A stretch of DNA of 64,000 bases from Nocardia bhagyanarayanae (GTDB lineage Bacteria > Actinomycetota > Actinomycetes > Mycobacteriales > Mycobacteriaceae), in contig NZ_VFPG01000001.1 of the NCBI RefSeq assembly GCF_006716565.1, forward strand, positions 1,488,001-1,552,000, written 5' to 3'. This document shows positions 1 through 64,000 of this stretch, in pieces. Every line of letters begins with the position of its first letter. Within the stretch, counting starts at the first letter, position 1. The translations under genes were made by a program, and so were the position numbers. The notes under the pieces were generated by a model. That model saw nothing but the letters and a program-made list of their open reading frames with translations, did no database searches and was not told where the DNA came from.

Positions 1-99
1 CGCCGGGCGCCGGACCCCGCGAGCGTCGAGTGTCTGCCGCAGTGCGCGGTGGCGGGTCCGGCCGTCGCGCCGCGGCAACGGGTGACGCACTCCGCATAA
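1..99 (+). CDS. Possible 3' end of a gene entering from the left
   Basis: Frame 1 is open from the window edge to a TAA at 97-99, giving 32 codons rich in Ala, Pro and Arg with two Cys. A strong hairpin (105-130) starts 6 nt after the stop, as expected at a gene end. The fragment is too short to identify, and could be chance in GC-rich DNA. Confidence 0.25.
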   Translation, partial: RRAPDPASVECLPQCAVAGPAVAPRQRVTHSA

Positions 100-104
100 C
101 GGAA

Positions 105-130
105 AGGAGCGGGCGATGTCGCCCGCTCCT
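105..130. terminator. Bidirectional terminator hairpin
   Basis: A perfect 12-bp stem (105-116 with 119-130) encloses a 2-nt TG in the written sequence, so the real loop is a little larger. It lies between a possible forward-strand gene end at 99 and the reverse-strand protease stop at 152, so it could serve both. There is no strong U-tract, which is usual for actinomycete terminators. Confidence 0.7.
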
Positions 131-151
131 CGTCGTCTGTGCCGTGGCCGA

Positions 152-826
152 TCAGATCGGCATGAAACCCGCGCCTGGGCCGCCCCGCGCGTTGAGATCG
201 TTCATGATCGCGCTCATGTTGGTGCCGACCTCCGGGCCGAAGCACGCGATCGCCAGGTAGGCGTTCACCATGCCGACCAGGGTCGTGCCCGCGACCACGG
301 GTGCGCCGGAATCGCCTTCGACGACGCACATCTGGGTCCAGGTCTCGATATTGGTGCCGAACACGTCGCCGTAGGTGATGCCGCAGGTGTTGCCGGTGGT
401 GCGGCCTTCCTTGCAGACGATCATCGGGAACTGGGCCGGTCCGCCGATGCCGGTGATGGTGACGTTGCCGATCCGGTTGACCGGGGTGATCGCGCCCGGC
501 TCGAACTCGATGACGGCGTAGTCGAGCTCCGCGTTGGAGTAGACGAAGCGACCGATCACACCCGCCTCGCGATCGACCTCGGCGTACACCTGCGCGCCCG
601 GGTCACCGCAGTGTCCGGCCGTGAGCCCGACCAGTCTGCCCGCGTTGTCGTGACCAACCGTGGTGACGGTGCACTCGAACATGTTGTCGATGACGATGCC
701 GGATCCGCCCCCGATCACCGGCGGACCGGGCGCGGCCACCGAGGGGCCCGCGCCCGTCCCGAGCAGCGCCGCACCGAGGGCGACGGCGAAGACGGCGTTG
801 GCCACCTTGGCGAGTTTGCTGAACAT
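152..826 (-). CDS. Secreted S1-family (chymotrypsin-like) serine protease
   Basis: This 224-residue protein is a probable exported trypsin-fold peptidase. Residues 1-32 form a signal peptide with a hydrophobic core and an AxA-type cleavage site near VAA-PGPP. The triad is visible: His72 in TAGHCG, Asp102 in ELDYAV and Ser173 in EGDSGAP. Cys pairs such as 52/73, 138/148 and 167/195 fit the disulphides of actinomycete S1 proteases. The reading frame extends upstream to 1096, but the ATG at 826 has a GGAGGG ribosome site a few nt ahead and starts at the signal peptide. There is no long propeptide, unlike streptogrisin-type alpha-lytic proteases. Substrate unknown. Confidence 0.85.
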   Translation of the reverse strand: MFSKLAKVANAVFAVALGAALLGTGAGPSVAAPGPPVIGGGSGIVIDNMFECTVTTVGHDNAGRLVGLTAGHCGDPGAQVYAEVDREAGVIGRFVYSNAELDYAVIEFEPGAITPVNRIGNVTITGIGGPAQFPMIVCKEGRTTGNTCGITYGDVFGTNIETWTQMCVVEGDSGAPVVAGTTLVGMVNAYLAIACFGPEVGTNMSAIMNDLNARGGPGAGFMPI

Positions 827-1305
827 GTCCCTCCAGAAGTCGGAAGCCCGCACGATATCAATCTGTCGCATACATCGTGTCAGTATTCGGTCTCGGGCGC
901 GTCTCGTACCGGTGGGTGCCGCCGAATCGTGATCGTGATAGCTAGGATCTATAACAAAGGTCGTCGGAGGACACGCCCAATGCGTTTCCAATCGGCATCG
1001 GACGTATTCGCGAGGCCTTGGAAAAGGCGTCACTTTTAGATGAATACTTTCCGCGTAATTGATCGGTGATAGAAGACGATGCCCATATAGAGGCACTTCA
1101 ACTGTAACCTGTTCTAAAATTTGGACACTTTATTTTGGGACGCAAGACAAAGGCGCGACGGTGTGCTCGAGGGCTTTTCCCGACAGTGACTCGCATCTAT
1201 GACTGCAATCACATGAGGATGGTGTGTTCCGCACTACTCCGTAGTAAGGTGCGTCAAGCAAACAAGTCGTCGGGGTGAGCAACCGGCGTCGAGAGGGGTT
1301 AGCCA
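827..1305. promoter_or_regulatory. Divergent promoter region, protease and mce operon
   Basis: This 479-bp stretch holds no convincing gene and is clearly more AT-rich than its surroundings, especially at 1020-1145. It must carry the promoters of the protease (leftward) and of the mce operon (rightward). A short inverted repeat ACTAC-TCC-GTAGT lies near 1232-1244, about 60 nt before yrbEA. A second palindrome at 1103-1116 is listed separately. A GAGAGGGG stretch just before 1306 probably serves as the ribosome site. Confidence 0.6.
1103..1116. promoter_or_regulatory. KstR-like palindromic box
   Basis: TGTAACCTGTTCTA fits the TnnAACnnGTTnnA pattern known for the mycobacterial cholesterol regulator KstR, a TetR family member that controls the mce4 operon. 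The box is about 190 bp upstream of yrbEA in an AT-rich segment. Match to the pattern is seen; binding by KstR is inferred, and other TetR proteins bind similar palindromes. Confidence 0.4.
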
Positions 1306-2160
1306 GTGCAGTCGACCAAGAGTCCTCCCACGGGATCACGGATAAGTGAAGCGGTCGATTGGACGAGGTCGTACTGGGAAGACCATCCCAAGCGGTCACT
1401 GGAGACCTTCGGCCGACAGATCACGATGGGTATCGCCGCGGTAGCGGAACTGGTCCTCGCCATCTTCCGGCGCCGGTTCCCCTTCGGTGAATTCGTGCGT
1501 CAGTGCGCCTTCATGGCCAATGTTGCCGCGGCGCCCACACTGCTCGTCGCGATTCCGATCGGCGTCATCGTCTCGATCCAGGTCGGCGCCGTGGCCGGAC
1601 AGGTCGGCGCGACGTCGTTCATCGGCGCGGCCAACGGCCTCGGCATCATCCAGCAGGGCGCACCGCTTGTCACCTCGATCATGATCGCGGGCGCGGTCGG
1701 CTCGGCCATCTGCGCCGATCTCGGCTCGCGCACCATCCGCGAGGAGATCGACGCCATGAAGGTGATGGGCGTGGACCCCATGCGCCGCCTCGTCGCACCG
1801 CGGCTCGGCGCCGCGATGCTGGTCAGCGTCCTGCTTTGCGGCTTCGTCGTCTTCGTCGGCTTCCTGACCGGCTACATCTTCAACATCTTCGCCCAGGGCG
1901 GTACGCCAGGTTCGTACGTCAGCACCTTCTCCTCGTTCGCCGTGACCCGCGATCTGCTCGTCGCGCTGGTGAAGTCGCTGATCTTCGGTCTGCTTGCCGC
2001 CATCATCGCCTGCGATACCGGCCTCAACACGCGCGGTGGACCCGGTGGCGTCGCGAACTCGGTCAACTCGGCGGTGGTGAGCTCCGCGCTGATGCTCTTC
2101 GGCGTGAACCTCATCATCACCCAGGTCTACAACGCACTCTTCCCCCCACAGGTGGTCTGA
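1306..2160 (+). CDS. yrbEA: YrbE/MlaE-family permease, first of pair
   Basis: This 284-residue membrane protein is the first of two MlaE-type permease subunits of an Mce lipid importer. An N-terminal amphipathic stretch is followed by several hydrophobic helices. The cytosolic EEIDAMKVMGVDP segment is the family's conserved coupling motif, which contacts the MceG-type ATPase. No ATPase gene is in the window, as is usual in actinobacteria where mceG is encoded elsewhere. The GTG start has a purine-rich ribosome site about 7 nt upstream. The gene opens a tightly packed operon; only 4 nt separate it from yrbEB. The lipid substrate cannot be read from sequence. Confidence 0.93.
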   Translation: MQSTKSPPTGSRISEAVDWTRSYWEDHPKRSLETFGRQITMGIAAVAELVLAIFRRRFPFGEFVRQCAFMANVAAAPTLLVAIPIGVIVSIQVGAVAGQVGATSFIGAANGLGIIQQGAPLVTSIMIAGAVGSAICADLGSRTIREEIDAMKVMGVDPMRRLVAPRLGAAMLVSVLLCGFVVFVGFLTGYIFNIFAQGGTPGSYVSTFSSFAVTRDLLVALVKSLIFGLLAAIIACDTGLNTRGGPGGVANSVNSAVVSSALMLFGVNLIITQVYNALFPPQVV

Positions 2161-2164
2161 GCCG

Positions 2165-3028
2165 GTGTCATCAACCTACGTACCGCCGCTGCTGCGGCCA
2201 CTCCAGGGACTCAAGCGTTCCGCGCAGGCGCCGGTCGATCTCGTCGCTCGGCTCGGCCACCAGGTCTTCTTCTTCCTGCGTTCCGTCGGCTCGATTCCGC
2301 TGGCGCTCAAGCAGTACCCCAAGGAAGTGTGGCGGCTGCTCTCCGACGTCACGTGGGGCAACGGCAACCTCGTCGTCGGTGGCGGCACCATTGGCGTCAT
2401 CGTGATCCTGAGCGCGTTCGGCGGCATGACCGTCGGCATCCAGGGCTACACCTCGCTGAATCTGCTCGGCTTGAGCCCGATCACCGGCGCGATCTCGGCG
2501 TTCGCGACCACCCGCGAACTCGGTCCGCTGCTCGCCTCGCTGGCCTTCGCCGCGCAGGCGGGCTGTCGATTCACCGCGCAGCTCGGCGCGATGCGCATCT
2601 CCGAGGAGATCGACGCGCTGGAGTCGGTGGCCATCCGGCCGCTGCCGTACCTGGTCAGCACCCGGATGTTCGCGGCCATCATCGCGATCGTCCCGCTGTA
2701 CTGCCTGGGTCTCGCGACCGCCTACATCTCCTGCTCGCTGACCGTGCAGCTGGTCGGCGGCACCGCGAGCGGCACCTACGCGCACTACTTCTATCAGTTC
2801 CTGATACCGACCGACGTGCTGTATTCGCTGCTCAAGGCGATCATTTTCGTCGCGATCACCACCTTCATCCAGTGCTACTACGGCTTCTTCGCCTCGGGTG
2901 GCCCGGAAGGCGTCGGTGTCGCGGCGGGGCGGGCGATCAAGATGTGCATCATCCTGGTCGTCTTCGCGGACCTCTTCATGACGTTGGCGATCTGGGGCGT
3001 CAACCCCGGAATCCGGATCTCGGGGTAA
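2165..3028 (+). CDS. yrbEB: YrbE/MlaE-family permease, second of pair
   Basis: This is the 287-residue partner permease, paralogous to the preceding gene. It carries the corresponding coupling motif SEEIDALESVAIRPLPYL and a similar run of hydrophobic helices. The N-terminus is longer and starts with Pro/Leu-rich soluble sequence. The GTG at 2165 lies 4 nt after the previous stop, and mceA begins 7 nt after this stop, so co-translation is likely. Together the two YrbE proteins would form the inner-membrane channel onto which the six Mce proteins dock (family knowledge). Confidence 0.93.
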   Translation: MSSTYVPPLLRPLQGLKRSAQAPVDLVARLGHQVFFFLRSVGSIPLALKQYPKEVWRLLSDVTWGNGNLVVGGGTIGVIVILSAFGGMTVGIQGYTSLNLLGLSPITGAISAFATTRELGPLLASLAFAAQAGCRFTAQLGAMRISEEIDALESVAIRPLPYLVSTRMFAAIIAIVPLYCLGLATAYISCSLTVQLVGGTASGTYAHYFYQFLIPTDVLYSLLKAIIFVAITTFIQCYYGFFASGGPEGVGVAAGRAIKMCIILVVFADLFMTLAIWGVNPGIRISG

Positions 3029-3035
3029 GGGCCAG

Positions 3036-4517
3036 ATGATCATCGATCCCAGTGGGCGCGGGCCCACGATGCGGCAGTTGCTGATCGCGGGCGTGTGCGG
3101 ACTGATCGTCTTCGCGCTGGTGCTCGCCTTCCTCATGGCGCGCTACACCGGCTACTTCGTGCCGAAGGTGAACGTCGTCGCGCAGCTGACCACCACCGGT
3201 GACGGCCTGCCGTCGGAAGCCGACGTGAAGTTCCGCGGCGTCCTGGTCGGCGCGGTCGACGAGGTCGAGGTCGCGGCCAAGGGCGAACTGCAGAAGGTGC
3301 AGATCGAGCTGAAGCCGGAGTACGCGGGCGACATCCCGTCCAACGTGACCGCGCGCGTGGTGCCGAGCAACCTGTTCGCCGTCACCTCCATCGAACTCGT
3401 CTTCAACGGCCCGTCCGACACCTACCTGAAGGAAGGGTCGGTCATCGAGGAGGACCGCAGCAAGGGCACGATCGCGCTGCAGGACACGCTGACCACGGTC
3501 CGCAACATCCTGGAGAAGATCGACCCGGTGCAGTTCGGCCGCGTGCTCGGCACCCTCTCGCAGGCGCTGGACGGCAGCGGCCGGATGCCGGGCTCGACTA
3601 TCGAGCGGCTGGACCGCTGGGTGCTCGCCGTCGACGAGTCCATCCCGGATCTCGGCGTCTTCCTGAACGACTTCTCCAGCTCGTTCCGCGCGCTGAACGA
3701 GTCGGCCCCCGAACTGCTCGACGTGCTCGGCAGCTCGGTGCAGACCGCGAGCACCATCGCCGAACGCCGCGACGAGCTCGTCGCGCTGATCACCGGGACC
3801 AGCGGCACCGTGGACCGGGTGAACGACCTGTTCGCCCGCAACCCGAATGTCGGCAAGGAAGTCACCGTGGGCACCTCCGACATGTTCGGCGCGCTCACCG
3901 CCGACCCGAGTGCGATCACCAGGACGCTGCTGAACCTGAGCGAGTCGGTCCGGGCGATGAACACCACGTTCCGCTGGGGTCCGCAGCAGCAGCAGATCTG
4001 GAACGCGGGCATCACGCTCACGCCGTACAAGCCGTACACCGTCGCGGACTGCCCGCGCTACGGCGAGATGGCCGGACCGAGCTGCGCCACCGCGCCCGAG
4101 GTGAACGAACTGCCGCCGCTGCCGGAGAACCTGCGGCCGCGCGCGCTGGAATCGGCCGCCGGACTGCCTCCGGTGGTGCCGATGCCCGGCTTGCCGCTGA
4201 TCCCCGGCGTCACCATGCCGGATCCGGGCCGGATCGTCGCCGACCTCCAGGAGACCGCGCAGCAGCCGTTCGCCGGTACACCGCTCGAGGGTCTGTTCCC
4301 GGTACTGCCCGGTCTGCCCGGCCTGATGCCGCCCGCCCCCGCACCCGCGGCGGCTCCGGCGGACGCCCCCGCGGCCGCCCGGCCGATCTCCTACCAGGGC
4401 GACGCGGCGATCGAGAAGCTGCTCGGCCGCAAGCCGACCACCGCTGAGTACTTGCTGCTGAGTCCGATTCTGAAGGGCGGAACGATGGAAGTGTCCCAAG
4501 GCGGTGCCGCTCGATGA
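3036..4517 (+). CDS. mceA: Mce family protein, A position
   Basis: This 493-residue protein has one N-terminal membrane anchor (about residues 12-34). An MlaD/MCE domain follows (about 38-120, including EADVKFRGVLVGAVDEV), then a long helical region expected to build the lipid-conducting tunnel. The last 110 residues are rich in Pro and Ala, with runs such as PPAPAPAAAPADAP, and end in a short conserved-looking tail. Length is within the MceA range. The ATG at 3036 follows yrbEB by 7 nt and the stop overlaps mceB by 4 nt. Role: substrate-binding or tunnel subunit of an ABC-type lipid importer; substrate unknown. Confidence 0.92.
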   Translation: MIIDPSGRGPTMRQLLIAGVCGLIVFALVLAFLMARYTGYFVPKVNVVAQLTTTGDGLPSEADVKFRGVLVGAVDEVEVAAKGELQKVQIELKPEYAGDIPSNVTARVVPSNLFAVTSIELVFNGPSDTYLKEGSVIEEDRSKGTIALQDTLTTVRNILEKIDPVQFGRVLGTLSQALDGSGRMPGSTIERLDRWVLAVDESIPDLGVFLNDFSSSFRALNESAPELLDVLGSSVQTASTIAERRDELVALITGTSGTVDRVNDLFARNPNVGKEVTVGTSDMFGALTADPSAITRTLLNLSESVRAMNTTFRWGPQQQQIWNAGITLTPYKPYTVADCPRYGEMAGPSCATAPEVNELPPLPENLRPRALESAAGLPPVVPMPGLPLIPGVTMPDPGRIVADLQETAQQPFAGTPLEGLFPVLPGLPGLMPPAPAPAAAPADAPAAARPISYQGDAAIEKLLGRKPTTAEYLLLSPILKGGTMEVSQGGAAR

Positions 4518-5557
4518 GCATTAAAAAGCCGCTGATCGGGTTCGGCATCTTCGCGATCGTCTCCATCCTGGTGACGGTCGTCGTGTGGAACACCCTCGCG
4601 CGGGTCGTCGCCGGCGACACCAAGACCTACTCCGCGACGTTCACCGATGTGCTCGGTCTGCGCGAAGGCGACGACGTGCGCATGGCGGGCGTGCGGGTGG
4701 GCAAGGTCGAGAAGATCGAACTGGCCCGCGATGATCGGACGAAGAAGTCGGTCGCGAACGTGACGTTCATCGTGCAGAGCGACCAGACCATCTACGACGA
4801 CACCAAAGCCCTTGTCCGCTACCAGAACCTGATCGGTCAGCGGTACGTGGCGCTCGCCCCCGGCGAGGCGGCCAACCCCGCGCCGCTGAAGGACAAGGCC
4901 TCGATCCCGCTGGAGCGGACCGAGCCGTCGTTCGACGTGTCGGGTCTGCTCAACGGGTTCCAGCCGCTGTTCCAGGTGCTGCAGCCCGAGCAGGTGAACC
5001 GGCTCTCGGAGACGTTCATCCAGGCGCTGCAGGGCGACGGCGTCTCGCTGAGCTCGTTCATCGTGCAGGCCGCCCAGCTGGCCACCGATTTCCAGCGTCG
5101 CGACGCGATCCTGTCCGACGTGATCGCCAACCTGTCCGGTGTGATGGCGGGCTTGGCCAAACGAGGTGATGAATTGGAGACCCTGGTGACGCAGACCCGG
5201 GCCTTGATCGGCGGACTGTACGAGCAGGGCCAGTCCCTGCTCGCGTCCACCGAGCAGATCGCCAGCGCGACAACGTCGCTGGTCGGGATGGTCGGCAACA
5301 TCCAGCCGAGGCTGCAGGCGGCGCAGAACTCCACCAGCGCCGCGCTGACGCTGCTGCTGGACAACGGCGCCAAGCTCGACCAGGCCGCGATCGACCTGCC
5401 GCACGTCCTCTCGGCGGCGGGCAGGCACACCTCGGAGGGCGCCTACGCCAACGCCTACCTCTGCGGCTTGGACGTCTCGCTCTACGGCGTGCTGTTCCCG
5501 CGCGGTCTGTTCTCGCAGATCGGCGGCACCGCGCACTCGGCGGTGTGCCGCCCATGA
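4514..5557 (+). CDS. mceB: Mce family protein, B position
   Basis: The product has 347 residues, with an N-terminal membrane helix (about 8-28), an MCE domain (FTDVLGLREGDDVRMAGVRV near residue 45) and a helical domain of about 200 residues. The start is an ATGA overlap with mceA, strong evidence for translational coupling. The C-terminus contains two Cys in a segment typical of MceB-F ends. No lipobox is present. It would associate with the other five Mce subunits in a hetero-oligomer spanning the periplasm-like space (family knowledge). Confidence 0.92.
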   Translation: MSIKKPLIGFGIFAIVSILVTVVVWNTLARVVAGDTKTYSATFTDVLGLREGDDVRMAGVRVGKVEKIELARDDRTKKSVANVTFIVQSDQTIYDDTKALVRYQNLIGQRYVALAPGEAANPAPLKDKASIPLERTEPSFDVSGLLNGFQPLFQVLQPEQVNRLSETFIQALQGDGVSLSSFIVQAAQLATDFQRRDAILSDVIANLSGVMAGLAKRGDELETLVTQTRALIGGLYEQGQSLLASTEQIASATTSLVGMVGNIQPRLQAAQNSTSAALTLLLDNGAKLDQAAIDLPHVLSAAGRHTSEGAYANAYLCGLDVSLYGVLFPRGLFSQIGGTAHSAVCRP

Positions 5558-6552
5558 TCGCGAAGATGAGGAACCGCTTCGACAGCAACCGCTACTTCTG
5601 GCTCGGCATCATCGGCGCCGTCCTGATCGTGGTGCTGCTGATGGCGTCGGGCATCATCCGGATGCTCGGTGTCGGCGATCAGACGGTCAAGGCCGAGTTC
5701 GTGCAGGCGGCCGGGATCAAGGTCGGCGACAAGGTCAACGCCGCGGGCGTACCGGTCGGCACCGTGACCGGCGCGGAGCTCGAGGGCAGCCACGTGCTGC
5801 TCACGATGAACGTCGACAACAACGTGAAGCTCGGCCCCGACGCCCGCGCCTCGATCAAGATGGCGACGCTGCTCGGCGCGCGGTACGTCGACCTGGTTCC
5901 GGGCGACGGCTCCGGCCTGAAGGACGGCCGAATCCCGGTGTCCAACACCGCGGTTCCGTACAACCTCGCCGACGTGGTGCAGATCGGCACCCCGAAGTTC
6001 GAGGCGCTCGACACCGCGAAGCTGGCCGAATCGCTGAACGTGATCAACCAGTCGATGGGTGACTCGCCCGAGCTGACCGCGCAGGCGCTGGACGCCGTCG
6101 GCGCGCTGGCGAAGGTGATCGACACCCGCCGCGACGAGGTCGACAAGCTGCTCCAGGACCTGGACCGGGTCACCACGATCCTCGGCGAGAACCGCAACAG
6201 CGTGCTCCTGGTGATCACCCAGGGCGAGGCCATCGCCAACCGGGTGATGGAGCGCCAGGACCTGCTGCGCCAGCTGCTCGACAACATCGCGGCGCTGACC
6301 AGGCAGCTGCAGGAGATCGGCGCGCAGAACGAAGGCCAGCTCGGCCCGACCATCCAGCAGCTGAACACGATGGCCGAGGGTCTGCAGAAGAACAAGGACA
6401 ATCTGGACCGGATCCTGTCCTTGCTGCCGCCGACCGTGCGCTACCTGGCCAACTCGTGGGGCGGCAGCGGCCCGTACGGCGACGTGGGTCTGCCGTGGCT
6501 GTTCCCGGACAACTGGTTGTGCTTCGCCCAAGCTATCGAGGGGTGCCAGTGA
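5554..6552 (+). CDS. mceC: Mce family protein, C position
   Basis: The product has 332 residues from the ATG at 5554, which overlaps the mceB stop as ATGA. An in-frame GTG at 5545 is the alternative. Structure: membrane helix about 14-35, MCE domain with EFVQAAGIKVGDKVNAAGVP, then a long helical region with many Gln/Asn/Leu heptads. The C-terminus includes a Trp/Gly/Pro-rich motif and ends with a Cys pair, similar to MceB. Shorter than mycobacterial MceC proteins with Pro-rich tails, as no such tail exists here. Confidence 0.9.
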   Translation: MIAKMRNRFDSNRYFWLGIIGAVLIVVLLMASGIIRMLGVGDQTVKAEFVQAAGIKVGDKVNAAGVPVGTVTGAELEGSHVLLTMNVDNNVKLGPDARASIKMATLLGARYVDLVPGDGSGLKDGRIPVSNTAVPYNLADVVQIGTPKFEALDTAKLAESLNVINQSMGDSPELTAQALDAVGALAKVIDTRRDEVDKLLQDLDRVTTILGENRNSVLLVITQGEAIANRVMERQDLLRQLLDNIAALTRQLQEIGAQNEGQLGPTIQQLNTMAEGLQKNKDNLDRILSLLPPTVRYLANSWGGSGPYGDVGLPWLFPDNWLCFAQAIEGCQ

Positions 6553-7661
6553 TGAAATTCGCCACCGCCGCCAAGCTGAAATCCGCCGCCAAGCTGGTCG
6601 CGATCAGCGCCGCGGCCCTCACGGTCGGCAGCTGCTCGCTGCTGCCGACCTCGGTGAACGACGCACTCGGCGGCACGATGCACATCACCGCCGACTTCGA
6701 GAACATCGCGGGTATCTACGAGGGCAACCCGATCACGGTGCTCGGGCTCCAGGTCGGCAAGGTCGACAAGATCGTGCCGAAGGGCACCCTCGTCGAGGTG
6801 CACCTTTCGGTCGATTCCGGCGTGAAGATCCCGAAGAACGCCGAGGCGGCGATCGTCTCGCCGTCGATCGTCACCGACCGGCACATCGAACTCACCCCCG
6901 TCTACACCGAGGGCGAGACGATGACCGACGGCACCCACCTGCCGAAGGCGCGCACCAGAACTCCCGTCGAACTGGACACGATGATCAAGACCATCGATCA
7001 GTTCGCGGCCGCGCTCAAGCCGCAGGAGGGCGCCGAGGGTCTCGGCCCGCTCTCCGGACGGGTGCTCTACCCGATGATGAACGGCAACGGCGAGAAGATG
7101 CGCGACACCCTCAACGCCCTGTCCGGCGCGCTGAAGGTCGGCGTCGACAACAAGGACGCGATCTCCAACATCATCATCCAGCTCAACGAGCTGACCACGA
7201 TGCTCGCCGAGAACGACCAGGCAGTGCGCGATTTCAGCAACCAGGTGACTCAGATGACCGGGCTGCTCGCCGAGCAGGCTCCCGGCCTGCAGGCCACACT
7301 CGACCAGCTCAACGACTTCCTGGCCAACACGAGCACCACGCTCGGCGATTACCAGGACGAGCTGGCCAGCAGCCTCGCGGGCCTGACCAACGTCACGAAC
7401 CAGCTGCGGGACAACGCCTACGGCCTCACCGAGGTCGCCGACGTGGCCCCGATGGCGATGCAGAACATCGACAGGATCATCAACCGCGAGGGCCGCTACG
7501 TGCGCCTGCACGCCATCATCGGCACCGCGCTCAACGGCGAGATCGTCGCCCTGTTCTGCGAGCGGATCCAGATGAAGGCAGACGGGTGCCGCACCGGAAA
7601 TATGCAAGACTTCGGACCCGACTACGGGCTCACCGCCGCACTGCTCGGACTGACGAAATGA
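6552..7661 (+). CDS. mceD: Mce family lipoprotein, D position
   Basis: The product is 369 residues from the ATG at 6552, whose first base is the last base of the mceC stop (TGATG). The N-terminus is a lipoprotein signal: basic start, hydrophobic core, then VGSC with the lipidated Cys at 28. The MCE domain (ADFENIAGIYEGNPITVLGL) begins near residue 47, followed by a helical domain. In the well-known mycobacterial operons only the E subunit is a lipoprotein and D has a membrane helix, so a lipidated D subunit is a point of difference. It is coupled to mceE by an ATGA overlap. Confidence 0.9.
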   Translation: MKFATAAKLKSAAKLVAISAAALTVGSCSLLPTSVNDALGGTMHITADFENIAGIYEGNPITVLGLQVGKVDKIVPKGTLVEVHLSVDSGVKIPKNAEAAIVSPSIVTDRHIELTPVYTEGETMTDGTHLPKARTRTPVELDTMIKTIDQFAAALKPQEGAEGLGPLSGRVLYPMMNGNGEKMRDTLNALSGALKVGVDNKDAISNIIIQLNELTTMLAENDQAVRDFSNQVTQMTGLLAEQAPGLQATLDQLNDFLANTSTTLGDYQDELASSLAGLTNVTNQLRDNAYGLTEVADVAPMAMQNIDRIINREGRYVRLHAIIGTALNGEIVALFCERIQMKADGCRTGNMQDFGPDYGLTAALLGLTK

Positions 7662-8761
7662 CGTACCGCATGACGATCAAGGCACGCAGGGCGCTCGTCG
7701 CCATCGCGGCGGTGGCCGGGGTGGGTATCACCTCCGGCTGCGGGTTCACGGTCGAGGACCTGCCGCTGCCCAAGCCGGGGCAGGCGGGCGAGACCTACAC
7801 CGTGCAGGCGGTGTTCGAGAACGCGCTGAACCTGCCCGACCAGGCCAAGGTGAAGATCGGCGGTTCGGATGTCGGTGTGGTCACCGACATCACGACCAAG
7901 AACTTCCAGGCCGTCGTCGACCTGAGCATCCGCAGCGACATCGAGCTGCCCAAGGGCAGCACCGCCGAACTGCGCCAGGCCACCCCGCTCGGTGATGTGT
8001 TCGTCGCGCTGTCGAAGCCGAAGGTCGAGCCGGGCGCGCCGATGCTGAAAGACGGCGACACACTGACGATCGAGGACACCTCGGCGGGCGCCACCGTCGA
8101 GCAGCTGCTCATCTCGGTGTCCATGCTGTTCAACGGCGGCGGCATCGCCTCGCTCACCAAGCTGACCTCGGAACTGGATTCCATCGTCGGCGGGCGCGGG
8201 CCGCAGGTCGCGCACCTGATCAACGAATTGACCGGTGTGGTCGGCAGTTTGAACGACAACACCGCCCGCGTCGACGCGGTGCTGAACCAGTTCAGCACGC
8301 TGGCGAACACCCTCGACTCGCGGCGCGCGGAACTGGGCCAGGTCGCCGACACGCTGCCGCAGATGATCGGCGCCGTCGCCGAGAACAACCGGGCGATCGG
8401 CGAGCTGCTGACCAAGATCTCGGTCACCAGCGCCGCGCTCGGCGACTACTCCGACACCACGGGCGACCAGCTGGCCAGCCTGCTGGACAACACCCAGGCG
8501 CTGATGGACGCGCTGGCGCGAACGGGCGACGACTTCGGTCTCCTGATGGACCGTCTGCACGAGATCCGCCCGAAGGTGGACGCCACCTTCCGCGGCCGCA
8601 GCTTCGCCGTCTACGCCACCGCGACCAACCTCGATCTCAGCGCGCTGACCGACCCGCAGCACGGCAGGCTGCCGAACCTGGAAGACCTGCAGGACTTCGC
8701 GGGCAGCCTGATCCAGGTGCTGCAACTCGTGCAGCAGCGAGTGACGGGAGGCCACCGGTGA
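7658..8761 (+). CDS. mceE: Mce family lipoprotein, E position (LprK/LprN-like)
   Basis: The product has 367 residues. The ATG at 7658 overlaps the mceD stop as ATGA. A lipoprotein signal peptide ends in TSGC with Cys28 as the modified residue, matching the E subunit of mycobacterial operons. The MCE domain follows (VFENALNLPDQAKVKIGGSD), then a helical region with DNTARVDAVLNQF-type repeats. The stop overlaps the mceF GTG as GTGA. Expected to be anchored on the outer face of the plasma membrane within the Mce complex. Confidence 0.92.
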   Translation: MTYRMTIKARRALVAIAAVAGVGITSGCGFTVEDLPLPKPGQAGETYTVQAVFENALNLPDQAKVKIGGSDVGVVTDITTKNFQAVVDLSIRSDIELPKGSTAELRQATPLGDVFVALSKPKVEPGAPMLKDGDTLTIEDTSAGATVEQLLISVSMLFNGGGIASLTKLTSELDSIVGGRGPQVAHLINELTGVVGSLNDNTARVDAVLNQFSTLANTLDSRRAELGQVADTLPQMIGAVAENNRAIGELLTKISVTSAALGDYSDTTGDQLASLLDNTQALMDALARTGDDFGLLMDRLHEIRPKVDATFRGRSFAVYATATNLDLSALTDPQHGRLPNLEDLQDFAGSLIQVLQLVQQRVTGGHR

Positions 8762-9936
8762 GCGCGGTCTCGAAGATCTGGTCGAACAAGCTGATCCTCT
8801 CGGGGATCGGCCTGGTGCTCGTGTTCCTCGTCGGCGCGTCGTACCTGCTGGTGAGCGTCATGCGGATCAATCCGTTGCGGTCCAGCTACACCGTCACGGT
8901 GAACCTGGACCGCTCCGGCGGCCTGCAGCCGGGCAACGACGTCACCCTGCGCGGCTACCGCGTCGGCAAGGTCACCTCGATCGAGCTGACCGATCGCGGG
9001 CAGGCCATCGCCGCCACCGCCGAGATCGACGGGCGATACAAGATCCCCGTCGACACCGACGTGGCGGTGCAGGCGCTGTCGGCGGCCGGTGAGCAGTACA
9101 TCGACTTCCGGCCGGGCACCGAGGACGGCCCGTTCCTGGCCGACGGCGCCGTCGTCCAGTTCGATCCCGAGACCGTCAAGACGCCGACGCCGGTGTGGTC
9201 GGTGCTGGACAACACCAGCGCGCTGATCGCGCAGGTCGATCCGGACAAGTTCAGCGTCATCCTGGCGGAGCTGGACATCGCGCTCAGCGGTGGCCCTGAT
9301 CAGCTGCGCGGGCTGGTCAACGGCATCAGCCTGGCCATGGCCGGTCTCGACTCGCTGCTGCCGCAGACCACCAGCCTGATCACCAACCTGCGCACCATCG
9401 CCGACACCACGTCGCATGCGCAGCCGGACCTCGCCACCCTGACCGCCAACTCCGGGGAGCTGTTCGCGCAGTTCAACGCGGCCAACGCGGAACTGCAGGG
9501 CGTGCTGGACTCCGGTCCCGGTCAGCTGGAGAGCCTCGGCGCGGTGCTCGACCAGACCTCGGACCCGATCACCAGCCTCGCGACCAACTTCGTCGCGATC
9601 ACCAAGGCCGCGCAGTTGCGCCTGCCCGCGCTGCGCGCGCTGTTCCCGTCGCTCGCCCTCGGCGCCGAGGCGCTCGGCATCCCGGCGCACGACAACGAGT
9701 TCCACGCGATCATCGACATCTGGCCCCGGCCGTACTGCACGTACGACACCCCGCAGATCCGCAACGAGGTCGTCCAGGACGGCAGCATCCCGAAGTGGAA
9801 CTACTGCGTGAATCCGCCGCCGGGGCAACAGATCCGTGGCGCCGCGAACGCGCCGCGGCCGAACGTGCCGAACAACGGCGCCCAGATGCCGCCGGGCGTG
9901 GATCCGAACGAGCGGACCCTTCCCCCGGTGCGGTGA
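8758..9936 (+). CDS. mceF: Mce family protein, F position
   Basis: The product has 392 residues, starting at a GTG that overlaps the mceE stop. A membrane helix (about 14-37) is followed by an MCE domain (NLDRSGGLQPGNDVTLRGYR) and a long helical domain. The C-terminal 80 residues contain a Trp-Pro-Arg-Pro-Tyr-Cys stretch and a Pro/Asn-rich end. It completes the six-subunit A-F set. The operon then has a 127-nt gap before the Mce-associated gene, which may hold a secondary promoter. Confidence 0.92.
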   Translation: MSAVSKIWSNKLILSGIGLVLVFLVGASYLLVSVMRINPLRSSYTVTVNLDRSGGLQPGNDVTLRGYRVGKVTSIELTDRGQAIAATAEIDGRYKIPVDTDVAVQALSAAGEQYIDFRPGTEDGPFLADGAVVQFDPETVKTPTPVWSVLDNTSALIAQVDPDKFSVILAELDIALSGGPDQLRGLVNGISLAMAGLDSLLPQTTSLITNLRTIADTTSHAQPDLATLTANSGELFAQFNAANAELQGVLDSGPGQLESLGAVLDQTSDPITSLATNFVAITKAAQLRLPALRALFPSLALGAEALGIPAHDNEFHAIIDIWPRPYCTYDTPQIRNEVVQDGSIPKWNYCVNPPPGQQIRGAANAPRPNVPNNGAQMPPGVDPNERTLPPVR

Positions 9937-10063
9937 GTGACCCGGGCCACCGGCCTGTTCGGTCGGCCCGGCATACTCGCTGGTAGAACGCGTACGGTTC
10001 GCGCATGCGGGCCGGCGAGCCGATTCGGTGCGTGCGCGCGCCGGGAAAGAGCAGGATTTATCG

Positions 10064-10825
10064 ATGTCCACCGACGACGCCGACACCAACGAAGACGCCG
10101 AGACCACGAAGAAGTCCGCCGAGAAGGGCGCCGCGACCGACGCGGCGGGGGCGAGCGACGCGGCGACGGCCAAGCTTGATCTGGGGAAGGCGGGCGAGAA
10201 GCAGACGAAGAGCGAGCCGAAGCCGGCACCCGCGGCGGGCCAGGACCGCTCGAATCTGCTGCCGGTGATCGCGGCCTTCGTCGCGGGCATTCTGCTCGTC
10301 GCGGCCGTTACCGCGGTGGTGGTCTTCTACATGCAGGCACAGAAGAAGTCGGACGAGCTCGCCGCCGTCAACGACGCGACCCGGGCGGCGTGCGACTTCG
10401 GCCGCGACGTCTCGGTCTACGACTACTCCAAGGACCTCCAGGGCTACTTCAACAAGGTCAAGGAGGGCTCCACCGGCGAGTTCCTGAAGGAATTCACCGA
10501 CGCCACCACGGCGCTCACCGACGCCATGGTGCAGGCGCAGGTCAAGTCCTGGGCCGACGACGTGCAGTGCGGGTACCAGTCCGGCGACACCAGCGAGGCC
10601 AAGGTGCTCGTGACGCTGACCCAGTTCCGCACCAACTTCACCCAGCAGCAGCCGGACCGGCAGTTCGTGGTCATCGTCGCCGACCTGCAGAACGAGGACG
10701 GCAAGTGGAAGGTGGCCAAGCTCGACTCGCCGATGCTGAAGGGCGGTGGCACCGGCCTGCCCGGCGGCGCTCCCGCGCCCGCTCCGGCTCCGACCGAGCA
10801 GCCGCAGCCGCAGCCCGGCAACTGA
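10064..10825 (+). CDS. Mce-associated membrane protein
   Basis: This 253-residue protein has a charged, low-complexity N-terminus (residues 1-60, rich in Ala, Asp, Glu, Lys), one membrane helix (about 65-90) and an extracytoplasmic domain of about 130 residues. That domain has two Cys and a NTF2-like feel, and the tail is Pro/Gln-rich. This is the typical plan of the Mas proteins found at the 3' end of mce operons, which stabilise the transporter in mycobacteria. The ATG at 10064 is preferred over an upstream in-frame start because a GAGCAGGA ribosome site precedes it. A terminator follows. Confidence 0.85.
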   Translation: MSTDDADTNEDAETTKKSAEKGAATDAAGASDAATAKLDLGKAGEKQTKSEPKPAPAAGQDRSNLLPVIAAFVAGILLVAAVTAVVVFYMQAQKKSDELAAVNDATRAACDFGRDVSVYDYSKDLQGYFNKVKEGSTGEFLKEFTDATTALTDAMVQAQVKSWADDVQCGYQSGDTSEAKVLVTLTQFRTNFTQQQPDRQFVVIVADLQNEDGKWKVAKLDSPMLKGGGTGLPGGAPAPAPAPTEQPQPQPGN

Positions 10826-10841
10826 TCGCTCGACAGCCGTC

Positions 10842-10891
10842 CGAAAGCGCCTCCGGCGGTGGGCCCAGTCACCACCGCCGGAGGTCTTTCG
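10842..10891 (+). terminator. Terminator of the mce operon
   Basis: A long hairpin has arms 10842-10861 and 10871-10891: an outer CGAAAG/CTTTCG pair and an inner GCCTCCGGCGGT-type GC stem, separated by a few unpaired bases. It starts 17 nt after the Mas stop codon and 30 nt before the RNase H stop on the other strand, so it may work in both directions. Confidence 0.8.
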
Positions 10892-10920
10892 GGCGGTCCC
10901 CTATGCGGTCGCGGAGCTGC

Positions 10921-11565
10921 TCAGAACAGGGTCAAGGTCTGAGGAGCCGACGCGACCGCCTTCCCCGAGGCCCGCGGCCCGGTGGTCTTCTGTTGCGGTG
11001 CGGCATTTCGCTGTTGCGGGGCGGCGCTTTTCGCCAGCGTCAGCGGAACGGTCGTCTTCGCCAGTGGAACAGTGGTTTTCGGCGTATCCACCGAGGCGAG
11101 TTCGGTGGTGTCCACCTCGGCTGCGGACGCCGAAGCGGCGGCCTTCCGCGCCGCCTCGCCCGCGAGGGTGTCGGCCATCTCGTTGAAGTAGTTGCCGACA
11201 TGGCCGCGCACCCAACGGAATCGGACCGGACCCGGCCTGCTCGCGATGGCGCGGTCGATCTGCTTGATGATCTCGACGTTCTTGACGGCACCGCCGGTCG
11301 AGGTGCGCCAGCCGTTCAGCCGCCAGCTCGAGATCCACTCCGACGCGCACTTGATCGCGTAGAGCGAATCGCTTTCGATCAGAAGGGGTTCGGCGCCGGG
11401 GTGTGCCTCGATGGCCTCGAGGACCGCGCGTAGCTCGGCGATCTGATTCGTCCCCGTCGCGGCTCCCCCGCTGCGCGAGGCGCCCCCCTGATGATTGACC
11501 CAAGCCCAGCCGATAGCGCCGCCGGGATTTCGGAGGCAGGATCCGTCGGTGCTCACGATGATCAT
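10921..11565 (-). CDS. rnhA: Ribonuclease HI with C-terminal extension
   Basis: This 214-residue enzyme cleaves the RNA strand of RNA:DNA hybrids. The acidic active-site set is present: Asp7 (STDGS), Glu44 (AELRA), Asp66 (ESDSLY) and Asp132 (MADTLA), with His122 in RGHVGN. The catalytic domain ends near residue 140. The remaining 70 residues are Ala/Thr/Pro/Gln-rich, include two copies of KTTVPL and look disordered. The ATG at 11565 starts directly before the first beta strand; a start at 11595 would overlap the upstream gene. It follows the SRPBCC gene by 10 nt, so the two are probably co-transcribed. Confidence 0.85.
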   Translation of the reverse strand: MIIVSTDGSCLRNPGGAIGWAWVNHQGGASRSGGAATGTNQIAELRAVLEAIEAHPGAEPLLIESDSLYAIKCASEWISSWRLNGWRTSTGGAVKNVEIIKQIDRAIASRPGPVRFRWVRGHVGNYFNEMADTLAGEAARKAAASASAAEVDTTELASVDTPKTTVPLAKTTVPLTLAKSAAPQQRNAAPQQKTTGPRASGKAVASAPQTLTLF

Positions 11566-11575
11566 GGCTGGCACC

Positions 11576-12046
11576 CTACGCAATCCGACCGACAAGATCG
11601 GTACCGTGGAATTCCTCTATCTCCCTTCGCAATTGAGACTCGGTGCGACGTAGCGCCGATCGCACGGCACCGTCGACCAAGCCCGCGCACATGCGGCCGA
11701 GGAAGCCGCGAGGTGCAGCGTACTCCGCTTCGGAGGTCAGCACCGACCGTCCATAGCCGAGCGGGTCGAAACGCAGCGTCAGCGTTCCCGGCAACCGCCC
11801 ACGCAGCGTATACCCGATCACCACGTTGCGGCGATATTCGGTGATCTCACAAGGGATCGTCGGATGCCAGAGGCCCAGTTGGATCGTTGTCGCGAAACGG
11901 GCGCCGGGACCTTGGTCCAGCTCGCCGGTGGGTTCGAAGGAAGCGACGCCGAACATCCAGTCGGGCACGAACAGGTGGTTGTCCGTGTACGTGAATGCCA
12001 CTTCGACCGGTGCCCCGACGTCACTCGCGTACTTGATGTGGCCCAT
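11576..12046 (-). CDS. SRPBCC (START/polyketide-cyclase fold) family protein
   Basis: This 156-residue protein has the helix-grip pattern of the SRPBCC superfamily: an N-terminal strand (IKYASDVGAPVEVAFTYTDN), central strands ending in TLRFDPLGYG, and a long C-terminal helix (residues about 115-150) that would close a hydrophobic cavity. Such proteins bind small hydrophobic ligands; no ligand or enzyme activity can be assigned. The ATG at 12046 is chosen for its strong GGGAGGG ribosome site. It sits upstream of RNase H in the same direction. Confidence 0.7.
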   Translation of the reverse strand: MGHIKYASDVGAPVEVAFTYTDNHLFVPDWMFGVASFEPTGELDQGPGARFATTIQLGLWHPTIPCEITEYRRNVVIGYTLRGRLPGTLTLRFDPLGYGRSVLTSEAEYAAPRGFLGRMCAGLVDGAVRSALRRTESQLRREIEEFHGTDLVGRIA

Positions 12047-12169
12047 AGGCCCTCCCTGCTCCACGGCTGCGGACAAAAGTACTACAACTCTCCTCTTTAT
12101 TCGAGGGGTTGGGGGGAAATCAGGGAGTGGCGGTTTCCATATACGGACCGGCCGGTTGCTCGGTCGGAG

Positions 12170-13390
12170 TCAGATCCGGTCGACGATGTACTCCGCGATG
12201 GGCATGGCCGAGGTCGCCGCGGGTGAGGGCGCGTTGAGCACGTGCACCGAGCGCGCGGTGCGTTCGATCATGAAGTCGTGGACCAGGGTGCCGTCGCGCA
12301 ATACCGCCTGTGCGCGGATACCCGCTGGGCGCGGTCGCAGGTCGGCGGCGGTGAGTTCCGGGCAGTAGCGCCGACATTCGGCCAGGTAGCCGCGCTTGAA
12401 CAGGGAATTGCGCAGTTCGCGCAGACCCGTTCTGATGTGCGCGCGGGCGACCCGGTGCACGCCGGGAAAGCCCACGACCTCTTTGGCGTCGCGCAGATCG
12501 ACGCTCCCTTTTCGATAGCCCTCGCGCGCGAGGCCCAGCACCGCGTTCGGCCCGACGGTGAGCTCACCGTCGATGGTCGGGCTCAGGTGCACGCCGAGGA
12601 ACGGCAGGTTCGGGTCCGGCACCGGATAGATCAGGGTGCGCACCAAGCCGGCGCGCTCGGGCGGCAACTGGTAGTACTCGCCGCGGAACGGAACGATGCG
12701 AAAGTCGATCGGCAGTCCCGCGAGCCGCGCCATCCGATCCGCTTGCAGTCCGGCGCAAACCACCAGGGTGCGGGCTTTCCACGCGCCGTTCTCGCCGGCG
12801 ATCGTCACCGCCGATTCGGTCTCCTCGATGGCGGTGACCTCCGCGCCGAGCACGATCTCGCCACCCGCCGCGCGGACCTGCTCGGCAAGCGCCGCGGTCA
12901 CCCGGCGGTAGTCGATGATGCCGGTGCCCGGCACGAAAAGCGCGCCGACGCCGGTGATCCGCGGCTCGCGCCGCACGAGTTCGGTGGCGTCGACGAGTTC
13001 GACCTCCACCCCGTTGGTGACCGAGCGCTCGTAGAGCGCCAGCATCCGTTCGTATTCGGCGGCATCGGTGGCCACCAGCAGTTTTCCGCACACCTCGTAC
13101 GGAATCTCGTGCGCCGCGGCGAAATCCTTCGTCCACTGCGCACCCCGCCTGCACAACTCGGCCTTGAGACTGCCCGGCTCGTAATAGATCCCGGAGTGGA
13201 TCACACCGCTGTTGTGCCCCGTCTGATGCGTCCCCAGCGCCCCGGCCTTCTCGACCAGCACGAGCCGAGCCCCGGGATACCGCTCCACCAGCCGCCGAGC
13301 CGTCGCCACCCCGACGATCCCGCCCCCGATCACGCAAAAGTCGTACACGTCAGCCGACAGTACCGGTGCGGGGATACGACACGTCGACAC
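12170..13390 (-). CDS. lhgO: FAD-dependent L-2-hydroxyglutarate oxidase type enzyme
   Basis: This 406-residue DAO-family flavoprotein has an N-terminal Rossmann motif (VIGGGIVGVATARRL, near residue 20). It also has the GHNSGVIHSGIYY signature characteristic of LhgO/L2HGDH and a C-terminal FAD-closing segment (residues 345-400). Family members oxidise L-2-hydroxyglutarate to 2-oxoglutarate, feeding electrons to quinone or oxygen. The reading frame starts at a GTG at 13390; a second GTG at 13348, just before the first beta strand, is equally possible because neither has a clear ribosome site. It appears to be a single-gene unit. Related glycerol-3-phosphate-type oxidases are the main alternative. 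Confidence 0.8.
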   Translation of the reverse strand: MSTCRIPAPVLSADVYDFCVIGGGIVGVATARRLVERYPGARLVLVEKAGALGTHQTGHNSGVIHSGIYYEPGSLKAELCRRGAQWTKDFAAAHEIPYEVCGKLLVATDAAEYERMLALYERSVTNGVEVELVDATELVRREPRITGVGALFVPGTGIIDYRRVTAALAEQVRAAGGEIVLGAEVTAIEETESAVTIAGENGAWKARTLVVCAGLQADRMARLAGLPIDFRIVPFRGEYYQLPPERAGLVRTLIYPVPDPNLPFLGVHLSPTIDGELTVGPNAVLGLAREGYRKGSVDLRDAKEVVGFPGVHRVARAHIRTGLRELRNSLFKRGYLAECRRYCPELTAADLRPRPAGIRAQAVLRDGTLVHDFMIERTARSVHVLNAPSPAATSAMPIAEYIVDRI

Positions 13391-13431
13391 CCGAAGGGTG
13401 GTGGCGTAAGCCCCCTGACCGATGACGGGGA

Positions 13432-14115
13432 TCAGACGGTGACGGCCGGAGGTGCGGGCAGGGTGTCGTGGCCCGTGGGGGCGTCCGGGTTGACGGTGGT
13501 GGTTCGGTCGGCCGGGGCCGGGTGGCGCTGGAGTTCGATGGTGTGTTCGCCGAGGTTGGCGTCCGACAGGACGAAGGCGATTTCGCCGCTGCGCGTGTCG
13601 ATTTCGGTGCGGATCTGGGTGATTCCGCTGGGGTCGAGGTCGATGCCGAGGTGATCGCGCACGGGTTCGGACAGCACCAGACCGGTGAGCGTCGAGAAGG
13701 CGTTGGTGTCGACGGTGAACGCGACGGTGCCGGTGCGGATCGGGGCGACTTGCGCGCCGACGTAGGCGGTGCCGAGGCCGAGGCGCCCGCCGAGCCCAGC
13801 GGTCTGCTCCGGAATAGCGGTTGAAACAGGTTGCGGCACAACAGCTTTAGCCGGATAGACGGATGCCTGGTAGGTCGGCGGCAGCGCGTGCGCCTCGCCG
13901 GACAGCAAGGTCTCGACGGTTCGCGGACCCGGGTGCGGCGTGAAGGGCGCGACGTTGGGCGCGGGCGGCGGCGCGGCTTGCGCGGCGCGGGCGGACTGGG
14001 TGTCGGCCATCTGGTTCACGATGTACGTGCCTGCGACGAAAGTCAGGCTGAGGCTGGCGGCACCGGCCAACACGATGGCGGTATGACGCATGATCTGAGC
14101 AGGCTTGTGTGCCAT
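13432..14115 (-). CDS. Membrane-anchored or secreted protein of unknown function
   Basis: I do not recognise this 227-residue protein. Residues 1-30 form a signal peptide or anchor (MRHTAIVLAGAASLSLTFVA). An Ala/Pro-rich linker follows (about 40-65), then a region of roughly 130 residues with beta-rich, charged sequence containing TGTVAFTVDTN and SGEIAFVLSDANLGE. The last 30 residues are Pro/Thr-rich. The ATG at 14115 has AAAGGA and GGAGGG purine tracts upstream; a longer frame to 14169 lacks such support. It is flanked by genes in the same direction but with wide gaps. Confidence 0.65.
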   Translation of the reverse strand: MAHKPAQIMRHTAIVLAGAASLSLTFVAGTYIVNQMADTQSARAAQAAPPPAPNVAPFTPHPGPRTVETLLSGEAHALPPTYQASVYPAKAVVPQPVSTAIPEQTAGLGGRLGLGTAYVGAQVAPIRTGTVAFTVDTNAFSTLTGLVLSEPVRDHLGIDLDPSGITQIRTEIDTRSGEIAFVLSDANLGEHTIELQRHPAPADRTTTVNPDAPTGHDTLPAPPAVTV

Positions 14116-14472
14116 CACGATGCGTTCCTTTCCCTCCGCCCCGACTCCCCTCGCGTAGTCGGCCCGCATCGTTGAAAGCCGAACGCCTGTCCAGGTTACG
14201 ACGCTTCGCGATCTTGGACGGCATCCGTGCGAGCAGGATCACAATAGACCGCGCTACGGATGTTTCCGCCATCTGACGAGCGGGTAAAAAGCGGTTAGCT
14301 GGCGAGCGTCATTCTCGACTGCCACTCTTAGACACCCGGCCAACGGCGTCCGGCCGTCGACGCGAACGGCGCACCCAAGTGTGGCGCTCGCCCGCTCCCG
14401 AATTCTCGGATCGGGTCGGGTGAAGCCCGGTCGGACGGTGTCCGGCCGGGCTGCCTGCCATTTCGGCAGCGC
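14116..14472. other. Intergenic region without a gene
   Basis: This 357-bp gap separates two reverse-strand genes. Its right part holds the terminator hairpin at 14424-14452. Its left part, somewhat AT-richer around 14240-14330, must carry the promoter of the anchored protein at 13432-14115. I see no open frame with coding character and no obvious operator. Confidence 0.5.
14424..14452 (-). terminator. Terminator hairpin after the TIGR03084 gene
   Basis: A 13-bp stem (14424-14436 with 14440-14452) has one mismatch and a GGT loop. It sits about 20 nt past the stop of the reverse-strand gene ending at 14473. A smaller GCTGCC/GGCAGC hairpin overlaps its right edge. Confidence 0.65.
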
Positions 14473-15264
14473 TCAGGCGAATTGCCCTGCGGCCCGGCCC
14501 TCCCCGGACGGTCCCGCGAAGGCTTGGGCGATCGTCAGCCACTCCTGCGCGTCCGCGCCTTCGGCGCGCACCGCCAAGTCGTCGAGGTGGCGACGCTGGG
14601 TGACGAGCAGGCAGAAGTCCAGCGCGGTCCCGGTCACCCGCTGTGCCGCGTGCTCCGGACCCCAGGTCCATACCGTGCCGTCCGGCGCGGTGAGATCGAC
14701 ACGGAATTCTTCGGCGGGCGCCGTCTTGCCTCGCACTGAGTAGGCGAAGTTCCTGGTCCGTACGCCGAGATGCGCCACGCTGCGCAACCGCGCGGTCGGC
14801 TCGCGGTTCACGCCGAGCGCGTCGGCCACGTCCTGACCGTGCGCCCAGGTCTCCATGAGCCGCGCGGTGATCATCGAGGCCGGGCTCATCGGCGGGCCGA
14901 ACCACGGCAGCTTGGTCCCGGCGGGCACCGCGCGCAGCGCCTCGATCAGCGTCTTCCGTCCGGCGCGCCAGCGCTCGAGCAGTTCGGCGGGCGGGGCCGC
15001 GGCGGCTTCCTCGGCCGCCTCGTCGACGAAGGTCAGCGCCTTGGGCGCGGCGGCGGCGACCTGTTTCGTGAACTCGCCGGCATCGGAGGCCGCGATGGAC
15101 GCGATCTCGTCGGTCCAGGTCAGATGCCCGATCTGGTGGGCGATGCTCCAGCCGGGCGCGGGCGTCGGCCGGGCCCACTCCGCGGGGGCCAGCGGGGCGA
15201 CAAGTCGTTCCAGGTCCGCGCATTCGTCGGCGAAATCGCCGAGCAGCGCCTCGAGGTCAGCCAT
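14473..15264 (-). CDS. TIGR03084-type DinB-like metal-binding protein (mycothiol-associated superfamily)
   Basis: This 263-residue protein has an N-terminal four-helix DinB/MDMPI-like domain (about residues 1-165) with the metal-ligand pattern of the mycothiol-dependent maleylpyruvate isomerase superfamily: a GHLTWTDE motif and [12 protein letters not shown]-terminal wHTH-like or SCP2-like segment follows, containing [16 protein letters not shown]. It probably binds a divalent metal and may use mycothiol, which fits an actinobacterium; the substrate is unknown. The ATG at 15264 has an AAGGGAA ribosome site. An upstream extension of the frame is not supported. Confidence 0.75.
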
Positions 15265-15373
15265 GAGTTCCCTTGCCGATCGCGGGCACACCGCCGCGTG
15301 TGCCAGGTGTGACCCAGCATCGCAGCGGCGCGGAAAAAATGCAAGCACGCGTGCTTGTATTTCTCCTGCGGGG

Positions 15374-16729
15374 CTACCACCCGAAAATCACCAGGTGGGC
15401 CGCGCCGACGACCAACCCGAGCACGGCGCCGTGCAGGTACAACAGCCAGGCGTCCTGCTCCACCGAGGCGTAGAACATCTCCATGAACTCGCCCGGGCTC
15501 AGCTGCTGGAGCTTGCGCGCGGCGAACTCGTCGATCTTCTTCGCCTGTTCGCGCGCGAACTCCTCGTCCTCGATCATGCTCGGCGCCAACGCGACCGCTG
15601 CCCCTGCCGCACCGACCTTGAGGTTGTCGAACTGCCGCTTGCCGAACGCGGCACGCACCATCGAGTGCGTCGGCCCGAGCTGACGGTGGATCTCCTCCGA
15701 GATCAGCCGCTCGACGAGCTGGCGGGTCTTGTCGCCGTTCGGACCGTCGAGCAGTTCCGAGGCCAGGTTCGGCAGCGTGAGCACCTGATAGGCCAGGATG
15801 CGCGCGAGGTCGGTCGCGGCCTGCGGCTGCCGCTTGGCCAGCAGGGCCTGGCGCCACAGGTACTTGTACCGCGGCTGCGGATCGCCCGGCTCGAAGACCA
15901 TCTTCACCGCGATGACGTTCACGACGACGCCGATCGCCGCCGCGCTGAGCAGCACGACTATCCAGGCCGGCACCCAGCCGAGCACCGGAATGCGGTCGTG
16001 CACGTGCAGATACAGCGCCATCAGCAGACCGAACGGCGCGCCGAGGAAACCGATGCGCACCATGAACTTCAGCTCGGGCGCCGCGATGGTGGTGGTGAGA
16101 TCTTTGAGGATGTACGGGTTCTCGCGGAGGTAGCGGATGACGAAGCTCTTGATGTCGATGAGCTGATCGATGTTGTCGCCGAGCGAATCGAATGCCCGGC
16201 GGCACAGCTTCGGCAGCTGCCGGTCCACCCGCTGGTAGACGACCTGCCGCATCTGCCGCGGCACCGAGCGCCACAGATCCGGGTTCTCCCGGTACATCAT
16301 CTCGTCGACGAGCGGCTGCACCTCTTTGCGCGCCAGCTCGGCGATGTAGTCGGCGATGCCCTCCAGGTCGAGCTCGTGGATGAAATCCCTGGGACTGCCG
16401 ATCCGCATCAGCGCCTTGTCGACGCAGATGCTCGCCATCTTCTCCGCGCGCGCCGGAATGAAGCCTTGGAAGCCGAGCCTGCGGCCGTCGCCGGAGAAGG
16501 TCGGCAGCACCTGCACCCGCCGCGGTAGGTACGGATACAGCACATGCAGGCCCGGTACGCGGAAACCCCGGAACTGTACCGGCCAGAAGAGCATCAGCAC
16601 GCCGGTCCAGTTGGTCAGCCATCCGGCGAGTGCGCTGAAAATCGGGAAAGTGACCAGGTCGACGACGAACTTCGTCTGGCCGGTGAGCTCTTCCCAGTCG
16701 ATGAACACCCCTGAGGCGAGAGTGGTCAT
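15374..16729 (-). CDS. DUF445 family membrane protein
   Basis: This 451-residue protein has an N-terminal hydrophobic hairpin (about residues 20-50, [20 protein letters not shown]), then a large charged cytoplasmic region. A second pair of membrane helices follows in the middle (about 235-285), then another helical region with an [20 protein letters not shown] coiled-coil stretch. A C-terminal hydrophobic segment completes it. This matches the DUF445 (YheB-like) family, whose function is unknown. The ATG has a GGGGGATC ribosome site. It diverges from lon across 207 bp. Confidence 0.8.
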
Positions 16730-16936
16730 CCTGGGATCCCCCTAATGCGCTGAGCTGTAGAGGCCCCCACATTCTCATTGCGATCGTCAGAGTGTCAACG
16801 CGAAGACGGGAACTGTCACAGACGGCTCGGGCTGCCGCCCTACCTTCGCTCTGAGCGAACGTCCAAGAAGCGCGGAACAAAGAGGGTATGGGTGGGGTTG
16901 AGTAGGCATCGCTCAACTTTTGGAAGGGTCGAAGAC
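16730..16936. promoter_or_regulatory. Divergent promoter region, DUF445 gene and lon
   Basis: The 207-bp gap carries promoters in both directions. A GGTATG near 16885 is a possible -10 element for lon, placing the HAIR-like operator (16897-16917) just downstream of the transcription start, a position suited to repression. The GGAAGG ribosome site of lon lies at about 16922-16927. Confidence 0.5.
16897..16917. promoter_or_regulatory. HAIR-like operator (HspR box) before lon
   Basis: GTTGAGT, a 7-nt spacer and GCTCAAC match the HAIR consensus CTTGAGT-N7-ACTCAAG in arm sequence and exact spacing, with changes at the outer bases and one inner base. HspR is known to repress lon, dnaK and clpB in streptomycetes through HAIR sites. 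It ends 19 nt before the lon GTG. Confidence 0.65.
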
Positions 16937-19351
16937 GTGACTACACCTCAGAATCTGCCGGTGCTGTTCCTGACCGATCCGATCGTGCTGCCGGGCATGG
17001 TCGTGCCCATCGAACTGGACGAATCGGCGCAGGCCGCGATCGACGCCGCGCGCGCCGCCAAGACCGAGGCGGTGCTGCTCGCGCCGCGGCTGACCGAGGG
17101 CTATGCCTCCTACGGCGTCGTCGCGACCATCGAACAGGTCGGCCGGATGCGCGGTGGAGCGCCCGCGGCGGTCCTGAAGGCGGAGCGGCGCGCGAAGATC
17201 GGCCACGGGGTCACCGGGCCGGGCGCCGCGCTGTGGGTCGAGGCCGAGCCGGTCGAGAACCCGGCGCCGGATGGCCGGACCAAGGAGCTGGCCGCCGAAT
17301 ACAAGAAGCTCGTCGTCTCGGTGCTCCAGCGCCGTGAGGCGTGGCAGATCATCGACGCGGTCAACCAGCTGACCGACCCGTCGGCGATCGCCGATACCGC
17401 CGGCTACGCGCCGTACCTGACCCCGGAGCAGAAGCGCGAACTGCTCGAGACTCCCGAGGTCGCCAAGCGCCTGACCACACTCATCGAGTGGACCAAGGCG
17501 CACATCGCCGAGGCCGAGGTCACCGAGAAGATCAGTGACGAGGTCCGCGAGAACGTGGAGAAGAGCCAGCGCGAGTTCCTGCTTCGCCAGCAGCTCAACG
17601 CCATTCGCAAGGAGCTCGGCGAGGACGAGCCGGATGGCGCCGAGGACTACCGCACCCGCGTGGAGCAGGCCGATCTGCCCGAGTCCGTCCGCGAGGCGGC
17701 GCTGCGCGAGGTCGGCAGGCTGGAGCGGTCCAGCGATCAGAGCCCGGAATCCGGCTGGATCCGGACCTGGCTGGACACCGTGCTGGAGCTGCCGTGGAAC
17801 GAGAAGACCACCGACTCCACCGATGTCTCCGCCGCCCGCGCGGTTCTGGACGCCGATCACCACGGCCTGGACGAGGTCAAGGACCGCATGGTCGAGTACC
17901 TCGCGGTGCGAGCCCGGCGCGCGCAGCGCGGGCTGGAGGTCGTCGGCGGACGCGGTTCCGGCGCGGTGCTGGTGCTGGTCGGCCCGCCCGGTGTCGGCAA
18001 GACCTCGCTGGGTGAGTCCGTCGCACGAGCGTTGGGGCGCAAGTTCGTTCGCGTCGCCCTGGGTGGCGTGCGCGACGAGGCCGAGATCCGCGGTCACCGC
18101 CGCACCTACGTCGGCGCGCTGCCCGGCCGCATCGTGCGCGCCATGAAGGAGGCGGGCTCGATGAATCCGGTCGTGCTGCTGGACGAGATCGACAAGGTGG
18201 GTTCCGATTTCCGCGGCGATCCGGCGGCGGCACTGCTCGAGGTGCTCGATCCGGCGCAGAACCACACCTTCCGCGACCACTACCTGGATCTGGATCTCGA
18301 CCTCTCCGACGTGCTGTTCATCGCGACGGCCAACGTTATGGAGACCATCCCCGGACCGTTGCTGGACCGCATGGAGCTGATCACGGTCGACGGCTACACC
18401 GAGGCCGACAAGGTCGCGATCGCCCGCGACTTCCTGATTCCGCGCCAGCTCGAGCGCAACGCGCTGACCGCCGAGGAGGTTTCGATCACCGAGGAGGCGC
18501 TGCGCGAGATCGCGGCGAACTACACCAGGGAAGCGGGCGTGCGGCAGATGGAGCGCCTGATCGCGAAGGCGTTGCGGAAGGCCGCTACTCGGCTCTCCGA
18601 GGACGAAGCCGGCTCCGGCGCAACAGACATCGGGCTGGGTTACGACCCCGACCTCGGCTACGACCTGCCGGCGATCTCTTCCGGTCAGCTGACCATCGGT
18701 CTCGGCGATCTGAAGGATTACCTCGGCCGTCCCCGCTTCACCCCGGATTCCGTGGAGCGCACCGCGGTCCCCGGTGTGGCGACCGGCCTCGCCGTGACCG
18801 GCGCGGGCGGCGATGTCCTCTACATCGAGGCCAACGCCGCCGAGGGCGAGCGCTCGCTCACCCTGACCGGCCAGCTGGGCGACGTCATGAAGGAATCGGC
18901 GCAGATCGCGCTGACCTACGTGCGCTCGCACCTGGAGGAGATCGGCATCGAACCGTCGGTGCTCGACCGCAACATCCACATCCACTTCCCGGCGGGCGCG
19001 GTGCCGAAGGACGGCCCGTCGGCGGGCGTCACCATGGTCACCGCGTTGGTGTCGCTGGCGCTCGGTCGTCAGGTGCGCTCGGATGTCGGCATGACCGGTG
19101 AGGTCACGCTGAACGGACGGGTGCTGCCGATCGGCGGTGTGAAGCAGAAGTTGCTCGCCGCTCAGCGCGCTGGGTTGAAGACCGTGTTCATTCCGGCCCG
19201 TAACGAGCCGGATTTGGACGAGGTGCCTGCCGAAGTGCTTGCTGCGCTGGATGTTCGGCCGGTTGCCGATGTGGCGGAGATTCTGGGTTACGCGATCGAG
19301 CCGGTCGTGGAGCCTGCAGTGGAGCGGCCCGCGTTCGCTGCTTCTGCGTGA
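16937..19351 (+). CDS. lon: ATP-dependent protease Lon
   Basis: This 804-residue protein degrades damaged and regulatory proteins using ATP. All parts are present: an N-terminal LON substrate-binding domain (about 1-200), a helical linker, an AAA+ module with Walker A GPPGVGKT at 349-356 and Walker B Asp416-Glu417 (LLDEIDK). The C-terminal protease domain has the Ser695 (DGPSAG)-Lys738 (GGVKQKL) dyad. The C-terminal tail is Pro/Val/Glu-rich. The GTG at 16937 follows a GGAAGG ribosome site, giving the family's usual length; the frame extends further upstream without support. A HAIR-like site just before the start points to heat-shock control by HspR. Confidence 0.97.
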   Translation: MTTPQNLPVLFLTDPIVLPGMVVPIELDESAQAAIDAARAAKTEAVLLAPRLTEGYASYGVVATIEQVGRMRGGAPAAVLKAERRAKIGHGVTGPGAALWVEAEPVENPAPDGRTKELAAEYKKLVVSVLQRREAWQIIDAVNQLTDPSAIADTAGYAPYLTPEQKRELLETPEVAKRLTTLIEWTKAHIAEAEVTEKISDEVRENVEKSQREFLLRQQLNAIRKELGEDEPDGAEDYRTRVEQADLPESVREAALREVGRLERSSDQSPESGWIRTWLDTVLELPWNEKTTDSTDVSAARAVLDADHHGLDEVKDRMVEYLAVRARRAQRGLEVVGGRGSGAVLVLVGPPGVGKTSLGESVARALGRKFVRVALGGVRDEAEIRGHRRTYVGALPGRIVRAMKEAGSMNPVVLLDEIDKVGSDFRGDPAAALLEVLDPAQNHTFRDHYLDLDLDLSDVLFIATANVMETIPGPLLDRMELITVDGYTEADKVAIARDFLIPRQLERNALTAEEVSITEEALREIAANYTREAGVRQMERLIAKALRKAATRLSEDEAGSGATDIGLGYDPDLGYDLPAISSGQLTIGLGDLKDYLGRPRFTPDSVERTAVPGVATGLAVTGAGGDVLYIEANAAEGERSLTLTGQLGDVMKESAQIALTYVRSHLEEIGIEPSVLDRNIHIHFPAGAVPKDGPSAGVTMVTALVSLALGRQVRSDVGMTGEVTLNGRVLPIGGVKQKLLAAQRAGLKTVFIPARNEPDLDEVPAEVLAALDVRPVADVAEILGYAIEPVVEPAVERPAFAASA

Positions 19352-19438
19352 GTTCGGGTTGGGGCCGGGTGCGGGAAACCGTGCCCGGCTCCCGTTGTTT
19401 GCGGGGCTCGGTTCAGTGGGTGGGGCTGGCGATTCGGA

Positions 19439-19612
19439 ATGTTGGGGGTGCTGAAGGGGTGTGCCTACCGGGGTCTCGGCTCGGTTTGGTTTGGGTGTTG
19501 CGGTGGGTGACGGTTTCCGATGTTGCGGGTGCCCAAGGGGGTGCGCCTACCGGTGTTTTCGCTCAGTGTTGCGGGTGCTCAGAAGGGTTCGCCTACCCAG
19601 GTTTTCCTCGGA
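19439..19612. repeat. Short imperfect repeats after lon
   Basis: Three degenerate copies of a GGTGC-(C/T)NAAGGGG-GTGCCTACC-type unit begin near 19445, 19527 and 19574. The second and third are about 47 nt apart; the first is spaced more widely. Each has GTTG(C/G)GGGTGC at its head and CCTACC in the middle. The stretch is G/T-rich on the forward strand and unlike coding sequence here. It runs into the larger dispersed element at 19585-19876. Confidence 0.55.
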
Positions 19613-19876
19613 GCAGTGCTGGGCGCGTCGTGTGCCGTACCCGGCTTACCTCCCGCAGTCGGTGGGCGTAGGCGCCGGTTCCGGCGTGGTCATCTGGCTG
19701 TGGTTGCGTCTAGGGAGGGCAAGCGAAAGAGCTCTTCGGCCGGTCGAGCTTGGGGAGGGCTGTTGGCCTGTCAAGGGCGCAACCACCATTTGACTACCGT
19801 CGATAGAGAAATGGATTCGACGGTAGTCATATGGCGGCTTTGCAAGATCGAATAGCAACCATTTGACTACCGTCGA
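19585..19876. repeat. Dispersed intergenic element, copy 1
   Basis: This non-coding element recurs at 52549-52815. Its right part has a perfect 13-bp inverted repeat, TGACTACCGTCGA at 19791-19803 and its complement at 19817-19829, around the loop TAGAGAAATGGAT. A third, direct copy of the same 13-mer lies at 19864-19876. Its left part shares segments such as CCGTACCCGGCTTACCTCCC with copy 2. It sits between convergent lon and thioesterase genes, about 30 nt from the thioesterase stop, so it could also work as a terminator. No transposase or terminal target duplication is visible. Confidence 0.75.
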
Positions 19877-19908
19877 TTTTCGGGGCCAACTCGACGAGAA
19901 GCGCCCGA

Positions 19909-20352
19909 TCAGGCGCCGCCCAGTTCCCTTTCGACGCTGCGCGTGGTCCCTTGCGCAACCGCGCACAGCACCGCATCCCCGTCCTCGGATTCCGCGTAGA
20001 TCTCGCAGCTCACCACGGCCTGCCGACGCGTGGACCCGGTCACCGAAGCCTCGGCCCGCAACCGCACCCCGGAAGCCGGCCGCAGGTAGGTGATGGTGAA
20101 CCCGCCGGTCAGCACGTTCGCGCCGAGGACGGTTCCGGCGGCGAAGGTCAGGGCGTTGTCGGCCGCGTAGGCGAGCACTCCGCCGTGGACGAAGCCGAAC
20201 TGCTGGCCGAGTTCCTGCCGGATCGGGATGACGAGGGTCGCCGCGCCGTCGCCGAACCGGGTGATCTCGGTGCCGACCAGATTCGCGAAGGGTTGCGCGG
20301 TCAGGATCTGCTTGGCCAGGTCGAGGTGGAGTGCTGTGGTGCCGACGGTCAT
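19909..20352 (-). CDS. PaaI-type hotdog-fold thioesterase
   Basis: This 147-residue protein has the hotdog-fold signature of PaaI/YbgC-like acyl-CoA thioesterases: FVHGGVLAYAADNALTFAAG forms the central helix with the HGG active-site turn, followed by ITYLRPASG. It would hydrolyse an acyl- or aryl-acyl-CoA. The ATG at 20352 has a CGGAGCGG ribosome site and overlaps the stop of the upstream TetR gene by 4 nt. That coupling suggests the regulator controls its own operon, including this enzyme. The substrate is not evident. Confidence 0.85.
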   Translation of the reverse strand: MTVGTTALHLDLAKQILTAQPFANLVGTEITRFGDGAATLVIPIRQELGQQFGFVHGGVLAYAADNALTFAAGTVLGANVLTGGFTITYLRPASGVRLRAEASVTGSTRRQAVVSCEIYAESEDGDAVLCAVAQGTTRSVERELGGA

Positions 20353-20930
20353 TGCCGCTCCGTTCTTTTCGGTGTCGATCCGGCGTCGAGGGCGAGCCAG
20401 GCCGCCTCGGCGAGTTCCGCGCCGACTTGTGTCGGCGCGACGCGGATGTTGCCGCCCAGCCACTGCCGCGAATACTCCTGCGCGGGGCCGAGCCACAGTG
20501 CGTAGACGAGATCCAGATCCAGTGCGCGCACCGCGCCGTAGGCCGCGTGGGTGCGGTACCAGCGCGCGATGTCGGTCATGAAGGTGCGGTTGCTTTCACT
20601 CTCGCGCACACCCGGCGGTCGCGCCGAGGTGAGAACCTTTGCGCGGTGCTGGTTTTCGGTCACCCAGCGCAGGTGCTCCCGCACCCCCGCCGTGATGCCC
20701 TCGCGCGCGTCGGTGCTCTGGCCGACCACCACCCAGAAGTGCTGCTGATAGTCGGTCAGCGCGTGCGCCCACACCTGCCGGTACAGATCCGCCTTGTCCG
20801 GGAAGTGGTGGTAGAGCGCGCCGACGCTCGCCCCGGCCGCCTCGCGGATCTGCGCGAGCGTCGCGTCCAGCGCTCCGTGCTCGGCGAACTGGCGCTCGGC
20901 CGCCAGCAGCAACCGATCTCGGATCTTCAT
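20349..20930 (-). CDS. TetR family transcriptional regulator
   Basis: The product has 193 residues. The N-terminal helix-turn-helix (about residues 5-50, ATLAQIREAAGASVGALYHHFPDKADLY) is a clear TetR match. The remaining helical domain, which would bind a small ligand, contains many Trp and Tyr. It is coupled to the thioesterase gene by an ATGA overlap, so a thioester or fatty-acid-like ligand is plausible (inference). A short palindrome sits immediately upstream of its start in the divergent region with dinB. Confidence 0.9.
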   Translation of the reverse strand: MKIRDRLLLAAERQFAEHGALDATLAQIREAAGASVGALYHHFPDKADLYRQVWAHALTDYQQHFWVVVGQSTDAREGITAGVREHLRWVTENQHRAKVLTSARPPGVRESESNRTFMTDIARWYRTHAAYGAVRALDLDLVYALWLGPAQEYSRQWLGGNIRVAPTQVGAELAEAAWLALDAGSTPKRTERQ

Positions 20931-20933
20931 AAC

Positions 20934-20948
20934 CAGAATTTAGTTCTG
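20934..20948. promoter_or_regulatory. Candidate TetR operator in divergent promoter
   Basis: CAGAATTTAGTTCTG is a 5-bp inverted repeat (CAGAA/TTCTG) with a 5-nt spacer, 4 nt before the TetR start codon. TetR regulators usually bind next to their own gene, so autoregulation is the simplest reading. The repeat is short and could be chance. Confidence 0.4.
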
Positions 20949-21016
20949 TTTCGCGGGCAGCGCAATGCAGAGCAGGTTCACCTGATTTCGTCGTACCCGT
21001 GCGGTATGACGGACAC

Positions 21017-22084
21017 GTGGCCAGATGGCTGTTGCACGTCGATCTCGACCAGTTCCAGGCGGCGGTGGAGTTCCGCCGCCACCCGGAACTGCGCGGCAAG
21101 CCGGTCATCGTCGGCGGCCACGGCGACCCGAACGAGCCCCGCAAGGTCGTGACCTGCGCGTCGTATCCCGCTCGCGCCTACGGCGTGCGCGCGGGCATGG
21201 CGCTGCGCAGCGCACTGCGCAAATGCCCGGACGGTGTCTTCCTGCCGCTCGACATGGCCGCCTACGAGGAGGCCTCCGAGGAGATCATGGCGCTGCTGCG
21301 CACGTTCCCCGGCCGGGTCGAAGTGTGGGGCTGGGACGAGGCGTTCCTGGCGGCCGACACCGACGATCCCGAGCTGCTCGCCCGCGAGATCCGCGGCGCC
21401 ATCGCCGAGCTCGACCTGACCTGCTCCATCGGCATCGGCGACAACAAACTCACCGCCAAGCTCGCCACCGGCTTCGCCAAGTCCGCGGGCAAATCCTCGG
21501 ACGCCCCCGGCGTGGGCGCCGCCGCGGGCATGTTCCGGCTGACCGCCGCCAACTGGACCGAGGTCATGGCGCACCGGCCCACCGACGCGCTGTGGGGCAT
21601 CGGCGGCCGCATCGCCGCCCGGCTCGCCGACCTCGGCATCCACACCGTCGCCGATCTGATGGCGGCCGACCGCCATCGCCTCGCCGAGGCGTTCGGCCCG
21701 ACCACCGGCCCCTACCTGTGGGTGCTCGGCCACGGCAAGGGCGACACCGAGGTGACCACCGAGCCGCGGGTCCCGGTGGGCCGCAGCAAATCCGAGACCT
21801 TCCCGCACGACCTCACCGATCCGGCCGAGATCCGCGCGCAGGTGGCGCGCATCGCGACCGAGGTCGCCGAGGAGATGGCCGAGGCGGGCCGGATCAGCAT
21901 CCGGGTCTCGGTCACCGTGCGGACCAAAACCTTCTACACCAGCAGCAAACAGGCCAAACTCCCCGAACCGACCGCCGACGTCGCGACCATCACCGAGACG
22001 GCGCTGCGCATCATCGACCGCTTCGACCTGGACCGCCCCGTGCGCCTCCTCGGCGTGCGGTTGGAGTTCGTGCCCGAGGAGTAG
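21017..22084 (+). CDS. dinB: DNA polymerase IV (Y-family, DinB)
   Basis: This 355-residue translesion polymerase starts with the palm motif HVDLDQF, where Asp9 binds metal and Phe13 is the likely steric gate. Further Y-family elements follow: YPARAYGVRAGM, a second catalytic motif WGWDEAFL (Asp-Glu), the fingers/thumb segment SIGIGDNKLTAKLATGFAKS and a HhH-like LWGIGGRIAARLADLGI. The little-finger domain fills residues about 235-350. The GTG at 21017 puts the start where family members begin; a GTG 18 nt upstream is an alternative. The C-terminus lacks an obvious beta-clamp QLxLF-type motif. Confidence 0.9.
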   Translation: MARWLLHVDLDQFQAAVEFRRHPELRGKPVIVGGHGDPNEPRKVVTCASYPARAYGVRAGMALRSALRKCPDGVFLPLDMAAYEEASEEIMALLRTFPGRVEVWGWDEAFLAADTDDPELLAREIRGAIAELDLTCSIGIGDNKLTAKLATGFAKSAGKSSDAPGVGAAAGMFRLTAANWTEVMAHRPTDALWGIGGRIAARLADLGIHTVADLMAADRHRLAEAFGPTTGPYLWVLGHGKGDTEVTTEPRVPVGRSKSETFPHDLTDPAEIRAQVARIATEVAEEMAEAGRISIRVSVTVRTKTFYTSSKQAKLPEPTADVATITETALRIIDRFDLDRPVRLLGVRLEFVPEE

Positions 22085-22138
22085 CCGCGTCGTCGCGGAG
22101 CGCCTCGAGCGCCGCCCGATCCTCGTATGCTCGTCCGC

Positions 22139-23134
22139 ATGGAATTCTGGGCGATGGTGGCACACGAATCGGACAGCGGGATCGTGTTGACGCGGCAGCA
22201 GGTCGGCGAGGGATTCCTCGGCGAGGGCACCGTGACGATCAAGGTGCATTACTCGAGCGCCAACTTCAAGGACGGACTCGCCATCACGCCGGGCGGCGGT
22301 GTGGTCCGCAAGTACCCGATCGTGCCCGGCATCGACATCACCGGTGAGGTCGTCTCCTCCGAATCCGACGATTTCGCGCCGGGCGACCAAGTCGTCGCGC
22401 ACGGCTACGAGATCGGCGTCTCGCGCAACGGCGGTTTCGCCGAATACGCCAGGGTGCCCGACGAATGGGTGGTGAAGCTGGACGGGTTGAGCACCCGCGA
22501 CGCCGCCGCCCTCGGCACCGCCGGTTTCACCGCGGCGATGAGCGTGCAGGCCCTGCTCGACCGCGGCCTCACCCCCGACGACGGCGCGATCCTGGTGACC
22601 GGCGCGACCGGCGGCGTCGGCAGCGTGGCCGTGGACATCCTGTCCGGCCTCGGCTTCGAGGTCATCGCCTCCACCGGCAAGAAGGACGCGGGCGACCTGC
22701 TCTCCGAGCTCGGCGCCAACGAGGTCATCGGCCGCCTGCCGGAGGATCCGGAGGCGAAGCTGCGCCCACTGTCCAAGGCGCAGTGGGCAGGCGCGGTCGA
22801 CAGCGTCGGCGGCAAGTCGCTGGCCTACGTGCTCAGCTGCATCGGCCACGGCGGCGCGGTCGCGGCCAGCGGCCTCACCGGCGGCCACGACCTCCCCACC
22901 ACCGTCATGCCGTTCATCCTGCGCGGCGTCGCCCTGCTCGGCATCGACTCGGTCAACCTCCCGATCGAGAAGCGCCGCGAACTGTGGTCCCGCCTCGGCG
23001 AAGAACTGCGCCCCCAACACCTCTCGACCCTGGAGAACTACGCCCCGATCACCGAGGTCGAATCCGTGCTCCGCAGCATCAAGAGCGGCAACCACACCGG
23101 CCGAACCGTCCTCGGCGTCGCGGGCGAATTCTGA
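22139..23134 (+). CDS. AcuI/YhdH-type NADPH-dependent acrylyl-CoA reductase family protein
   Basis: The product is 331 residues, a zinc-free medium-chain dehydrogenase/reductase. The N-terminal catalytic domain has VHYSSANFKDGLAI and the VPGIDITGEV motif typical of AcuI/YhdH. The Rossmann motif VTGATGGVGSVAVDIL is near residue 155. Known members reduce acryloyl-CoA to propionyl-CoA. No ribosome site is seen. A TATGCT sequence 7 nt before the ATG at 22139 suggests a leaderless transcript; an in-frame ATG at 22127 is less likely. A perfect hairpin terminator follows. Confidence 0.82.
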   Translation: MEFWAMVAHESDSGIVLTRQQVGEGFLGEGTVTIKVHYSSANFKDGLAITPGGGVVRKYPIVPGIDITGEVVSSESDDFAPGDQVVAHGYEIGVSRNGGFAEYARVPDEWVVKLDGLSTRDAAALGTAGFTAAMSVQALLDRGLTPDDGAILVTGATGGVGSVAVDILSGLGFEVIASTGKKDAGDLLSELGANEVIGRLPEDPEAKLRPLSKAQWAGAVDSVGGKSLAYVLSCIGHGGAVAASGLTGGHDLPTTVMPFILRGVALLGIDSVNLPIEKRRELWSRLGEELRPQHLSTLENYAPITEVESVLRSIKSGNHTGRTVLGVAGEF

Positions 23135-23150
23135 GCCGGACAGGCAGCGG

Positions 23151-23180
23151 GGCCGCGCCGGTTGGTTCGGCGCGGCCTTT
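23151..23180 (+). terminator. Terminator hairpin after AcuI-type gene
   Basis: A perfect 10-bp stem, GGCCGCGCCG (23151-23160) with 23168-23177, has a 7-nt loop and is followed by TTT. It lies 16 nt past the reductase stop and 12 nt before the convergent ABC exporter stop, so it can serve both genes. Confidence 0.85.
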
Positions 23181-23191
23181 CGTGATGTGGA

Positions 23192-25072
23192 TCAGGCTGC
23201 GATGGTGACCGGCTCGTCGGCGAACTGGGTGCGGTAGAGCTCGGCGTAGCGGCCTTCGGCGGCCAGTAGTTGGGTGTGGGTGCCGCGCTCGACGACGCGG
23301 CCGTCTTCCAGGACGAGGATTTGGTCGGCGGCGCGGATCGTGGAGAGGCGATGTGCGATCACCAAGGCCGTGCGGCCCTCCAGCGCTTCCGAAAGGGCTT
23401 CCTGCACGGCCGCTTCGGAGGTCGAGTCGAGCGAGGCGGTCGCCTCGTCCAGGATGACGACGCGCGGTTGCTTGAGCAGCAATCGGGCGATGGTCAGGCG
23501 CTGGCGTTCGCCGCCGGAGAGGCGGTAACCGCGCTCGCCGACCACGGTGTCCAGGCCGTCCGGTAGTCCGGCGATCAGGTCGTGCAGGCGGGCCCGGCGC
23601 AGCGCGTCCCACAGCTCGGACTCGGTCGCCTCCGGTCGGGCCAGCAGCAGGTTGGCGCGGATCGTGTCGTGGAACAGGTGCCCGTCCTGGGTGACGAGGC
23701 CGACCGTCTCGCGCAGCGAGCGCGCGCCGATCTGCCGCACGTCGGCGCCGTTGAGCCGGACGGCGCCGCCGTCCACGTCGTACAGGCGCGAAACGAGTTG
23801 GGCGATGGTCGATTTCCCGGCTCCCGAGGAGCCGACCAACGCCACCAGCTGACCGGGCTCGGCGCGCAGCGACACATTGTGCAGCACGTCGACCCCGCCC
23901 CTGGTGTCCAGCGTCGCCACCTCCTCCAGCGAGGCCAGCGACACCTTGTCCGCCGACGGGTACGCGAAGGTCACGCCGTCCAGCTCCACCGCAACCGGAC
24001 CCTCCGGCACCTCGATCGCGTCGGGCGCGTCCTCGATCAGCGGGCGCAGGTCGAGCACCTCGAAGACCCGCTCGAAGCTCACCAGCGCGGCCATGATCTC
24101 CATTCGCGCGCTGGCCAGCGCGGTCAGCGGCGTGTACAGCCTGGTCAGCAGCAGCGAGAGCGCCACGACCGCGCCCGCGTCCAGCTGCCCGCGCAGCGCG
24201 TACCAGCCGCCGAGCCCGTAGACCAGGGCGACCGCCAAGGCCGAGACCAGTGTCAGCGAGGTGACGAACACCGTCTGCAACATCGCGGTGCGCACGCCGA
24301 TGTCGCGCACCCGCCGCGCCCGCAGCGCGAACTCGTCGGACTCCTGCTCGGGGCGGCCGAACAACTTCACCAGCGTGGCGCCCGGCGCGGAGAACCGCTC
24401 GGTCATCTGGGTGCTCATGGCCGCGTTCAGCCGCGCGGCCTCACGCTGCAACCCGGCCAGCCGGTTGCCCATCCGTCGCGCCGGGATGACGAACACCGGA
24501 AGCAGCACCAGCGCGAGCAGCGTGATCCGCCACGAGATGCTGAGCATCACGGCGAGTGTGAGCGCCAGCGTCACCAGGTTCGCGACGACGCCGGACAGCG
24601 TGTCGCTGAAGGCTCGCTGCGCGCCGATCACGTCGTTGTTCAGCCTGCTGACCAGCGCGCCGGTCCTGGTGCGGGTGAAGAAGGCGATCGGCATCCGCTG
24701 CACGTGGTCGAACACCGCGCGGCGCAGGTCGAGGATCAGACCCTCGCCGATCCGCGACGAGAGCCACCGGATACCCAGCCCGAGCGCCGCGTCCAGCACG
24801 GCGAGCACGCCGATGATCGCCGCCACCGTCACCACCGCGCGCGGCGCGGCCCCGCCGACGATGTCGTTCACCACCCGGCCGGCCAGTACCGGCGTCGCCA
24901 CCGCGAGCAGCGCCGAGATCACGCTGAACATCAGGAACACCGCGATCCGCCGCCGGTGCGGCGCGGCGAACCGCAGGATTCGCTTCGCGGTGGCGAGACT
25001 GAACGGGCGCTGCTCGTCGGGCGCGTTCATCCGCCGATACATCTGGCTCCACGCCACCGATTCGATACTCAC
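23192..25072 (-). CDS. ABC exporter, fused permease and ATPase
   Basis: This 626-residue half-transporter would act as a dimer. Residues about 45-335 form a six-helix type I exporter membrane domain. The ATPase domain follows with Walker A GSSGAGKST, signature LSGGERQ, Walker B VVILDEATAS and switch His in VIAHRLST. An unusual charged insertion (PSADKVSLASLEEVATLDTRGG) lies just after the A-loop Tyr. The GTG at 25072 is supported by a GAGGGAGCG ribosome site; the frame extends further upstream. Drug or lipid efflux is possible, but no substrate can be inferred from its neighbours. Confidence 0.9.
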   Translation of the reverse strand: MSIESVAWSQMYRRMNAPDEQRPFSLATAKRILRFAAPHRRRIAVFLMFSVISALLAVATPVLAGRVVNDIVGGAAPRAVVTVAAIIGVLAVLDAALGLGIRWLSSRIGEGLILDLRRAVFDHVQRMPIAFFTRTRTGALVSRLNNDVIGAQRAFSDTLSGVVANLVTLALTLAVMLSISWRITLLALVLLPVFVIPARRMGNRLAGLQREAARLNAAMSTQMTERFSAPGATLVKLFGRPEQESDEFALRARRVRDIGVRTAMLQTVFVTSLTLVSALAVALVYGLGGWYALRGQLDAGAVVALSLLLTRLYTPLTALASARMEIMAALVSFERVFEVLDLRPLIEDAPDAIEVPEGPVAVELDGVTFAYPSADKVSLASLEEVATLDTRGGVDVLHNVSLRAEPGQLVALVGSSGAGKSTIAQLVSRLYDVDGGAVRLNGADVRQIGARSLRETVGLVTQDGHLFHDTIRANLLLARPEATESELWDALRRARLHDLIAGLPDGLDTVVGERGYRLSGGERQRLTIARLLLKQPRVVILDEATASLDSTSEAAVQEALSEALEGRTALVIAHRLSTIRAADQILVLEDGRVVERGTHTQLLAAEGRYAELYRTQFADEPVTIAA

Positions 25073-25195
25073 GATCGCTCCCTCTCGACCCCCGCCATCC
25101 AACTCCTGGCCACCGACACTAGGACCTCAACAAAGGTTGAGGGCAAGTCGATTCCGGGCGGCCGCGGATTCCGCCCCGAGCGAACAAGTGCTCAG

Positions 25196-25236
25196 CCCGC
25201 GCATGGCCGGAGCGGATGCGGAGGTACGCCTAGGCT
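25196..25236 (+). repeat. Short dispersed element, copy A, with leaderless promoter
   Basis: About 35 nt here match the element inserted in the monooxygenase gene at 63840-63900 with three mismatches, and a further copy is at 42766-42803. Shared core: GGCCGGAGCG, then GCGGAGGTACGCCTA. The right end runs into TAGGCT (25231-25236), which sits exactly 6 nt before a GTG start. That is the spacing of a -10 box for a leaderless mRNA. Confidence 0.6.
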
Positions 25237-25242
25237 GACATC

Positions 25243-28143
25243 GTGACCGAGGAGCGGATGCTGGCGGCGCTGCGCACACGGGTCGACGGCGAGGTCGACG
25301 CGTCACCGCGGCGGCGCGCGGAGTACTCCTCCGACGCGTCGAACTATCGCGTGCCGCCGACCGCGGTGGTCTTCCCCCGCACCGACTCCGACGTCGCCGA
25401 AACCCTGGACTTCGCACGCGAGCACGGCCTGCCGGTCACCGCCCGCGGCGCGGGAACCTCGGTGGCGGGCAACGCGATCGGCCCCGGCCTCGTGCTCGAC
25501 TTCAGCAGGCACATGAACCGCATCGTGCGCATCGACCCGGACCGTCGAACCGCGCGGGTGCAGCCGGGCGTGGTGCTGTCCGCATTGCAGGCCGCGGCCC
25601 GGCCGCACGGACTGCGGCTCGGCCCCGACCCCTCCACGCAGAACCGCTGCACCCTCGGCGGCATGATCGGCAACAACGCCTGCGGTCCGCGCGCCGTCGC
25701 GTGGGGCCGTACCTCCGACACCGTTCGTGAGCTGCGCATTCTGGACGGAACCGGAACCGAGCGCATCCTCGCGAACGATCTCGCCGCGGTGCCGGGCCTG
25801 CCCGAGTTCACCAGGTCCAACCTCGCGGTACTGCGCACCGAGCTCGGCCGGTTCGATCGGCAGGCGTCCGGCTACGGACTGGAACACCTGCTGCCGGAAC
25901 GCGGTTCGGCCCTCGCCAAGTCGTTCGTCGGTAGCGAGGGCACCTGCGGGCTGCTGCTCGACGCGGAGGTCGACCTGGTCGAATTGCCGCGCGCCACCGT
26001 GCTCACCGTGCTCGGTTACCCGGACATCGCGACCGCCGCCGACGATTGCGCCGCGGTCATGGCGTGCGCGCCGATCGCGGTCGAGGGTATCGACGCCCGC
26101 TTGGTCGACGTGGTTCGCACGCACCGCGGCACGGTGCCCGAACTGCCGCGCGGCGACGGTTGGCTGTTCGTCGAGACCACGGGTGCGAGCCCGGCGGAGG
26201 CGTTCGCGGTGGCCGAGCGACTGTGCCGGACCACGCACGCGCTGGACGCCCGCATCGTCACCGACACCGCCGCGGTCGCGGCGCTCTGGCGCATCCGCGC
26301 CGACGGCGCGGGCCTCGCCGGACGCACCACCGACGGCAGCCCGGCCTGGCCCGGCTGGGAGGATTCCGCCGTTCCGCCCGAGCACCTCGGCGCGTATCTG
26401 CGCGATTTCGCCGAACTCACCGCGCAGCACGGAGTCGACGGCCTGCTCTACGGCCACCTCGGCGACGGTTGCATCCACGTGCGCCTGGACCTGCCGATCA
26501 CCGAAGCGCCGCAACGCTTCCGCGCCTTCGTATTCGACGCCGCCGAACTCGTGGTGCGCTACGGCGGTTCGCTGTCCGGCGAGCACGGCGACGGGCGAGC
26601 CCGCTCCGAACTGCTCTCGGTGATGTACTCCCCCGACGCGCTCGCCGCCTTCGCCGGATACAAGACGCTGTTCGACCCCGACGACGTGCTCAACCCCGGC
26701 GTGCTCGTCGAGCCACGCCCCGTCGACGCCGACCTGCGCGTCGCGCGTCTGCCGCGGGTCCACGGCGTTGGCGGCTTCGCCTTCCCGCACGACCACGGCG
26801 ACATCGGCACCGCGGTACACCGGTGCGTCGGCGTCGGGAAGTGCCGCGCCGACAGCTCGGCGGCGGGCGGTTTCATGTGTCCCTCGTACCTGGCGACCGC
26901 CGACGAGAAGGACAGCACCCGCGGCCGCGCCCGCGTCCTGCAAGAGGTGGTGCGCGGCGAGCTGCCCTGGTCGGCGCCCGCCGTCGCTGAATCGCTCGAC
27001 CTGTGCCTTTCCTGCAAAGCCTGCCGCTCCGACTGCCCGGCCGGCGTCGACATGGCGACCTACAAGGCCGAGACCATGTACCGCCGCTACCGCCGCAGGC
27101 CACGCCCGCTGGACCACTACGCCCTCGGCTGGCTCCCCCGCTGGCTCCGCCCCGCGAGCCGAATCCCGCGAGCCGCCAACGCGATCGCCGGTATCGACTG
27201 GTTGCGCCGGATCGCCCTGCGCACAGCGGGCATCGACCCGCGCCGCGAAATCCCCCGACTGGCCGACCGCCCCTTCCGCCGCACCGAACGGGCCCGAGCT
27301 CTGCTGTCGGCCGAACCGCCGACCCCCGCACCCGGCAATGTACCGAGCGCCGCCCCCGTCCTGAGCGCCGACGCCGCCCCACTCACCACCTCGAGCACCA
27401 CGGTCGAACGCGGCGATTCATCGAGCGGCGACCCCGTATCCCGAGCCGACGTCCTCCTCTGGATCGACACCTTCAGCGATGCCTTCGACCCCGACGTCGC
27501 CCACGCCGCCGTCGCCTTGATCGAATCGCTCGGCCACCGCGTGCGCATCCCCCGCCGCCGCGTGTGCTGTGGTCTGACCTGGATCAGCACCGGTCAACTC
27601 GACGGTGCGCGGGCGAAACTCCGCGCCACCCTCACCGAGCTGGACGCCCACGTCCGCGCGGGCGGCATCGTCGTCGGACTGGAACCTTCGTGCACCGCGG
27701 TCCTGCGCGCCGACCTCCCCGAACTCCTCGCCGACGACCCGCGCGCCGCGCCCACCGCGGCGGCCGTCCGCACGCTCGCCGAGTTCCTGCTCGAACACCC
27801 CGACTGGCATCCGCCGCGGCGGCCGGACAGCCGAGTGGTCGTCCAGCCGCATTGTCACCAGCATTCGGTGCTCGGCTTCGCCGCGGATCGCCGGATCTTG
27901 GCGGGCACCGGCGCGCAGGTGACGGAGATCACCGGATGCTGCGGGCTCGCGGGCAATTTCGGCATGCAGAAAGGCCACTACGACATTTCGGTCGCGGTGG
28001 CCGGTAATGGTCTGCTGCCCGCGCTGCGCGAGGCGCCCGACGACGCGGTATTCCTCGCCGACGGTTTCTCCTGTCGCACCCAGAGCGCCGAACTGACCGG
28101 CCGCCCCGGCCTGCACCTGGCGCAATTCCTCACGGGCGAGTGA
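25243..28143 (+). CDS. FAD-binding and Fe-S dehydrogenase (D-lactate/D-2-hydroxyacid type)
   Basis: This 966-residue fusion has an N-terminal FAD-binding PCMH domain (about 35-230, with VTARGAGTSVAGNAIGPG) and an FAD-oxidase C domain (to about 490, LYGHLGDGCIHVR and SGEHGDG). A ferredoxin-like domain carries C528/C534/C546 and the perfect C588-x2-C591-x2-C594-x3-C598P cluster. Two CCG heterodisulphide-reductase-like modules follow (CCGLTW, CCGLAGNFG). A Pro/Ala-rich linker joins the last parts. Such proteins oxidise D-lactate, D-2-hydroxyglutarate or glycolate and pass electrons to the quinone pool. The GTG start has no ribosome site but a TAGGCT box 6 nt upstream. Confidence 0.88.
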   Translation: MTEERMLAALRTRVDGEVDASPRRRAEYSSDASNYRVPPTAVVFPRTDSDVAETLDFAREHGLPVTARGAGTSVAGNAIGPGLVLDFSRHMNRIVRIDPDRRTARVQPGVVLSALQAAARPHGLRLGPDPSTQNRCTLGGMIGNNACGPRAVAWGRTSDTVRELRILDGTGTERILANDLAAVPGLPEFTRSNLAVLRTELGRFDRQASGYGLEHLLPERGSALAKSFVGSEGTCGLLLDAEVDLVELPRATVLTVLGYPDIATAADDCAAVMACAPIAVEGIDARLVDVVRTHRGTVPELPRGDGWLFVETTGASPAEAFAVAERLCRTTHALDARIVTDTAAVAALWRIRADGAGLAGRTTDGSPAWPGWEDSAVPPEHLGAYLRDFAELTAQHGVDGLLYGHLGDGCIHVRLDLPITEAPQRFRAFVFDAAELVVRYGGSLSGEHGDGRARSELLSVMYSPDALAAFAGYKTLFDPDDVLNPGVLVEPRPVDADLRVARLPRVHGVGGFAFPHDHGDIGTAVHRCVGVGKCRADSSAAGGFMCPSYLATADEKDSTRGRARVLQEVVRGELPWSAPAVAESLDLCLSCKACRSDCPAGVDMATYKAETMYRRYRRRPRPLDHYALGWLPRWLRPASRIPRAANAIAGIDWLRRIALRTAGIDPRREIPRLADRPFRRTERARALLSAEPPTPAPGNVPSAAPVLSADAAPLTTSSTTVERGDSSSGDPVSRADVLLWIDTFSDAFDPDVAHAAVALIESLGHRVRIPRRRVCCGLTWISTGQLDGARAKLRATLTELDAHVRAGGIVVGLEPSCTAVLRADLPELLADDPRAAPTAAAVRTLAEFLLEHPDWHPPRRPDSRVVVQPHCHQHSVLGFAADRRILAGTGAQVTEITGCCGLAGNFGMQKGHYDISVAVAGNGLLPALREAPDDAVFLADGFSCRTQSAELTGRPGLHLAQFLTGE

Positions 28144-28300
28144 CTATGGCTCGGCCCCGGCGATTCCACCCGCGGCCGCGCCATTGGCCAGCGGATGGTG
28201 GTCGGCCGCATTGTGAACGCCGCAAACCGATTGGCCTGTTTGTCACAGCTTCGACCGGGCTGGGTGCGCTCCCCGCACCGGAAGCGCGGAGAATGTATCC

Positions 28301-29242
28301 GTGCGCGAACAGATGGCAACGGCCGCGCGGTCCGGCCTGGCTCGAACGGTGACGTCCGACCGGCCGATCGATCTGGCGCACACTCTCGCGCCGCTGCGCC
28401 GCGGTACCGGCGACCCCTGCCACCGGGTGACCGCCGACGGAGCGCACTGGCGCGCTTCCCGGATGCCGAGCGGTCCGGTGACCTACCGGCTCGTCCAGGG
28501 CGATCGGTGTTCGGTGCGGGCCCAGGCCTGGGGTGCGGGAGCGGCCGAATTCCTCGACCGGCTCGATCACATGCTGTGCCTGGACGAGGACCTGTCCGGC
28601 TTCGCTCCCGAGCACCCCAAGCTGGCCGAGGCGCACCGCCGCTTCCCCGGTCTGCGCATGCTGCGCACCGGCCTCGTCCTGGAATCGCTGGTGCCCGCCG
28701 TGCTCGAGCAGAAGGTGCACACCATCTCGGCGCGCGCCTCCTGGCGAAAACTGGTGCGCGAGTTCGGCGAACCCGCGCCGGGGCCCGCGCCGGACGGGCT
28801 GCGCCTACCACCGGACGCCGAGACTTGGCGGCGCATCCCGTCCTGGACCTACCACCGCGCCAACGTCGGACCGCAACGCGCGCAGACCATCGTGCGCGCG
28901 GCGCGGCTCGCGGAATCGCTGGAGCGCACCGCCGACCAGGATCCGGCCGAGGCGGCGCGGCGTCTCTGCTCGGTGCCGGGTATCGGCGTGTGGACGGCCG
29001 CCGAGACCGCCCAGCGCGCCTACGGCGACGCCGACGCGCTCTCGGTCGGCGACTACCACCTGGCCGCCGTGGTCGGCTGGACACTGCTCGGACGCCCGAT
29101 CGACGACGAGGCGATGGTCGAATATCTCGAACCCCTTCGCCCGCACCGCTACCGGGCCATCCGGCTGCTGGAGATCAGCGGCCAAGCCCACAAACCGAAA
29201 TTCGGTCCGCGCACCCCGCTCACCGATCACACCTGGCACTGA
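28301..29242 (+). CDS. HhH-GPD DNA glycosylase (3-methyladenine type)
   Basis: The product has 313 residues. The HhH motif LCSVPGIGVWTAAETAQRA (about residues 225-245) is followed by the catalytic Asp in SVGDYHL, the hallmark of the HhH-GPD base-excision superfamily. There is no C-terminal Cys cluster, so it is not an EndoIII/MutY Fe-S member and is closer to AlkA-like 3-methyladenine glycosylases. The N-terminal 100 residues (WRASRMPSGPVTYRL) resemble the AlkA-type beta domain. It begins with a GTG at 28301 and is a single-gene unit ending in a hairpin shared with the convergent small gene. Confidence 0.8.
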   Translation: MREQMATAARSGLARTVTSDRPIDLAHTLAPLRRGTGDPCHRVTADGAHWRASRMPSGPVTYRLVQGDRCSVRAQAWGAGAAEFLDRLDHMLCLDEDLSGFAPEHPKLAEAHRRFPGLRMLRTGLVLESLVPAVLEQKVHTISARASWRKLVREFGEPAPGPAPDGLRLPPDAETWRRIPSWTYHRANVGPQRAQTIVRAARLAESLERTADQDPAEAARRLCSVPGIGVWTAAETAQRAYGDADALSVGDYHLAAVVGWTLLGRPIDDEAMVEYLEPLRPHRYRAIRLLEISGQAHKPKFGPRTPLTDHTWH

Positions 29243-29285
29243 AGGTCACCTTTGGTCAGTCACACGCTGTGAAGGTGACATTCAG
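29239..29285. terminator. Convergent terminator hairpin
   Basis: CTGAAGGTCACCTT (29239-29252) pairs with 29272-29285 with one mismatch in 14, around a 19-nt loop. It overlaps the glycosylase stop codon and ends 6 nt before the stop of the reverse-strand small gene, so it is placed to end both transcripts. Confidence 0.65.
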
Positions 29286-29291
29286 TCGGGA

Positions 29292-29498
29292 TCACAATTG
29301 CAGTGCCCGCTCGTCCAAGACGCATTTGCCCGATTCGACCAGGGTGGTCCGGGCCCGGCGGCGCACCAGGCACTGGTCGACGGTGCAGTCGATGTGCAAT
29401 TGCATTGCCGCGTGCGCCTGTTCGTCGGTCATCACGCCGGGGTCGCTACCGCAGACCAGCAGACCGGCGACGTGCATGTTCAGATTCGTCAGTTGCAT
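29292..29498 (-). CDS. Small Cys-containing protein of unknown function
   Basis: This 68-residue protein has not been recognised. Its ATG at 29498 shares one base with the stop of the preceding gene (TGATG), strong evidence that it is real and co-translated. It contains four Cys (in LVCGSD, IDCTVDQC and GKCVLD) plus His, which could bind a metal or iron-sulphur cluster, though spacing does not fit a known motif. It is the second gene of a two-gene unit divergent from the XRE/DUF397 operon. Confidence 0.6.
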   Translation of the reverse strand: MQLTNLNMHVAGLLVCGSDPGVMTDEQAHAAMQLHIDCTVDQCLVRRRARTTLVESGKCVLDERALQL

Positions 29499-29818
29499 CA
29501 GGCGACCCCAACCCGCTCGCGGGTGGCGCCGAGTAGTCGGGAGCGCCGTGGGGCGGGCCGTTCGTCCCACGGCGCGAGGTGCACCGCCAGGCCGACCGCC
29601 TCGAGCGCGGTGAGCCCCACCTCGTCGGCCAGCTCGCCGACGGTGTCGAGGAGGCTTGGCACCACCTCGGCAACCCGCAGCGCCGCAACCGCTTGCGCGC
29701 AAGTGAGGGTGCGTCCGGGCAGATAGGAAACCACCCAGCTCTCCTGCCCTACGCTGCGCGCTCGATGCGGTGTCAGATCGCTGGTCATCAACGACGACCC
29801 TATGACTTGTACGGCCAT
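29498..29818 (-). CDS. Small protein of unknown function beside XRE/DUF397 locus
   Basis: The product has 106 residues. The ATG at 29818 is chosen for its GAGGAG ribosome site; longer frames to 30058 lack one. The N-terminal half contains WVVSYLPGRTLTCAQAVAAL, a segment I associate with small actinobacterial accessory proteins but cannot name. The middle is helical (LLDTVGELADEVGLTALEAVGLAVHL). It has no membrane segment. It diverges from the XRE regulator, suggesting the two units are controlled together. Confidence 0.65.
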   Translation of the reverse strand: MAVQVIGSSLMTSDLTPHRARSVGQESWVVSYLPGRTLTCAQAVAALRVAEVVPSLLDTVGELADEVGLTALEAVGLAVHLAPWDERPAPRRSRLLGATRERVGVA

Positions 29819-30139
29819 GACTCCTCGTTCCTGCGTGCGGTTTACGGTGCCGCGCTCGATCCGAGCACACTTCCAGCACACCACCGAGGCGGCCCCGACA
29901 CGGCGTCCTTCGTGGATATCCAAAGATTTCGCGCGAATTCCCAGCACGAAATCCAGCCGGGAGGGCAGGATTCTCCATAGTGGACGAAGAAGTCCGCGAT
30001 CGACGTTCGACAACGCCACAGCAGAGCCACACGAAGCCCCATTGCCCTTATTGCCCAAGCGAAGTCACGGGGAACCGAGCTTGTGGGTACGCCCCTGATC
30101 GCCTCGGGTGAGGAGTCCGAGCACAGAACGGAGCGTACT
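29819..30139. promoter_or_regulatory. Divergent promoter region of the XRE/DUF397 locus
   Basis: This 321-bp gap has lower GC content than the flanks (for instance 29915-29990) and holds promoters for the small-gene pair and for the XRE operon. An alternative GTG start for the XRE protein lies inside it at 30083. I see no strong palindrome. Confidence 0.45.
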
Positions 30140-31096
30140 GTGTCAGCGAGTTCGGCGAGAACAGCAGCGAATTCGGAGCGCGCGGCCTCGGAGACGCACC
30201 GCACGCCCGCGGCCTCCGACAACGGCTCGTCCACCCTACCGCGCCGCCAATTGGGGCGATACCTCAGGGACTGGCGTACCCAGGCCGGGCTCACCATCGC
30301 CGAGGCCGCCCGCCTGATGGAGTGGGGCGCCAGCACTTTACAACGGCTGGAGAAGGGCCAGGCCGACCGCATCCGCACCATCGACATCCAGGAGCTGTGC
30401 CGCATCTACGGCATCCCCGACGAACTCTGCGACGGGCTCAAGGGCTTGGCGCAGCAGGCGGCGGTCAAGAGCTGGTGGCACGCCTTCGGTGACCTGATCC
30501 CCGAAAACTTCGACGTCTATGTCGGTTTGGAGGCCTCGGCCCGCGAGCTCCGCTCCTACCAGTCCGAACTCGTGCTGGGGTTGCTGCAGACCCCCGACTA
30601 CACCAGGGCGCTCAACCGGCTCTGCTACCCCGACGACACCGAGGACGAGATCGAACGGCGCGTCCAGCTGCGCACGCAGCGCCAAGCTCTCGTCACCCGA
30701 CGGGTCTCGCCCGCCACCGTGGACGTGGTGTTGCACGAGTCGGTGTTGCACCGCTCGGTGGGTGGCTCGAAAGTGATGGCGGCGCAGCTACGTCATCTTG
30801 CCGATTTCAGCACCAGACCCAATGTCTCCCTGCGTATCCTGCCGTTCGCGGCCGGCGTCCCGCTCGGCGATTCCACGGGTCCGTTCACCGTTCTAGGGTT
30901 CGGCACCGACAGCAAGGGACATCAGGTAGAGCCTCCGGTGGTGTACGTAGAGGGTTTCACCGGAGACCTCTACCTCGAAAGACCGGCCGATGTTGAGCGT
31001 TACCACCTGGCACACGAGTGCCTCCAGCGCTCTGCGCTGGATATCCAACCCAGTAGACATCTGCTTCGGCAGTTAGCGAAGGAGTGTGCGGCATGA
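30140..31096 (+). CDS. XRE-family regulator with DUF5753-type ligand domain (WhiJ-like)
   Basis: The product is 318 residues from the GTG at 30140, which has GGAG 6 nt upstream; a GTG at 30083 would add 19 residues. After a disordered, Ala/Ser-rich start, a helix-turn-helix (LRDWRTQAGLTIAEAARLM, then STLQRLEKGQ) occupies about residues 38-95. The remaining 200 residues match the DUF5753 domain found in streptomycete WhiJ-type regulators (GLLQTPDYTRAL, LRILPFAAGVP). In streptomycetes such proteins are paired with DUF397 proteins in developmental control. The same pairing is seen here with two DUF397-like genes in tandem. Confidence 0.88.
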   Translation: MSASSARTAANSERAASETHRTPAASDNGSSTLPRRQLGRYLRDWRTQAGLTIAEAARLMEWGASTLQRLEKGQADRIRTIDIQELCRIYGIPDELCDGLKGLAQQAAVKSWWHAFGDLIPENFDVYVGLEASARELRSYQSELVLGLLQTPDYTRALNRLCYPDDTEDEIERRVQLRTQRQALVTRRVSPATVDVVLHESVLHRSVGGSKVMAAQLRHLADFSTRPNVSLRILPFAAGVPLGDSTGPFTVLGFGTDSKGHQVEPPVVYVEGFTGDLYLERPADVERYHLAHECLQRSALDIQPSRHLLRQLAKECAA

Positions 31097-31296
31097 GGAC
31101 GGAACTCGTCGGCGCGACTTGGATCAAGAGCACCCGTTCCGGCAGCAGGGACTGCGTGGAAGTGGCCTTTCTGCCCGGTGGGCAGGTCGGCGTCCGCGAC
31201 AGCAAGAACCCGGAGGGCCCGGCCTTGATCTTCACGCCCAGCGAGTGGGACGCCTTCTCCGCGGGGGTGGCGGACGGCGAATTCGCACGCCCGTGA
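31093..31296 (+). CDS. DUF397 domain protein
   Basis: This 67-residue protein is a clear DUF397 member: WIKSTRSGSRDCVEVAFLPGG, VGVRDSKNPEGPALIFTPSEWDAF and GVADGEF. The ATG overlaps the XRE stop as ATGA. DUF397 proteins act with their XRE partner, possibly as co-regulator or antitoxin-like element (family knowledge, mechanism unclear). Confidence 0.88.
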   Translation: MRTELVGATWIKSTRSGSRDCVEVAFLPGGQVGVRDSKNPEGPALIFTPSEWDAFSAGVADGEFARP

Positions 31297-31532
31297 ACAT
31301 CTCTGGCGAATTGGTGAACGACAAGCTCGGCGCGGCCGTGGATCTGGCCGCCGCCGAGTGGCGTGGCGCGAACGGCGCGGGATCCCAGGGCGTTCAGGTG
31401 GCGCTGCTCGCGGCGGGCTATGTCGCTCTGCGCAGCGCCGAGGACCCCGACGGTCACGTGCTCGTCTTCACCCCGGGGGAATGGGCGGCCTTCACCGCCG
31501 GCGTGAACGACGGGGAATTCGAGCTACCGTGA
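31293..31532 (+). CDS. Divergent second DUF397-like protein
   Basis: The product has 79 residues and is coupled by a GTGA overlap to the first DUF397 gene. The C-terminal half aligns with its neighbour (LRSAEDPDGHVLVFTPGEWAAF and GVNDGEFELP). The N-terminal half has lost the usual W-x-KSSxS and Cys-Val-Glu motifs, becoming an Ala-rich helix-like stretch. It looks like a tandem duplicate that has diverged, perhaps to give a second specificity. Confidence 0.75.
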   Translation: MNISGELVNDKLGAAVDLAAAEWRGANGAGSQGVQVALLAAGYVALRSAEDPDGHVLVFTPGEWAAFTAGVNDGEFELP

Positions 31533-31538
31533 GGTTCG

Positions 31539-31581
31539 ACGGCCCGGCCCGGCGGCGTGTGATCCCGCCCGGCCGGGCCGT
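31539..31581 (+). terminator. Terminator hairpin after the XRE/DUF397 operon
   Basis: ACGGCCCGGCC (31539-31549) pairs perfectly with 31571-31581, and inside it GGCGG pairs with CCGCC across a C:C mismatch, giving a long GC-rich stem 6 nt after the stop. No U-tract follows. Confidence 0.7.
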
Positions 31582-31687
31582 GGCGTATCCGGCGCTGTGA
31601 TCATCTCTGCGGGGAAGATCACGAAACGGAGCAGATTCGACAACGAATACACGTTTACCCGAGCTGCGCACGGGTAGCCCATAATTC

Positions 31688-31885
31688 GTGGACCGCGGGT
31701 TGAAGAACCCCCCACCTCGGTACAAGAAGTTGCGGCCGGGCGATTGGGTGGAATGGCTGATCGTCGCGCTGCTTTTCGCGGTGTCATCGGTGGGCGTGTA
31801 TGTACTCACCAGCTCACTGCTGTCGGCCTTGTTCGTCGGTGTGCTGGTGTGGCTGGTCGCCATCGGCGTCGTCGCGATGCTGTGA
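31688..31885 (+). CDS. Small membrane protein of unknown function
   Basis: The predicted product has 65 residues: a basic, Pro-rich start (NPPPRYKKLRPGDW) and two hydrophobic helices (WLIVALLFAVSSVGVYVL and LFVGVLVWLVAIGVVAML) joined by a short turn. The GTG has no ribosome site; an AT-rich TAGCCCATAAT stretch directly before it may be the promoter of a leaderless message. It is convergent with sdhB. Coding character is supported by the well-formed membrane segments, but the gene is short enough to be uncertain. Confidence 0.55.
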   Translation: MDRGLKNPPPRYKKLRPGDWVEWLIVALLFAVSSVGVYVLTSSLLSALFVGVLVWLVAIGVVAML

Positions 31886-31936
31886 ACGGGTGCGCCGGCC
31901 GGCCGGGTGCGAACCCGGCCGGTTGACATCCGCCCC

Positions 31937-32683
31937 TCAGCGTCGAAAGAGCTTGTTCCCCAACCAGACCAGCGGATCGTACTTGTTGTCGACGACCCGT
32001 TCCTTGAGCGGGATCAGCGCGTTGTCGGTGATCTTGATGTGCTCCGGGCACACCTCGGTGCAGCACTTGGTGATGTTGCACAGGCCGAGGCCCTGGTCGT
32101 CCTGGGCCAATTCGCGCCTATCGGCCACGTCGAGCGGATGCATCTCGAGCTCGGCGATGCGCATCAGGAAGCGCGGACCGGCGAAGGCCTGCTTGTTCTC
32201 CTCGTGGTCGCGCACCACGTGACAGGTGTTCTGGCACAGGAAGCATTCGATGCACTTGCGGAACTCCTGCGACCGCTCCACATCCACCTGTCGCATCCGG
32301 TAGTCACCGGGCTTCAGGTCCGGTGCCGGAGTGAACGACGGGATCTCCCTGGCCTTCTCGTAGTTGAACGACACGTCCGTCACCAGGTCGCGGACCACCG
32401 GGAAGGTGCGCATCGGCGTCACGGTGATCAGCTCGTCCGGCTCGAAGGTGGACATGCGGGTCATACAGAGCAGGCGCGGACGCCCGTTGACCTCCGCGGA
32501 GCAGGAACCGCACTTGCCCGCCTTACAGTTCCACCGCACCGCTAGATCGGGCGCCTGGGTGGCCTGCAGCCGGTGGATGATGTCCAGCACCACCTCGCCC
32601 TCGTTCACCTCGACGGTGAAATCCTCGAGCGCGCCACCATCGTGATCGCCGCGCCACACGCGGAATCTGGCGTCGTAACCCAT
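31937..32683 (-). CDS. sdhB: Succinate dehydrogenase iron-sulphur subunit (Sdh1 type)
   Basis: This 248-residue protein carries electrons from the flavoprotein to the membrane subunit. The 2Fe-2S ligands are C53, C58, C61 and C73. The 4Fe-4S and 3Fe-4S sites use C144-x2-C147-x2-C150-x3-C154 and C202/C208/C212 (CNITKCCTEVCPE). Length equals that of the mycobacterial Rv0247c protein as I recall it, and the gene order matches Rv0247c-Rv0249c. It starts 2 nt after the flavoprotein gene, so the two are translationally coupled. Confidence 0.93.
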   Translation of the reverse strand: MGYDARFRVWRGDHDGGALEDFTVEVNEGEVVLDIIHRLQATQAPDLAVRWNCKAGKCGSCSAEVNGRPRLLCMTRMSTFEPDELITVTPMRTFPVVRDLVTDVSFNYEKAREIPSFTPAPDLKPGDYRMRQVDVERSQEFRKCIECFLCQNTCHVVRDHEENKQAFAGPRFLMRIAELEMHPLDVADRRELAQDDQGLGLCNITKCCTEVCPEHIKITDNALIPLKERVVDNKYDPLVWLGNKLFRR

Positions 32684-32685
32684 TG

Positions 32686-34626
32686 CTACGCCTCACCTTC
32701 CGTGGCCGAAACCGAACCGTCCGGGTGCCCGGCGAGTTCGGCGGAGTTGTAATACTTTTCGAGTTCGGTGAGGTCGAACAGCGCGAGCAGGTCATCGCGC
32801 ATCGGCACCTGGTCTTCGGGCGTCACCCGCACCCTCGGCACATCGGCCGACGCGTCGTCCGGGTCGATCGCGCAGACCAGCAGTTTGTTGCGCCAGGCCG
32901 GGTCCATCGACGGGAAGTCGTCGCGGGTGTGCCCGCCGCGGCTCTCGGTGCGCAGCAGCGCCGCCTGCGCCACGCACTCGCTGACCAGCAACATGTTGCG
33001 CAGGTCGAGGGCGAGATGCCAGCCCGGATTGAACTGCCGGTGCCCCTCCACGGTGACGTGCGCGAAGCGTTCCCGCAGCACGCCGAGTCGTTCGATGGCC
33101 TGCTCCAGCTCGTGCTCCTTGCGGATGATGCCGACCAGATCGTTCATCGCCTGCTGCAGATCCGTGTGCAGGGTGTAGGGGTTCTCCCCCGCCCCGTCGG
33201 CGGGTGGATCGAACGGCGCCACAGCCGCTTTCGCCGCCGCAGCGATGTCGGCGTCGGCCACCGCGGGGTGTTCGGTCAGCTGTTCCACGTACATCGCCGC
33301 GCCCAACCCGGCCCGGCGACCGAAGACCAGCAGGTCCGACAGCGAGTTGCCGCCGAGCCGGTTCGAGCCGTGCATGCCGCCGGAGCATTCGCCCGCCGCG
33401 AAGAGCCCGGGCACCGTCGCCGCACCCGTGTCCGGGTCGACCTCGATGCCGCCCATCACGTAGTGGCAGGTCGGCCCGACCTCCATCGGCTCCTTGGTGA
33501 TGTCGACGTCGGCCAGCTCCTTGAACTGGTGGTACATCGAGGGCAGCCTGCGCCGGATCTCGTCGGCGGGCAGGCGCGAGGCGATGTCGAGGTAGACGCC
33601 GCCGTGCGCGGTGCCGCGGCCCTCCTTGACCTCGGAGTTGATGGCGCGCGCCACCTCGTCGCGCGGGAGCAGGTCGGGCGTGCGGCGGGCGGAGTCGTTG
33701 TCCTTCAGCCACTGATCGGCCTCGGCCTCGGTCTCGGCGTACTGGCCCTTGAACACCGAGGGGATGTAGTCGAACATGAACCGCTTGTCGTCGGTGTTCT
33801 TCAGAACGCCGCCGTCGCCGCGCACGCCCTCGGTGACCAGGATGCCCTTCACACTGGGCGGCCAGACCATGCCGGTCGGGTGGAACTGCAGGAACTCCAT
33901 GTTGATCAGCGTCGCCCCGGCACGCAGCGCGAGCGCGTGACCGTCACCGGTGTACTCCCAGGAGTTCGAGGTGACCTTGTACGACTTGCCGATGCCGCCG
34001 GTCGCCAGCACCACCGCGGGCGATTCGAAGAGCACGAACTTGCCCGATTCGCGCCAGTAGCCGAACGCGCCGGAGATCCGGTCGCCGTCCTTGAGCAACT
34101 CGGTGATGGTGCACTCGGCGAACACCTTGATCCGCGACTCGTAGTCGCCGGTCTCCGCGTGATCCTCCTGCTGCAGCGAGACGATCTTCTGCTGCATGGT
34201 GCGGATGATCTCGAGACCGGTGCGGTCGCCGACGTGCGCGAGGCGGGGGTAGGTGTGGCCGCCGAAGTTGCGCTGGCTGATCCGGCCGTCGGCGGTCCGG
34301 TCGAACAGCGCGCCGTAGGTCTCCAGTTCCCAGACCCGATCCGGCGCCTCCTGGGCATGCAGTTCCGCCATGCGCCAGTTGTTGAGGAACTTGCCTCCGC
34401 GCATGGTGTCCTTGAAATGGGTTTGCCAACTGTCCTTTTCGTTGGCGTTGCCCATCGAGGCGGCGCAGCCGCCCTCGGCCATGACGGTGTGCGCCTTACC
34501 GAACAGGGACTTGCACACCACCGCGACGGAGAGCCCGTGTTCGCGGGCCTCGATCACCGCGCGCAGTCCGGCGCCACCGGCACCGATAACGACGACGTCG
34601 TACTTGTGCCGTTCCACTTCTGGCAT
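32686..34626 (-). CDS. sdhA: Succinate dehydrogenase/fumarate reductase flavoprotein subunit
   Basis: This 646-residue subunit oxidises succinate to fumarate. The dinucleotide-binding motif VVVIGAGGAGLRAV is at about residues 10-25. His in GKAHTVMAEGG is the expected site of covalent FAD attachment. The substrate-binding motifs FGGHTYPR and the capping-domain residues follow (LLPRDEVARAI; HYVMGGIEVD). It is the central gene of a sdhC-sdhA-sdhB operon on the reverse strand, 27 nt after sdhC. The type is that of mycobacterial Sdh1, proposed to work as a main aerobic succinate dehydrogenase. Confidence 0.94.
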   Translation of the reverse strand: MPEVERHKYDVVVIGAGGAGLRAVIEAREHGLSVAVVCKSLFGKAHTVMAEGGCAASMGNANEKDSWQTHFKDTMRGGKFLNNWRMAELHAQEAPDRVWELETYGALFDRTADGRISQRNFGGHTYPRLAHVGDRTGLEIIRTMQQKIVSLQQEDHAETGDYESRIKVFAECTITELLKDGDRISGAFGYWRESGKFVLFESPAVVLATGGIGKSYKVTSNSWEYTGDGHALALRAGATLINMEFLQFHPTGMVWPPSVKGILVTEGVRGDGGVLKNTDDKRFMFDYIPSVFKGQYAETEAEADQWLKDNDSARRTPDLLPRDEVARAINSEVKEGRGTAHGGVYLDIASRLPADEIRRRLPSMYHQFKELADVDITKEPMEVGPTCHYVMGGIEVDPDTGAATVPGLFAAGECSGGMHGSNRLGGNSLSDLLVFGRRAGLGAAMYVEQLTEHPAVADADIAAAAKAAVAPFDPPADGAGENPYTLHTDLQQAMNDLVGIIRKEHELEQAIERLGVLRERFAHVTVEGHRQFNPGWHLALDLRNMLLVSECVAQAALLRTESRGGHTRDDFPSMDPAWRNKLLVCAIDPDDASADVPRVRVTPEDQVPMRDDLLALFDLTELEKYYNSAELAGHPDGSVSATEGEA

Positions 34627-34653
34627 TGCCGCGAGTACTCCTGAGTCGAGCGG

Positions 34654-35484
34654 TCAGTTGATGAACCGCAGGTCCGAAATGGTGTTGCTGGCCACCAACA
34701 TCACGTAGAAGTCGGTCAGCACGAGGGTGCCGAGCGTGGTCCACGCCAGCGCCATGTGTCGGGTGTTCAGCTTGGACACCTGGGTCCAGAACCAGTACCG
34801 CACCGGGTGGGCCGAGAAGTTCTTCAACCTGCCGCCCGCGATGTGCCTGCACGAGTGGCACGACAGCGTGTAGGCCCACAGCAGGATCACGTTGCCGAGC
34901 AGAACGATGTTGCCGAGGCCGAAGCCGAACCCGCCGTCCTTGCCGTGGAAGGCGATCACCGCGTCGTAGGTGTTGATCAGCGAAACCACCAGCGCCACAT
35001 AGAAGAAGTAGCGGTGCGAGTTCTGGATGATCAGCGGCAGCCGGGTCTCGCCGGTGTACTTGGCGTGCGGCTCGGCGACGGCGCAGGCGGGCGGGGAGAA
35101 CCACACCGACCTGTAGTAGGCCTTGCGGTAGTAGTAGCACGTCAGGCGGAAGCCCAGCAGGAAGGGCAGCACCACGAAGCCCAGCGGAATCCACATCGGC
35201 AGTTCGCCGAAGGGTTCGCCGAAGTGGCTGGAGCCCGGGACGCACGAGGCGCTCAGGCACGGTGAATAGAACGGCGTCAGGTAGTGGTAGTCCGGCACCC
35301 AATATGCCGTTCGCGCAAACGATCTGACGGTCGCGTAGATGACGAAGGCGGCCAGTCCGAGCACGGTGACCAGCGGCGGCACCCACCAGCGGTCGGTGCG
35401 TAGCGTGCGCTCGGCGATACGGGCCCTGGTCTTGCTGAAAACGCCGGTCCCCTGCTCGGGGGTGGCGGTCGGTGCGGCACTCAC
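34654..35484 (-). CDS. sdhC: Succinate dehydrogenase membrane anchor subunit (Sdh1 type)
   Basis: The product is 276 residues from the GTG at 35484. It has about five membrane helices (near residues 36-55, 97-117, 158-178, 187-207 and 245-268). It lacks the classical heme-binding SdhC/SdhD pattern. A short motif C209-H210-S-C212-R-H214 follows the fourth helix, and further Cys lie at 76, 81, 116 and 134. Mycobacterial Sdh1 has been reported to hold a membrane-embedded Rieske-type cluster in this subunit; the Cys/His motif here fits that, but the exact ligands are my inference. The operon promoter lies upstream of this gene. Confidence 0.87.
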   Translation of the reverse strand: MSAAPTATPEQGTGVFSKTRARIAERTLRTDRWWVPPLVTVLGLAAFVIYATVRSFARTAYWVPDYHYLTPFYSPCLSASCVPGSSHFGEPFGELPMWIPLGFVVLPFLLGFRLTCYYYRKAYYRSVWFSPPACAVAEPHAKYTGETRLPLIIQNSHRYFFYVALVVSLINTYDAVIAFHGKDGGFGFGLGNIVLLGNVILLWAYTLSCHSCRHIAGGRLKNFSAHPVRYWFWTQVSKLNTRHMALAWTTLGTLVLTDFYVMLVASNTISDLRFIN

Positions 35485-35994
35485 AGGTGGATGCCTCGCT
35501 GATCTGCTCTGCGGACGGTGATCGATACCGACCGCGATCCAATGTGATGCTGAGCACCATACGACACGCCAGCTATGGCTCGAGCGCGGTCCCGGCAATC
35601 CCGACCCGCGTGGCCTCCTATGATTTGCGCCACACAGCGGCCTCGCGCGCGTCTCCATTCCGGCGGCGCGGTAAACAATTCGAACTTCGCTCGGCGAGAA
35701 CGATATTCACACCGGACGGCCCGCTGGATTCGCTGACGCCGAATTTCGGTCCTGATCCTGAGACGGACGACGATGCGCGCGGCGGCGGGATCGGCGGGTG
35801 CCGGAGGATCTGGGCACAGGTACGGCGTCGCGGCTGCTCCCGCGGTGTTCCGCGAGGTGCGGGCGTCGCTCGAGTCCGGCGCGTCGAGCGGGACCGCTTT
35901 CGCTTCGGCCTCGATGGCATCCGGTTACGAGCGTGCCGCCCGTACCGACAGCGGCGCCCGTCCGCGATTACGGACGAGCGCCGCTGGGTGTTTG
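35485..35994. other. Intergenic region, sdh promoter and terminator
   Basis: This 510-bp gap carries the sdh operon promoter near its left end and a terminator hairpin (35949-35986) for the upstream reverse-strand small gene at its right end. Frames across it have no ribosome sites and look like GC-rich chance frames. I see no other feature. Confidence 0.5.
35949..35986 (-). terminator. Terminator hairpin
   Basis: CAGCGGCGC with CGTCCG (35949-35964) pairs with CGGACG and GCGCCGCTG (35971-35986), with one C-A mismatch and a CGATTA loop. It lies 9 nt past the stop of the reverse-strand gene ending at 35995. Confidence 0.7.
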
Positions 35995-36282
35995 CTATTT
36001 CGTACGCGGCCGGGAGTGGAAACCTAGGCCTTCGTCCTGCGCGCCCATCCACGCCGCCTCGTCGGACTTGCTGTCCGGGACGTAGATGGTCTCCTGCGGT
36101 CGGCGGGTCACCTCGGGCGGCGGTGACTGCTCGAACTCGTCGGCGTCGATGACGAGCCGTTCGAGGTCGTTCTCCAGCCGCCGCACCGTGTTCGCGTCGC
36201 CATAGTGGGAGCGCAGTGCGCCGATGGATTGCCGGAGCTGGTTGACCGCGTAGCGCAGTTCCGCGATGTCGCTGCGTGTCAT
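35995..36282 (-). CDS. Small coiled-coil protein of unknown function
   Basis: The product has 95 residues. The ATG at 36282 has a near-perfect AGGAGGT ribosome site, making the start secure; a longer frame to 36387 is not supported. Residues 1-50 are helical with heptad-like Leu/Ile spacing (IAELRYAVNQLRQSIGALRSH, NTVRRLENDLERLVIDADEF) and would form a coiled coil. The rest is Pro-rich then charged and probably disordered. No family recognised. Confidence 0.7.
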   Translation of the reverse strand: MTRSDIAELRYAVNQLRQSIGALRSHYGDANTVRRLENDLERLVIDADEFEQSPPPEVTRRPQETIYVPDSKSDEAAWMGAQDEGLGFHSRPRTK

Positions 36283-36544
36283 CGTTACCTCCTGTGTTCC
36301 TCGGTGGCCGTGCGATCCCGGTCGGCACCTACGGTTCCGGAGATCTCCCCAGGGCCGCACCCCACCGAGTCGTGTGACCCACCACACAACGTGATCTACA
36401 ACACAGTACAGAAAGATTCCCGAACAAGCTCGTGCGATTCGGGATTCTCAGATTTGCGGATAGATTGCCCGCATCTTCGGGGGATGGTTCCAGCGTGCGT
36501 GCTCCCGCGGCGGTTCGCAACCGCAGGGCGATATTCGAGCCGGC

Positions 36545-37507
36545 TCAGCTCGCCGCGGCGTACTCGGGGCCGGGCGTGGTCATCGTTCCCGAGGCACGGT
36601 TCACCAGCGCGACGATCGACAAGGCGACCTCCTCGGCACGCTCCAGGATGACGCTGTGACCCGCGCCCTCGATCCGCACCAGTTCGGAGTTGGTGAGCTG
36701 GGAGGCGAGCAGCACCGAGTGCGCGAACGGCACGACGATGTCGGCCGAGCCGGCCAGCACCAGCGCCGGAATGCCGCCGAGCCGGTGCAGCGAGGCGGTC
36801 TCGTCGAAGGTGATCAGCGAGCCGAGGAAGCTGGACATGGTCAGCAGCGGCGTCTCGTTGAGCATGGCCGTGGCGACGGCGATCATCCTCGGGTTGATCT
36901 TCCTGGTGCCGAAGCTCGCCTCGCGCATGATCGGCTCGAAGATGCGGCGGGAGAACTGCTTCGACGCCTGCATGACCCGCGGCGCGCGCACCACCGCCGC
37001 CTGCAGCGAGGTGACGGCGTACCGGTGCAGGAGCCTGCCGATGCCCACCTCGTTGAGTCCGTTGGCGATGCCCGCGATCAGCCCGACGCCGAGCACCTTC
37101 GTGCCGATGGCCTCGGGGAACAGCCGGGCGTAGGCGAGTACCACCATCGCGCCCATCGAATGCCCGACCAGCACCACCGGGCCGGTCGCCGCGATGGTGC
37201 GCAGCACGGCGTCGAGATCGTGGCCGAGTTGGTCGATGGTGTAGGTCGACGGGTCGGCGACGCCGGACTCGCCGTGGCCGCGGTGGTCGTAGAAGACCAT
37301 CCGTACGCTGTCGCCCCACTCGCGCGTCAGCTCTTCGCGCAGGAAGGTCCACGATTCGGTGCGCAGGCAGTGCCCGTGCACGAACACGACGGTGAGCGGC
37401 GCGTCGTCGGCGCCGAAGGTGCGGACCGAGATCGGGACACCGTCATCGGCCGACACCGTCACACGGTGGCCGTCGTGATCGGCGGCGCGGCGGGCGATGG
37501 TCGACAT
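36545..37507 (-). CDS. Alpha/beta hydrolase
   Basis: The product has 320 residues. The nucleophile elbow GHSMGA (Ser near residue 117), the oxyanion-side motif FVHGHCLRTESW, an Asp in AGSADIVVPF and the catalytic His in GAGHSVILE complete the fold's triad. A lid-like insertion (about residues 145-215) covers the active site. The ATG has an AGGAGAAT ribosome site. Substrate specificity cannot be predicted; neighbours suggest no pathway. It is transcribed alone, with wide gaps on both sides. Confidence 0.87.
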   Translation of the reverse strand: MSTIARRAADHDGHRVTVSADDGVPISVRTFGADDAPLTVVFVHGHCLRTESWTFLREELTREWGDSVRMVFYDHRGHGESGVADPSTYTIDQLGHDLDAVLRTIAATGPVVLVGHSMGAMVVLAYARLFPEAIGTKVLGVGLIAGIANGLNEVGIGRLLHRYAVTSLQAAVVRAPRVMQASKQFSRRIFEPIMREASFGTRKINPRMIAVATAMLNETPLLTMSSFLGSLITFDETASLHRLGGIPALVLAGSADIVVPFAHSVLLASQLTNSELVRIEGAGHSVILERAEEVALSIVALVNRASGTMTTPGPEYAAAS

Positions 37508-37867
37508 GAGATTCTCCTGCCGGGCACCTGGTCGGAGCGTCTTGCCAGGATGTCGATATCCATTTCCGCGCCGTTAACCGCCCATACCGGACGTTATGGA
37601 CACGTTGTCCAACCGAGGCCGCCGGTCGATCACGCCGGTCGGTGCGACCGGACGAAGGCCGCGTTCGGCGGGAGCGCGGGCGGATGATCGCCTGGCTCGC
37701 GGTCGCTTCGCCGGAGAATCTACGGGAAGCTAGTCGGATTGCTAGATACGAGTAGATCTTGATCGACAGGTCGCTCGCGACCCTGCTATTCGGCGGTCTA
37801 TCGAACCTCCTAGAACTCGGTAGATTCCCTTACCGCGCTCGCGAGTTCGGTAATCTAACGGTTTCTA

Positions 37868-37896
37868 GCGGATCTGCCATATATGGGCAGATTCGC
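37868..37896. promoter_or_regulatory. Candidate operator palindrome
   Basis: GCGGATCTGCC and GGCAGATTCGC pair in 10 of 11 positions around a 7-nt ATATATG core, with arm spacing suited to a dimeric helix-turn-helix regulator. It is about 360 bp upstream of the hydrolase gene and 100 bp past fadE10, so the target promoter is unclear. Confidence 0.35.
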
Positions 37897-37959
37897 ATAA
37901 CGGTGCCACTTGGTCATCGAGCACCGCCCCACGTCTGTGCTCACGCAGCACTTGCATGA

Positions 37960-37986
37960 CGCCCGGTGGGGACGGCCCACCGGGCG
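37960..37986 (-). terminator. Terminator hairpin of fadE10
   Basis: An 11-bp perfect stem (CGCCCGGTGGG with its complement) and a GACGG loop lie 13 nt past the fadE10 stop at 38000. Confidence 0.8.
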
Positions 37987-37999
37987 CACGCCCCGCTCG

Positions 38000-39955
38000 C
38001 TACGGGCTGGCGTGGGTCTTCGTCGACGGCAGGAACGGCCGCAGCAGATTCGTCTCCGTGGACGGACCGATCTGCCATTCGGCGATCCACGGCCCCGTGC
38101 CCTCGCTCGGGTCGATGACGCCGTCCTCCAACCACGTGTACCGCCCGTCCAGCACGCCCCTGGTGAGGGTGCGGTCCTCGTCGTCGGTGTTCTCCCAGAG
38201 CCGGTCGAAGAGCTCGCGCACCCGGATGCGCGATTGGCGGCAGAACGTATCGGCGAGTTCGACGGCCGCGTGGCCCTCCGGCTCACCGGTGGCGCGCTGG
38301 GCTTCGGCCCGGACGCACGCCGCCGACATGGCGAACAGCTCGGCGCCGATGTCGACGATGCGCCCGAGGAAGTTCTGCCGGTACTCGAGGCCGGCCTGCC
38401 AGCGCGCCATGCCGTACATCAGCGAGCGCGCCTGCTTGCGGGAGGTGCGTTCGACGAACCGCAGATGCCTTGCCAGCGGACCGAATTCGGCGTAGGTACC
38501 GGTGACGGTGCCCGCGCCGACCGCGAGCTGCGGGAACCACTTGGCGTAGAAACCGGTGGCGCCGACGGCGGCCTTGGCCTTGTCCTTGAACTCGGCCTTG
38601 CGGTCGACGAGCGCGCCCGCGGCGGCCATGTGCGCGTCGGCCATCTCGCGGGCGATCAGCAGCCGCATGATCTCGCTGGAGCCCTCGAAGATCCGGTTGA
38701 TGCGCAGGTCGCGCAGCAGCTGTTCGGCGCCGACCGCCCGCTCACCGCGCGCGGCGAGCGACGCGGCGGTCTCGTAGCCGCGTCCGCCGCGGATCTGCAC
38801 CAGCTCGTCGGCGATCTTGCAGCTCATCTCGCTGGCCCACAGCTTGGCGAGCGCGGCCTCGATGCGGATGTCGTTGCGGTCCTCGTCGCACATGGTCGCC
38901 GAGAGATCGAGCGCCGCCTCCAGCGCGTAGGTGGTCGCGGCGATGAACGAGATCTTCTCGCCGACGGCGGCGTGCTCGCCGACCGGCCTGCCCCACTGCA
39001 CGCGCTGGGCGCTCCACTCCCTGGCGATCTTCAGCGACCATTTCGCGGCGGCGGTGCACATCGCGGGAATGGCGAGCCGCCCGGCGTTCAGCGTCGTCAG
39101 CGCGATCTTCAGGCCGTCGCCCTCCCTGCCGATCAGGTTGCGCTTCGGCACGCGCACGTTGTGCATCCGCGTGACGCCGTTCTCGATGCCGCGCAGACCC
39201 ATGAACGCGTTGCGGCGCTCGACCGTGATTCCCGGGGTGTCGGCCTCGACGACGAACGCGGAGATGCCGCCGCGGTGCCCTTCGCTCTTGGGCACCCGCG
39301 CCATCACCACGAGCAGTTCGGCGACGACGCCGTTGGTGGTCCAGAGCTTCACGCCGTTCAGCTCGTAGGCCTCGCCGTCGGCGGTCGGGGTCGCCGTGCT
39401 CGCCATGCGGGCCGGGTCGGAACCGACATCGGGTTCGGTGAGCAGGAACGCGCTGACCGCGCCCGCCGCGCAGCGGGGCAGGAACTCGGCCTTCTGCTCG
39501 GGGGTGCCCGCCAGCTTGAGCGGTTCCGGCACGCCGATGGACTGGTGCGCCGAGAGCAGCACGCCGAGGCTGGGGTGCGCCGAACCGACGAGCATCAGCG
39601 CGCGGTTGTAGCCGTACTGGGTCAGGCCCTGGCCGCCGTAGGACTCCGGGATCTTCAGGCCGAAACAGCCGAGCTCGGCGAAGCCCTTGACGTATTCGTC
39701 CGGGATGCGGCCCTCGGCCTCGATCACCGAGCCGTCGATGCTCTCGCAGAGTGGCCGCAGCCGCGCCAGGTAGGCCTCGGTGCGTGCGGCCTCCTCGGCG
39801 CCCGGCCGGGGGTACGGGTGAATCAGATCGAGCCGGAACCGTCCGAGAAACATCTCCTTGGCGAACGACGGTTTGGCCCAACTGGTTTCGCGGGATTCCT
39901 CGACTAGTGCGCGAGCCTGTTCTTCGGTGGCGTCGACTTTCGCGGCAGTCGCCAT
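38000..39955 (-). CDS. fadE10: Acyl-CoA dehydrogenase, FadE10-like
   Basis: The product has 651 residues, longer than the usual 380-400 because of a C-terminal extension of about 200 residues seen in VLCAD-like members. The catalytic core includes AFLLTEPDVGSDPARM (FAD and substrate binding), ELNGVKLWTTNG, QVRGG-like IRGGRGYET and the FEGSSEIMRLLIAR end. The N-terminus (EEQARALVEESRETSW, SFAKEMFLGRF) and overall length match my memory of M. tuberculosis FadE10. It would carry out the first step of beta-oxidation on an unknown acyl-CoA. The ATG at 39955 has a GAGGAGG ribosome site; 10 further upstream residues are unsupported. Confidence 0.88.
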   Translation of the reverse strand: MATAAKVDATEEQARALVEESRETSWAKPSFAKEMFLGRFRLDLIHPYPRPGAEEAARTEAYLARLRPLCESIDGSVIEAEGRIPDEYVKGFAELGCFGLKIPESYGGQGLTQYGYNRALMLVGSAHPSLGVLLSAHQSIGVPEPLKLAGTPEQKAEFLPRCAAGAVSAFLLTEPDVGSDPARMASTATPTADGEAYELNGVKLWTTNGVVAELLVVMARVPKSEGHRGGISAFVVEADTPGITVERRNAFMGLRGIENGVTRMHNVRVPKRNLIGREGDGLKIALTTLNAGRLAIPAMCTAAAKWSLKIAREWSAQRVQWGRPVGEHAAVGEKISFIAATTYALEAALDLSATMCDEDRNDIRIEAALAKLWASEMSCKIADELVQIRGGRGYETAASLAARGERAVGAEQLLRDLRINRIFEGSSEIMRLLIAREMADAHMAAAGALVDRKAEFKDKAKAAVGATGFYAKWFPQLAVGAGTVTGTYAEFGPLARHLRFVERTSRKQARSLMYGMARWQAGLEYRQNFLGRIVDIGAELFAMSAACVRAEAQRATGEPEGHAAVELADTFCRQSRIRVRELFDRLWENTDDEDRTLTRGVLDGRYTWLEDGVIDPSEGTGPWIAEWQIGPSTETNLLRPFLPSTKTHASP

Positions 39956-40094
39956 GGTGTCCTCCTCGGACGTGATCAGAATCACATTCGAGTGTAGAAA
40001 AGTCGGTTACTCACCGGTAGGGATATGGGCCGATCGATATCTATCGATTTCTAATGATCTTGATAGAGAGCCAGGGCGTATCAATGGCCGCGCA

Positions 40095-41276
40095 TCACAC
40101 GCTGCGCAGATAGCGGCCGAAATGCGGGACCGTGAAGCCGATCGTGCCGCGCTCGGCCGAGTAGATCAGCCCCTTCTTGATCAGGCCGTCCCGTGCGGGC
40201 GAGAGCGAGGCCGGTTTGCGCCCGAGTTCGCTCGCCACCGCGGCGGTCGCGACGGGACCGTCGTCTCCGGACAGATCGGCCATCGCGCGCATGTACTCGC
40301 GCTCCGCCGGGGTTGCCCGTTCATAGCGGGAACCGAAGAAGCCAACCGCGAGCTCTTCTTCGGCCGCTGGCGAGGCCACCTCGACGTCCTCGGCGGTGAT
40401 CGGGCTCTCCGGCGCTTGGTCCCACGCCGCCTTGCCGTACGCCTGCACGAAATAGGGGTAGCCGTCGGCTCTCTCGTACAGCGCGTCCAACGCGTCCTCG
40501 GTGAACTTCACCTCCTCGCGCTCGGCGGGCGCGATCAGCGCCTGGTCGGCCGACTCCCGGTCCAGGCGATCGATCCGGTGGTAGCTGAACAGACGCTCCG
40601 AGTAGCTCTTCGACGCGGACAGCACCGCGGGCAAATGGGGCAAGCCCGCTCCGACGACGATCAAAGGCGCGCCGTCCTGGCTCAATTCGTGGCAGGCGCC
40701 GCAGATCGCGGAGATGTCGGCGGCGCCGAGGTCCTGCATCTCGTCGATGAAGATCGCCATGCCGACGCCGATGTCGCTGGCCAGCCCCGCCGCCTCCTTG
40801 AGCAACTCCACCAAGTCGATCTCGATGTCGCCGGAGTCGGCGCGGCCCGAGACCGCGGGCACGTCGATGCCGGGCTGCCAGCGTTCCCGCATGCCCTTGT
40901 CCGCGGTGGCCCGCAACGCGAAGGCCTTGAGAATGCCGAGGAAGTCGTCGACCCGCTCGGGATTGCGGTGCGCCATGGCGATGGCGCGGGTGGCCATGTG
41001 CAGCGCGGAGGAGAGCGGTCGGCGCAGTTCCTGGTCCGGCCGCGCCTCGATCTTGCCGGTGCCCCAGCCGCGCGAGATGGCGGCCGAACGAAGTTGATTG
41101 AGCAAGACCGTCTTTCCGACGCCGCGGAGGCCGGTGAGCATCACGCTGCGTTCCGGCCTGCCCCGCGCGACGCGCTCGAGCACGATGTCGAAGGCCTTCA
41201 GTTGCTTGTCGCGCCCGGCGAGTTCGGGCGGGCGCTGGCCCGCGCCGGGTGCGTACGGATTGCGCACGGGGTCCAT
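40095..41276 (-). CDS. AAA/STAND-like ATPase with winged-helix C-terminus
   Basis: The product has 393 residues. Walker A is GLRGVGKT (about residues 49-56) and Walker B is IFIDEMQD, followed by an Orc1/Cdc6-like lid. Residues about 300-393 look like a winged helix (AAVASELGRKPASLSPARDGLIKKGLIYS). This plan is shared with the archaeal-type ATPase (MNS) group of unknown role. The ATG at 41276 puts the start directly before the conserved RNPYAPGAGQRPPELAGRD segment. It is divergent from a small gene and transcribed alone. Confidence 0.75.
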   Translation of the reverse strand: MDPVRNPYAPGAGQRPPELAGRDKQLKAFDIVLERVARGRPERSVMLTGLRGVGKTVLLNQLRSAAISRGWGTGKIEARPDQELRRPLSSALHMATRAIAMAHRNPERVDDFLGILKAFALRATADKGMRERWQPGIDVPAVSGRADSGDIEIDLVELLKEAAGLASDIGVGMAIFIDEMQDLGAADISAICGACHELSQDGAPLIVVGAGLPHLPAVLSASKSYSERLFSYHRIDRLDRESADQALIAPAEREEVKFTEDALDALYERADGYPYFVQAYGKAAWDQAPESPITAEDVEVASPAAEEELAVGFFGSRYERATPAEREYMRAMADLSGDDGPVATAAVASELGRKPASLSPARDGLIKKGLIYSAERGTIGFTVPHFGRYLRSV

Positions 41277-41423
41277 GCCGACACACCGTAGCGCGTTCGG
41301 ACACAAGAATCTTCCTATCTCTACCCGATGTCGTAGAGAGGGGTATTTCGCGCTTGTCTTCCGCGTGGAAGTCTTTACGCTTGGGGCGGTTCGGTGAACG
41401 GTCCGAGTGGGAACGGAGGAGTC

Positions 41424-41687
41424 ATGTCCGAGGAATCAGCTCCCCATACCACCGCCGAGGTGGTCGAGTCCTGGACCGTGCCGGCCGGAGCGACCCAGGC
41501 CGGGCTGATCCGGTCCAACATCCTCGTGGCCATCGAGCAGGGCTACGACGATCCGCAGCTGGTCGCCGATCTCGCGGTCGGTCCGCTGGTCATGGCGCTC
41601 GGCAAGCTCGAGGTCGGCCTCGCCGAGGCGCGGCGGCGCATCGAGGAGCTGGAACGAGCGCTCGCCGAGCGCGACGCGCGGTCCTGA
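41424..41687 (+). CDS. Small coiled-coil protein of unknown function
   Basis: This 87-residue protein starts at an ATG preceded by GGAGGAGTC, a strong ribosome site. The N-terminal half is acidic and includes VVESWTVPAG; the C-terminal half is one long helix (ALGKLEVGLAEARRRIEELERALAE in parts) typical of a short coiled coil. It diverges from the AAA ATPase gene over 147 bp. Function unknown. Confidence 0.65.
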   Translation: MSEESAPHTTAEVVESWTVPAGATQAGLIRSNILVAIEQGYDDPQLVADLAVGPLVMALGKLEVGLAEARRRIEELERALAERDARS

Positions 41688-41899
41688 ACTCGCCAGTCGC
41701 GCTTCGTAACACTGTCTCGTGCGCCGAGACCTGGCCGTGACCTGACCGCCTCGGCATCATTTCGCCCGGTCGTCCAGTGAATTCTCACAAGGCCTGGAAA
41801 AGGCCACGCTGTGCGCTGGACAACACCGCGCCGACATCGTAATCTCTTCGTGACTTCGTGGAGGGAGTCGCTTCGTAAGAGGAGTGGCGCCATGAAGTC

Positions 41900-42065
41900 A
41901 CCGCCTAAACGGCAGTCGGCCCCACCAGGATCCGCCTGTCGTGCCGGGGACCCACAGGTTCGTCTGGGGTGAATCCGCGAAGGCCGCAGGGCCGGAGTGG
42001 TAGGGCCGATCTTCCCGGCCCGAACCCGTCAGCTAACCCGGTCGGCGGAAGAGCAGGAAGATCGG
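41900..42065 (+). promoter_or_regulatory. Cyclic di-AMP riboswitch (ydaO-yuaA class)
   Basis: The leader of the NlpC/P60 gene carries the conserved blocks of this class: CCGGGGACCCA (41943-41953), GGGGTGAATCCGC, TAGGGCCGATCTTCCCGGCC and CGAACCCGTCAGCTAACC, ending near a GGAAGA. Spacing and order match the family, which in actinobacteria often controls cell-wall hydrolase genes and turns expression down when c-di-AMP is high. The 5' limit is approximate. No clear intrinsic terminator separates it from the gene, so control may be translational or Rho-linked. Confidence 0.9.
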
Positions 42066-42077
42066 AGACTCAGCTCG

Positions 42078-42734
42078 GTGGGTAAACACAGCTTGCAGCG
42101 GGAATCGCGACTGCCGAATTCCGTGAAGGGTGCTCTCGTCATGGGTGCGGTGGCCGCCACCGGCGCGATGCCCGCGGTGCCCGCGATGGCCGCCACGATC
42201 AACATTCCCGGCATCGGTGGTTTCGATGTTCCGGTACCCCAAGAGTTCGAGCAGCCGGTCCAGCAGCTCAATCAGCAGCTCCAGCAGGCGCTCGCCGCGC
42301 CGCAGGCCGCTGCCCCGCAGCAGGCGCCGCTCGCCGCGCCGCAGTTCCCGAACTTCCAGATGCCCAACCCGTTCCAGGTGCAGAACTCTCCGGGTGACAT
42401 CGCTCTGGACGCCGCCAAGACCAAGGTCGGCGCCATGTACTCCTGGGGCGCCGCGGGCCCGTCCAGCTTCGACTGCTCCGGCCTGGTGAAGTGGGCCTAC
42501 CGGCAGGCCGGTATCGAGCTGCCCCGCACCAGCTTCGAACAGTCCCACGTCGGCGCTCCCGTCGCCTTCCAGGACCTGCAGCCCGGTGACATCGTCGTTA
42601 CCAACGGCGGCGGCCACGTCGGCCTGTACGCGGGCGACGGCAAGCTGCTCAACGCGGTCCAGTCGGGCCAGCCGGTGTCGTACACCCCGCTGCGTCCGGA
42701 CATGGTGGTCACCGCGCGTCGCATCGTGGAGTGA
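42078..42734 (+). CDS. NlpC/P60 family peptidoglycan hydrolase
   Basis: This 218-residue exported enzyme has a signal peptide (residues 1-39, ending AMAAT), a Gln/Pro/Ala-rich linker (about 55-105) and a C-terminal C40 peptidase domain. Catalytic Cys133 is in FDCSGLVKWAYRQAG and His180 in GGGHVGLY; Asn192 is a possible third residue. It would cut D-Glu-mDAP-type links in the stem peptide, like Rip proteins of mycobacteria. The GTG at 42078 is preferred, just past the riboswitch. The upstream c-di-AMP riboswitch ties wall hydrolysis to osmotic or wall stress signalling. Confidence 0.92.
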   Translation: MGKHSLQRESRLPNSVKGALVMGAVAATGAMPAVPAMAATINIPGIGGFDVPVPQEFEQPVQQLNQQLQQALAAPQAAAPQQAPLAAPQFPNFQMPNPFQVQNSPGDIALDAAKTKVGAMYSWGAAGPSSFDCSGLVKWAYRQAGIELPRTSFEQSHVGAPVAFQDLQPGDIVVTNGGGHVGLYAGDGKLLNAVQSGQPVSYTPLRPDMVVTARRIVE

Positions 42735-42765
42735 GAGTCCGCCTCGGACAAGTCCGTCGCTGACT

Positions 42766-42803
42766 GAGCGCGGCTGGAGCGAAGGCCGACGTACGCATAG
42801 GCT
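42766..42803 (+). repeat. Short dispersed element, copy B, with leaderless promoter
   Basis: GCGGCTGGAGCGAAGG followed by CCGACGTACGCATAGGCT matches copies at 25196-25236 and 63840-63900 with a few changes. As in copy A, it ends in a TAGGCT (42798-42803) placed exactly 6 nt before a GTG start. Confidence 0.55.
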
Positions 42804-42809
42804 GGACCG

Positions 42810-43205
42810 GTGCCGAAGGGAGAACAGGCTGTCTCGACGCAGGCCAGGGTCGATTCCTGGACCTGGGCGGTGCGCCTGTTCAAAACCCGGTCCGCCGCCG
42901 CGGAGGCCTGTCGAGGCGGGCATGTCCGCGTCAACGGCAGCACCGCGAAACCCGCCCAGCCCGTGCGGCCGGGCGACGAGATCCGCATCCGCGCGGGCGG
43001 TGTCGAACGCATCGTGATCGTCGAGCGTGTCATCACCAAGCGCGTCGGCGCGCCCGTCGCCGCGCAGTGTCTGATCGACCGCAGTCCGCCCCCGCCCTCC
43101 CGCGAGATCCTCGCGACCATGCCGCGCCGAGACCGCGGCTCCGGTCGCCCGACCAAGCGGGAGCGGCGCGAGACGGATCGTCTCCTCGGCCGCACCGAGG
43201 ACTGA
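42810..43205 (+). CDS. hslR: S4-domain RNA-binding protein (Hsp15-like)
   Basis: This 131-residue protein has an S4 domain at about residues 12-75 (VDSWTWAVRLFKTRSAAAEACRGG, then HVRVNGSTAKPAQPVRPGDEI). A Pro-rich link and a strongly basic tail follow (RRDRGSGRPTKRERR). This is the plan of Hsp15, which rescues free 50S subunits carrying nascent chains. The GTG start lacks a ribosome site but has a TAGGCT box 6 nt upstream, pointing to a leaderless mRNA. Its stop is 3 nt from the convergent FAAL stop. Confidence 0.85.
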   Translation: MPKGEQAVSTQARVDSWTWAVRLFKTRSAAAEACRGGHVRVNGSTAKPAQPVRPGDEIRIRAGGVERIVIVERVITKRVGAPVAAQCLIDRSPPPPSREILATMPRRDRGSGRPTKRERRETDRLLGRTED

Positions 43206-43208
43206 CGT

Positions 43209-44927
43209 TCACGGCGTGGGCCGGTTGCCGATCGTCACCAGGTGCGGAAGCCGGCCCGCGCCGAAGAGCCTGCGGCATTCGCCGCGCCGCAGTTTTCCGC
43301 TGGAGGTCTTGGGGATTCCGCCCGGCTCCACGAGCACGACCGAACCCGGCATCACCTCGTGCGCCGTCGCCACCGCGGCCCTGATTCGCCGCGCGATCTC
43401 CGCGAGCACGTCGGCTTCGGCGGCGGCCGCGGCGAGTTCCGCGACCACCACCAGATCCTCGCGTCGTCCGTCGTCGTGGCCGAAGGCGGTCACGTGGCCG
43501 GGACGCACTTCCGGCGCGTGATCGGTCACCGTCGATTCGATGTCGGACGGGTAGTGGTTGCGGCCGTCCACCACGATGAGGTCGTCGAGCCTGCCCGCGA
43601 TGTACAGCTGGCCTTCGAAGACGAAGCCGAGATCGCCGGTGCGCAGCCAGCGTTGGGACCGTCTCGCCAGCGTGACGCCGAACGTCTCGTCGGTCGCGGC
43701 GTGCCTGCCGAAGTAGCCCCCGCCGACGTTCGGGCCCGCCACCCAGATCTCGCCCACCATCGCAGCGGGCAGCTCGGTTCGGGCGGCCGGATCGACCACC
43801 GTGACCCGCTGTCCAGCCGGAAAGCCGCAGCCGACGAGCGGTATTCCGGCGTCGGTCTCGTCGACGATCGCCCTGCCTTCGGCGAGACCCGCCCGATCGA
43901 AGCGGTGCGTCACCGGGTCGGCGGCTTGATCACCGATCGTCACCGTGAGCGTCGCCTCCGCGAGGCCGTAACCGGGCGTGTGCGCGGAGTGCCGGAAACC
44001 GTTGGCCGCGAACGTCTTCGAGAACAGCTCCAGCACCTCGGCGCGGATCGGTTCGGCGCCGTTGAGCAGCGCGTCGAGGGCGGAGAGATCCAGCTGCTCG
44101 CGTTCCTGCGGCGTGGTGCCCGAAACAGCCAGCGCGAGCGCGAAATTCGGGGCGCCCGTGGTGCCCGCCCGGTAGTCGGCGCAGGCGCGCAACCACCGGA
44201 TCGGGCGCTTGACGAATTCCGTCGGAGCCATGGTCACGCCGAGCACGCCGGAATACAGCGGCAGTGCCAGCGCCAGCACCAAGCCCATGTCGTGGAAGAA
44301 CGGCAGCCAGGTGACGATGGGTTTGTGTCGCGCGGCGGGCACCGCGGTCCAGAGCTGTCCGAGCGCCGCGCCGAGATTCGCGTGACTCACCTCCACACCG
44401 GCGGGCGCCTTGGTCGAGCCGGAGGTGTACTGGAGATACGCGGGCCCGGCGCCGACGGGATCGAGCACCGGATCCGCGGTCTCCGCGGTCGTCGGTTCGG
44501 CGGGCAGCCGGTGAATGTGGCCGAGCGCCGCACCCATGCTCGCCTCGGTCGCCGCGTCGCCAGGGGAGAGCAGGCTGAGCGCGGGACGGGAGTCGGCGAG
44601 CGCGCCTTCGAGCCGCGCGGTATTGCGCGTGCCGGAGACCGGGAAGAGCGGCACCGCGACGCGATCGGCATAGAGGCAGGCGAGGAAGGCCACCACGTAG
44701 TCGAGACCGTGTGCGCACAAGATCGCCACGCGGTCGCCCGGTTCGGTGGCCCCGCGGAGCTGCCGCGCGAGTGCGCCTGCGGCGCGGTGCAGTTGCGCGT
44801 ATGTCAGGGAACGCGGGTCGCAAGCCGTTCCGCGGTAGCGCAATTCGACGAACGCCTCGGCATCGGGCTTGGTCGCCGCCCACGCAGCGATACGCGCGGC
44901 GAGCGGGCTGGGGAATTCGGCTGTCAC
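43209..44927 (-). CDS. Fatty acyl-AMP ligase (FAAL)
   Basis: The product has 572 residues, an adenylate-forming enzyme of the FAAL type. The P-loop is YTSGSTKAPAGV, followed by WLPFFHDMGL and TPGYGLAEATLTV, both typical of FAALs rather than acyl-CoA synthetases; the C-terminal subdomain starts near GRLDDLIVVDGRNHYPSDIE. FAALs activate fatty acids as acyl-AMP and load them on an ACP for a partner PKS. The GTG at 44927 overlaps the PKS stop as GTGA. The expected acceptor is the free ACP encoded at 50359-50655. Confidence 0.88.
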   Translation of the reverse strand: MTAEFPSPLAARIAAWAATKPDAEAFVELRYRGTACDPRSLTYAQLHRAAGALARQLRGATEPGDRVAILCAHGLDYVVAFLACLYADRVAVPLFPVSGTRNTARLEGALADSRPALSLLSPGDAATEASMGAALGHIHRLPAEPTTAETADPVLDPVGAGPAYLQYTSGSTKAPAGVEVSHANLGAALGQLWTAVPAARHKPIVTWLPFFHDMGLVLALALPLYSGVLGVTMAPTEFVKRPIRWLRACADYRAGTTGAPNFALALAVSGTTPQEREQLDLSALDALLNGAEPIRAEVLELFSKTFAANGFRHSAHTPGYGLAEATLTVTIGDQAADPVTHRFDRAGLAEGRAIVDETDAGIPLVGCGFPAGQRVTVVDPAARTELPAAMVGEIWVAGPNVGGGYFGRHAATDETFGVTLARRSQRWLRTGDLGFVFEGQLYIAGRLDDLIVVDGRNHYPSDIESTVTDHAPEVRPGHVTAFGHDDGRREDLVVVAELAAAAAEADVLAEIARRIRAAVATAHEVMPGSVVLVEPGGIPKTSSGKLRRGECRRLFGAGRLPHLVTIGNRPTP

Positions 44928-47900
44928 GATGCCTCGCTGTCGTTCGCGGCGACCCGGTCGGCGAGCGCGGCGCCGAGGGCGGCGATGGTGGGGTGCTGGA
45001 AGAGTTCGGCCGTCGAGATCGCGATGCGCAGCCGCGCCTCCAGCGTGCGGCGCACCTCGATGGCGAGCAGTGAGCTGAGACCGAGATCGTTGAAATCATC
45101 GGTCGGACCGATCGTTTCGGCCGGAAGGTCCAGGGTGGCGGCCAGGACCCGGCGAATGGCGGCGGCGATCGGCTCCGGTTCGGCCGGTGCGACGCCGTCG
45201 GATCGGCGGATCGGGTAACCCAGACCACCGACCGTCGCAGCGGAAACACCGTCCGAATTCGGTGATCTCTCGAAGGCAGACGGTTCGCCGAGGAGCTCGC
45301 GCAGCCGGGACGCCACCGGCGACCGGTCGTCGGTCGGCGTGTAGTCCAGAGCGAGCAGATACGGTCCGCGGTACCGCAGGGCCTTGGCCAGCATCGCCGC
45401 GCCACGCTCCGCGTCGAGGGCGTTGATCCCCGCACGGCGCAGGTGCTCCGCGCCGCCCGCCGTCGCCGCGAGGCCCGTCGCCCACACTCCCCAGCCGATG
45501 CTGAGCACCCGGCGGTCTCCCGCCGCGGCGGCGACCGCGTCCATCGCGGCGTTGGCCGCCGCGTACGCCGCCTGGCCCGGCGCGCCGAAAGCGCCGGTGG
45601 CCGAGGAGAACAGGAGCACGAAATCGGTGGGGTCGGCGGCCGTCAGCGCCACCAGGTCGGCGGCGGCGCCTGCCTTCGGCGCGAACATCCTGGCCAGCTG
45701 GTCCGCGTCGACGGCCTCGAAGGCGGCGTCCTCCAGCGCGCCCGCGGCGTGCACCACGCCGCGGATGGTGGAACCGCATTCGCGAATGTCGTTGAGCGCG
45801 TTGGCGAGGTCGCTGCGATCGGCCACGTCGCAGCCGACGACGACCACGTGGTCCTCGGAGCCGTCCAGCACGGCGGGGACCGGGCGGGGTGAACGCGTCA
45901 GCACCACCACGTCGCGCGCGCCGGCGTCCAGCAGCCAGCGCACCGCGACCGCGCCGAGCGCGCCGAGGCCGCCCGTCACCACGTACGTTCCGTCCGGGTC
46001 GATCACGATGGGCGGGACGTCCGGCGCGGCAGGGACGAACCGCCGCATCGCCAGTTCGCCTTCGGCCACCGCGAGTTCGGCCGGGTGCGTGTCCTCGGTG
46101 ATCAGCTCGACGAGCCGGGGCAGCGTGCGCGCATCGGTATCGGACCAGAGCAGCCGCACCGGACGGCCGGATTCGAGCTGGAGCGTCCGGGTCAGCCCGG
46201 CCAGGGCGTTGGCGGTGAAGTCGTGTCGTGCTCGTCGCGGAAGCAAGACGGTCAGCGAGCCGATCGCCGGATCGGACTGCGCGCGTTGCAGCAGGTCGAG
46301 CACGCGGCCGGCCGCGGTCGTCCCGGCCGCGACTTCGCCGCCTTCGGGCCAGACGAGCACCAGCGCGATGCGCTCGGCGGCGTCGCGCGCCAGCAGCACC
46401 GACGCCAGGACGGCGGACGCGGCGTCGGGCTCCCGTGCGATCCGTTCGGTCGGCAGTGTGCGCTCCAGTGCGCGGGAGAGTCGAACGGCGAGATCGGACT
46501 CCCCGACCACGAGCGCGCGCCTCGGGTCCGGGGCACGGGACGGGCTCGTTCTCCGCGCCGTTGGTGGATAGATCGTCGCGGCGTCGGTTGGCGAGGTGCC
46601 GAGACTTTCGCTCGCTGATCCGGTCTCGAGGATCGGCTGCCACGTTTCCACGCGGAAGACCGGGCGCTCCTCTTCGCCGAAATCCTCGTCGAGTCGCCCG
46701 TGATCCATCGACCCGGCGTCCGCGAAACGCACCCGCACGCCGGAGAACGCCAGCACCGGCACGCCGTGCTGATCGGTGCCGACGATGTCGCCGATCAACC
46801 CGCGCGCCGTGCGCGCACGGGTGACGGCGTGCGCCTCGGCCACCACCCGCCCCGGCTCGGTGGACACCCACGCCGTATCCATGGCGATGGGCAGCGGGAC
46901 GAGCCCGTCGGGCAGCGCGTCCGCCGCGGCGGCGAGCAGGTGCAGGCAACCGTCCAGGGTTGCGGCGCTGTGCAATTCGGCGGCGTCGAAATGGCCGATC
47001 GCGCACCCTGGCGCGGCGGCGATGGCGCGCAATGGACGAAAGCGCGGACCGTATTCGAGTCCTCGGCGACGCAGCATGTCGTAGAACGAAGCTGCCGCCA
47101 GCGGCCGCATCCGGTGCTGGGCGGCGCGATTGGCGTCGACGGCGCGCATCCACGCGACGATGTCCGCGGGGGTCGGTCCGGGTGCGGGCCGCGCCGAGGC
47201 GAGCACCATCGCGCCCGCCTGCGCCCGGACGCCCGCGTCGTCGGTGCGGTAGTCGGCGTCGGGAAGCACGGACAGGTCGGCGCGTTCGTGGACGACGAAA
47301 TCGGCGATCATCCCGGCCGCCGCACTGTGCGCTTGGTGCAGCAGCCTCCGGACCCAGTGCACGGCGGGCACGGTGGGAACGCCACGCACCACATGGTCTT
47401 CCAGCGGGCCGGTGCGGAAAGGGATTGCCGTTGAACCGTTACGGAGTCGCGTGATGAGCTCGAATTGGCCGCGCCGCCAACGCCTGCGCGGCGGCGGAAC
47501 GACGAACGGTCCGCTCGCCGACCAGTCGAGCGCCCGGCCCTCGTCGTACAACCCGGCCAGACAGCGCAGGAAGGCTCCGGCTTCGTCGTCGCGATCGGCG
47601 ATCGGGTACGTGGCGTCCCGGAATTCCGGATACTCGCGGGCGGCCGGAGCGAGGACGGGGTGCGGCGCGAGCTCCAGCACCGTCGCCAGTCCGTCTGCGG
47701 CGGCGCGCTCCAGGGCGGCCGCGAGTTCCACGGTGCCCGAGGCATTCTCGGCCCAGTAGGCCCGATCCAGCGCGGCGGTCGTCAGCACCGCGCCGCGACG
47801 GGTCGTGGAGTAGACGGGCGTGTGTGGTGTTCGCGGGGCCAGATCGCCGAGCCCGCCGACGAATTCGGGCAGCACGGGCGAGACCTGCGGACTGTGCGCG

Positions 47901-50362
47901 GCGAAGTCGACGGCGATGCGCTGCGCGAACATGCCGCGGCGCTTCGCCCGTCGCACGACGGTGTCGATATAGCGCGGCGTCCCCGACACCACCACCGAAC
48001 GAGGTCCGTTCACCGCCGCGATTCCGACCTCGGTCCGCACCGGCGCGACCAGCCGCGCCGTCTCGTCCGGGGTCGCCTCGAGCAACGCCATCGCACCCTG
48101 CCCGTCGAGCGTCGCGAGGGCACGACTGCGCCGCACCGCCACCAGCGCCGCGTCGGGCAGCGTCAACGCGCCGCTCACGGCCGCCGCCGCGATCTCGCCG
48201 AGACTGTGCCCCGCCACCGCGTCGGGTCGAATTCCCCAGGACTCCAACAGCTTCGCCGCCGCGACCTGGTAGGCGAAGATCGCGGGCTGCACCAGATCGG
48301 TGGCGGCTCGCCCGTCCTCGCCGAGACCGAACCCGTAGCGCGGGGTCCAGACCTTCGGCCCACCGTGCGCCACGATCGCTTCCGTGGCCTCGGCGAGGGC
48401 ACGTGCGAACACGGGATAGCGCGCCGCCAGCGCCCGCCCCATCCGCGCATGCTGCCCGCCCTGCCCCGAGAACAGGAACAGCACACCGCCGCGCCGCCGG
48501 ACCGTGCCGGGTCCGGTGATCGCGGGACCGCTCTCGCCGCGCGCCAATGCCCGCAGTCCGGCGACCGCCGTCGCGCGATCGTGCGCGATCACGCTGGCGC
48601 GCGCGTTCTCGGGGAGTAGGCGGGCCGCGGCCGCAGCGAGGGGGCGAAGGGCTGCTGTGGCAGTGGAATGGCCTGTTGTCGTGGCGGTTTCGTATTCGCC
48701 GGTAGTTCGTGCCGTCGGATCGAGACCGGGAATGCGTTCGGACGTAGTGGTTTCCGCGATGGCGGTCGCGGAACTGCGGCACCATCCGCTCGACGACGCT
48801 CGTGCCGTCCGTTCGGTTGCGTCCGCTGTCGCGGCTACCTCGTCAAGTGTTGGTGGGGCAGTCGTGGAGGGCTTGCGATCGAGTACCGGTCGGGTAGGGG
48901 TGAGGGGTTCGCCGTCGAGTGCCGGTCGGGTAGCCGTGGGGGATCCGCTGTCGAGTACCGGTCGGGTAGCCGTGAGGGGTTCGCCGTCGAACACCGGCAA
49001 TTCACCCTCCGAGTCCAACCGCTGCGCCAACGCCAGCGCCTGGATCTGCAAATCGGCAACGTCGCGCCCGGTCACCGGAATCAGCACCGGCGGCTCCTCA
49101 CCCCGCGACGCCGCCGACTCCGGATACCCGCGCAGCACGACGTGCGCGTTGGTCCCGCCGAATCCGAACGAGCTGACTCCGGCCAGCCGCTCCTCCGGCG
49201 CGGCCGTCCAGTCGACCGGCTCCGTCGGCACCCGCAGCCCGCGCTCCGTCAGCTTCAGCAGCGGATTCGGGGCGTCGAAATGGATGGTCGGCGCGATGAC
49301 GCCGCGGTGGATCGAGAGCGCGGTCTTGATCAACCCGGTCACGCCCGCCGCCGCCTCGAGGTGGCCGAGATTGGACTTCACCGACCCGATCCAGGTTTCC
49401 CCGCCCTCGCCGAGCACGGATGCCAACGCGCCGACCTCGACCGCGTCGCCGAGAGCCGTTCCGGTCCCGTGGCATTCGATGTAGCCCGCGCCGCGCGGGT
49501 CGAGACCGGCGCGGGACCACGCGGCGCGCAGGGTCTCTCGCTGGGCGCGTCCGTTCGGCGCGTAGAGGCCGTTCGAGCGGCCGTCGGAACCGACCGCAGC
49601 CCCGAGGATCTCGGCGTACACCCGGTTTCCCTCGCGCCGCGCGTCCGCGGTGCGCTGGAGGACGAGCACGCCGCACCCGTCGCTGCGCGTGTAGCCGTCG
49701 GCCGCGGCGGAGAACGGCTTGCAACGTCCGTCCTCGGCCAGGAATCCACTCTCGGCCAGATAGTCCGAGGTGTGCGGCAGCAGCGTCAGATTCACGCCGC
49801 CGACGATCGCGAAGGGCACGGTCTCGTCCGCGAGCAGCCGCAGGGCGATGTCGACCGCCGCGAGAGAGGACGAGCACGCGCTGTCCACCACCAGGCTCGG
49901 CCCGTGCAGGTCCAGCGCGTAGGACAGCCGGTTGGCGATGATGCTGAGCGCCGATCCCGTCACCGCGTACGGCGCGTCCTGCTCACCGCCGCCGAGCACC
50001 GTGACGCCGTGGTCGTAGCCGCACGCGCCGAACACCACGGCCGCATCGGAACCTCGTGTGCGATAACCGATTCCGGCGTCGTCGAGCGCTTCGACGGAGA
50101 CTTCCAGCGCGACCCGCTGCTGCGGGTCCATCAGCGCCGCCTCGCGCGCGGAGATGGCGAACCAGTCGTTGTCGAACCACTCGATGTCGTCGAGATAGCC
50201 CGCGCGCCTGGTCACCGACCGGCCCGGAGGTGGATCGCCGGTGGCATCGCGCCCGGCCATCAGCAGCCGCCAGAATTCGTCCAGGCCCGCCGCGCCGGGC
50301 ACCCGGCACGCCATGCCGACGATGGCGACCGATGGCTGCGTGGACGGAGTGCGTGCGGTCAT
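44924..50362 (-). CDS. Type I polyketide synthase, one reducing module (KS-AT-DH-KR-ACP)
   Basis: The product has 1812 residues. KS (about 9-425) has Cys163 (DSACSSS), His298 (ECHGTGT) and His334 (NLGHLE). AT (about 628-915) has Ser720 in GHSLGE. DH (about 960-1235) has His990 in HVVRGVPTVP and Asp1137 in LDGCLH. KR (about 1455-1640) has GGLGALG and Tyr1600 (QAAYAAAN). The ACP Ser is 1763 (LGLSSL). No ER, TE or reductase is present, so the product is probably an alpha,beta-unsaturated acyl-ACP released by another enzyme. A 190-residue KS-AT linker is repetitive. It is coupled by ATGA to the ACP gene and GTGA to FAAL. Confidence 0.93.
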   Translation of the reverse strand: MTARTPSTQPSVAIVGMACRVPGAAGLDEFWRLLMAGRDATGDPPPGRSVTRRAGYLDDIEWFDNDWFAISAREAALMDPQQRVALEVSVEALDDAGIGYRTRGSDAAVVFGACGYDHGVTVLGGGEQDAPYAVTGSALSIIANRLSYALDLHGPSLVVDSACSSSLAAVDIALRLLADETVPFAIVGGVNLTLLPHTSDYLAESGFLAEDGRCKPFSAAADGYTRSDGCGVLVLQRTADARREGNRVYAEILGAAVGSDGRSNGLYAPNGRAQRETLRAAWSRAGLDPRGAGYIECHGTGTALGDAVEVGALASVLGEGGETWIGSVKSNLGHLEAAAGVTGLIKTALSIHRGVIAPTIHFDAPNPLLKLTERGLRVPTEPVDWTAAPEERLAGVSSFGFGGTNAHVVLRGYPESAASRGEEPPVLIPVTGRDVADLQIQALALAQRLDSEGELPVFDGEPLTATRPVLDSGSPTATRPALDGEPLTPTRPVLDRKPSTTAPPTLDEVAATADATERTARASSSGWCRSSATAIAETTTSERIPGLDPTARTTGEYETATTTGHSTATAALRPLAAAAARLLPENARASVIAHDRATAVAGLRALARGESGPAITGPGTVRRRGGVLFLFSGQGGQHARMGRALAARYPVFARALAEATEAIVAHGGPKVWTPRYGFGLGEDGRAATDLVQPAIFAYQVAAAKLLESWGIRPDAVAGHSLGEIAAAAVSGALTLPDAALVAVRRSRALATLDGQGAMALLEATPDETARLVAPVRTEVGIAAVNGPRSVVVSGTPRYIDTVVRRAKRRGMFAQRIAVDFAAHSPQVSPVLPEFVGGLGDLAPRTPHTPVYSTTRRGAVLTTAALDRAYWAENASGTVELAAALERAAADGLATVLELAPHPVLAPAAREYPEFRDATYPIADRDDEAGAFLRCLAGLYDEGRALDWSASGPFVVPPPRRRWRRGQFELITRLRNGSTAIPFRTGPLEDHVVRGVPTVPAVHWVRRLLHQAHSAAAGMIADFVVHERADLSVLPDADYRTDDAGVRAQAGAMVLASARPAPGPTPADIVAWMRAVDANRAAQHRMRPLAAASFYDMLRRRGLEYGPRFRPLRAIAAAPGCAIGHFDAAELHSAATLDGCLHLLAAAADALPDGLVPLPIAMDTAWVSTEPGRVVAEAHAVTRARTARGLIGDIVGTDQHGVPVLAFSGVRVRFADAGSMDHGRLDEDFGEEERPVFRVETWQPILETGSASESLGTSPTDAATIYPPTARRTSPSRAPDPRRALVVGESDLAVRLSRALERTLPTERIAREPDAASAVLASVLLARDAAERIALVLVWPEGGEVAAGTTAAGRVLDLLQRAQSDPAIGSLTVLLPRRARHDFTANALAGLTRTLQLESGRPVRLLWSDTDARTLPRLVELITEDTHPAELAVAEGELAMRRFVPAAPDVPPIVIDPDGTYVVTGGLGALGAVAVRWLLDAGARDVVVLTRSPRPVPAVLDGSEDHVVVVGCDVADRSDLANALNDIRECGSTIRGVVHAAGALEDAAFEAVDADQLARMFAPKAGAAADLVALTAADPTDFVLLFSSATGAFGAPGQAAYAAANAAMDAVAAAAGDRRVLSIGWGVWATGLAATAGGAEHLRRAGINALDAERGAAMLAKALRYRGPYLLALDYTPTDDRSPVASRLRELLGEPSAFERSPNSDGVSAATVGGLGYPIRRSDGVAPAEPEPIAAAIRRVLAATLDLPAETIGPTDDFNDLGLSSLLAIEVRRTLEARLRIAISTAELFQHPTIAALGAALADRVAANDSEAS
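48843..48997 (-). repeat. 36-bp tandem repeat in the PKS KS-AT linker
   Basis: Three close copies of a 36-bp unit start at 48879, 48915 and 48951, with a degenerate copy at 48843 and a partial one at 48987. They encode 12-residue units such as DGEPLTATRPVL at about residues 456-507, in the disordered stretch between KS and AT. The frame is preserved because the unit is a multiple of 3. Confidence 0.85.
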
Positions 50363-50655
50363 CGCATCGCGAGAAACTCGGCCAACTGCTCGATATCGGG
50401 GTGGTCGTACACGGCTTCCAGCGACACCTCGACGCCCATCGCGTCCTCGAGTCGTGCGGTCAGCCGCGCCAGTTGCGTCGAGCTCAGCCCGAGCTCGGCG
50501 AACGGCGTTCGGGTGGACACCGCGGCGGGCGCGACGCCGAGTAACTCGGCGATCGCCGTGACGGCGGCGTCGGTGAGCGCGGCACGTCGATCGCGCACAC
50601 CGGTATGGCCGTTTCCGGTGGTATCACTTCGCCCGTCCGGCTGACTGGGCCGCAT
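50359..50655 (-). CDS. Free-standing acyl carrier protein
   Basis: The product has 98 residues. The phosphopantetheine site is Ser58 in FAELGLSSTQL, followed by helix III (VYDHPDIEQLAEFLAMR). The N-terminal 20 residues are extra and disordered. The ATG has a strong GGGAGGGAGG ribosome site and is the first gene of the operon; its stop overlaps the PKS start as ATGA. It is the probable acceptor of the acyl group from the FAAL and the donor to the PKS KS (inference from FAAL-ACP-PKS systems). Confidence 0.9.
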   Translation of the reverse strand: MRPSQPDGRSDTTGNGHTGVRDRRAALTDAAVTAIAELLGVAPAAVSTRTPFAELGLSSTQLARLTARLEDAMGVEVSLEAVYDHPDIEQLAEFLAMR

Positions 50656-50733
50656 CTCGTCCTCCCTCCCCGTCTCCCGGCGGTTTGCGGCCCGGGAACG
50701 GTACCCCCGCGATTATGCCGTACCGGAACAGGC

Positions 50734-50753
50734 CGGAAAACGTCCGTTTTCCG
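50734..50753. promoter_or_regulatory. Perfect 20-bp palindrome in ACP/MBL divergent promoter
   Basis: CGGAAAACGTCCGTTTTCCG has two perfect 9-bp arms around TC. It lies midway between the divergent ACP and metallo-hydrolase starts (50656-50854), which also contains a CCGGAACAGG half-like sequence just to its left. It is a strong candidate operator for a common regulator of the locus; no regulator gene is encoded nearby. Confidence 0.65.
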
Positions 50754-50854
50754 CTGTCGGCCTGCGCGTTTGGCGACACGCCAAGAGTTCTCGCGGCCCC
50801 CGCGTGTCGGCCGGATGCTTTCCGGAAACCGGCCCATCACCTACCGTGACAACC

Positions 50855-51832
50855 GTGCTCGAACCCGACCGTGCGACGCGCGCCGAGCGGACGCCGACCC
50901 TGCCCACCGTGCTGCGCTGTTGCGCCGCGCTCGCCGCGACTCCGGCCAAGCTGTTGCGCCCCCGTCGCCCCGACACCGACCTGCTGGCCCGGCTGACCGT
51001 CGCCGAGCCGCCGCGCCCCGCCGCGACCGTCCGGCTGACGGTGCTCGCACAGGGCGACATGACCGCACCGGAGACCATCGTCGCCGAGGGCGTGCGCAGT
51101 CTGCGAGAACTGTCGTTGATCATGTCCGCGTTCCTGATCGAGCACCCGAAGGCGAGGTTCATCGTCGACCCGGCGCTGTGCTCCGGCGTGCACGATCGGG
51201 TGATACCGGAGCTGCCGTTCCCCGTGCCGCTGCTCGTCGCGCCGGACAAACCGGTGCTCGGCCTGTCCGACGCGCTGGCGGCGCATGACATGGCGGGCAG
51301 CGACATCGATTTCGTGATTCCCACGCACCTGCACTGGGATCACGTGTCGGGCCTGCTCGAGCTGCCCGCCGAGGTGCCGGTCCGGTTGCCCGCCGCCGAA
51401 CACGCGTGGGCCATGCTCGGCGCGCACGCACCCGTCGGCGTGGCGCGCGGCCCCCTGCGCGGTCGCACCTTCGACCCCTTCGAACTCGACGGCCCTCCGG
51501 TGCTGACCTTCCCGCGCAGCAAGGACCTGTTCGGCGACGGTTCGGTACTGCTGCTCGACCTGGCAGGCCACACCCCGGGCAGCATCGGCGTGCTGCTCGC
51601 GGTGGACGACGGCACCCGCGTGCTGCTCGCGGGCGACGCCGTATGGAGCAAACTCCAAATCGAGCTGCTACGCGAAAAAGCCCCCATGCCCGGCCAACTG
51701 TTCGACTCCGACCGCGACGCCGCCTTCGCCGTCATCCACCGCCTGCACGCCCTCCCCGACGACATCGAGATCGTCGCGGGCCACGACCACGCCGCCGTAA
51801 CCGCCCGCGCCGCCCGCAACCCATCGCGCTGA
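50855..51832 (+). CDS. Metallo-beta-lactamase-fold hydrolase
   Basis: The product is 325 residues from the GTG at 50855. The zinc motif is His158-x-His160-x-Asp162-His163 (THLHWDH), with GHTPGS, GDAVW and a final GHDH completing two metal sites. It resembles the AHL-lactonase-like and thioesterase-like MBL group, and length suits a soluble enzyme with an N-terminal extension. A TACCGT box 7 nt upstream of the GTG suggests a leaderless message. Sharing a promoter region with the ACP-PKS-FAAL operon makes release or editing of the acyl product a reasonable guess; drug resistance or signal turnover are alternatives. Confidence 0.82.
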   Translation: MLEPDRATRAERTPTLPTVLRCCAALAATPAKLLRPRRPDTDLLARLTVAEPPRPAATVRLTVLAQGDMTAPETIVAEGVRSLRELSLIMSAFLIEHPKARFIVDPALCSGVHDRVIPELPFPVPLLVAPDKPVLGLSDALAAHDMAGSDIDFVIPTHLHWDHVSGLLELPAEVPVRLPAAEHAWAMLGAHAPVGVARGPLRGRTFDPFELDGPPVLTFPRSKDLFGDGSVLLLDLAGHTPGSIGVLLAVDDGTRVLLAGDAVWSKLQIELLREKAPMPGQLFDSDRDAAFAVIHRLHALPDDIEIVAGHDHAAVTARAARNPSR

Positions 51833-51861
51833 GGCCGCCGCCCGCCGCCTCCCAGTGCGCT

Positions 51862-52425
51862 GAGTTGCAACAGTGTCCGCGTAGGCGTTCGCGCGGAGCC
51901 GGGCTCCGCGGCAGGCGGCGTGGTGTCGTTGCTGGGCAACGGCCCGGCATCGCGCCACGTGATGGGGTGCTGCTTGTCGCGCACGGCTTCGGATTACGTT
52001 GAGTGACACTGTTGCCGGCGTAGGCGTTTGCGCGGAGCCGGTCCACGCGGCAGGCGGCGTGGTGCCGGTTGCTGGGCAGCGGCCTGGCATCGCGCCACGC
52101 CCCGGGGTTCGCTTGTCGCGCACGGCTTCGGATTACGTTGAGTGACACTGTTGCCGGCGTAGGCGTTCGAGCGCGCCGTGATCCGCGTGGCGTCCGCGGC
52201 CTGGCGCCGCGTGCTGGGCAACGGCCTGGCGTCCCGCGACGCGCCTGCGGCGTCATCTGCCGCGCAGGGCTTCTGCCGCACTGAGCGGCACGGCTGTTCG
52301 GCCAAGACGCCCAAGCAGAGCCGCGGTCCGCGCGGCAGGCGGCGTGGTGCCGGTTGCTGGGCAGCGGCCTGGCATCGCGCCACGCCCCGGGGTCCGCTTG
52401 CCGCGCACGGCGTTCGAGTCACGCT
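51862..52425. repeat. Four tandem copies of a unit of about 140 bp
   Basis: Units start at 51862, 52001, 52140 and 52283, with lengths 139, 139, 143 and about 143. Copies 1, 2 and 4 are close, sharing GGCAGGCGGCGTGGTG, GGCATCGCGCCACG and CGCGCACGGC; copy 3 has diverged in its middle. The unit length is not a multiple of 3 and both strands contain stops, so it is not a protein repeat. Longer than CRISPR repeats and without unique spacers. It may be a VNTR/MIRU-like element. Confidence 0.8.
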
Positions 52426-52548
52426 GGGCGGCAACCCAAGGGGTGTCGGCGGCGATTCTCGCCGGGGTGCGGGCTCGGTGGTCGACGCACGGTGCGTTGG
52501 GATTTCGGCGGCGTTGGGGGACGGTTCCCCGGTGTCGAGGTTCCGAGT
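52426..52548. other. Non-coding spacer between the two repeat blocks
   Basis: This G/T-rich stretch links the tandem repeats to the dispersed element. It contains GTTGGGGG and TTCCCCGG segments that weakly recall the short repeats after lon (19439-19612). No gene or regulatory site is visible. Confidence 0.4.
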
Positions 52549-52815
52549 GGTTCGGCCTACCCAGGTTTGCCTCTGAGCGGTGCTGGGCGCGTTGGGTGCC
52601 GTACCCGGCTTACCTCCCGCAGTTGTCGAGCGCGGGTTCGGGTTCCGGCGTGGTCGACCGGCTGTGGTTGCGTTTCCGGGTGGTCGTGTGAGGTGTTCTG
52701 TTGCGTCTGTCTAGGGGGCTTCCACCATTTGACTACCGTCGATAGAGAAATGGATTCGACGGTAGTCATATGGCTGCTTTTCGATCTTGATACGCAACCA
52801 TTCGACTACCGTCGA
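52549..52815. repeat. Dispersed intergenic element, copy 2
   Basis: This is the second copy of the element at 19585-19876. It has the same 13-bp inverted repeat (52730-52742 with 52756-52768) and the identical loop TAGAGAAATGGAT. A third 13-mer at 52803-52815 differs by one base. CTGGGCGCG, CCGTACCCGGCTTACCTCCC and GGTTCCGGCGTGGTC are shared, while other parts have drifted. It again lies between convergent genes, ending 12 nt before the reverse-strand stop. Confidence 0.75.
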
Positions 52816-52827
52816 ATTCGCCCGTCC

Positions 52828-54207
<1,380 letters not shown>

Positions 54208-55779
54208 ATGACCACCGGTGCACAAGCGCTCGACGAGCCGATCAGGTCGCGGCGCAACCACTGGAACAACCAGATCGCCGCCCACGCGCAGATGCGCCCG
54301 GACGCGGTCGCCCTGCGGTTCCGTGGCGTGGACACGACGTGGCAGCAGCTGCACGAGCGCTCGCAGAAGTTCGCCGACGCGCTGGCCAGGCGCGGTGTCG
54401 GGTTCGGCGATCGGGTCCTCCTCCTCGCGCTGAACTACCCCGAATACATCGAAGCGGTCTTCGGCATCAACGCGCTCGGCGCCATCGCGGTGCCGGTGAA
54501 CTTCCGGCTCACCCCGCCGGAGGTCGCCTACATCGTCGGCGACAGCGGGGCGAAGGCCATCGTCACCGACACGGTCCTGCAGCCGCTGGCCACCGCCGTG
54601 CTCGCGCAGTCACCGGTGCTGGAGACCTGCGTCGTGATCGGCGGCAAGAGCGCGGAAGGCGTGCTCGGATACGACGACGTGTTGGCCGAGGAGGGGACGC
54701 CCCACACGCCGCTGGACATCCCGGAGGACACTCCTTCGCTGATCATGTACACCTCGGGCACCACCGGCAGCCCGAAGGGCGCCGTGCTCTCGCACGCGAA
54801 CATGAACGCGCAGGCGCTGACCTGTATCCGGGCCATGAACCTCAGCCCCGAATCCGTCGGCTTCTGCACCTCGCCGCTGTTCCACATCGCCGGACTCGGC
54901 AGTCTCGCACCGTATTTCCTGCTCGGCGGCAAGACCGTGCTGCACCCCCTCGGCGCGTTCGATCCCACCGAGTTCCTCGACGCCGTGGAGAAGGAACAGG
55001 CCACCACCGCGTTCTGCGTGCCTGCGCAGTGGCAGGCCATCTGCGCCGAGCCCACCGTGAAGGACCGCAAGCTCGCGCTCACCATGCTCAGCTGGGGCGC
55101 CGCGCCCGCCTCGGACTCGGTGCTGCGCGCCATGGCGGAATGCTTCCCGAACGCCGCCAACGTCGCGGTGTTCGGCCAGACCGAGATGTCGCCGATCACC
55201 TGCGTGCTCGAGGGCAAGGACGCGCTGCGCAAACTCGGTTCGGTCGGCAAGCCGATCCCCACCATCCAGGCCCGCATCGTGGACGACGAGATGAACGACG
55301 TCGCACCGGGCGAGGTCGGCGAAATCGTCTACCGCGGACCGACTCTCATGCAGGGCTACTGGAACAAGCCCGAGGCCACCGCGGAGGCGTTCGCCGGCGG
55401 CTGGTTCCACTCCGGCGACCTGGTCCGCACGGACGAGGAGGGATTCGTCTGGGTGGTCGACCGCAAGAAGGACATGATCATCTCCGGCGGCGAGAACATC
55501 TACTGCGCCGAGGTGGAGAACGTGCTCTTCGGGCACCCCAAGATCCGCGAGGCCGCGGTGATCGCTCGTGCGCACGAGAAGTGGGGCGAGGTGCCGGTCG
55601 CGGTCGTCGCACTGATCGACCCGGACGCCGAGCTCACCCTCGCGGAGCTGGAGCCGTTCCTCAACGAGAACCTGGCCCGCTACAAGCACCCCAAGGATCT
55701 GGTGATCGTGCCGGAACTGCCGCGCAACGCGAGCGGCAAGGTCGTGAAAGTAGAGCTGCGCAAGGATTATTCGTCCTGA
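54208..55779 (+). CDS. fadD5: Acyl-CoA synthetase, FadD5-like
   Basis: The product has 523 residues. The AMP-binding motif is MYTSGTTGSPKGAV, with FGQTEMSPITC, GWFHSGDLVR and the hinge DRKKDMIISGGENIYCAE; the C-terminal Lys is in RNASGKVVK. It resembles M. tuberculosis FadD5 in my memory, which is encoded next to mce1 there; here it is 44 kb from the mce operon. It activates fatty acids to acyl-CoA, possibly for recycling of wall lipids. The ATG at 54208 follows a GAGGAG ribosome site. Confidence 0.88.
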   Translation: MTTGAQALDEPIRSRRNHWNNQIAAHAQMRPDAVALRFRGVDTTWQQLHERSQKFADALARRGVGFGDRVLLLALNYPEYIEAVFGINALGAIAVPVNFRLTPPEVAYIVGDSGAKAIVTDTVLQPLATAVLAQSPVLETCVVIGGKSAEGVLGYDDVLAEEGTPHTPLDIPEDTPSLIMYTSGTTGSPKGAVLSHANMNAQALTCIRAMNLSPESVGFCTSPLFHIAGLGSLAPYFLLGGKTVLHPLGAFDPTEFLDAVEKEQATTAFCVPAQWQAICAEPTVKDRKLALTMLSWGAAPASDSVLRAMAECFPNAANVAVFGQTEMSPITCVLEGKDALRKLGSVGKPIPTIQARIVDDEMNDVAPGEVGEIVYRGPTLMQGYWNKPEATAEAFAGGWFHSGDLVRTDEEGFVWVVDRKKDMIISGGENIYCAEVENVLFGHPKIREAAVIARAHEKWGEVPVAVVALIDPDAELTLAELEPFLNENLARYKHPKDLVIVPELPRNASGKVVKVELRKDYSS

Positions 55780-55792
55780 TCCCTGCGCGTAC

Positions 55793-55826
55793 GCCGATTT
55801 CCACGAACTGGGTGGTGGAAATCGGC
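55793..55826 (+). terminator. Hairpin between fadD5 and isochorismatase-like gene
   Basis: A perfect 12-bp stem, GCCGATTTCCAC (55793-55804) with 55815-55826, has a 10-nt loop and begins 14 nt after the fadD5 stop. It lies only 35 nt before the next start, so it probably ends or weakens transcription between the two genes. Confidence 0.7.
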
Positions 55827-55860
55827 CACACGCGCGGCGCGGATGCGTGAGTATCGAGGC

Positions 55861-56463
55861 ATGGCGATCCCCCGCATCCGCGCCGCCGTGCTGGCCCTGC
55901 ACTGGCAGGTGAACATCGTTCGGCCCGAAGGCTTCTTCGGCCCGATGCTGGCCGGGCCGGTCGCGGCGAGCGGTGTCGTGCCGCGCGCGGTGGACTTCCA
56001 CGACGCGGCCGCCGAAGCCGATCTTCCGGTGATCTTCACCCGGTTCACCATCCCCGTCGGCGAGGGCGCTCTGGTGCGCAACACCGGTTTCATGCGGTCG
56101 GTGGGCGCGGCGCAGACCGAATTTCGTCCGGAATCGCCCGGCGCGCAAGTCATCACGGAGATGAAGGATCAGCCGAGCGCGGTATACGACAATCAGAAGC
56201 TCTCCGGGCTCGCGGGCAGCGGCCTACCCGACTGGCTGACCGAGCACGGCCTGGACACCTTGTTCCTCACCGGCGTCGCCACCAACCTCACCGTCGAGCA
56301 GACCGCCCGCCACGCAACGGATCTCGGCTTCACGGTGCATCCGATCGCCGACTGCGTCACCGCCGCCGAGCCCGCCGCCCACGAGGCCGCCCTCGCCAAC
56401 CTCGAACTGGTCACCGCGGGCTGCCTGACCGCCGCCGAAGCCCTCGACCTCGTCCGCCGCTGA
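55861..56463 (+). CDS. Isochorismatase-fold protein lacking the catalytic triad
   Basis: This 200-residue protein has the fold of the isochorismatase-like cysteine hydrolases (GVATNLTVEQTARHATDLGF, SGLAGSGLPDWL). However, the three catalytic positions appear changed: His14 in VLALHWQ where Asp is expected, Asn111 in place of Lys, and Thr144 (NLTVEQT) in place of Cys. It should therefore be a pseudoenzyme or use another chemistry. The ATG at 55861 has GAGGC just upstream; an ATG at 55843 is the alternative. It is separated from fadD5 by a hairpin. Confidence 0.78.
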   Translation: MAIPRIRAAVLALHWQVNIVRPEGFFGPMLAGPVAASGVVPRAVDFHDAAAEADLPVIFTRFTIPVGEGALVRNTGFMRSVGAAQTEFRPESPGAQVITEMKDQPSAVYDNQKLSGLAGSGLPDWLTEHGLDTLFLTGVATNLTVEQTARHATDLGFTVHPIADCVTAAEPAAHEAALANLELVTAGCLTAAEALDLVRR

Positions 56464-56504
56464 TCCGCGGATCGGTGGTCGACTGCTGCTCGCCGACAGG
56501 GCGT

Positions 56505-57083
56505 TCAGCGAAGCCGGTCGAGTAGCCCGGGCCCGACCAGCTCCGCCAAGCGCCGATAGGCGACCTCCGCCGGAATCGGCGGGTCCGCGTCGGCGATCGC
56601 GCCGAGCGTGCCGACCACGCCCCAGGACAGGAAGTTCACCATCGCCGTGAACTCCTCGTCGTCCATGGCGAAGCGCCCGGACAGTTGTTCGGTGAGCACC
56701 CGGCCGACCATGCCGCGGGTGGCGCGTAGCAGCTGACCGCCCGCCTTGCGGCCGAGCAGCGCCCGGTAGACCTCGGGATTTTCCGCGGCAAGCCCGAAGA
56801 GCGTGTAGAGCGGTGCGAGCGGCGCCGAGGGTGGCGGCGCGGCGGGGTCCTCCGGACGGGCCGCGGTGATGGCGGCGCGCAGGTACTCGGTGCTGCTCAC
56901 CAGCAGCAGGTCGTCCTTGTCGCGGAAGTGCGCGTAGAAGGTGGAGCGTCCGACGTCCGCGCGATCCAGGATGTCGCGCACCGTGATTCGCTCGTAGGGA
57001 CGTTCCAGCAGCAGTTCGATCAGCGCCCGGTGCAACGTCGCCCTGGTCCGCCGCACCCGGCGGTCGGTTTTCTCGTTCATCAT
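56505..57083 (-). CDS. TetR family regulator
   Basis: The product is 192 residues with an N-terminal helix-turn-helix (ITVRDILDRADVGRSTFYAHFRDKDDLL) of clear TetR type, similar to the AcrR group with a TetR_C-like ligand domain. The ATG at 57083 (or 57080) directly precedes the conserved segment; the longer frame is unsupported. It is divergent from a methyltransferase gene. Two direct copies of CCGGACGGAT (57098-57107 and 57127-57136) in the space between may be binding sites. Confidence 0.87.
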   Translation of the reverse strand: MMNEKTDRRVRRTRATLHRALIELLLERPYERITVRDILDRADVGRSTFYAHFRDKDDLLLVSSTEYLRAAITAARPEDPAAPPPSAPLAPLYTLFGLAAENPEVYRALLGRKAGGQLLRATRGMVGRVLTEQLSGRFAMDDEEFTAMVNFLSWGVVGTLGAIADADPPIPAEVAYRRLAELVGPGLLDRLR

Positions 57084-57187
57084 CGATTCCCGCGTTCCCG
57101 GACGGATCGGGCGGTGTTGTCCCGAACCGGACGGATTCCGTGCTTCTGCTTCTGGTCGCCGCGGCGACCACCTTCGATCATGAACAT
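57084..57187. promoter_or_regulatory. Divergent promoter, TetR and methyltransferase
   Basis: This region contains two direct repeats CCGGACGGAT spaced 29 nt start to start, and the palindromic ACATATGT at 57183-57190 overlapping the methyltransferase start. Either could be read by the adjacent TetR protein. The link is inferred from position. Confidence 0.4.
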
Positions 57188-57874
57188 ATGTCCGGAAACA
57201 CACAACAGTCCACAAACGACCAAGCCGCCGAGATCGGCCTGCTCATCACCCGCCCGCGCGGCTACCGACTCGTCCGCTCCGCGTTCCTGCTCGGTCGCGG
57301 GCGCGCGCTCGATGCCGCGCTCATCGTCCGCAGTGGCGCCGCCACCGGCGACCGCGTACTCGATATCGGCTGTGGCCCTGGCGATCTCGCCCGCGCGCTG
57401 TCCGACCGCGTCGGCCCGGCCGGTGAGGTCGTCGGCCGTGACCCGTCACCGCGGATGATCGCCTACGCCACCGCGCGGACGACCCAGCCGAACTGCCGTT
57501 TCGAACTCGGCCCCGCGCAGACCCTCGACCACCCCGACGCCTGGTTCGACGTGGTGACCTGCACGTTCGTCATGCACCACATCCCGGAGACCCAGCGCGA
57601 AGCCGCCCTGGCCCACATGTACCGCGTGCTGCGCCCCGGCGGCCGTCTGCTGCTCGCCGACACCCACCCGTCTGGGCGGGTCCTGCCCGCGGTGATCCGC
57701 ACGATGTCACGCTTCGCGGCGCACCGCACCGGCGACGCGACCGGACAGCACGCCGACCCGCTCGCCGCCATCGACATCCGCCGCTATCGAGAAACCTTGT
57801 CGGAGGCCGGTTTCCGCTCGATCGAATTCGAAACCGTCCCGCCGATCGCCGGAGTCCTTCTCGCGACGAAGTAG
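57188..57874 (+). CDS. Class I SAM-dependent methyltransferase
   Basis: The product is 228 residues. Motif I is VLDIGCGPGDLARAL (near residue 58), followed by a motif II acidic region and MYRVLRPGGRLLLAD, as in UbiE/Coq5-like small-molecule methyltransferases. The substrate is not evident. The ATG at 57188 gives the usual length. It is probably controlled by the divergent TetR regulator. The gene ends 25 nt before the convergent membrane protein gene. Confidence 0.85.
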   Translation: MSGNTQQSTNDQAAEIGLLITRPRGYRLVRSAFLLGRGRALDAALIVRSGAATGDRVLDIGCGPGDLARALSDRVGPAGEVVGRDPSPRMIAYATARTTQPNCRFELGPAQTLDHPDAWFDVVTCTFVMHHIPETQREAALAHMYRVLRPGGRLLLADTHPSGRVLPAVIRTMSRFAAHRTGDATGQHADPLAAIDIRRYRETLSEAGFRSIEFETVPPIAGVLLATK

Positions 57875-57899
57875 CAAGGCCGCGCAGACACGGAGCGAA

Positions 57900-60272
57900 T
57901 CAGATCATGTTCTTCGCGGTCATCCAGCGCATGGTGAACCAGCCGCAGAACACCGGCAGCCAGCAGGTGAGTACGCGGTAGAGCAGCACCGCGGGCACGG
58001 CGATGTTCGCGGGGAGGCCGAAGGCGGCCAGACCGCCGATCAGCGCCGCCTCGACGGCGCCGACGCCGCCGGGGGTCGGGGCGGCCGAGGCGAGCGTGCC
58101 GCCGATCATGGTGACGATCGTGACGGTGACGAACGTGGTGCCGCCGCCGAATGCCTCCACGCTGGCCCACAGCGCACCCGCCATGCCGAGCGTGATGGCG
58201 GCACAGCCCGCCACGATGATGGCGAACCGCTTCGGGTCCCGTGCCAGCTGGCCCAGTTCGCCGAGCACTTCCTGGAGTTGCGGCCGGACCGAATTGTTCA
58301 GCCAGCGACGCAGTTTCGGCACGAACATGAACGTGCCGATGATGCCGACACCGACACCGGCGGCCAGATAGATGACGGTCGGGTCCGGCACGAAGTGCGA
58401 GAGGTCCGCCGAGGTCCCCGCCACGATGCTGAACAGGATCAACAGGCTGACGTGGGTGATCACCTGCACCGCCTGCTGCAGCGCGACGGCGGCGGTGGCT
58501 CGCACCGCGCCGAGTCCGCTCTTCTGCAAGAACCGCACACTCAAGGCGAGACCGCCGACGCGCGCGGGCGTGGTCGTCGCGGCGAAGGTGTTGGCGATCT
58601 GCATGACGACCAGGTTGCGGAAGTTCGCCATGCCGGAGGCGCACGCCCACAGCGCGGCCGCGGCGCCGATGTAGGTGAGGCTGGAGACGGCGAGCCCGAG
58701 CAGCGCCCACCACCAGTTGGCCGTCTTCAGCTGGGTGAAGAAGGTCGGGACCTGGCTGATGAACGGGTACGCCACGTAGACCAGGCCGATCAGCAGCACC
58801 AGCTGAATGATCTGGTTGCGGGAGAACCGGGTGATCTGATCGGCCTCGATCCGATCCTTGCCGGTCTGCTCGCGCACCTCGTCGCGGGTCTCGGAGACGA
58901 TCGAACCCCACTCCGGGATCGAGACCCGGATACCGGACGGCATGGCCGACTTGGTGAGGCGGCGGGTCGCGGTGAGCACGGTCTGCTCGCCGAGCGCGTC
59001 GATGGCGGCGCGCACCGCGGATTCCTTGCCGTAGACAGCGGCCGTGGTGACCAGCAGCTGCGCGATGTCGGACTGGATCTGGGTGTCCGACGCGCCGAAC
59101 TCGGCGTTGCCGAAACCGCTGAACAGCACGGCGTCCTCGGTGACGCGGATGTCGTCGGGACGCAGGTCGCCGTGCGCGATCCGGCCGGCGTGCAGCCCGT
59201 CGAGCGCCTTCCACACCGTCGGCAGCCGGTCGATCGGTGTCTCGGCGATCGAGGCGCCGCCGGAGTCGGTATGCGCGTAGAGCATCCAGCCGCGATCCAG
59301 CGCGGCCACCGCGACCACCTGCTGACCGGCGAGCTCGAGGTCGCCCGCGGCGATCGTCATCAGGGCGCGGTGCTCGACGGCACGGTGCATGGAGCCGTGC
59401 AGCGCCCCGGTCTCGCTGCTGCGGAAGGTCAGCCAGCGCCAGAGCATGCGCAGCGCGCTGTGGCTGCGCTGGTTCTTGCCGTACATCTCGACGGTCAGCT
59501 CGCGCTCCGGGCCGGTGACGTCGGCGGCGAGCACCAGCGGGCCGGAGCCGGCCGGTCGCACCACGGTGAATCCGGTGACGGTGTGCCCGCGCTTGGCGAG
59601 CACCCGCACCGCCGCGTCCAGCGGCACCTCCAGCGCCGGAGTACCGACCACCCACACGATCAGCGCGCCGACCAGCCAGCCCACCGCGAGCCCGAACATC
59701 GCCCGCGCGGGCACCACGGTGCTGACCACCAGATGGATCGGCGCGAAGGCCAGCAGCAGGAACCACCACCAGCGCCGCGGCTTGGTCGGCAGCCACGGGC
59801 TGGAGACCGTGAGCACCGCGGCGAGCATGGCGATCCAGCGCGGGTCGTCGAGGAACTGGGAGAGGAAGGTGTCGAGCCGATCGGGCACCTGCAGGTGCCA
59901 CTGCGGCGCGGAGATGCCGGTGCCGGTGATGGAGAGCAGCAGCCCGGCGACCAGCCCGGCCGCGGCGTAGCCCGCGAGCAGCTTCCACTGCCTGCCGATG
60001 ATCAGCTCGATGAGGATCGCGAACGGCAGGATGAGGATCGCGACGCCGTAGATCAGGTAGATCAGATTGGACTGGTCCGGGGTGAGGAAGTCGACGATGT
60101 CGGACACCGAGCTTTCCAGCGCCAGCCATTCCGGCCGGGTGATCACCGAGGCAGCGATGACCACACCCAGCCACAGCGCAGCGAGCATGACCCGGACGAT
60201 GTCCGTGGTCCGCCGGATCAGCGGCTGCAGGAGACTACCCGTTACCGGGATCTCCCGCCCGTCGACTCGCAT
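57900..60272 (-). CDS. LPG-synthase-type membrane protein with internal kinase-like domain
   Basis: The product is 790 residues in three parts. An N-terminal membrane block of about six helices covers residues 25-215. A soluble domain follows (about 220-460) with kinase-like motifs: H367-G-D369 in RIAHGDLRPDDIRV and LFSGFGNAEFG in place of a DFG segment. A C-terminal UPF0104/LPG_synthase_TM block has about eight helices (ATTTPARVGGL and PTPGGVGAVEAAL motifs). The UPF0104 type is linked to flipping or modification of lipids. No MprF-like aminoacyl-transfer domain is seen. The ATG has an AGGGTGAA ribosome site. It lies 43 nt after the SDR gene. Confidence 0.85.
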   Translation of the reverse strand: MRVDGREIPVTGSLLQPLIRRTTDIVRVMLAALWLGVVIAASVITRPEWLALESSVSDIVDFLTPDQSNLIYLIYGVAILILPFAILIELIIGRQWKLLAGYAAAGLVAGLLLSITGTGISAPQWHLQVPDRLDTFLSQFLDDPRWIAMLAAVLTVSSPWLPTKPRRWWWFLLLAFAPIHLVVSTVVPARAMFGLAVGWLVGALIVWVVGTPALEVPLDAAVRVLAKRGHTVTGFTVVRPAGSGPLVLAADVTGPERELTVEMYGKNQRSHSALRMLWRWLTFRSSETGALHGSMHRAVEHRALMTIAAGDLELAGQQVVAVAALDRGWMLYAHTDSGGASIAETPIDRLPTVWKALDGLHAGRIAHGDLRPDDIRVTEDAVLFSGFGNAEFGASDTQIQSDIAQLLVTTAAVYGKESAVRAAIDALGEQTVLTATRRLTKSAMPSGIRVSIPEWGSIVSETRDEVREQTGKDRIEADQITRFSRNQIIQLVLLIGLVYVAYPFISQVPTFFTQLKTANWWWALLGLAVSSLTYIGAAAALWACASGMANFRNLVVMQIANTFAATTTPARVGGLALSVRFLQKSGLGAVRATAAVALQQAVQVITHVSLLILFSIVAGTSADLSHFVPDPTVIYLAAGVGVGIIGTFMFVPKLRRWLNNSVRPQLQEVLGELGQLARDPKRFAIIVAGCAAITLGMAGALWASVEAFGGGTTFVTVTIVTMIGGTLASAAPTPGGVGAVEAALIGGLAAFGLPANIAVPAVLLYRVLTCWLPVFCGWFTMRWMTAKNMI

Positions 60273-60315
60273 GTGTTCACCCTGCCAGAGGCGGCCCCGC
60301 CGCGGCCGGGCGGGC

Positions 60316-61041
60316 TCAATTGGCGACGACGCTGTACACGCCGCCGGTCATCGCGCCGGTGTCCAGTTCGAGGATCGCCTGCAACACCTTCTCCGTCGGC
60401 ACCCGGGCCGGAAAGCTGTCGGGAGCGACCGCGTTGGCGCGGACACCGAACTCCGCGAACTCCGCGGCCAGGTGCCGGGTCAAATGGTTCAGCGCCGCCT
60501 TGGAGGCGGCGTACACCGCTTGGCCGCCGGGGTAGACGTTGGAGCCGGACAGGCTGGAGACGTTGACGATGTTGCGGTTGCGCGCGCGGTTGCCGTCGAT
60601 GTCGTGCATCCAGCCGCGCTGCGCCAACCGGGCCGAGAGCCGCAGCGGCACGCCCACATTCAGCGCGAACTGCGGTTCGAAGTCGTCGATCGCGGAGTCG
60701 CCGTCGACGATGCCCTGCGGATGCAGCCGCAGGCTCGCGGCATTGTTGACCAGCAGGTCGACGCCGCCGAACTTGGCGAGCGCCAGATCGATGACCCGGT
60801 CGACCTCGCCCGGCGCGGTGAGATCGGAACGGATCAGGAAGACCCGGGAATCGTTCTCCGGCACCGTGCCCTGCGGATCGAAGGGATCCACGAACCACTC
60901 GTGCTGCGACGGCGTCGCCGGTATGCGGGTGCCGCAGACGGCGACGATGTCGTAGGCGGTGTAGAGCGCGCGGCAGAAGGCGTCGCCCAAGAGGCCGCCC
61001 GCGCCGGTGAGCAGGCAGACCCGTCGGTTACCACTGGACAA
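60316..61041 (-). CDS. Short-chain dehydrogenase/reductase, TTG start
   Basis: The product is 241 residues. The nucleotide site is a TGAGGLLG variant of TGxxxGxG, with NNAAS, a Ser in NVSSLSG and the Y-A-A-S-K catalytic pair. An insertion (MHDIDGNRARNRN) precedes the Ser strand. The only fitting start is TTG at 61041, 8 nt past a strong GGGGAGGAG site and overlapping the preceding gene by 14 nt, so it is coupled to the 2OG oxygenase. Substrate unknown; the pair may act on the same compound. Confidence 0.83.
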   Translation of the reverse strand: MSSGNRRVCLLTGAGGLLGDAFCRALYTAYDIVAVCGTRIPATPSQHEWFVDPFDPQGTVPENDSRVFLIRSDLTAPGEVDRVIDLALAKFGGVDLLVNNAASLRLHPQGIVDGDSAIDDFEPQFALNVGVPLRLSARLAQRGWMHDIDGNRARNRNIVNVSSLSGSNVYPGGQAVYAASKAALNHLTRHLAAEFAEFGVRANAVAPDSFPARVPTEKVLQAILELDTGAMTGGVYSVVAN

Positions 61042-61801
61042 TGCGATCTCCTCCCCAACGCTGGACCGCGTCGTCCTTCGACCGGTGCAGCCACATCACG
61101 ATGCTGCTGCGCGGCGCTCGGTTGTAGCCGAGGTAGGTGTGCCAGGACCGCGGCGTGCACTCGAACAGCACCATCGAGTTGTCCAGCGGCGGCACCGCGA
61201 GCGTCGGCGCCGGGTCGGCGATATTGGCGTACAAGCCGGTCTCGCCGCCGTCGCCCGGCTGCCATCCCGGATTGCCCAGATAGAACAGCACCGCGACGGC
61301 GCGCACCGTCTCCCGCGCGGTGACGCCGTCGGACTTCGCCCCCGTCTTGGTGTCGACGCTCGGGTCCGGTAACCGCACCTCACCCGGGCCCGGGGCGGGA
61401 CCGGCGAACCATGCCGGATTCAGGTCGTTGTGCGGCCAGCCCGCCGGGCTGTCCGGCCGATGGTGGTGGATCGAGCCCTCCACGTCGCCGGTGACCTCCA
61501 CCCCGGCCACCGACGCGATGAGGTCGTGCCATTCCCGCGAGGTGAACAGCGCGAGCGGTCCGTTGCGCAGGTCGGCGAGCGGAATGCCATCGGCGCTGTA
61601 GTTGTCGGCCACGCGCGAGAACGCGCTGGCCCGCGCGCCGAGCACCCGCTGGTATTCGTCGGCCAGTCGCTGGTAGAAGTCCTCGACGAAGACGTCGCGC
61701 ACGTACACGTGTGGAAACGGCCCCGATCGCCGGATCCAGCGCCGATGCGCGAACAACTCCGTGAACCACGCGGGCGCCTGACTCACCGTTTCCCCTGACA
61801 C
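61028..61801 (-). CDS. 2-oxoglutarate-Fe(II) oxygenase superfamily protein
   Basis: The product has 257 residues. The iron triad is His124-x-Asp126 (PHNDL) and distal His221 (SWHTYLGY), with Arg231 a likely 2-oxoglutarate contact. A His-rich IHHHRPDSPAGW precedes it. Its architecture resembles prolyl-hydroxylase-like or sugar-modifying 2OG oxygenases. The GTG at 61801 has a GGGAGGGAG ribosome site. It is the first gene of a reverse-strand operon with the SDR and, after 43 nt, the LPG-synthase-type gene, and diverges from an SGNH hydrolase. Confidence 0.82.
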   Translation of the reverse strand: MSGETVSQAPAWFTELFAHRRWIRRSGPFPHVYVRDVFVEDFYQRLADEYQRVLGARASAFSRVADNYSADGIPLADLRNGPLALFTSREWHDLIASVAGVEVTGDVEGSIHHHRPDSPAGWPHNDLNPAWFAGPAPGPGEVRLPDPSVDTKTGAKSDGVTARETVRAVAVLFYLGNPGWQPGDGGETGLYANIADPAPTLAVPPLDNSMVLFECTPRSWHTYLGYNRAPRSSIVMWLHRSKDDAVQRWGGDRIVQW

Positions 61802-61903
61802 GTCACTCCCTCCCAGACGAACACGCCGATCTTATTGCCTTCGCCCGCCGAATTTCGAGCGGCCGGGATTCCGCGGCGGGACCGCTCACGGGAGGATCTA
61901 TTG

Positions 61904-62491
61904 GTGGCTCGTGATCTTCGCATCTGCTTCGTCGGTGACTCGTTCGTCGCCGGTGTCGGCGATCCCCGCTGCCTCGGTTGGGTCGGCCGTCTCGGCCCCG
62001 CGGCCATGCCGTTCACCGGATACAACCTCGGCGTGCGGCGCGAGACCTCGGCGGACATCGTCGCGCGCTGGCAGGCCGAGTGCACGCCGCGGCTGCCCGA
62101 GGGAACCGACGCCAGGGTGGTCTTCTCGTTCGGCGTGAACGACACCGTGCTCGAAAACGGCTCGCCGCGAGTGGATCCCGGTGAATCGGTAGCCAACCTG
62201 ACCAACGTGCTGGCGGTCGCCGCCGAGCGCGGTTGGCAGACAATGGTTGTCGCGCCGCCGCCCGTCGACGACGACGCCCACAACGTCAGGATCGCCCATC
62301 TCGACGAGCGTTTCGCCGAGATCTGCGCCGGGGCCGGAACGCCGTACGCCCGCGTGCACCACGAACTGCGCGCGAACGAGGTGTGGATGCGGGAGGTGCG
62401 CGAAGGCGACGGCGCGCACCCGGGCGCGGCCGGTTACGACGCGATCGCGGCGCTGATCATGCCGGTCTGGCTGGAGTGGTTGTCCCGCTGA
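61904..62491 (+). CDS. SGNH/GDSL hydrolase
   Basis: The product is 195 residues. Catalytic Ser13 is in FVGDSFVAG, the Gly/Asn oxyanion blocks are in YNLGVRRET and FGVND, and Asp169-x2-His172 is in DGAHPGAAG. No signal peptide is present, so it acts in the cytosol, probably as an esterase or deacylase. The GTG at 61904 has a GGGAGGATC ribosome site; a TTG 3 nt before it is an alternative. It diverges from the 2OG oxygenase across about 100 bp, and its 3' end overlaps the convergent monooxygenase gene by 35 nt. Confidence 0.85.
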   Translation: MARDLRICFVGDSFVAGVGDPRCLGWVGRLGPAAMPFTGYNLGVRRETSADIVARWQAECTPRLPEGTDARVVFSFGVNDTVLENGSPRVDPGESVANLTNVLAVAAERGWQTMVVAPPPVDDDAHNVRIAHLDERFAEICAGAGTPYARVHHELRANEVWMREVREGDGAHPGAAGYDAIAALIMPVWLEWLSR

Positions 62492-64000
62492 GCGTTTCGG
62501 AGCTCAGTTGCCGATAGTCGTAGTCGTCCAACGGGAAACGGCGATTTCCGCGCCGGGCCTCGAAGAATCCGGACGGGCGCACATAGGTCGTGTCGCCGCG
62601 CGAGTTTCGGTAGTAGGTCGGCACGTGTCCGTTGAGTTCGGCCAGGTAGTACCGCAGCGCGGCGCCCTTGCGATGGATGTCGCGGTGGTAGGCGTCGTGC
62701 CGGGCGCGCTTCACCTCCACCGCGGTCGCCGCGCGCCGCTTGGCCTCGGTGATCGCGCGGACGGCGTGGTCTGCGGTCATCTCGACGAAGGCGTGCCAGC
62801 CGCTTCCGGTCCACGAGTAGGGCCCGACGAGGGTCCAGCGATTGGGCAGACCCGGCACCGAAACGCTTTGGTAGGCCTGTAATCCGCGCTCGGACCAGAA
62901 GACGCCCAGATCGAACCCGTCACGTCCGACGATGGTCCCCGGTCGGTAGGTCTCCGGATCGGAGAAGACCTCGTAGCCGGTGGCCAGCACGATCGCGTCG
63001 AACTCGCGCAGCGCGCCGTCGCGAGTTCGGATGCCCGCCTCCGTGATTCGCTCGATCCCGTCGGTCACCAGCTCGACGTTCTCCCGGTTGAACGCGAGGG
63101 GGTAGCCCGTCGACATGGTGGGCCGCTTGGCGATCGGTCCGTAGTTCGGTGTCAACCGGCGCGCGGTATCCCGGTCGCGGACAACCAGATTCAAATACCG
63201 CCGATAGGCTGCGACGGCCGCGCCGTCCAGTGCGCGCATGGCGGGCTTGGCCAGCCAGAGTGGAGCCGACGTGCCGGTGCGCAGCACGGCGTCGATCGCG
63301 ACGAGCGCCGCGCCGTGTCCCGCGGCCACCACACCCGGTACCGCCGCGATCGCGCGCATGGCAGCGGGCACCGGGAAATCCGGCTTCGGGACACACCACA
63401 CCGGCGTGCGCTGGAAGACCGCGAGCGCGCCGACCTCCGGCGCGATGGACGGCACGATCTGCACCGAACTCGCGCCGGTGCCGATCACCGCCACCCGCTT
63501 GCCGCGCAGGTCGTAGTCGTGATCCCAGTCCGAAGGACGCAGGATCTTGCCGCGGAACGACCGCACGCCGGGTATGCCTGGATCGTCCTTCGGCCGCACG
63601 AACGCGCCGACCGCGCTGATCAAGAATCTGGCCGTTCGGACTCCGCCGTCCGCGAGGTGAAGCCGCCACAGGTGCGCCTCGTCGTCCCATTCCTCGCATT
63701 CGACGGTGTTGCCGAACCGGATGTGCGGGTACAGCCCGAAGCGGCGCGCCACCTCGACGTGATACCGCTTCACCTCCGCGCCGCGCGGAAACAGCCTGGA
63801 CCACTCCGGATTTCGCGCGAACGAATACTGGTAGGCGTACCTCCGCCTTCGCTCCGGCCGTGCGCGGTCTGTGGGCGGACTACGTCCGGCTGCGCCCATT
63901 GGCGTAGCACGGGATGTCCACGCCGAGGCCGGGGTAGTGGTTCTCGTGCCAGCTGCCGCCCACCTCGCCGGCACGCTCGAGTACGACGAAATCGTCGATG
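62457..64000 (-). pseudogene. Flavin-containing (Baeyer-Villiger type) monooxygenase, interrupted, 5' end beyond window
   Basis: Two frames encode one protein. From 64000 to about 63907, reverse frame reads DDFVVLERAGEVGGSW and then HENHYPGLGVDIPCYA; the downstream frame resumes at YQYSFARNPEWSRLF and continues through VIGTGASSVQIVPSI to 62457. Between them 67 extra nt (one GGCGTA copy plus 63840-63900) shift the frame and add a TAG at 63882-63880. Removing the 67 nt restores CYAYQYSF exactly. The second NADPH-binding motif and FMO/BVMO features are intact, so inactivation appears recent. A sequencing artefact is possible but unlikely because the insert matches repeats elsewhere. Confidence 0.85.
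63834..63906 (-). mobile_element. Short dispersed element, copy C, inserted in a coding sequence
   Basis: A 61-nt insert (63840-63900) lies between direct repeats GGCGTA at 63834-63839 and 63901-63906, which could be a 6-bp target duplication. Read on the reverse strand, it ends with about 35 nt that match copy A (25196-25236) with three mismatches and copy B with a few more. It contains small inverted repeats (GGACTACGTCC; TCCGCC/GGGCGGA). It is too short to code for anything and would need an outside transposase. Confidence 0.7.

What the first reader, a model, noticed from the sequence alone, without database searches (positions are those of the whole stretch)
63834..63906. A 67-nt insertion breaks a flavin monooxygenase gene and looks like a tiny mobile element
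Deleting the 67 nt restores a perfect family motif (CYAYQYSF), and the insert is flanked by GGCGTA direct repeats. Its sequence recurs at two other places in the window, so it is a repeat family and not random noise. Elements this small that insert with a short duplication and still share sequence with promoter regions are unusual. A far less likely alternative is that the ribosome bypasses the segment.
Basis: partly seen in the sequence, partly recalled or inferred. Interest (0 to 1): 0.75.

Follow-up and report, generated by a model that had tools for sequence, protein, structure and literature searches.

The report
Small jumping repeat breaks Nocardia gene
A tiny repeated DNA element found at over a hundred places in this Nocardia genome has inserted into an oxygenase gene and broken it; the nearest relative still has the uninterrupted gene, and the enzyme that moves the element was not found.

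Summary
A 67-nt insert (63834-63900) splits a flavin monooxygenase gene. The sister species Nocardia amikacinitolerans has an empty site, as have all 12 homologous loci aligned (of 41 found).

The insert belongs to a repeat family with units of about 68 nt: 150 scored matches at 116 places in the host, 113 in the sister, and close copies in 44 of 118 Nocardia genomes. Of 200 genomes drawn from the order, matches came only from this genus.

The left GGCGTA is the element's conserved end; the right one is host sequence that matches it. Seven filled/empty pairs suggest insertion at TA|GGC-like targets, sometimes TAG stop codons or TAGGCT promoter-like boxes. A short duplication is not excluded.

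It works like a REP repeat (TAGG head, two predicted hairpins, extragenic). However, no Y1/RAYT transposase was detected in the host or in 20 of 23 repeat-rich Nocardia genomes, so GTAG-REP membership fails and the mobiliser is unknown. Ribosomal bypassing is unlikely.

The parts
63834..63900 (+). The 67-nt insert, in the register that assumes no duplication (GGCGTACC...GCGCCCATT). The exact ends are ambiguous by up to 6 nt because GGCGTA occurs on both sides.
   Evidence: Gap of exactly 67 nt in the sister; family match 63831-63900
63834..63839 (+). Left GGCGTA: conserved left end of the element, also matched by the target
   Evidence: Family consensus TAGGCGTACC; sequence
63901..63906 (+). 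Right GGCGTA: host sequence, present in the empty site of the sister
   Evidence: Alignment with L031
63835..63865 (+). Predicted hairpin 1 of the element
   Evidence: RNAalifold on 30 copies; conserved but only one-sided changes in 124 copies
63874..63890 (+). Predicted hairpin 2 of the element
   Evidence: two-sided changes at 4 of its 6 pairs in 124 copies
62457..63833 (-). Downstream part of the flavin monooxygenase gene, out of frame with its N-terminal part
   Evidence: PF00743; sister reading frame
63901..64000 (-). Part of the N-terminal section of the same gene; the gene starts about 110 nt beyond the window
   Evidence: L001
63880..63882 (-). TAG inside the insert that ends the N-terminal frame after 76 codons
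63897..63899 (-). ATG supplied by the insert, in frame with the downstream part (480-aa frame); use as a start is not shown
25191..25232 (-). Second copy of the family in the window (truncated), abutting TAGGCT and a GTG
   Evidence: 39.2 bits, E 2.8e-11; sequence
42745..42799 (-). Third, diverged copy in the window, abutting TAGGCT
   Evidence: 21.5 bits, E 9.4e-6; sequence

Best explanation
The insert is a copy of a small, non-autonomous, REP-like mobile repeat of the genus Nocardia, gained after the split from N. amikacinitolerans. Shown: units of about 68 nt in high copy number, mostly between genes, often with TAGGC at the left end, head-to-tail arrays, and a precise 67-nt difference from the empty site. 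Supported but resting on few sites: a preference for TA|GGC-like targets, with the left junction keeping target letters and the right junction carrying the element's own end. Inferred (about 35% likely): the unit GGCGTACC...CCNAYTA moves as a circle or single strand whose junction NAYTA|GGC joins a matching target, as in HUH/Y1 'peel and paste', with the enzyme supplied in trans and unidentified. Because the junction recreates the target, renewed insertion (or slippage) would give the tandem arrays. In the window the target was a TAGGC inside a gene, and the insertion split that gene.
For: Empty site in the sister and in 12 of 12 aligned loci; family of 150 scored matches at 116 places and 113 matches in the sister; head pattern 90 times against 0 for the reversed pattern. 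Seven filled/empty pairs that I judged clean, three with TAGGC and one with TGGGC in the empty site (rough chance of TAGGC at 3 of 7 about 3e-7). At L100 and L143 the right junction has TA where the empty site has CA and TG. 81 of 88 rows lie between called genes. In 12 of 62 clusters the left triplet is an in-frame stop of a long frame. Hairpin 2 shows two-sided changes.
Against: No mobiliser was found: PF01797 absent from the host and from 20 of 23 repeat-rich genomes, PF02371 absent from the host. Only the window site is polarised by outgroups; at the other six pairs a precise loss in the other species is not excluded. L143 fits an 8-nt duplication about as well; L025 and L160 lack a TAGGC target. 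A left/right correlation over 32 single copies is weakly positive. The window copy alone folds only slightly better than shuffles (z -1.6, 13 of 200 at least as good), and slid controls match the structure on one covariation measure.
Confidence: 0.75

Rival explanations
1. It is a GTAG-type REP moved by a RAYT (Y1) transposase that has since been lost, or was supplied from outside (plasmid, phage).
For: TAGG head, hairpins, extragenic placement and stop-codon overlap resemble GTAG REPs (passages of PMC2817692 and PMC3733652). Five repeat-bearing Nocardia genomes do hold a PF01797 match: G003 and G014, G070, G048 and G105.
Against: Absent from the host and from 20 of 23 repeat-rich genomes. Ten Y1 loci have no confident copy beside them; one holds a partial 16.8-bit match (L329), whereas RAYT genes are described as always flanked by two REPs (PMC2817692 abstract). 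The unit is about 68 nt rather than 20-40, and the base before TAG is not fixed as G.
Confidence: 0.15
2. It is a MITE of a DDE-type insertion sequence that makes a short target duplication.
For: L143 fits an 8-nt duplication with one mismatch on each side; L023 has GCCTAGGC on both sides; the left/right correlation is weakly positive.
Against: At L100 and L143 the two sides differ at the key dinucleotide; L025 shows no duplication. Strong terminal inverted repeats are not evident in the consensus. No longer parent element was found: six of seven head matches outside the scored list were read and are truncated, degenerate or unrelated. Most DDE transposase families were not searched.
Confidence: 0.15
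3. The ribosome bypasses the segment between the two TACGCC copies and the gene still works.
For: The segment lies between matched TACGCC words; the rest of the gene is conserved against the sister (54 synonymous nucleotide changes, 18 codons with an amino-acid change over 459 codons).
Against: The insert is one of many copies, nearly all between genes, so no special signal is needed; conservation is also expected if the break is recent. Not tested by protein data.
Confidence: 0.02
4. Assembly error.
For: Repeats can mislead assembly, and no reads are available here.
Against: A 67-nt repeat is shorter than a usual read; no other host copy listed is identical (nearest 96%); the junctions fall exactly at a target-like site.
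Confidence: 0.03

Closest known systems
GTAG-tagged REPs and their RAYT (IS200/IS605-related) transposases (PMC2817692, PMC3733652; passages seen)
   Same: Short dispersed repeats in high copy, mostly extragenic; TAGG head (several listed REPs begin GTAGG); hairpin; TAG end can serve as stop codon; head-to-tail and grouped copies; no obvious large target duplication
   Different: Unit of about 68 nt with two predicted hairpins instead of 20-40 nt; head is NTAGGC with no fixed G; no RAYT in the host or beside the repeat; found in an actinobacterial genus, while the passages seen of the 2013 survey name no Actinobacteria (0 occurrences of the word in its main text)
CGTC-tagged REPs (PMC3733652)
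   Same: REP-like repeats said in that abstract to lack a dedicated transposase
   Different: Different tag and sequence; no filled/empty insertion comparison was seen in the passages read
IS200/IS605 elements (HUH Y1 transposition)
   Same: Subterminal hairpins, no clear inverted repeats, left flank supplied by the target, right motif supplied by the element (the last two recalled for IS200/IS605)
   Different: No Y1 gene found in the host; no cleavage shown
Mycobacterial MIRUs (recalled, no call)
   Same: Tiny dispersed repeats in an actinobacterium, found at gene borders and in tandem
   Different: Sequence relation not tested here

Membership tests
GTAG REP / RAYT system | High copy number of short dispersed repeats | tested here: met
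   150 scored matches at 116 places in the host; tail weak, E up to 0.07
GTAG REP / RAYT system | Extragenic placement | tested here: met
   81 of 88 rows between called genes, 6 at a gene edge, 1 unclassified (rough gene caller)
GTAG REP / RAYT system | GTAG head at one end | tested here: inconclusive
   TAGGC is the commonest left 5-mer (32 copies), but the base before TAG varies
GTAG REP / RAYT system | Palindromic body of 20-40 nt | tested here: not met
   Commonest spacing 68 nt (14 of 34); two predicted hairpins. Units of about 36 nt with the first hairpin only occur in G015
GTAG REP / RAYT system | RAYT (Y1, PF01797) gene flanked by the repeat | tested here: not met
   Absent from the host (control rang in 5 of 14) and from 20 of 23 repeat-rich genomes; no confident copy beside ten Y1 loci, one partial 16.8-bit match
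IS110-family element | IS110 transposase (PF02371) in the genome | tested here: not met
   No match at E <= 0.001 in the host; control rang in 4 of 14
IS91/ISCR (Y2) | Y2 transposase (PF04986) in the genome | tested here: inconclusive
   No match, but no control genome rang either
DDE-type MITE | Target duplication of constant length | tested here: inconclusive
   L143 and L023 fit one, L100 and L025 do not; weak correlation over 32 copies
DDE-type MITE | Parent insertion sequence with the same ends | not tested
   Only head matches were followed up; DDE transposase families were not searched
Programmed ribosomal bypassing | One protein product made across the gap | not testable with these tools
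   Needs proteomics or ribosome profiling

The most novel reading that the evidence does not exclude
A Nocardia-specific, REP-like repeat family is still spreading by insertion at TA|GGC-like sites without target duplication, through an enzyme that is neither a Y1/RAYT nor an IS110 transposase. Its target preference steers it to TAG stop codons and TAGGCT promoter-like boxes, so that it reshapes gene borders.
Probability: 0.3. Interest if true: 0.65.

Novelty: new variant of a known kind. Interest (0 to 1): 0.42.

Why it matters
[quoted passage not shown] Here are filled/empty pairs between sister species, one of them an interrupted gene polarised by outgroups, in a lineage where the usual enzyme was not detected. 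The question becomes testable by strain comparison. It is also a warning to annotators: a tiny repeat can split a gene and supply false starts and stops.

Tried and rejected
Mobiliser: a RAYT in the host (none) or beside the repeat elsewhere; IS110 (none in the host); IS91-type Y2 (cannot be judged because no control rang). A longer parent: of seven head matches lying outside the scored list I read six, which are truncated, degenerate or unrelated. Rfam at E up to 1 on the 3-kb locus L001: nothing. Strand bias: on C1 45 of 94 places on +; on C2 17 of 22, p 0.017 uncorrected. Duplication test over 32 single copies: weak signal on one diagonal.

Rows dropped: the rule called 8 host sites empty; I dropped L013 (left flank differs) and L147 (the sister seems to hold a degenerate copy). 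L023 fell under 'other'. Of 2 sister-only sites I dropped C19:124053. I kept L280 although its copy is partial and its right junction is unclear. The in-frame stop count has no working control. My note gives 12 of 23 other same-genus genomes; the right count is 11 of 23.

Papers: seven searches listed nothing that I could recognise as this repeat; the library holds open-licence PMC papers only. PMC3733652 and PMC2817692 were seen as abstract text and found passages, not read whole; other papers as listings only.

Full report
1. The observation. The DNA at 63830-63910 reads as described. The interrupted gene is an FMO-like flavin monooxygenase on the - strand (PF00743) that starts about 110 nt beyond the window. 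A scan of named genomes gave 41 homologous loci; the nearest is N. amikacinitolerans NBRC 108937 (L031, 96% protein identity), so the host is taken to be a Nocardia. Of the 41 loci, 12 were aligned with the window and all 12 lack the 67 nt. A family model run over all 41 found one confident match, in L031, upstream of the gene, and one weak 8.5-bit match in L070. As it stands, the N-terminal frame stops after 76 codons inside the insert; the downstream part is open for 480 aa from an ATG that the insert supplies, without the N-terminal dinucleotide-binding motif (motif recalled); the sister reads 528 aa. Against the sister, 459 downstream codons show 54 synonymous nucleotide changes and 18 codons with an amino-acid change, and the 68 N-terminal codons 9 and 3. 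The break therefore looks recent.

2. A repeat family. A DNA search gave 63 matches in the host (40 of 157 candidates scored). They form 116 places, 90 single and 26 with two to five units; the commonest spacing is 68 nt (14 of 34, and 25 of 34 lie within 66-70). The head pattern with one mismatch allowed occurs 90 times against 0 for the reversed pattern. The window holds three supported copies. The sister has 113 matches at E <= 1e-3 (150 of 17,179 candidates scored).

3. Spread. With the 81-base query, 11 of 23 other same-genus genomes match at E <= 1e-3; of 16 genomes from other genera one has a weak 28-nt match. With a stricter query, 44 of 118 Nocardia genomes including the host match at E <= 1e-12 (7 candidates scored per genome, so a lower bound). 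Of 200 genomes drawn from the order (60 genera), 3 match at E <= 1e-8, all in this genus (4 candidates scored per genome).

4. Filled and empty sites. About 2.4 Mb of the sister and 30 sister loci were compared with 87 host clusters of at least 30 bits. 31 could be located: 22 shared, 8 empty and 1 other by rule. In reverse, 33 of 57 sister clusters were located: 31 shared, 2 empty. On inspection I accept seven: L001 (the window), L004, L025, L143, L160, L280 (partial copy, right junction unclear) and sister-only L100. Only the window site is polarised by further species; at the other six a precise loss in the other genome is possible. The empty sites show TAGGC at three (window, L004, L280), TGGGC at L143, and other AG-containing letters at L025, L160 and L100. 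A rough chance for TAGGC at 3 of 7 is about 3e-7. At L100 (empty site CA) and L143 (TG) the left junction keeps those letters while the right shows TA, so the right motif seems to come from the element. GGCGTACC is the family's left end, so the window's GGCGTA pair is a match of target and element end and not a proven duplication. Against this, L143 also fits an 8-nt duplication with one mismatch on either side, L023 has GCCTAGGC on both sides, and a left/right correlation over 32 single copies is weakly positive over five positions.

5. Where copies sit. A rough codon-usage gene caller put 81 of 88 rows between genes (38 tandem, 22 divergent, 21 convergent), 6 at a gene edge, 1 unclassified, and none wholly inside a called gene. 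The window copy appears twice in those rows, as an edge (L001, because its gene is broken) and as the unclassified row. In 12 of 62 clusters with a readable left end the first triplet is an in-frame stop of a long frame, ten of them TAG; this count has no working control. TAGGCT stands at 5 of 28 right and 2 of 62 left junctions, against 0.0002-0.0003 expected per junction. That TAGGCT can be an actinobacterial -10 box is recalled.

6. Structure. Two hairpins are predicted. In 124 copies (an alignment fitted to the model, so it leans towards the structure) 97.0% of cells pair, against 2.8-59.2% in slid versions. There are 16 cells with two-sided changes, against 2.1 in shuffles and 6-11 in slid versions. 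The number of pairs with a two-sided change is 4, against 4-9 in slid versions, so that measure shows no excess. The two-sided changes lie in hairpin 2, at 4 of its 6 pairs; hairpin 1 has only one-sided changes. Folded alone as DNA, the window copy is little better than shuffles (z -1.6).

7. Mechanism and mobiliser. The junctions resemble HUH/Y1 single-strand transposition and the anatomy resembles GTAG REPs, for which the passages seen in PMC2817692 and PMC3733652 describe a GTAG head, stop-codon overlap and RAYT genes flanked by REPs. But PF01797 was not detected in the host, in the sister, or in 20 of 23 repeat-rich genomes that I picked (two of the 23, G040 and G101, look like the same species). 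It is present in G003 and G014, which carry the repeat, and in G070, G048 and G105. Ten Y1 loci show no confident copy beside them, only one partial 16.8-bit match. PF02371 was not detected in the host; PF04986 could not be judged; DDE families were not searched. The enzyme remains unknown.

8. Verdict. This is a real and, by outgroups, recent insertion of a Nocardia REP-like repeat. What is new, as far as the papers searched show, is the family, its host genus, its two-hairpin unit of about 68 nt and its apparent independence of a RAYT. Membership in the GTAG REP/RAYT system fails on unit size and on the transposase. The claim that it works like a REP stands as a likeness, with the peel-and-paste step inferred.

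Noticed in passing
L001:1806-1870 (64135-64199 in window coordinates, beyond the window's end): A second, older copy of the same family lies just upstream of the broken monooxygenase gene, in the opposite orientation to the insert; the sister has a copy at the matching place.
   Followed up: partly
window 48841-48984: Tandem repeat with a step of 36 nt (D2).
   Followed up: no
window 51833-52411: Tandem blocks with steps of about 139-143 nt (D1, D4 and D6).
   Followed up: no
window 19591-19879 and 52555-52818: Two places share stretches of 112-119 nt at 86-87% identity, and a 62-nt stretch is listed as inverted between them (D3, D5 and I1): another dispersed repeat or shared gene segment.
   Followed up: no
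L098 around 1501-1640 (genome G015): Half-length units of about 36 nt holding only the first hairpin stand in tandem in another Nocardia genome, which suggests that the element is built of two modules.
   Followed up: partly
G000 contig C2: 17 of 22 repeat places on C2 are on the + strand (p 0.017, uncorrected), while C1 is balanced with 45 of 94.
   Followed up: no
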